A DNA stretch of 14,625 nucleotides, taken from assembly GCA_903838095.1 (NCBI GenBank), contig CAILXE010000101.1:1-14625 (forward strand). Direction: 5' to 3'. Origin of the DNA: an uncultured Chlorobiaceae bacterium (GTDB lineage Bacteria; Bacteroidota; Chlorobiia; Chlorobiales; Chlorobiaceae). Below the pieces are notes generated by a model. It had not been told where the DNA came from, searched no databases, and worked only from the letters and a program-made list of their open reading frames with translations. Made by a program: the position numbers and the translations under genes. Shown one piece after another: positions 1-14,625 of this stretch (its first letter is position 1; each line of letters starts with the position of its first letter).

Positions 1-1024
1 AATAATGCTGGTAATTTCCTGAAGTAACATTGCTCAGCCACTCACCCTGTGACAGATACCACTCCACCGTCAATTCAAGCCCTTTTTCAAACGTTATGGA
101 AGGAACCCAGCCAAGTTCGCGCTGCAACTTCGACGAATCGATAGCATAGCGCAGATCGTGGCCCGCCCGATCAGTAACATAAGTTATCAGTTTTTCAGAT
201 TCCCCCGCTGCACGTCCGAGCTTTTTATCCATGATACGGCAGAGCAGCCTGATAAGGTCAATGTTGCTCCATTCGTTATGACCGCCAATATTGTACGTAT
301 CTCCGATTGTTCCTTTGTGATAGATCACATCAATTGCCTCGGCATGGTCAACAACCCAGAGCCAGTCACGGATATTTTCTCCTTTTCCATAAACCGGAAG
401 CGGTTTATTATGAATAATATTATTGATAAAAAGAGGGATAAGCTTTTCAGGAAACTGGAATGATCCATAATTGTTGGAACAATTACTTATCACCACCGGC
501 AACCCGAACGTGTCATGCCACGCTCTGACAAAATGGTCTGATGACGCTTTTGATGCTGAGTAAGGGCTGTGAGGATCGTATGGTGTCTCTTCAGTAAACA
601 TCCCCTTGTTTCCAAGTGAACCATAAACCTCATCAGTTGAAATATGATAAAAACGTTTCCCTTCAACATTTGACTGCCAGCAGGCTTTGGCCGCGTTCAG
701 CAGATTGACCGTACCAAGGACATTGGTCACTACAAAAGCCGTCGGGCTGGCAATCGAACGATCAACGTGCGACTCGGCTGCCAGATGAATCACACCATCA
801 AAACGATGCTCATGAAACAGGCTCATCAGAAAATCAGCATCAGTAATATCACCTTTGACAAAGTGATAGTTTGTCATGCCCTCAACATCCCGGAGATTGG
901 CAAGGTTTCCGGCATAGGTTAAACTGTCAAGGTTGGTAATCGTATACGACGGGTATCGCGTTAAAAAGTGCCGGACAACATGCGACCCGATAAATCCAGC
1001 TCCTCCGGTAATCAGAATATGCAT
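1..1024 (-). CDS. rfbB: dTDP-glucose 4,6-dehydratase (3' end cut by window edge)
   Basis: Converts dTDP-glucose to dTDP-4-keto-6-deoxyglucose, the second step of dTDP-L-rhamnose synthesis in the cytoplasm. I translated the minus strand by hand from the ATG at 1024; the frame stays open to base 1, giving 341 codons of a usual ~350, so only about ten C-terminal residues are missing. Seen: the NAD-binding motif TGGAGFIGSH at residues 6-15, STDEVYG at 129-135 with the family's catalytic Asp-Glu pair, and the extended-SDR YSASK motif with Tyr155 and Lys159. No good Shine-Dalgarno precedes the ATG, but the motif at residue 6 fixes the start. It is last of four rfb genes and is separated from rfbD by about 140 bases with a weak hairpin, so it may be transcribed partly on its own. 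Identification is secure (extended SDR, RmlB type). Confidence 0.95.
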   Translation of the reverse strand, partial: MHILITGGAGFIGSHVVRHFLTRYPSYTITNLDSLTYAGNLANLRDVEGMTNYHFVKGDITDADFLMSLFHEHRFDGVIHLAAESHVDRSIASPTAFVVTNVLGTVNLLNAAKACWQSNVEGKRFYHISTDEVYGSLGNKGMFTEETPYDPHSPYSASKASSDHFVRAWHDTFGLPVVISNCSNNYGSFQFPEKLIPLFINNIIHNKPLPVYGKGENIRDWLWVVDHAEAIDVIYHKGTIGDTYNIGGHNEWSNIDLIRLLCRIMDKKLGRAAGESEKLITYVTDRAGHDLRYAIDSSKLQRELGWVPSITFEKGLELTVEWYLSQGEWLSNVTSGNYQHY

Positions 1025-1051
1025 TGACAGATCATGATTTGTTACGAATTT

Positions 1052-1075
1052 GCACGGGGCTCATACCCCTCTTGC
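1052..1075. repeat. Small imperfect inverted repeat upstream of rfbB
   Basis: GCA-C-GGGG, a six-base spacer, CCCC-TCT-TGC: a four-base G/C core with outer three-base pairing around mismatches. It lies about 30-50 bases before the rfbB start in the rfbD-rfbB gap. It could be a weak leader hairpin or chance; no U-run follows on either strand. Confidence 0.2.
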
Positions 1076-1120
1076 TACCAGGATATCGCCACTGACTGGG
1101 TTTGTATCCTGCAATAATTC

Positions 1121-1156
1121 AAAAAAACAGGGACCTTGAAGTGATTGCTTCTCAAG
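1121..1156 (-). terminator. Weak candidate terminator after rfbD
   Basis: Read on the minus strand just after the rfbD stop: CTTGAGAAG, a six-base loop, CTTCAAG, then about seven bases, then a run of seven T. The stem has a two-base bulge and little G/C, so this is at best an inefficient rho-independent terminator between rfbD and rfbB. The T-run lies at 1121-1127 (as A on the plus strand). Confidence 0.3.
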
Positions 1157-1164
1157 CTGCCTTT

Positions 1165-2040
1165 TCACGTGTCCTTTTCAGTCGCCAATTGCTGCAACAT
1201 GGCCTTCAGTGAGTCGCGCCAGTATGGAATGCTGATCCCCCAATCTTTTTTTATGGCTGACTTATTCAAGACACTGTACAATGGGCGCTCTGCTATCTGG
1301 GGATACTGCGCACTTTCGACAGGTGTAATTTTACACGAAACGCCTGACAGTTCCATAACTGAATGTGCAAAATCGTACCATGAGGCAACCCCTTCATTTG
1401 AATAATGATACGTTGCCTTACAGGAAACCTCCCTGTTGTGCCGGTCAATAATGGCCACAAGAACAGCCGCAAGATCTGCCGCCCAGGTGGGCGTTCCAAT
1501 CTGGTCAGCCACAACATTCAGCTCAGGGCGATCCGCACCCAGACGCAACATGGTTTTCACAAAATTAACTCCGTAGACAGAGTAAAGCCAGGAGGTTCTG
1601 AAAATCATGTATGAAGGATCAATGGCGCGGATACGCTCCTCACCTTCCCACTTCGAACGACCATACACACCCAGCGGCGCAACCGGATCAGTTTCACGAT
1701 AAGGAATATTGGAGGTTCCATCAAAAACATAGTCAGTCGAGACATGAAGCAGAAGAGCATGTCGATCTCTGGCACACGCGGCAAGAACCGCTGGTCCGTC
1801 ACTGTTTACCCTGTATGCTGTTGCCGAATCGGTTTCAGCCTTGTCCACTGCCGTAAATGCCGCACAATTGACGATAACATCTATGCTATGGTTCGTACAG
1901 AGAGCTTCAACCCGCTCTTGAACGGTAATATCAAGATCAGGAAGATCATAGAAAAAAAAATTATGGTGAGCGCAACTGGCCGACAGCGCCAGCAACTCTG
2001 AGCCAAGCTGACCACGACTGCCTGTAACGAGAATATTCAA
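1165..2040 (-). CDS. rfbD: dTDP-4-dehydrorhamnose reductase
   Basis: Last step of dTDP-L-rhamnose synthesis: NAD(P)H-dependent reduction of dTDP-4-keto-L-rhamnose. The 291-residue protein has the Rossmann motif GSRGQLG at 7-13, STDYVFDG at 101-108 and YGRSK (Tyr126, Lys130), all typical of RmlD. The length is normal. The start is a TTG at 2040 that directly follows the rfbC stop (TAA-TTG). A GGGGG run eight bases upstream serves as ribosome-binding site, and the TTG puts the glycine motif at its usual distance from the N-terminus; no ATG fits. The abutting genes imply translational coupling with rfbC. Identification is secure. Confidence 0.95.
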   Translation of the reverse strand: MNILVTGSRGQLGSELLALSASCAHHNFFFYDLPDLDITVQERVEALCTNHSIDVIVNCAAFTAVDKAETDSATAYRVNSDGPAVLAACARDRHALLLHVSTDYVFDGTSNIPYRETDPVAPLGVYGRSKWEGEERIRAIDPSYMIFRTSWLYSVYGVNFVKTMLRLGADRPELNVVADQIGTPTWAADLAAVLVAIIDRHNREVSCKATYHYSNEGVASWYDFAHSVMELSGVSCKITPVESAQYPQIAERPLYSVLNKSAIKKDWGISIPYWRDSLKAMLQQLATEKDT

Positions 2041-2631
2041 TTATGAAACCCCCGGATAGAGTTTTTCCTGTCTGTAATCTTCATACCGAAAAAGATCAAC
2101 TGAACTTAGTGCTGGCTGCACGGCATCTTTTCCGGAAACCCGGATCACTCCTTCCGGAAGCTGCCAGTCAATTCCAAGCAATGGATCATTCCACAGAATA
2201 CCGGCGTCACAGGATGATGCATAGTAGTTGTCGCACTTGTAGGCAAAAACAGCTTCGGGAGAGAGTACAAGAAAGCCATGAGCAAACCCTTTTGGCACCC
2301 AGAGCATATTCTTTCGTTCAGCATCAAGCACACAGGCTACATGCCGACCATACCATGGAGAACCAAGACGCAGGTCAACGGCAACATCAAGCACCCTGCC
2401 ATAGAGTGCACGGACAAGTTTTGACTGGGTAAATGGTGGTTTCTGAAAATGAAGCCCACGAAGCACTCCATAGCCGGATTTGGACTCATTATCCTGAACA
2501 AATAAAACGCGTCCGATATGCTGTTCAAAAAGATCCTGACGAAATGACTCGAAAAAATAACCACGATCATCGCCAAATACCTGTGGCTCAAACATCAGAA
2601 CATCAGGTATGGCTGTAGGAAGTACTTGCAT
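2041..2631 (-). CDS. rfbC: dTDP-4-dehydrorhamnose 3,5-epimerase
   Basis: Epimerises dTDP-4-keto-6-deoxyglucose at C3 and C5, the third step of the rhamnose pathway; RmlC cupin fold. From the ATG at 2631 the protein has 196 residues, usual for the family. Seen: DDRGYF near 21-26, VLRGLHFQ with the catalytic His61, Lys71 in the following strand, and VPKGFAHGF at 112-120. The start is uncertain. The ATG at 2631 gives the standard N-terminus but has no Shine-Dalgarno before it. A GGGGAG sits just after the rfbA stop and is better placed for an in-frame TTG at 2667, which would add 12 residues (MLADDSIFFLTF). rfbA and rfbC share the same frame, separated by the rfbA stop. Function is secure, start is not. 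Confidence 0.93.
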   Translation of the reverse strand: MQVLPTAIPDVLMFEPQVFGDDRGYFFESFRQDLFEQHIGRVLFVQDNESKSGYGVLRGLHFQKPPFTQSKLVRALYGRVLDVAVDLRLGSPWYGRHVACVLDAERKNMLWVPKGFAHGFLVLSPEAVFAYKCDNYYASSCDAGILWNDPLLGIDWQLPEGVIRVSGKDAVQPALSSVDLFRYEDYRQEKLYPGVS

Positions 2632-2685
2632 AAAAGTCAAAAAAAATATTGAATCATCAGCCAGCAAAAACAGAATGGCTCCCCT

Positions 2686-3564
2686 TTAACGCTGAACAAG
2701 CAACTGCTTCAGGTACAACCCGTATTGGCTCTTCATCAATGGTTCTGAGAGTTGCAAAAGCTCTTCATCGTTGATCCAGCCATTGCGCCAAGCGATCTCT
2801 TCAGGACATGCCACTTTCAGCCCCTGCCTTTTCTCTACAGTCTGGATAAAGTTTCCGGCCTCCTGAAATGACTCATGCGTACCAGTATCAAGCCAGGCAA
2901 AACCACGCCCGAGCATGGAGCACTTCAACTGCCCCTTTTGCAAATAGGCTTCGTTAACGGCTGTAATTTCAAGTTCTCCCCTCAAAGACGGCTTCACCTT
3001 TTTAGCAATCTCCACGACATCATTGGGATAAAAATACAGCCCAACAACCGCATAATTGGACTTGGGGTTCAAGGGCTTTTCTTCAAGCGAAAGAACCGTT
3101 CCCTCTGCATCAAGTTCGGCAACTCCATACCGTTCCGGATCAATGACATAATAGCCAAATATTGTTGCTTTGCGATCTTTTTGGACATTGAGCACGGCCG
3201 CTTCGAGCATCGCTGAAAAAGCATAACCAAAAAAGATATTGTCACCCAGAATAAGTGCTACATCATCATTGCCAATAAATGCTTCTCCAAGAATGAAGGC
3301 CTGCGCCAGGCCGTCCGGAGAGGGCTGTACCACATAGGAGAGAGTAATACCCCAGTCATGGCCATCCCCAAGCAGTTTCATGAACATCGACTGATCCTCA
3401 GGTGTCGTAATAACAAGAATATCCCTTATCCCGGCGAGCATCAGCGTCGTCAGGGGATAATAGATCATGGGCTTGTCATAGACAGGAAGAAGCTGTTTTG
3501 ATATCCCCCTGGTAACCGGGTAAAGCCTGGTGCCAGAGCCTCCTGCCAGAATAATTCCCTTCAT
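2686..3564 (-). CDS. rfbA: Glucose-1-phosphate thymidylyltransferase
   Basis: Makes dTDP-glucose from glucose-1-phosphate and dTTP, the entry and feedback-controlled step of dTDP-L-rhamnose synthesis. The 292-residue protein begins with [16 protein letters not shown], the nucleotidyltransferase signature (AGGSGTRL at 7-14), followed by [27 protein letters not shown] and [19 protein letters not shown], all diagnostic of RmlA. The length is standard. The ATG at 3564 is the only start that gives the complete signature; the upstream region lacks an obvious Shine-Dalgarno. It is the first gene of rfbACDB, so the operon promoter probably lies in the 73 bases before it or further upstream; I see no convincing -35/-10 pair. 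The stop is 18 bases from the alternative TTG start of rfbC. Confidence 0.96.
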
Positions 3565-3637
3565 AAAACTGCTGATTTATTGAGATATGATGCCATAGCG
3601 TTCTCCAATCAACAACAGAATGGCTGTCAAACAATGA

Positions 3638-4066
3638 TTACTGCATCAAGGCAGCAAGTTCTGAACTCAGACGCATACATTTTCGGGCGGCTTGAATGGC
3701 CGACACGCCTTCTTCTTCGCCGAAAAGCTCCCAGGGAAGCCGATATGATGACTCATCTCCATATTTTGCAAGCATTTTTTCGTGTGAATCATACTTTTCC
3801 AACTCTGGAAGTATCTGCTGAATCAATGCAGCAACATCAGTCGTTACGGTTCCTTCTGAAATCAATTGCGACAAATGTCTGGCTGGCTTGTGAGTCAAGG
3901 GAGAAACACCAAAGAGCATCAGCACAGCAAGTCCGGTATTTTCAAGCACAAGTATCGAACCGGAAACACATGCCCGCCAGCGCTTCAGAGAGTAATCCTG
4001 TTCCGCTTCATTCAAAAACCCGCGTGCGAGTTCAAGGCGATACTCAACATTTTTGTCTGATCCCAT
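3638..4066 (-). CDS. HEPN-domain protein (orphan)
   Basis: A 142-residue, mostly helical protein that I assign to the HEPN family (PF05168 type). It has an N-terminal helix with AEQDYSLKRW, the second-helix region through ENTGLAVLMLFGVSP, a T-H-K-P-A-R-H-L segment near 58-65 that resembles the family's TH.L element, and a C-terminal KYGD...PWELF...AIQAARKCMRL stretch that matches HEPN C-termini. Some HEPN proteins are RNase toxins with an R-x(4-6)-H motif; I do not find one in the right place, so nuclease activity is doubtful. HEPN genes often pair with an MNT nucleotidyltransferase antitoxin, and none is adjacent. The start ATG at 4066 has the best ribosome-binding site in this region (AAAGGAGG). 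It lies between lptE and the rfb cluster; its role is unknown. Confidence 0.72.
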   Translation of the reverse strand: MGSDKNVEYRLELARGFLNEAEQDYSLKRWRACVSGSILVLENTGLAVLMLFGVSPLTHKPARHLSQLISEGTVTTDVAALIQQILPELEKYDSHEKMLAKYGDESSYRLPWELFGEEEGVSAIQAARKCMRLSSELAALMQ

Positions 4067-4070
4067 AACA

Positions 4071-4079
4071 ACCTCCTTT
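4071..4079 (-). promoter_or_regulatory. Strong ribosome-binding site of the HEPN gene
   Basis: The minus strand reads AAAGGAGGT four bases before the ATG at 4066. It fixes that start and contrasts with the weak or absent Shine-Dalgarno sites of most neighbours, suggesting that the gene is translated efficiently when transcribed. Confidence 0.75.
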
Positions 4080-4088
4080 ATGTCAATG

Positions 4089-4103
4089 CCTGCATCATGC
4101 AGG
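4089..4103. repeat. Perfect hairpin upstream of the HEPN gene
   Basis: CCTGCA-TCA-TGCAGG, a six-base perfect stem with a three-base loop, about 22 bases before the HEPN start. A TTTT run follows it on the plus strand only, where no gene is transcribed. For minus-strand transcription it would be a leader hairpin or an operator; it does not look like a terminator for lptE because no U-run follows in that direction. Confidence 0.4.
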
Positions 4104-4177
4104 TTTTACATCATCGTATTAATTAATCCACTGAATCTGTTTCTGTGACTTTTTCAATCCGTCAGCATCTCGAAAAG

Positions 4178-4681
4178 TTACCATCCAGAAACAATCCTGT
4201 CAAAAATATCATCAATAATCTGGCCAAGGGCAAAACGAATGGCCGCCTGCTGCGCCAGATAGTTTCCAACGGGATAATCGGCAAATCCAACAAACGATTG
4301 AGTAAAAATTGGCACCTTTTTTACTCGATCTTCCATCGTTACCTGTACGACCAGCGTCACCCTGTTTGTTCTGGCTCGCTGGGTTGAGCTTGAGAGTTGA
4401 CTTGATTCGTCAGAAAATGAAAGAATTGTCCCCTGAACCAGGGCATCGGCCCGTGCAATGGAAGAAATGAATCGGAGAGAGCTCTGTGATTCGACTCTAT
4501 CGACAAGACTTTTGGTCAGCTCTGCCCTGAACTGAGCAATACCTGCACCGGAACGGTCATCAAACACCGGAATGGCAATGGTCTTCAGATGTTCGGGCAG
4601 CGAGCCTCCTTTAAAACTGTAACAACCCTGAAGAGCGCCCAGAAGAAGGAAAAAAAGTATAGTCACACCAGCTTTCCGCAT
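4178..4681 (-). CDS. lptE: LptE-like outer-membrane LPS-assembly lipoprotein
   Basis: Probable partner of LptD that helps insert lipopolysaccharide into the outer membrane. From the ATG at 4681 the protein has 167 residues. It starts with a lipoprotein signal: basic MRK, a hydrophobic stretch to about residue 17, and lipobox LQGC with Cys20 as the lipidated residue. After that come CYSFKGGSLPEHLKTIAIPVFDD and a repeated beta-rich body, as in the LptE family of the Bacteroidetes/Chlorobi type. A TTG two codons upstream (4687) is a possible alternative start. It begins 14 bases after the short-chain dehydrogenase stop, so it is probably the last gene of the bchV-RLP series. No clear terminator follows. 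The family call is good; the symbol is by family resemblance. Confidence 0.8.
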   Translation of the reverse strand: MRKAGVTILFFLLLGALQGCYSFKGGSLPEHLKTIAIPVFDDRSGAGIAQFRAELTKSLVDRVESQSSLRFISSIARADALVQGTILSFSDESSQLSSSTQRARTNRVTLVVQVTMEDRVKKVPIFTQSFVGFADYPVGNYLAQQAAIRFALGQIIDDIFDRIVSGW

Positions 4682-4695
4682 AAACAATGCCCGGA

Positions 4696-5520
4696 TTAAT
4701 AGGTTCGGCGGTCAATCTTGTTCAGTATTTTACGGAAGGGATAGGTCAGGAGCAACCTTTTTTTTCTGGCTCCATTCAACGCCGAAAGATAGACTCCTGT
4801 TTTCGAGTCACTCCAGCTTGATGCAAGTTTCACCGCAAGCCCTGCAGCAACTGAAGGCGACTGGGCAAAAATATCAAGAATAGTATTAAAGGTGGCTAAC
4901 TGCCGTGAAAGCTCAGGGGTAGGATTATCGACGCTGAGCATCCCGGTACGCACCAGACCTGGATGCAGTAACATCACTGATATTCCTTTATGCCTGTACT
5001 CTTCAGCAACAGCATAGGTCAATCTGGCTATGGCTGCCTTGGTGGAACCATAAGCGCTCATCCATGGCGTATTTGAAGTACGGTCTGTGCCGGAACCGGC
5101 CATATTGATCACCTTTCCGGGTATGCTTTCCCTGAGAAAATAGCTGATTGCCGCACGGCAGCCGTTGTAGGTTCCCTTAAGATTGGTATCAATCACCTTG
5201 CCCCATTCATCAGGATTACTCTCAGTAATGCTCCTGAAGGGATCGGAAATCCCTGCATTGTTAATAAAACAGTCAACCTTGCCGAATGTGCCTGTTGCTT
5301 TCAGAATAAGCTGTTCCATATCTGGCATTGAAACAACATTGCAGACACAACCCAGTACGCTCCCGGGCTGAAATTCAGCTACGGCCGCCTGAACATTGGC
5401 ATCTGAGGAGGAAGTAATAACAACCTTTGCGCCTTGCCGGACAAATTCATGAGCGACAGCTTTGCCGATACCTTTTGTAGAACCAGTAATAACGGCAACC
5501 TTTTGGTCGAGCATACCCAT
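4696..5520 (-). CDS. Short-chain dehydrogenase/reductase downstream of the RLP
   Basis: A classical single-domain SDR of 274 residues. Seen: cofactor motif TGSTKGIG at 12-19, NNAG at 87-90, Asn113, Ser143 in AGSG, and YGSTK with Tyr157 and Lys161, so the catalytic tetrad is complete. PGLVRTGM at 187-194 is the usual segment after the active site. The C-terminus carries a basic tail (KKRLLL, RKIL, DRR) beyond the normal ~250 residues, which may be a peripheral membrane or partner contact. The substrate cannot be read from the sequence. The ATG at 5520 lies nine bases after the RLP stop; an ATG two codons in (5514) is equally possible. The tight spacing suggests co-expression and perhaps a shared pathway with the RLP. 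Confidence 0.88.
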   Translation of the reverse strand: MGMLDQKVAVITGSTKGIGKAVAHEFVRQGAKVVITSSSDANVQAAVAEFQPGSVLGCVCNVVSMPDMEQLILKATGTFGKVDCFINNAGISDPFRSITESNPDEWGKVIDTNLKGTYNGCRAAISYFLRESIPGKVINMAGSGTDRTSNTPWMSAYGSTKAAIARLTYAVAEEYRHKGISVMLLHPGLVRTGMLSVDNPTPELSRQLATFNTILDIFAQSPSVAAGLAVKLASSWSDSKTGVYLSALNGARKKRLLLTYPFRKILNKIDRRTY

Positions 5521-5529
5521 GAAAACCTG

Positions 5530-6828
5530 CTATTTTCCGTTGGCCCCATCAACCATCACCTGAAGTTCCGGTCGACCGACTGCATAAGTTTCAAGCTCAA
5601 TACCCTGCTCTATCGCCTCCCAGGCCTGACGGATACTCTTTGCGCCAGCTTTTGGACCCATGGGATGACCAAAAATACCGCGACCGGGTACAAAACCAAA
5701 ATCAACACTGCCGACCTTGCGGTAAACACCTTCGAGCGTCAAGGCTGAATCGCTGCCACCCGGAACAGGAAGTGAACGCCTGATATGGCCAAACTCCTGC
5801 AGGCACTCCTGTATATTCTCTTTTACCTCATCTTCGGGAGTCATCATCCTGCTGCCAAATCCGGGCATGATAATTGAGTCAAGACCTGCAAGGCGTTGCA
5901 GTTTGGTCATAACCCTGGAGTGGACGCCATATTTTTCCATACGGCTGAACGCTGCTATAAACGGAAAATGGCCGATGAGAGGAACTTTCGTATGCTTTGC
6001 CAGCATTCTGACAGCACTGAGACCAACCGGCAGGGCATTAACAAGCAAGGCATTCGCGCCATTGCTGACGGCAATATCGTGTTGCTCAATCAGGCGGTCA
6101 ACCTCATCCGTCACATTGGCAAGATAAATTTTCGGTTCGCCAGTCTCCCGCTCAGCACTCCGTCGTGCGTCTGCCAGCGCATGAGAGCGTTCAATGAGGG
6201 TTGACCAGTCAACATCGGCCAGCATTTCATCATCTTTGGCAATATCAAGACCACCCAGCCAGCTTTGACGGGCAATTTCGGCGAAATCATCGGGACTGAG
6301 TCCTATGTTGGGTTTGACAACACCAAAAAAGATCGGTCGATTATAGGCATGAAGAAGATCACGGATACCATCAATACCGAATTTTGGACCATCAAAAGCA
6401 TTAAGATATGACTCAGGAAAACCTATATCAAGCAACTTGACCACTGGCACACCTGGAGTAAAAAAGACTCCTTCTCCGCACACTGCGGAAAGCAGATTCG
6501 GAATTTTCGTCCCGAAATTGCGATGAGGATGCGCAATAGTCAAGCGGCATGCATGAATAGGGCCGGTAGCCGCATGATGTATCGGATAGCTGAGCGCCTC
6601 AAGCTCACCCTCTACCGTAAGGCTGATAACCTTCGCCCCGTGTTTTGGTCGGAAGTCTTCATCATGGCCCACGCGTTGCCACTGTGCCGTTGATTGTTCA
6701 CTGCAGAAATGAGCAAGGGCAACCTCGATATCTCCCACGCATTCCAGGTAATAATCGAGCGTCAGGTAGTCAGCCATATCAAGCTGCTCCCTTGAGGCAA
6801 AAAAACCTTTAATATCCTCTCTGTTCAT
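5530..6828 (-). CDS. RuBisCO-like protein, form IV (green sulfur/photosynthetic type)
   Basis: A RuBisCO superfamily member that is very unlikely to fix CO2. With the start at 6828 it has 432 residues, like the C. tepidum homologue as I remember it, which also begins [14 protein letters not shown]. Conserved: [10 protein letters not shown] with Lys172 (RuBisCO Lys175), and AKDDE with Lys198, Asp200 and Glu201 (carbamylated Lys201 and the Mg ligands Asp203 and Glu204). Altered: Asn174 in place of Lys177, and loop 6 reads PGFGSR at 322-327 without the canonical Gly-Lys-x-Glu-Gly. GHFPF at 286-290 keeps the histidine but not the following arginine. The C. tepidum protein is known to influence sulfur oxidation, pigment content and stress response; its reaction is unknown. 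In-frame upstream starts exist at 6885 (ATG, with a purine-rich stretch) and 6897 (TTG). It sits between lsrF and an SDR. Confidence 0.93.
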
Positions 6829-6915
6829 AGAAATGCATGAAATACCCCAGCCCCGGCCTGCCGCAAGTTGCTCAAGGGTTACCATTAAAAAAATCAAACT
6901 CTTTCTGTACTCTGT

Positions 6916-7797
6916 TTACCCTTCAGATTTGATGGTATTGAAATACTCAAACGCATCCTGCGGATTCATCTTCTCATGGACGACCTTGTTGACGGCTTTC
7001 ATCATGGCAAGAGGGAAATCACTCTGAAAAATATTGCGTCCCATGTCGACACCCGAAGCGCCTTCATTGATTGCACGCCAGGACATCGTCAGTGCTTCGA
7101 GTTCAGGAAGTTTTTTGCCGCCTGCCATAACAATCGGTACCGGGCATGACGCAATAACGGTATCAAAATCTTCGGGCACATAATAGGTCTTGACAATCTG
7201 TGCCCCAAGCTCCGCTGCCATACGGCATGCAAGCCTGAAATATTTGGCGTCTCGCACCATATCCTTGCCGACAGCGGTCACGGCCATAGTAGGAATACCG
7301 TAACGCAGACCCATATCAACAAGCCTTGTCATATTGTGAATAGAACGAGTCTCATATTCTCCACCAATGAATATCTGGAGAGTGATTGCGGCAACGTTCA
7401 TGCGGATGGCATCTTCGATATCAACCGCAAGCTCTTCGTCTGAAAGCTCCTTGAGAATGCTTGGACCACCGCTGCAACGCATGACGACGGCTCTGGTGAG
7501 GCTTGGAGGAACAGTTGTCCGCAGAATACCACGGGTCAGCATGATCGCATCAGCATAGGGCATAAGCGGGACGATGTTGACGTCCGGCCGTTCAAGCCCG
7601 GTGGTCGGCCCCTGAAAGTAGCCATGATCAATAGCAAGCATGACTGTCTTTCCTGTATCAGGTCTGAAAATTCTTGAAAGACGGTTTTTCATTCCCCAAT
7701 CCAGAGAATGTGCGCCTTTAAGAAAAAATCCATAATTATTGACCGGAGTATCCAGATAATACTCTTTTGCCTGCTTGTCTTTATCGTATTCTGCCAT
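6916..7797 (-). CDS. lsrF: LsrF-type thiolase/aldolase (class I, DeoC/FbaB fold)
   Basis: A 293-residue protein very close to E. coli LsrF as I remember it: shared stretches include [43 protein letters not shown] and AMMKAV. E. coli LsrF transfers an acetyl group from 3-hydroxy-5-phosphonooxypentane-2,4-dione to CoA, giving DHAP and acetyl-CoA in autoinducer-2 breakdown, using a Schiff-base lysine at position 203. Here Lys203 in QIVKTYYV falls at the same residue number. The length is normal. The ATG at 7797 has a good ribosome-binding site (AAGAGGAGA at 7806-7814). No other lsr gene (kinase, transporter, lsrG, repressor) is nearby; instead it lies between the aldolase fusion and the RLP. So the fold and chemistry are well supported, but the natural substrate is open. 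Confidence 0.85.
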
Positions 7798-7857
7798 GGT
7801 ATCGATCTCCTCTTTCGCTGTTATAATTGTTATATGTCTTCAATATTTTGTGCTCAT

Positions 7858-9975
7858 TCAGCGGAGCGCGGCGGCGATGTTGCCTCCATCTACTGTCGTA
7901 ATTGAACCAGTTGTCCTGATTTCAAGGGCAAGATGCACAAAGGCTTCCGCAACATCTTCGGCGGTCACCTCAAGCTGTAACAGATTTCCTGCCATGTATT
8001 CCCGCTCACTCAGGCCACGGGCGGCTGATCGGGCCTTGATCATCTCTGCGGTCAGCAGGCCGCTGCGAATGCGATCTGCATTAATTCCGTTCGCCCGAAT
8101 ACCGTCACGTCCATGATCAAGCGCATACTGACGGACGAGAAACATCGTTGCTGCTTTAGGCAGACCATAGGGACCAAAATCCGGACCAGGATTGACCGCC
8201 TGTTTGGATACGTTGAACAGCAGGACGCCTCCTGTCCCTTGCAGTTTCATGATTTTCACCGCATCCTGGGCAATGGACTGGTGTGAAAAGAAGTTTATTT
8301 CAAAGCTCTTTCGAAGCAGATCGTCAGAGACTTCTCCGATACGCCCCTGAATGGCGGCACCAACATTGGAAACAATAATATCCACCCCACCAAAGCGGCG
8401 ACATGCGGCATCAAATGCCGCGTGAACATCGGCCCTTGAGGTAACATCACAGGTCAGGGCAAGAACGCTCCCGCCAAGCTCCTCTGCTGCCCGATCAAGA
8501 GACTCTCTGGTCAGGTCAAGAATGACCAGTTCAGCCCCTCTCTGACGAAAAGCTTTGGCTGTTGCAAGACCGATACCACTTGCCGCCCCGGTGACCAACA
8601 CGACTTTGCCGGCAAAGACATCGTGATGAACCTTGGTCATCTTGGCTTGTTCCATATCCCAGTACTCTATCTCAAATGCTTCACGGTCACTGATGGTTTC
8701 AAAAGTGCCAAGTGATTCCGCATCAAGAATGGCTGAAGCGGTACAGGTTGCTATATCAGCATTGACAGCCGCAGATTCAGCAGTTTTGCCAAGCCCGAAA
8801 AGCCCGAACCCGGGAACAAGCACCACTCTTGGAAGAGGATCAAGCATGGTTACCTGCATGTCGGAAGTCTGCTGCTGAACGGTAAAGTACTCGGTATACT
8901 CCTGACAATAGCGTTGAACAGCCTCATGTACCGCTGCCTTGAATCCTGCAATATTTTCTGCATCAGGCGCAGGAACAAGAAGTGGTTTATTTTTGGTTCG
9001 AATAATAAAGTCAGGCGTCATGGCACCCCGTTGACTCATAGTGGCAAGATCGGCGCTGTTCACATAGTGAAGAATATCGGCAGAGGTGCGAAAATCAAGA
9101 ATAAACTGGTGATACTCACGCATCCCTGGTGATTTTTCCTCAACACAGGCTCCCCTGATCACTGGAGCAACTATTTCTAATGGTGCAATTGTCTGAGGTA
9201 ACGATATCGAGGGAAAGGTTTTTCGGCCAGCCTGGGCAATACGATGTTCAAGCATGCTGACCGCTTCAATCATCTGCGTATACGCTTCTTTTGCCGTGGA
9301 ACCAAAAGTAACAAGACCATGCTTCTGAAGCACCAGGCCTTTGATATCCCGATTTGCATCATAAACACTGGCGGCAGATCGGGCAAGTCCAAGACCCGGC
9401 TTGATATAGGGCACAGAGCCAAAGTTTTCACCGAGCGTTTCCCGACAGAGCCGGTCACCATCTGGCTGATTACTGACGGTAAGCAACGCAAAAGAGTGGG
9501 TATGGAGAATAAACCGGTGCGGCAGAAAGGCATGAAGGAGCGTCTCTATCGAAGGTGTCAGTCTCTTTTCGGCCATGTGGTCGGTCAGACTGAACATGTT
9601 CAACAACAGAAGATGCTTAAACTCCTTGGTCGAAAAGCGACGAAGCGCCTCTTCGCCGATGCTGTCGTTATGGGTGAAAAGCTCCACAAGTTTACGCAGG
9701 GGTATCAGTCTGAGTGGCGTATAATCCCGACCGGTAACCCGGCTCAGATCGACTCCACTTGCCTTGATCAACAGTACTTCAGCGCGGTTGCCAACCATAT
9801 CAACCAGTTCGCACTTGACGGAGGTATTACCCCCGCCATGCATCACAAGCGAACTTTCACTTCCAAGAAGACGGGATGCATAAACTAATTCGGCAAGTTC
9901 CGTTTGCATCTCAGACATGCGGCACTGCTCTGCGACGGATTGCTGAAGATCAGCTTCATTCCAAAGGTTCTGCAT
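7858..9975 (-). CDS. Class II aldolase / short-chain dehydrogenase fusion (RhaD-SDR type)
   Basis: A 705-residue two-domain enzyme of the family annotated as bifunctional rhamnulose-1-phosphate aldolase/dehydrogenase. Domain 1 (about 1-250, with a linker region to ~450) is a class II sugar-phosphate aldolase: HGGGNTSVK at 46-54, probable catalytic Glu144, and zinc ligands His158, His160 (HTH) and His219 (QKHG). Domain 2 (about 455-705) is an SDR: VTGAASGIG at 461-469, Asn561, Ser590, Tyr603 and Lys607 (YGLPK), all complete. Family knowledge: the aldolase releases DHAP plus an aldehyde such as lactaldehyde, and the dehydrogenase oxidises or reduces it. The ATG at 9975 gives MQNLWNEAD, matching family N-termini; the Shine-Dalgarno is poor. 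No rhamnose isomerase or kinase is near. It lies upstream of lsrF (60-base gap), so a shared pathway with the RLP is likely. Confidence 0.9.
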   Translation of the reverse strand: MQNLWNEADLQQSVAEQCRMSEMQTELAELVYASRLLGSESSLVMHGGGNTSVKCELVDMVGNRAEVLLIKASGVDLSRVTGRDYTPLRLIPLRKLVELFTHNDSIGEEALRRFSTKEFKHLLLLNMFSLTDHMAEKRLTPSIETLLHAFLPHRFILHTHSFALLTVSNQPDGDRLCRETLGENFGSVPYIKPGLGLARSAASVYDANRDIKGLVLQKHGLVTFGSTAKEAYTQMIEAVSMLEHRIAQAGRKTFPSISLPQTIAPLEIVAPVIRGACVEEKSPGMREYHQFILDFRTSADILHYVNSADLATMSQRGAMTPDFIIRTKNKPLLVPAPDAENIAGFKAAVHEAVQRYCQEYTEYFTVQQQTSDMQVTMLDPLPRVVLVPGFGLFGLGKTAESAAVNADIATCTASAILDAESLGTFETISDREAFEIEYWDMEQAKMTKVHHDVFAGKVVLVTGAASGIGLATAKAFRQRGAELVILDLTRESLDRAAEELGGSVLALTCDVTSRADVHAAFDAACRRFGGVDIIVSNVGAAIQGRIGEVSDDLLRKSFEINFFSHQSIAQDAVKIMKLQGTGGVLLFNVSKQAVNPGPDFGPYGLPKAATMFLVRQYALDHGRDGIRANGINADRIRSGLLTAEMIKARSAARGLSEREYMAGNLLQLEVTAEDVAEAFVHLALEIRTTGSITTVDGGNIAAALR

Positions 9976-9991
9976 AAGAGGTCACGCTTCT

Positions 9992-10010
9992 CACACCGGA
10001 AACCAGTGTG
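9992..10010 (-). repeat. Hairpin just upstream of the aldolase-SDR fusion
   Basis: On the minus strand CACACTGG-TTT-CCGGTGTG forms an eight-base stem with one G-U wobble and a three-base loop, ending 16 bases before the ATG at 9975. No U-run follows, so it is not a typical terminator. It could be an operator, an RNA-processing site or a structure that limits translation of the fusion gene. Its position marks the border between the bchV pair and the RLP-type enzymes. Confidence 0.45.
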
Positions 10011-10052
10011 TATTGTTGAAAAATAACGACATGTACCAACGCGAAGCGCCTT

Positions 10053-10271
10053 TCATTGCCTCGCCTTTTTTTTCTTTTCATGCCACCTTTCAATAAAAAA
10101 TCCAGAACTGTAGACAATGAGAAAACCGGGAATCACAATACAAAGAAAAGAAATTTTGTCCCCTGTTGTTTGCAGTTGGCCGGATGACCAGATCATCCAC
10201 ACCAGCAGATACCAGGCCGGGCCTACAAACAGAAATGCGGTGTTCCAGAGCCTTTTAAAACTATATTTCAT
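10053..10271 (-). CDS. Small two-helix membrane protein of unknown function
   Basis: A 72-residue protein I do not recognise. It has a short basic start (MKYSFKRLW), a first hydrophobic helix at about 12-29, a polar loop (SSGQLQTTGDK), a second helix at about 40-58, and a very basic tail ending FIERWHEKKKKARQ. This predicts two membrane passes with both ends on the positive, cytoplasmic side. The ATG at 10271 lies 35 bases after the bchV stop and has no strong Shine-Dalgarno, so translation may be coupled to bchV. The clean helix-loop-helix and the compatible position argue for a real gene. A partner for the membrane-bound hydratase is possible but only inferred from position. Confidence 0.65.
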   Translation of the reverse strand: MKYSFKRLWNTAFLFVGPAWYLLVWMIWSSGQLQTTGDKISFLCIVIPGFLIVYSSGFFIERWHEKKKKARQ

Positions 10272-10306
10272 AATATAATGAGCGTCTTGACAAAATAAGG
10301 AACCCC

Positions 10307-10780
10307 TCAGAGGCGACCTTCAATCCGAAGATTGCGTTCATTGAGTTTTTCAAGAATAATCCTGATCAGATACTGCAGTGCATTAACCACATAGGTAAAA
10401 TAAGCCAGATAAGCATCCAGAATCAGTACCTCCTGTGAAGCTCCAAACCAGGCCAGAAAAAAGTACAACAGGTGAAATGCTGCTGCAACAGTGCTTCCGA
10501 CATCTTCCCAAAAAAACTCTTTAGAGTAGACCCATTGATTAAAAACCTCCTTTTCAAAAAACATTCCTGTAATGAAAAGAAGAGCGAAAAACAGTGTTTT
10601 AAATAAAATTGCAAGACTGACCCAATAAAGACCGGGAACGAAAAGAGCATTGGCATAGAGTACCGTGATGGTCAATCCGGCAATAAAAAAGAGAAACTGG
10701 ATCGGAGCAAGAATAATCTGAATATCGGTCCAAACTGATGCGTTTCGTTTGACAAGCTGTTCTGGAGTATAGCGCGGCAT
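10307..10780 (-). CDS. bchV: 3-vinyl bacteriochlorophyllide hydratase (BchF/BchV family)
   Basis: Hydrates the 3-vinyl group of a (bacterio)chlorophyllide to 3-(1-hydroxyethyl), a step in making bacteriochlorophyll c, d or e for chlorosomes. The 157-residue protein starts [17 protein letters not shown], with the family's YTPEQ...RNAS.W and [10 protein letters not shown] elements, then [19 protein letters not shown] near 89-107. Four hydrophobic segments (about 23-45, 53-75, 96-112, 120-142) mark it as an integral membrane enzyme. Green sulfur bacteria carry two paralogues, bchF and bchV; I choose bchV because in C. tepidum, from memory, bchV (CT1776) lies near the RLP gene (CT1772), as here. 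The ATG at 10780 is preceded by a weak AAGAAG. It is divergent from recX and is first in the minus-strand series that includes the RLP. Confidence 0.85.
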
Positions 10781-10842
10781 CTTCTTTTATGCTTGACTGA
10801 TAGAAAAAACAGACTGATATACCGGTACACAACCGACATGTT

Positions 10843-10858
10843 CATCCTCAAAAGGATG
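10843..10858. promoter_or_regulatory. Inverted repeat in the bchV-recX divergent region
   Basis: CATCCT-CAAA-AGGATG, a perfect six-base inverted repeat with a four-base centre, about 65 bases from the bchV start and 95 from the recX start. Palindromes in short divergent promoter regions are often operators. An eight-base palindrome TACCGGTA lies nearby at 10820-10827. I find no convincing -35/-10 pair for either gene, so the regulatory role is inferred from position only. Confidence 0.35.
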
Positions 10859-10951
10859 GAATATAGTAAAACATTTATTTTGAACAGATATTATCCGAAC
10901 ATTAGATTGCATACTCTTCCTGACACTTTGCTGACTCTTGATGATTTGATC

Positions 10952-11449
10952 ATGCTGAATAATTCTTCTTCCTCTGCTATGGTATTGGCGCTCAAACTGC
11001 TTGGCTTGCGTAGTCACAGTCGGGAAGAGCTGCAACGGAAACTCCGGAGAAAGGGGTATACCCCGGAAATTATTGAAGAGGTACTTGAGACGCTGACAAG
11101 CCGGGGAGTGCAGAACGACCTTGCTTTCAGTATTGAGTTGATCAGCAGTCGATCGCGGAGAAAACCGGCAGGAAAAATAAAAATATTGGCTGATCTCAGG
11201 AAAAGAGGCGTTTCGGAGAACATTATTGCAGAACTTCTGAAAAACTATGAGAGTGGTGGACTGTGCTTTCTGGCTGCAGAAAAAAAAATCCGCTCACTGC
11301 ATGGCACTACTGAAATTGAGAAGAAGAAAAAACTTGAACTCTTCCTGCGTAACCGGGGATTTGAATGGAATGAGATTCAGTTGGCACTCAACCATTTTTT
11401 TCAGAAGGGTTCAGAAAATGAGGAGCACTTTCAGGAGAGCTCTCCATGA
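10952..11449 (+). CDS. recX: Regulatory protein RecX
   Basis: RecX binds RecA filaments and limits their activity. From the ATG at 10952 the protein has 165 residues. Seen: [45 protein letters not shown] near the start, [14 protein letters not shown], then [20 protein letters not shown] and a final [16 protein letters not shown]: the repeated three-helix pattern of RecX, with its typical L..R.RS..EL..KL signature. The reading frame is open back to 10793, but the extra residues (IYRYTTDMFILK and so on) do not look like RecX, so I start at 10952. No good Shine-Dalgarno is seen there; the next ATG (10979) is a possible alternative. recA is not adjacent. It is the only plus-strand gene, divergent from bchV and overlapping pyrH at the 3' ends. 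Confidence 0.82.
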
Positions 11450-12150
11450 ACAAGCGAACCAATCTTTTCGCCGCGCAGCAGCCTTGTCAGATTCCCTTTC
11501 TCATTCATATTCATGACCACAATAGGCAAAGAATTTTCACTGCAGAGTGTTATTGCGGTCATATCCATAACCCGAAGGTTTTTGCGTATGACATCAAGGT
11601 AGGAGATATCTGCAAAAAATTGCGCATTGGCGTTTTTTTCAGGATCGGAATCATACACGCCGTCAACTCTTGTTCCCTTGACAATAATATCCGCCTCAAT
11701 CTCAATAGCCCTTAGTGAGGCAGCCGTATCGGTCGTAAAATAGGGATTTCCTGTGCCCGCTCCGAAAAGAACGACCCGTCCTTTTTCAAGATGACGAACA
11801 GCACGCCGTCTGATAAAAGGCTCGGCCATCTGTTCCATTTTTATAGCCGTCTGAAGGCGGGTAAAAACCCCTTTGCGTTCCAGCGCATCCTGAAAAGCCA
11901 ACGCGTTAATCACTGTAGCAAGCATACCCATATAATCGGCCTGCACACGGTCCATATTTGCTGCTGCCTCTGACATGCCTCGAAAAATATTGCCTCCACC
12001 AATCACAAGAGCAATCTGAGCACCCATATCACGAGCTTCCCTGATCTCCTCGGCATACCGTTCAAGCATCCTGGCATTAATGCCGTAACCATCATCACCT
12101 GCAAGTGCTTCACCACTCAACTTCAGCAAGATGCGCTTGTACTGGAGCAT
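11431..12150 (-). CDS. pyrH: Uridylate kinase (UMP kinase)
   Basis: Phosphorylates UMP to UDP in pyrimidine nucleotide synthesis; the bacterial type is a hexamer of the amino-acid-kinase fold. The 239-residue length is standard. Seen: KLSGEAL at 10-16, IGGGNIFRG near 50-58, [30 protein letters not shown] (the nucleotide and UMP binding segment) and [13 protein letters not shown]. The ATG at 12150 follows GAGGATAAGGAT, a fair ribosome-binding site. It lies downstream of rpsB-tsf as in many bacteria, but a strong hairpin terminator separates it from tsf, and frr, which often follows, is missing here. Its last 19 bases overlap the end of recX on the other strand. Confidence 0.96.
11434..11445. 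repeat. 12-base perfect palindrome at the recX/pyrH overlap
   Basis: GGAGAGCTCTCC reads the same on both strands and lies inside the 19-base tail-to-tail overlap of recX and pyrH. No T-run follows in either direction. It may simply reflect the codons of the two short C-termini, or it may help separate the two convergent transcripts. Confidence 0.5.
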
Positions 12151-12197
12151 ATCCTTATCCTCAGAAACAACGGGTTAATGGAAAAAACACATTGAGT

Positions 12198-12229
12198 AAA
12201 AAAAAAGCCTCGAACAACGAGGCTTTTTT
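12198..12229 (-). terminator. Strong (bidirectional-looking) terminator between tsf and pyrH
   Basis: GCCTCG-AACAA-CGAGGC is a perfect six-base G/C-rich stem, five-base loop, flanked by nine A on the left and six T on the right. On the minus strand it reads stem, loop, stem, then nine T, starting a few bases after the tsf stop: a textbook rho-independent terminator. The symmetric A/T flanks lengthen the stem and would let it act on either strand. It should end most rpsB-tsf transcripts before pyrH. Confidence 0.9.
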
Positions 12230-12233
12230 CAAC

Positions 12234-13100
12234 TTATTCTCCCAACTGATAGCGAACAAATCCAATGACATCGACCTTTGCCTGATGCTGTTTTCGACAG
12301 TCACTGAGCACACCGGATACCTTTGCCTTGTCATCTTTAATAAAGGTCTGTTCACTGAGTACCACATCCTGGTAGTACTTTTCAAGTCGTCCAAGCACTA
12401 TCTTGTCGACAAACTCCTCTTTTTTGCCCTGTTCAAGAGCCTGCTGACGATAAATTTCAGACTCTTTGGCAATATAGTCGGCAGGAACAGATGAGCGATC
12501 AACAACCACCGGAGCAGCAGCCGCAACCTGCATGGCAAGATCTTTAGCAAGTCCGCTTACAACTTCAGGCTTGTCAGTATCAATCTGAATGATCGCACCC
12601 AGTTTTGCGCCCGGGTGAATATATCCCTCGACAAGGCCGTTTGGTGCATCAAAAAAAGCAAGGCGTTTAAGATTGATTTTTTCACCAAGCTTGCCCGTCA
12701 TGGTTTTCATGGCATCATCAACAGATTCACCACCATAAGCTTCACCAAGCGTCAATGCAAGAAGAGCTTCGGGAGATGTTGTACGATTTGCAAGTGCAAG
12801 ATCGCCAAGCGCCGCAGTAAAACCGGTAAAGTCATCACCACGCGCAACAAAATCAGTCTCGCAGTTCAATTCAAGAATAACACCACTCTTGTGGTCAGGA
12901 GTGACCTTGATGCTGACCATTCCTTCCTTGGCATCCCTGTCAGCACGTTTCGCTGCAAGGGCTGCACCTTTTTTGCGCAGATAATCGATCGCCTGCTCAA
13001 TATCACCACCTGTTTCATCAAGGGCTTTTTTGCAGTCCATCATCCCTGCACCTGTTATATCACGAAGATTTTTTACATCTTTTGCTGAAGTCTGGCTCAT
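12234..13100 (-). CDS. tsf: Translation elongation factor Ts
   Basis: Guanine-nucleotide exchange factor that recharges EF-Tu with GTP. The 288-residue protein has the N-terminal UBA-like region with [16 protein letters not shown] at 12-27, the EF-Tu-contact motif TDFV at 82-85 within [16 protein letters not shown], and a C-terminal dimerisation domain. The length is normal. The ATG at 13100 has only a distant purine-rich stretch upstream (AAGAG about 20 bases before), so coupling to rpsB may matter. It follows rpsB by 40 bases without a terminator, forming the usual rpsB-tsf pair, and ends at the strong hairpin before pyrH. Confidence 0.97.
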
Positions 13101-13140
13101 GTAACTTTTACTATTTTCTCTTGTTGATTATAAACAATGA

Positions 13141-13902
13141 TTATTCGCTGATCTCTTCCAGTTCGTTATCGGCATCCACTTCGACCTCATCCATCTCGGC
13201 AAGAACCTCATGCTCAACCTTCAGTTCGCGTGCCTTGATAACCGTATCGGCAACAGCCTTGACCATAAGCTGAATAGAACGAATGGCATCGTCATTTGCC
13301 GGTATGACATAATCAACCAGTTCAGGGTCACAGTTTGTATCAACCATCGCAATAATGGGGATACCAAGTGAACGGGCCTCCTTGATGGCGATATGCTCTT
13401 TTTTGATGTCAACGATAAAGAGTGCGGCTGGAAGCCTTGTCATGGTGGCAATACCTCCAAGAATTCTCATGAGCTTCTCTTTCTCACGCCCAAGCATGAG
13501 ACGCTCTTTTTTGGTAATCATATCATAAGTGCCGTCAGTGGCCATCCGGTCAATGGAGTTCATGCGTCTGATACTCTGACGGATAGTCTGGAAGTTGGTG
13601 AGCATACCGCCCAGCCAGCGCTCACAGACATAGGGCATTCCGGCACGCTCTGCCTGCTCGGCAATAATGTGTTTGGCCTGTTTTTTGGTACCGACAAACA
13701 TGATTTCTTTGCCGGTCTGCGCGATAGCCTCAAGTGCCTTGAGTGCTTCATCGGCAAGAACAACGGTTTTCTGGAGATCAATAATATGAACGCCGTTTTT
13801 TTCCATGAAAATATACGGCTTCATTTTTGGACACCAGCGACGGGCAAGGTGACCAAAGTGGACTCCTGCGCGGAGCATCTCTTCAAGCTGGAAATGTGAC
13901 AT
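13141..13902 (-). CDS. rpsB: 30S ribosomal protein S2
   Basis: Small-subunit ribosomal protein S2. The 253-residue sequence contains [14 protein letters not shown] [16 protein letters not shown] at the start, [23 protein letters not shown], the helical coiled insertion with RM...[19 protein letters not shown], and [30 protein letters not shown], all diagnostic of S2. It ends in a very acidic tail ([18 protein letters not shown]), seen in several S2 proteins of this phylum. The ATG at 13902 has AGG seven bases upstream. A 170-base leader with two stable hairpins precedes it, which may serve S2 autoregulation. It is first in rpsB-tsf. Confidence 0.98.
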
Positions 13903-13954
13903 AGTGACCTGTTGTTATGATTTAGTTATTCCTCTACCATGCCTGTACTGCCCG

Positions 13955-13979
13955 GTATCCGGCGCAGGGCGCCGGACAC
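13955..13979 (-). promoter_or_regulatory. G/C-rich hairpin in the rpsB leader
   Basis: On the minus strand GTGTCCGGCGC-CCT-GCGCCGGATAC pairs over 11 bases with one G-U wobble and a three-base loop, about 52 bases before the rpsB start. The outer pairs work only in the minus-strand RNA (the plus strand has an A-C mismatch), which favours a role in the rpsB transcript. No U-run follows, so it is not a standard terminator. Possible roles: S2 autoregulation, RNA stability, or the 3' end of the rpsI transcript. Confidence 0.5.
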
Positions 13980-13994
13980 TTCCGGAAAGCTTCA

Positions 13995-14011
13995 TCTGAA
14001 TGATCTTCAGA
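13995..14011. repeat. Second hairpin in the rpsI-rpsB gap
   Basis: TCTGAA-TGATC-TTCAGA, a six-base perfect stem with a five-base loop, about 15 bases upstream (in transcription sense) of the G/C-rich rpsB leader hairpin. A short palindrome TTCCGGAA-like element lies between the two. The row of structures makes a folded leader plausible. Confidence 0.4.
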
Positions 14012-14074
14012 AAGGCATGATATGCGACGTTGTGTTCTGAAATTGAAACTTATATAAAAAGAGCAAGCGCCGGA

Positions 14075-14464
14075 TTAACGTTTGGAGAACTGGAAACGTT
14101 TGCGGGCCTTTTTGCGTCCGAATTTTTTACGCTCAACCATTCTCGGATCTCTTGTCAGAAGTTTCTCTGTTTTAAGAATGGCACGAGATGCTTCATCAAA
14201 CTCGGTCAGAGCACGGGCAATAGCAAGACTGACTGCTCCAGACTGACCACTGACGCCACCACCCTGAACATTCACCCTGATATCAAACTCTTCGGATTTT
14301 TCAGTAATCAAAAGAGGCCTGAGAGCCTGGTTACGTTTGAATTCATCCTTGAAATATTCTTCAACCGGCCTTTTGTTGATAATAACCCGGCCTTTTCCCG
14401 GAGTCATAAAAGCTCTGGCCACGGCGGTTTTACGACGACCTACTGTATCAATAACCTCTTTCAT
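14075..14464 (-). CDS. rpsI: 30S ribosomal protein S9
   Basis: Small-subunit ribosomal protein S9; its C-terminal tail reaches the P-site tRNA. From the ATG at 14464 it has 129 residues. Seen: [19 protein letters not shown] at the N-terminus (GRRKTAVAR), [33 protein letters not shown], the [19 protein letters not shown] segment, and the invariant end FQFSKR. A TTG two codons upstream (14470) is in frame but adds residues not usual for S9. It starts 18 bases after the rplM stop, the usual rplM-rpsI operon. An AACGTTT...AAACGTT inverted repeat at 14077-14100 comes from the coding sequence of its basic end. Confidence 0.97.
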
Positions 14465-14482
14465 TCCCAATGCGTTAAATAT

Positions 14483-14625
14483 TTAGTTAACCTTCATTTC
14501 TATAGGAGACTGTGAAGCATGCGGGTGATTTGCGCCAGCATAAACCTTGAGTTTTCTGAAAAGCTGACGACCGAGATTGTTGTGTGGCAACATTCCCCAG
14601 ACAGCATTTTCAACAATTCTTTCCG
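14483..14625 (-). CDS. rplM: 50S ribosomal protein L13 (5' end beyond window)
   Basis: The C-terminal 46 residues of L13, translated by hand from the right edge of the window to the TAA at 14483-14485. The piece reads [18 protein letters not shown], then [20 protein letters not shown] and a short end SPIEMKVN. The VxGMLPxNxLGRxxxxKLKVYxGxxHPHxxQ pattern is diagnostic of L13. The start lies outside the window. It is the first gene of the rplM-rpsI pair. It is short because of the window edge, not because it is broken. Confidence 0.95.

Follow-up and report, generated by a model that had tools for sequence, protein, structure and literature searches.

Which reactions are encoded by the row of enzyme genes around the gene for a RuBisCO-like protein (RLP) in this uncultured Chlorobiaceae bacterium, and do these enzymes share a substrate? 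An earlier note had described four such genes in a row on one strand with short gaps, and all four open reading frames were found open on the minus strand of the window (the whole stretch of 14,625 nucleotides that was analyzed; Table 1). The intergenic gaps are 60 bp between the fusion and LsrF genes, 9 bp between the RLP and SDR genes and 8 bp between the SDR gene and lptE. The LsrF-RLP gap is 18 bp from the listed TTG start at 6897, or 87 bp from the ATG at 6828. Judging from the alignment, this ATG is the more likely start, because 14 of 15 relatives begin at its residue (one begins a residue earlier) and many relatives have in-frame stops upstream of that position. Consensus scans returned 6 promoter-like sites (9.4 in shuffles) and 11 terminator-like sites (7.2 in shuffles, sd 3.2), and these sites were set aside.

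Table 1. Genes of the conserved row and its flanks, in order of coordinates.
Feature	Position	Strand	Evidence
LptE, lipopolysaccharide-assembly lipoprotein	4178..4687	-	PF04390; adjacent in 63/63 loci
Short-chain dehydrogenase/reductase (SDR), 274 aa	4696..5520	-	PF00106, 152 bits; adjacent in 64/64 loci
Photo-clade RuBisCO-like protein (RLP), 432 aa from ATG at 6828	5530..6828	-	PDB-chain scores, alignment
LsrF-type thiolase, 293 aa	6916..7797	-	NF006081; E. coli LsrF chains; Lys203 and Asp251
Class II aldolase/short-chain dehydrogenase fusion (RhaD/RhaEW-like), 705 aa	7858..9975	-	NF006193 and NF006192
72-aa ORF between bchF and the fusion gene	10053..10271	-	Matches in Chlorobiaceae loci and bciD-type islands
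BchF, 2-vinyl bacteriochlorophyllide hydratase, upstream neighbor	10307..10780	-	TIGR02020, 197.5 bits; 52/55 loci

Conservation of the neighborhood across Chlorobiaceae had been set beforehand as a check, and wherever the contig of a Chlorobiaceae locus was long enough, the gene order proved to be kept: LsrF-RLP in 61/61, fusion-LsrF in 57/57 and the SDR in 64/64. The arrangement is therefore far beyond chance. The conserved block is longer than first described, running from bchF (52/55 loci; absent from the row in L047, L048 and L050) through the 72-aa ORF, membrane-like as judged by eye, and the four enzyme genes to lptE (63/63), which is probably a fixed downstream neighbor outside the pathway. 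Fusion-LsrF pairing also occurs outside this main row, in G087 (locus L084) and as intact second copies in G026 and G048 beside a bciD-type radical-SAM gene; in Sagittula, LsrF is followed by an aldolase half. As only two of the nine genomes with a bciD-type gene hold an intact second pair, and two hold remnants, selection on this second pair looks weak. The 401-aa radical-SAM protein is called BciD after the available part of PMC3613366, in which bciD stands together with cruB and a bchF-like gene; the protein of these islands that resembles CruB was named without model confirmation. Fusion, LsrF and RLP are separable across genomes. The Chloroherpeton-like G086 has the RLP without fusion and without LsrF.

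The fusion protein scored 1365.3 bits with NF006193 (cut-off 1213) and 856.3 bits with NF006192 (cut-off 639). It carries the motifs HTH, KHG, TGAASGIG and YGLPK, whose roles we presume, and 60/61 translated relatives passed all four motif tests. Its domain order, aldolase then SDR, is that of RhaEW, the bifunctional L-rhamnulose-1-phosphate aldolase/dehydrogenase. A role in sugar or envelope metabolism, with the fusion acting on rhamnulose-1-phosphate or another deoxyhexulose phosphate, would draw on this family membership, on the rfb-like ORFs of the window (which we take from their sequence to be rfb genes) and on the adjoining lptE. We find it hardly credible: the neighborhood does not consistently include the rfbA-like gene, and the fusion scored 439.6 bits with the rhamnulose-type model TIGR02632, under its cut-off of 567.75. 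The four fetched rhaI-linked fusions share 30–35% identity with the window fusion, which lies in a separate clade; in a tree of 30 chosen rows they split off with 100/100 support, in a region where the program warns of long branches. No rhaI or rhaB was seen among the typed window ORFs. Rhamnose catabolism was rejected on the TIGR02632 cut-off together with the position in the tree.

In the same tree, the Chlorobiaceae fusions have a sister clade of 13 rows linked to mtnA and 3 without this linkage; its support is modest (82/82). The nearest plasmid relatives, at 47–50% identity, come from Hyphomicrobiales, Tistrella and Gemmatirosa, their neighbors being read on plasmids only. MtnA was encoded in 13/13 fetched loci and MtnK in 12/13, where the 13 were taken from 24 records (H41 to H64) listed at at least 46.8% identity, include many close kin, and were mostly fetched once mtnA had turned up in the first two. 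The genes are direct neighbors in the order mtnK-mtnA-fusion in Gemmatirosa and mtnA-fusion in Tistrella. At about 42% identity mtnA linkage was 0/3, these three loci, like the four rhamnose loci, having been chosen by the analyst. Within the order, the fusion is the sole class II aldolase (PF00596) match found in 78/98 genomes; a stand-alone aldolase replaces it in 11/98, and both occur together in none. As the sole class II aldolase, with mtnA-linked nearest relatives and rhamnose-type fusions far off, the fusion likely acts on 5-deoxy- or 5-methylthio-ribulose-1-phosphate.

The MtnA family (PF01008) was detected in 93/98 genomes of the order, although its presence alone does not discriminate, since relatives that lack the cluster often have it too. 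A PF01008 protein of G035 was typed as MtnA and its gene lies 15 bp from that of a purine nucleoside phosphorylase (PNP); PNP and MtnA were likewise neighbors in three Chlorobiaceae stretches that were read (L095, L096 and L102). In the window's own assembly MtnA was not found, and PNP lies at a contig edge (L101). The mtnA gene is not clustered with the row: about 70 kb separate the two in G025, whose genome is a single contig, and about 39 kb in G016. The PNP beside MtnA fits the models for ordinary purine nucleoside phosphorylases (385 bits with PRK08202) and not those for MTA phosphorylase (70.3 with the MTAP model, cut-off 274.85), which speaks against the route, and has Asp at the position of Asn in 6-oxopurine PNPs, a residue whose role we assume. 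The DadD deaminase route was rejected: four genomes have a single PF01979 match each, and those of G035 and G086, on typing, proved to be dihydroorotases.

Salvage of 5-deoxyribose via 5-deoxyribulose-1-phosphate to DHAP and acetaldehyde is established in other bacteria, according to the available parts of PMC6079011 and PMC10986504. This DHAP shunt (MtnK or MtnP, MtnA and Ald2; drdK-drdI-drdA) resembles the present system in its MtnA family, in one class II aldolase per genome, in the expected intermediate 5-deoxyribulose-1-phosphate and in its product DHAP. Here, in contrast, a 705-aa protein joins the aldolase to an SDR, its gene is found with those of LsrF and RLP, and mtnA lies apart from it in the Chlorobiaceae genomes examined; acetyl-CoA is proposed instead of acetaldehyde. 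A fused-aldolase variant would be added to the known 5-deoxyribose salvage clusters. The earlier note had proposed salvage of a 5-deoxy- or 5-methylthio-pentose phosphate. For the aldolase, such a pentulose-1-phosphate as substrate is independently supported by the MtnA family, the sole aldolase and the mtnA-linked plasmid relatives, but the methylthio version is less likely than the 5-deoxy one, because the Photo RLP of R. palustris (RLP2) plays a negligible role in methylthioadenosine (MTA) metabolism and its deletion had no MTA phenotype, as far as the available part of PMC5893883 states. That the cluster serves MTA salvage and handles 5-methylthioribulose-1-phosphate would suit the presence of MtnA; it seems very improbable given this deletion and the typed window ORFs, among which there was no known methanethiol- or methionine-forming enzyme.

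We consider it an even call, from the sequences compared, that the cluster disposes of 5-deoxyribulose-1-phosphate from 5'-deoxyadenosine via fusion and LsrF, with the RLP acting on the same pool. Green sulfur bacteria use several radical-SAM enzymes for bacteriochlorophyll, and 5'-deoxyadenosine would be supplied as a by-product of radical-SAM enzymes. PNP and MtnA, encoded by neighboring genes elsewhere in these genomes, would convert it to 5-deoxyribulose-1-phosphate, and the aldolase-SDR fusion would stand in place of the DHAP-shunt aldolase. The observations cover gene order, families, active-site residues and distribution over the genomes, and all reactions, that of the RLP included, are deduced from them. 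We further infer that oxidation precedes cleavage: the SDR domain of the fusion, or the separate SDR, would oxidize C4 to give CH3-CO-CHOH-CO-CH2OP, the structure of the LsrF substrate 3-hydroxy-2,4-pentanedione-5-phosphate (HPD-P), which LsrF and CoA would cleave to DHAP and acetyl-CoA. The most specific form of this scheme (SDR domain of the fusion making HPD-P, LsrF cleaving it, RLP as an enolizing isomerase on the same C5 monophosphates; 5-deoxyribulose-1-P + NAD+ + CoA to DHAP + acetyl-CoA + NADH) we put forward tentatively, thinking it on balance somewhat doubtful. Plain aldol cleavage with release of acetaldehyde is possible.

The LsrF homolog scored 512.6 bits with NF006081 (curated NCBIfam cut-off 297) and 398 bits with the E. 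coli LsrF chains 3gkf/3glc. Lys203 (Schiff-base) and Asp251, the catalytic residues of LsrF according to the available part of PMC2728841, are kept in 64/64 translated copies. In these respects it resembles LsrF of the E. coli lsr operon, but no lsrK, lsrG or lsr transporter was seen among the typed window ORFs and LuxS was not found in the 98 genomes of the order (0/98; the control matched in 5/14). AI-2 degradation was rejected on the lack of LuxS. The placing of LsrF in the aldolase route by the earlier note is plausible by reasoning, as the known LsrF substrate equals the C4-oxidized aldolase substrate. If oxidation at C4 followed by LsrF cleavage is right, LsrF would have a role in 5'-deoxyadenosine salvage, not in quorum-signal breakdown, where LuxS is lacking.

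Alternatively, the row may contain an ordinary DHAP shunt, in which the aldolase domain cleaves 5-deoxy- or 5-methylthio-ribulose-1-phosphate to DHAP and an aldehyde that the SDR domain oxidizes, LsrF, RLP and the second SDR being unrelated and neighbors by history. The separability of LsrF, RLP and fusion would fit this, as would the mtnA-linked plasmid loci, where LsrF was not found in the flanks searched (in one of these records an LsrF gene lies about 190 kb from the fusion locus). We hold it to be unlikely, since fusion and LsrF are adjacent throughout the Chlorobiaceae loci (57/57), as they are in G087 and in both intact second copies, and since RhaEW yielded no DHAP without NAD+. To our knowledge, SDR proteins also seldom turn aldehydes into acids.

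The RLP belongs to family PF00016 and to the Photo clade. Its nearest solved relatives are the RLP of C. tepidum (PDB chains 1tel/1ykw, 760–762 bits) and RLP2 of R. palustris (2qyg, 668 bits), ahead of the next chain at 173 bits. By eye, the loop-6 Lys and second-phosphate-site residues are changed relative to 2cwx, with RuBisCO numbering and residue roles as we assume them, and the protein does not qualify as a carboxylating RuBisCO. It shares the RuBisCO superfamily with MtnW and the RLP of the R. rubrum MTA-isoprenoid shunt, which enolize ketose phosphates, but scored far under the MtnW cut-offs (197.4 against 409 and 154.2 against 513.6 bits). The RLP would be a monophosphate-specific enolizing isomerase on the same pool, as a side branch or adjustment.

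The earlier note had the RLP making the ketose or dicarbonyl phosphate that the other enzymes cleave. In that form the idea lacks support, as MtnA would already make the ketose, and the Photo RLP loci outside Chlorobiaceae and the R. palustris finding also count against it. Photo RLPs in Chlorobiaceae lie beside LsrF and the fusion, whereas in the 16/16 non-Chlorobiaceae loci examined (15 among 80 relatives kept of 228, plus L086; no census) they lie beside YjbQ. LsrF was found in 0/14 proteobacterial Photo RLP genomes, a search without positive control there, for which the program cautions that an empty result proves nothing, the same query having matched 79/98 in the order. Because of these neighbors and the negligible part of the R. 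palustris protein in MTA metabolism, the link of the RLP to the pathway is weaker than that of the aldolase.

A rather improbable reading makes the RLP a 5-deoxyribulose-1-phosphate 1,3-isomerase that forms 1-deoxyxylulose-5-phosphate for isoprenoids, in a deoxy version of the MTA-isoprenoid shunt known from Rhodospirillum, with fusion and LsrF removing the excess. The changed second-phosphate-binding positions, with their assumed roles, would fit a monophosphate substrate. The R. palustris Photo RLP slowly converts a small part of the methylthio analog in vitro, as given in the available part of PMC5893883. Another RLP clusters with mtnK, mtnA, fusion and a split transketolase in 7/13 mtnA-linked plasmid loci (the flanks of L144 and L145 being 7 kb, where a trailing RLP would escape view), but this RLP shows only about 29% identity and is closer to 3qfw and to chains of the MtnW type, and the YjbQ-adjoining loci also speak against such an isomerase.

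Loss of the RLP in Chlorobium reportedly affects pigment. Broad effects of a Chlorobium RLP mutant are cited in the available part of PMC5893883, and the literature found by searches, as far as available, reports no substrate for the Chlorobium RLP. The proposed disposal of 5-deoxyribulose-1-phosphate would give a short substrate list, 5-deoxyribulose-1-phosphate and HPD-P, and with it a concrete test for the RLP. It would also possibly link the RLP cluster to 5'-deoxyadenosine from bacteriochlorophyll synthesis, and may offer a reason why losing the RLP or its neighbors could disturb pigments and stress responses. YjbQ was rejected as a member of the Chlorobiaceae cluster, with no match in stretches of up to 10 kb, often less; the YjbQ family occurs in 87/98 genomes of the order.

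The four enzyme genes that the earlier note had placed in a row on one strand were recovered as long minus-strand ORFs for a class II aldolase/short-chain dehydrogenase (SDR) fusion, an LsrF-type thiolase, a Photo-clade RuBisCO-like protein (RLP) and an SDR, in that order, flanked by bchF before and lptE after. Fourteen of the 15 relatives in the RLP alignment begin at the residue of the ATG at 6828 and one begins a residue earlier, and in-frame stops lie upstream in many relatives; by these comparisons the ATG is the likelier start, which makes the LsrF-RLP gap 87 bp. A HEPN-like ORF (3638-4066, minus strand; Pfam 21.2 against a cut-off of 22 bits) lies between lptE and rfb-like genes.

Genes of the conserved row and the small ORF preceding it
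Feature	Position	Strand	Basis or remark
72-aa ORF between bchF and fusion gene	10053-10271	-	kept in Chlorobiaceae and bciD-type islands; shorter than the size threshold of the ORF listing
Fusion (aldolase-SDR)	7858-9975	-	long ORF and family match
LsrF	6916-7797	-	long ORF and family match
RLP	5530-6897 as listed; likelier ATG start 6828 (432 aa)	-	long ORF and family match
SDR	4696-5520	-	long ORF and family match

A genome-contig search with the RLP alignment, from which 80 of 228 relatives were taken, gave 65 Chlorobiaceae or Chlorobiota loci (L002-L066) and the non-Chlorobiaceae loci L067-L081. Among the 65, counted only where the contig reached far enough, LsrF preceded RLP (61/61), the fusion preceded LsrF (57/57), the SDR followed RLP (64/64) and lptE came next (63/63), whilst bchF headed the row in 52/55 (exceptions L047, L048 and L050). 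Co-occurrence is thus conserved across Chlorobiaceae, with the four enzyme genes in the same order in every locus with enough contig, and the cluster is conserved, coherent and testable. Across 98 genomes of the order Chlorobiales, LsrF was matched in 79 and RLP in 82, fragments included, and the fusion in 78, a count taken from the search for class II aldolases. That search gave no match in nine Chlorobiaceae genomes, six of them <90% complete; of the other three, G047 and G013 retain parts of the cluster at the edges of contigs, and G050 may represent a genuine loss. No class II aldolase besides the fusion shows up in any of the 78 fusion genomes (G026 and G048 hold two copies of it), whereas the fusion-less G086 and G088-G097 each show one stand-alone enzyme. 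This split follows family lines and may stem from one or two switches.

The most fitting description of the cluster is a variant of the 5-deoxyribose/DHAP-shunt kind. Within this proposal the aldolase assignment holds up best and is probably correct. Among plasmid loci, the nearest full-length fusion relatives (47-50% identical) have mtnA nearby in 13/13 loci fetched and mtnK in 12/13; in seven of these a split transketolase is present too, together with a roughly 372-aa RLP that shares about 29% identity with the window RLP and is closest to PDB chain 3qfw, followed by 4nas and MtnW chains. Rhizobiaceae plasmid clusters (L149-L152, L154, L155, L163) combine the fusion, a sugar ABC transporter, mtnK, mtnA, split transketolase and this second RLP kind. 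No mtnA was found within the flanks searched of three plasmid loci at about 42% fusion identity, and at 30-35% all four loci fetched held rhaI, two of them also rhamnulokinase. In a 30-row tree the rhaI clade separated with 100/100 support, on branches that the program flags as long, and the Chlorobiaceae/G087 clade (100/99) stood beside a clade of the 13 mtnA-linked and three unlinked rows (82/82). In the available portions of two accounts of 5-deoxyribose salvage, the aldolases are of fuculose-aldolase or other class II type and an aldolase-SDR fusion is not mentioned (PMC6079011, PMC12632272). The MtnA family occurs in 93/98 genomes of the order, the G035 member being typed as MtnA. Its gene adjoins one for a purine nucleoside phosphorylase (PNP) in the three Chlorobiaceae stretches inspected (L095, L096, L102), but lies about 70 kb from the cluster in G025 and 39 kb in G016.

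The LsrF substrate, 3-hydroxy-2,4-pentanedione-5-phosphate (HPD-P), is CH2OP-CO-CHOH-CO-CH3, and oxidation of 5-deoxyribulose-1-P (CH2OP-CO-CHOH-CHOH-CH3) at C4 would yield this compound; by such reasoning C4-oxidised 5-deoxyribulose-1-P would be the LsrF substrate. The LsrF literature names HPD-P in its hydrated form (PMC8016206), gives DHAP and acetyl-CoA as products (PMC7828210, PMC8016206) and identifies Lys203 and Asp251 as catalytic (PMC2728841). Both residues are kept in 64/64 translated copies, and LuxS was matched in 0/98 genomes of the order. RhaEW lends the C4-oxidation identity some weight, as it is reported to have formed neither DHAP nor lactate without NAD+ (PMC3870299), a result that its authors take to mean that the dehydrogenase domain is essential for the aldolase domain. 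That LsrF acts on the C4-oxidised product is plausible, if tentative. Other LsrF settings were a contiguous dhaK-dhaL-lsrF on two Bacteroidota plasmids (L141, L142) and, on a Sagittula plasmid (L146), an FGGY kinase, LsrF, then a fusion-family aldolase half without SDR domain.

In its alignment with 2cwx, as judged by eye, the RLP retains the first catalytic lysine along with the Lys-Asp-Asp-Glu residues, with the loop-6 Lys changed to Arg and second-phosphate-binding residues altered. Taking these positions to have their RuBisCO roles, the pattern fits a putative monophosphate enolising enzyme. R. palustris Photo RLP2 is reported to act no more than slowly on methylthioribulose-1-P and to matter negligibly for MTA metabolism (PMC5893883), which counts against the 5-methylthio half of the pentose phosphate salvage suggested earlier and leaves the 5-deoxy half possible. 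The role proposed for RLP in the pathway is doubtful.

A YjbQ (UPF0047) gene precedes RLP by up to about 0.2 kb, in the same orientation, in 15/15 non-Chlorobiaceae loci, or 16/16 with the Chloroherpeton-like G086 (L086), where the family was typed. Within the stretches searched it was near the cluster in 0/65 Chlorobiaceae loci; the family itself has members in 87/98 of the order's genomes. LsrF was found in 0/14 proteobacterial RLP carriers, an empty result that alone is no proof, the same query being positive in 79/98 order genomes. G087 holds YjbQ-RLP on one contig and fusion-LsrF on another. Because both modules also occur apart, the Chlorobiaceae cluster looks like a union of the two. 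The YjbQ-Photo RLP pairing may point to YjbQ's own role; no paper naming both YjbQ and RubisCO-like was found in the open-licence literature. Two Shinella loci (L153, L164) have YjbQ beside triose-phosphate isomerase, a TIM-barrel or sugar-phosphate isomerase protein and an FGGY kinase.

The proposed source of 5-deoxyribulose-1-P is 5'-deoxyadenosine, a radical-SAM by-product. The second fusion-LsrF pairs of G026 and G048 (L082, L083) are preceded by bchF, a small ORF and the gene for a variant radical-SAM protein, which matches NF045502 at 332.3 bits and fits BciD as described in PMC3613366. This tie is suggestive only, and the pair may instead have travelled together with bchF. Among nine genomes with a bciD-type gene, the pair is intact in those two, left as remnants in two (L105, L107) and absent within the 1.5 kb fetched in four; the remaining one (L111) has a contig that breaks off inside the bciD-type gene.
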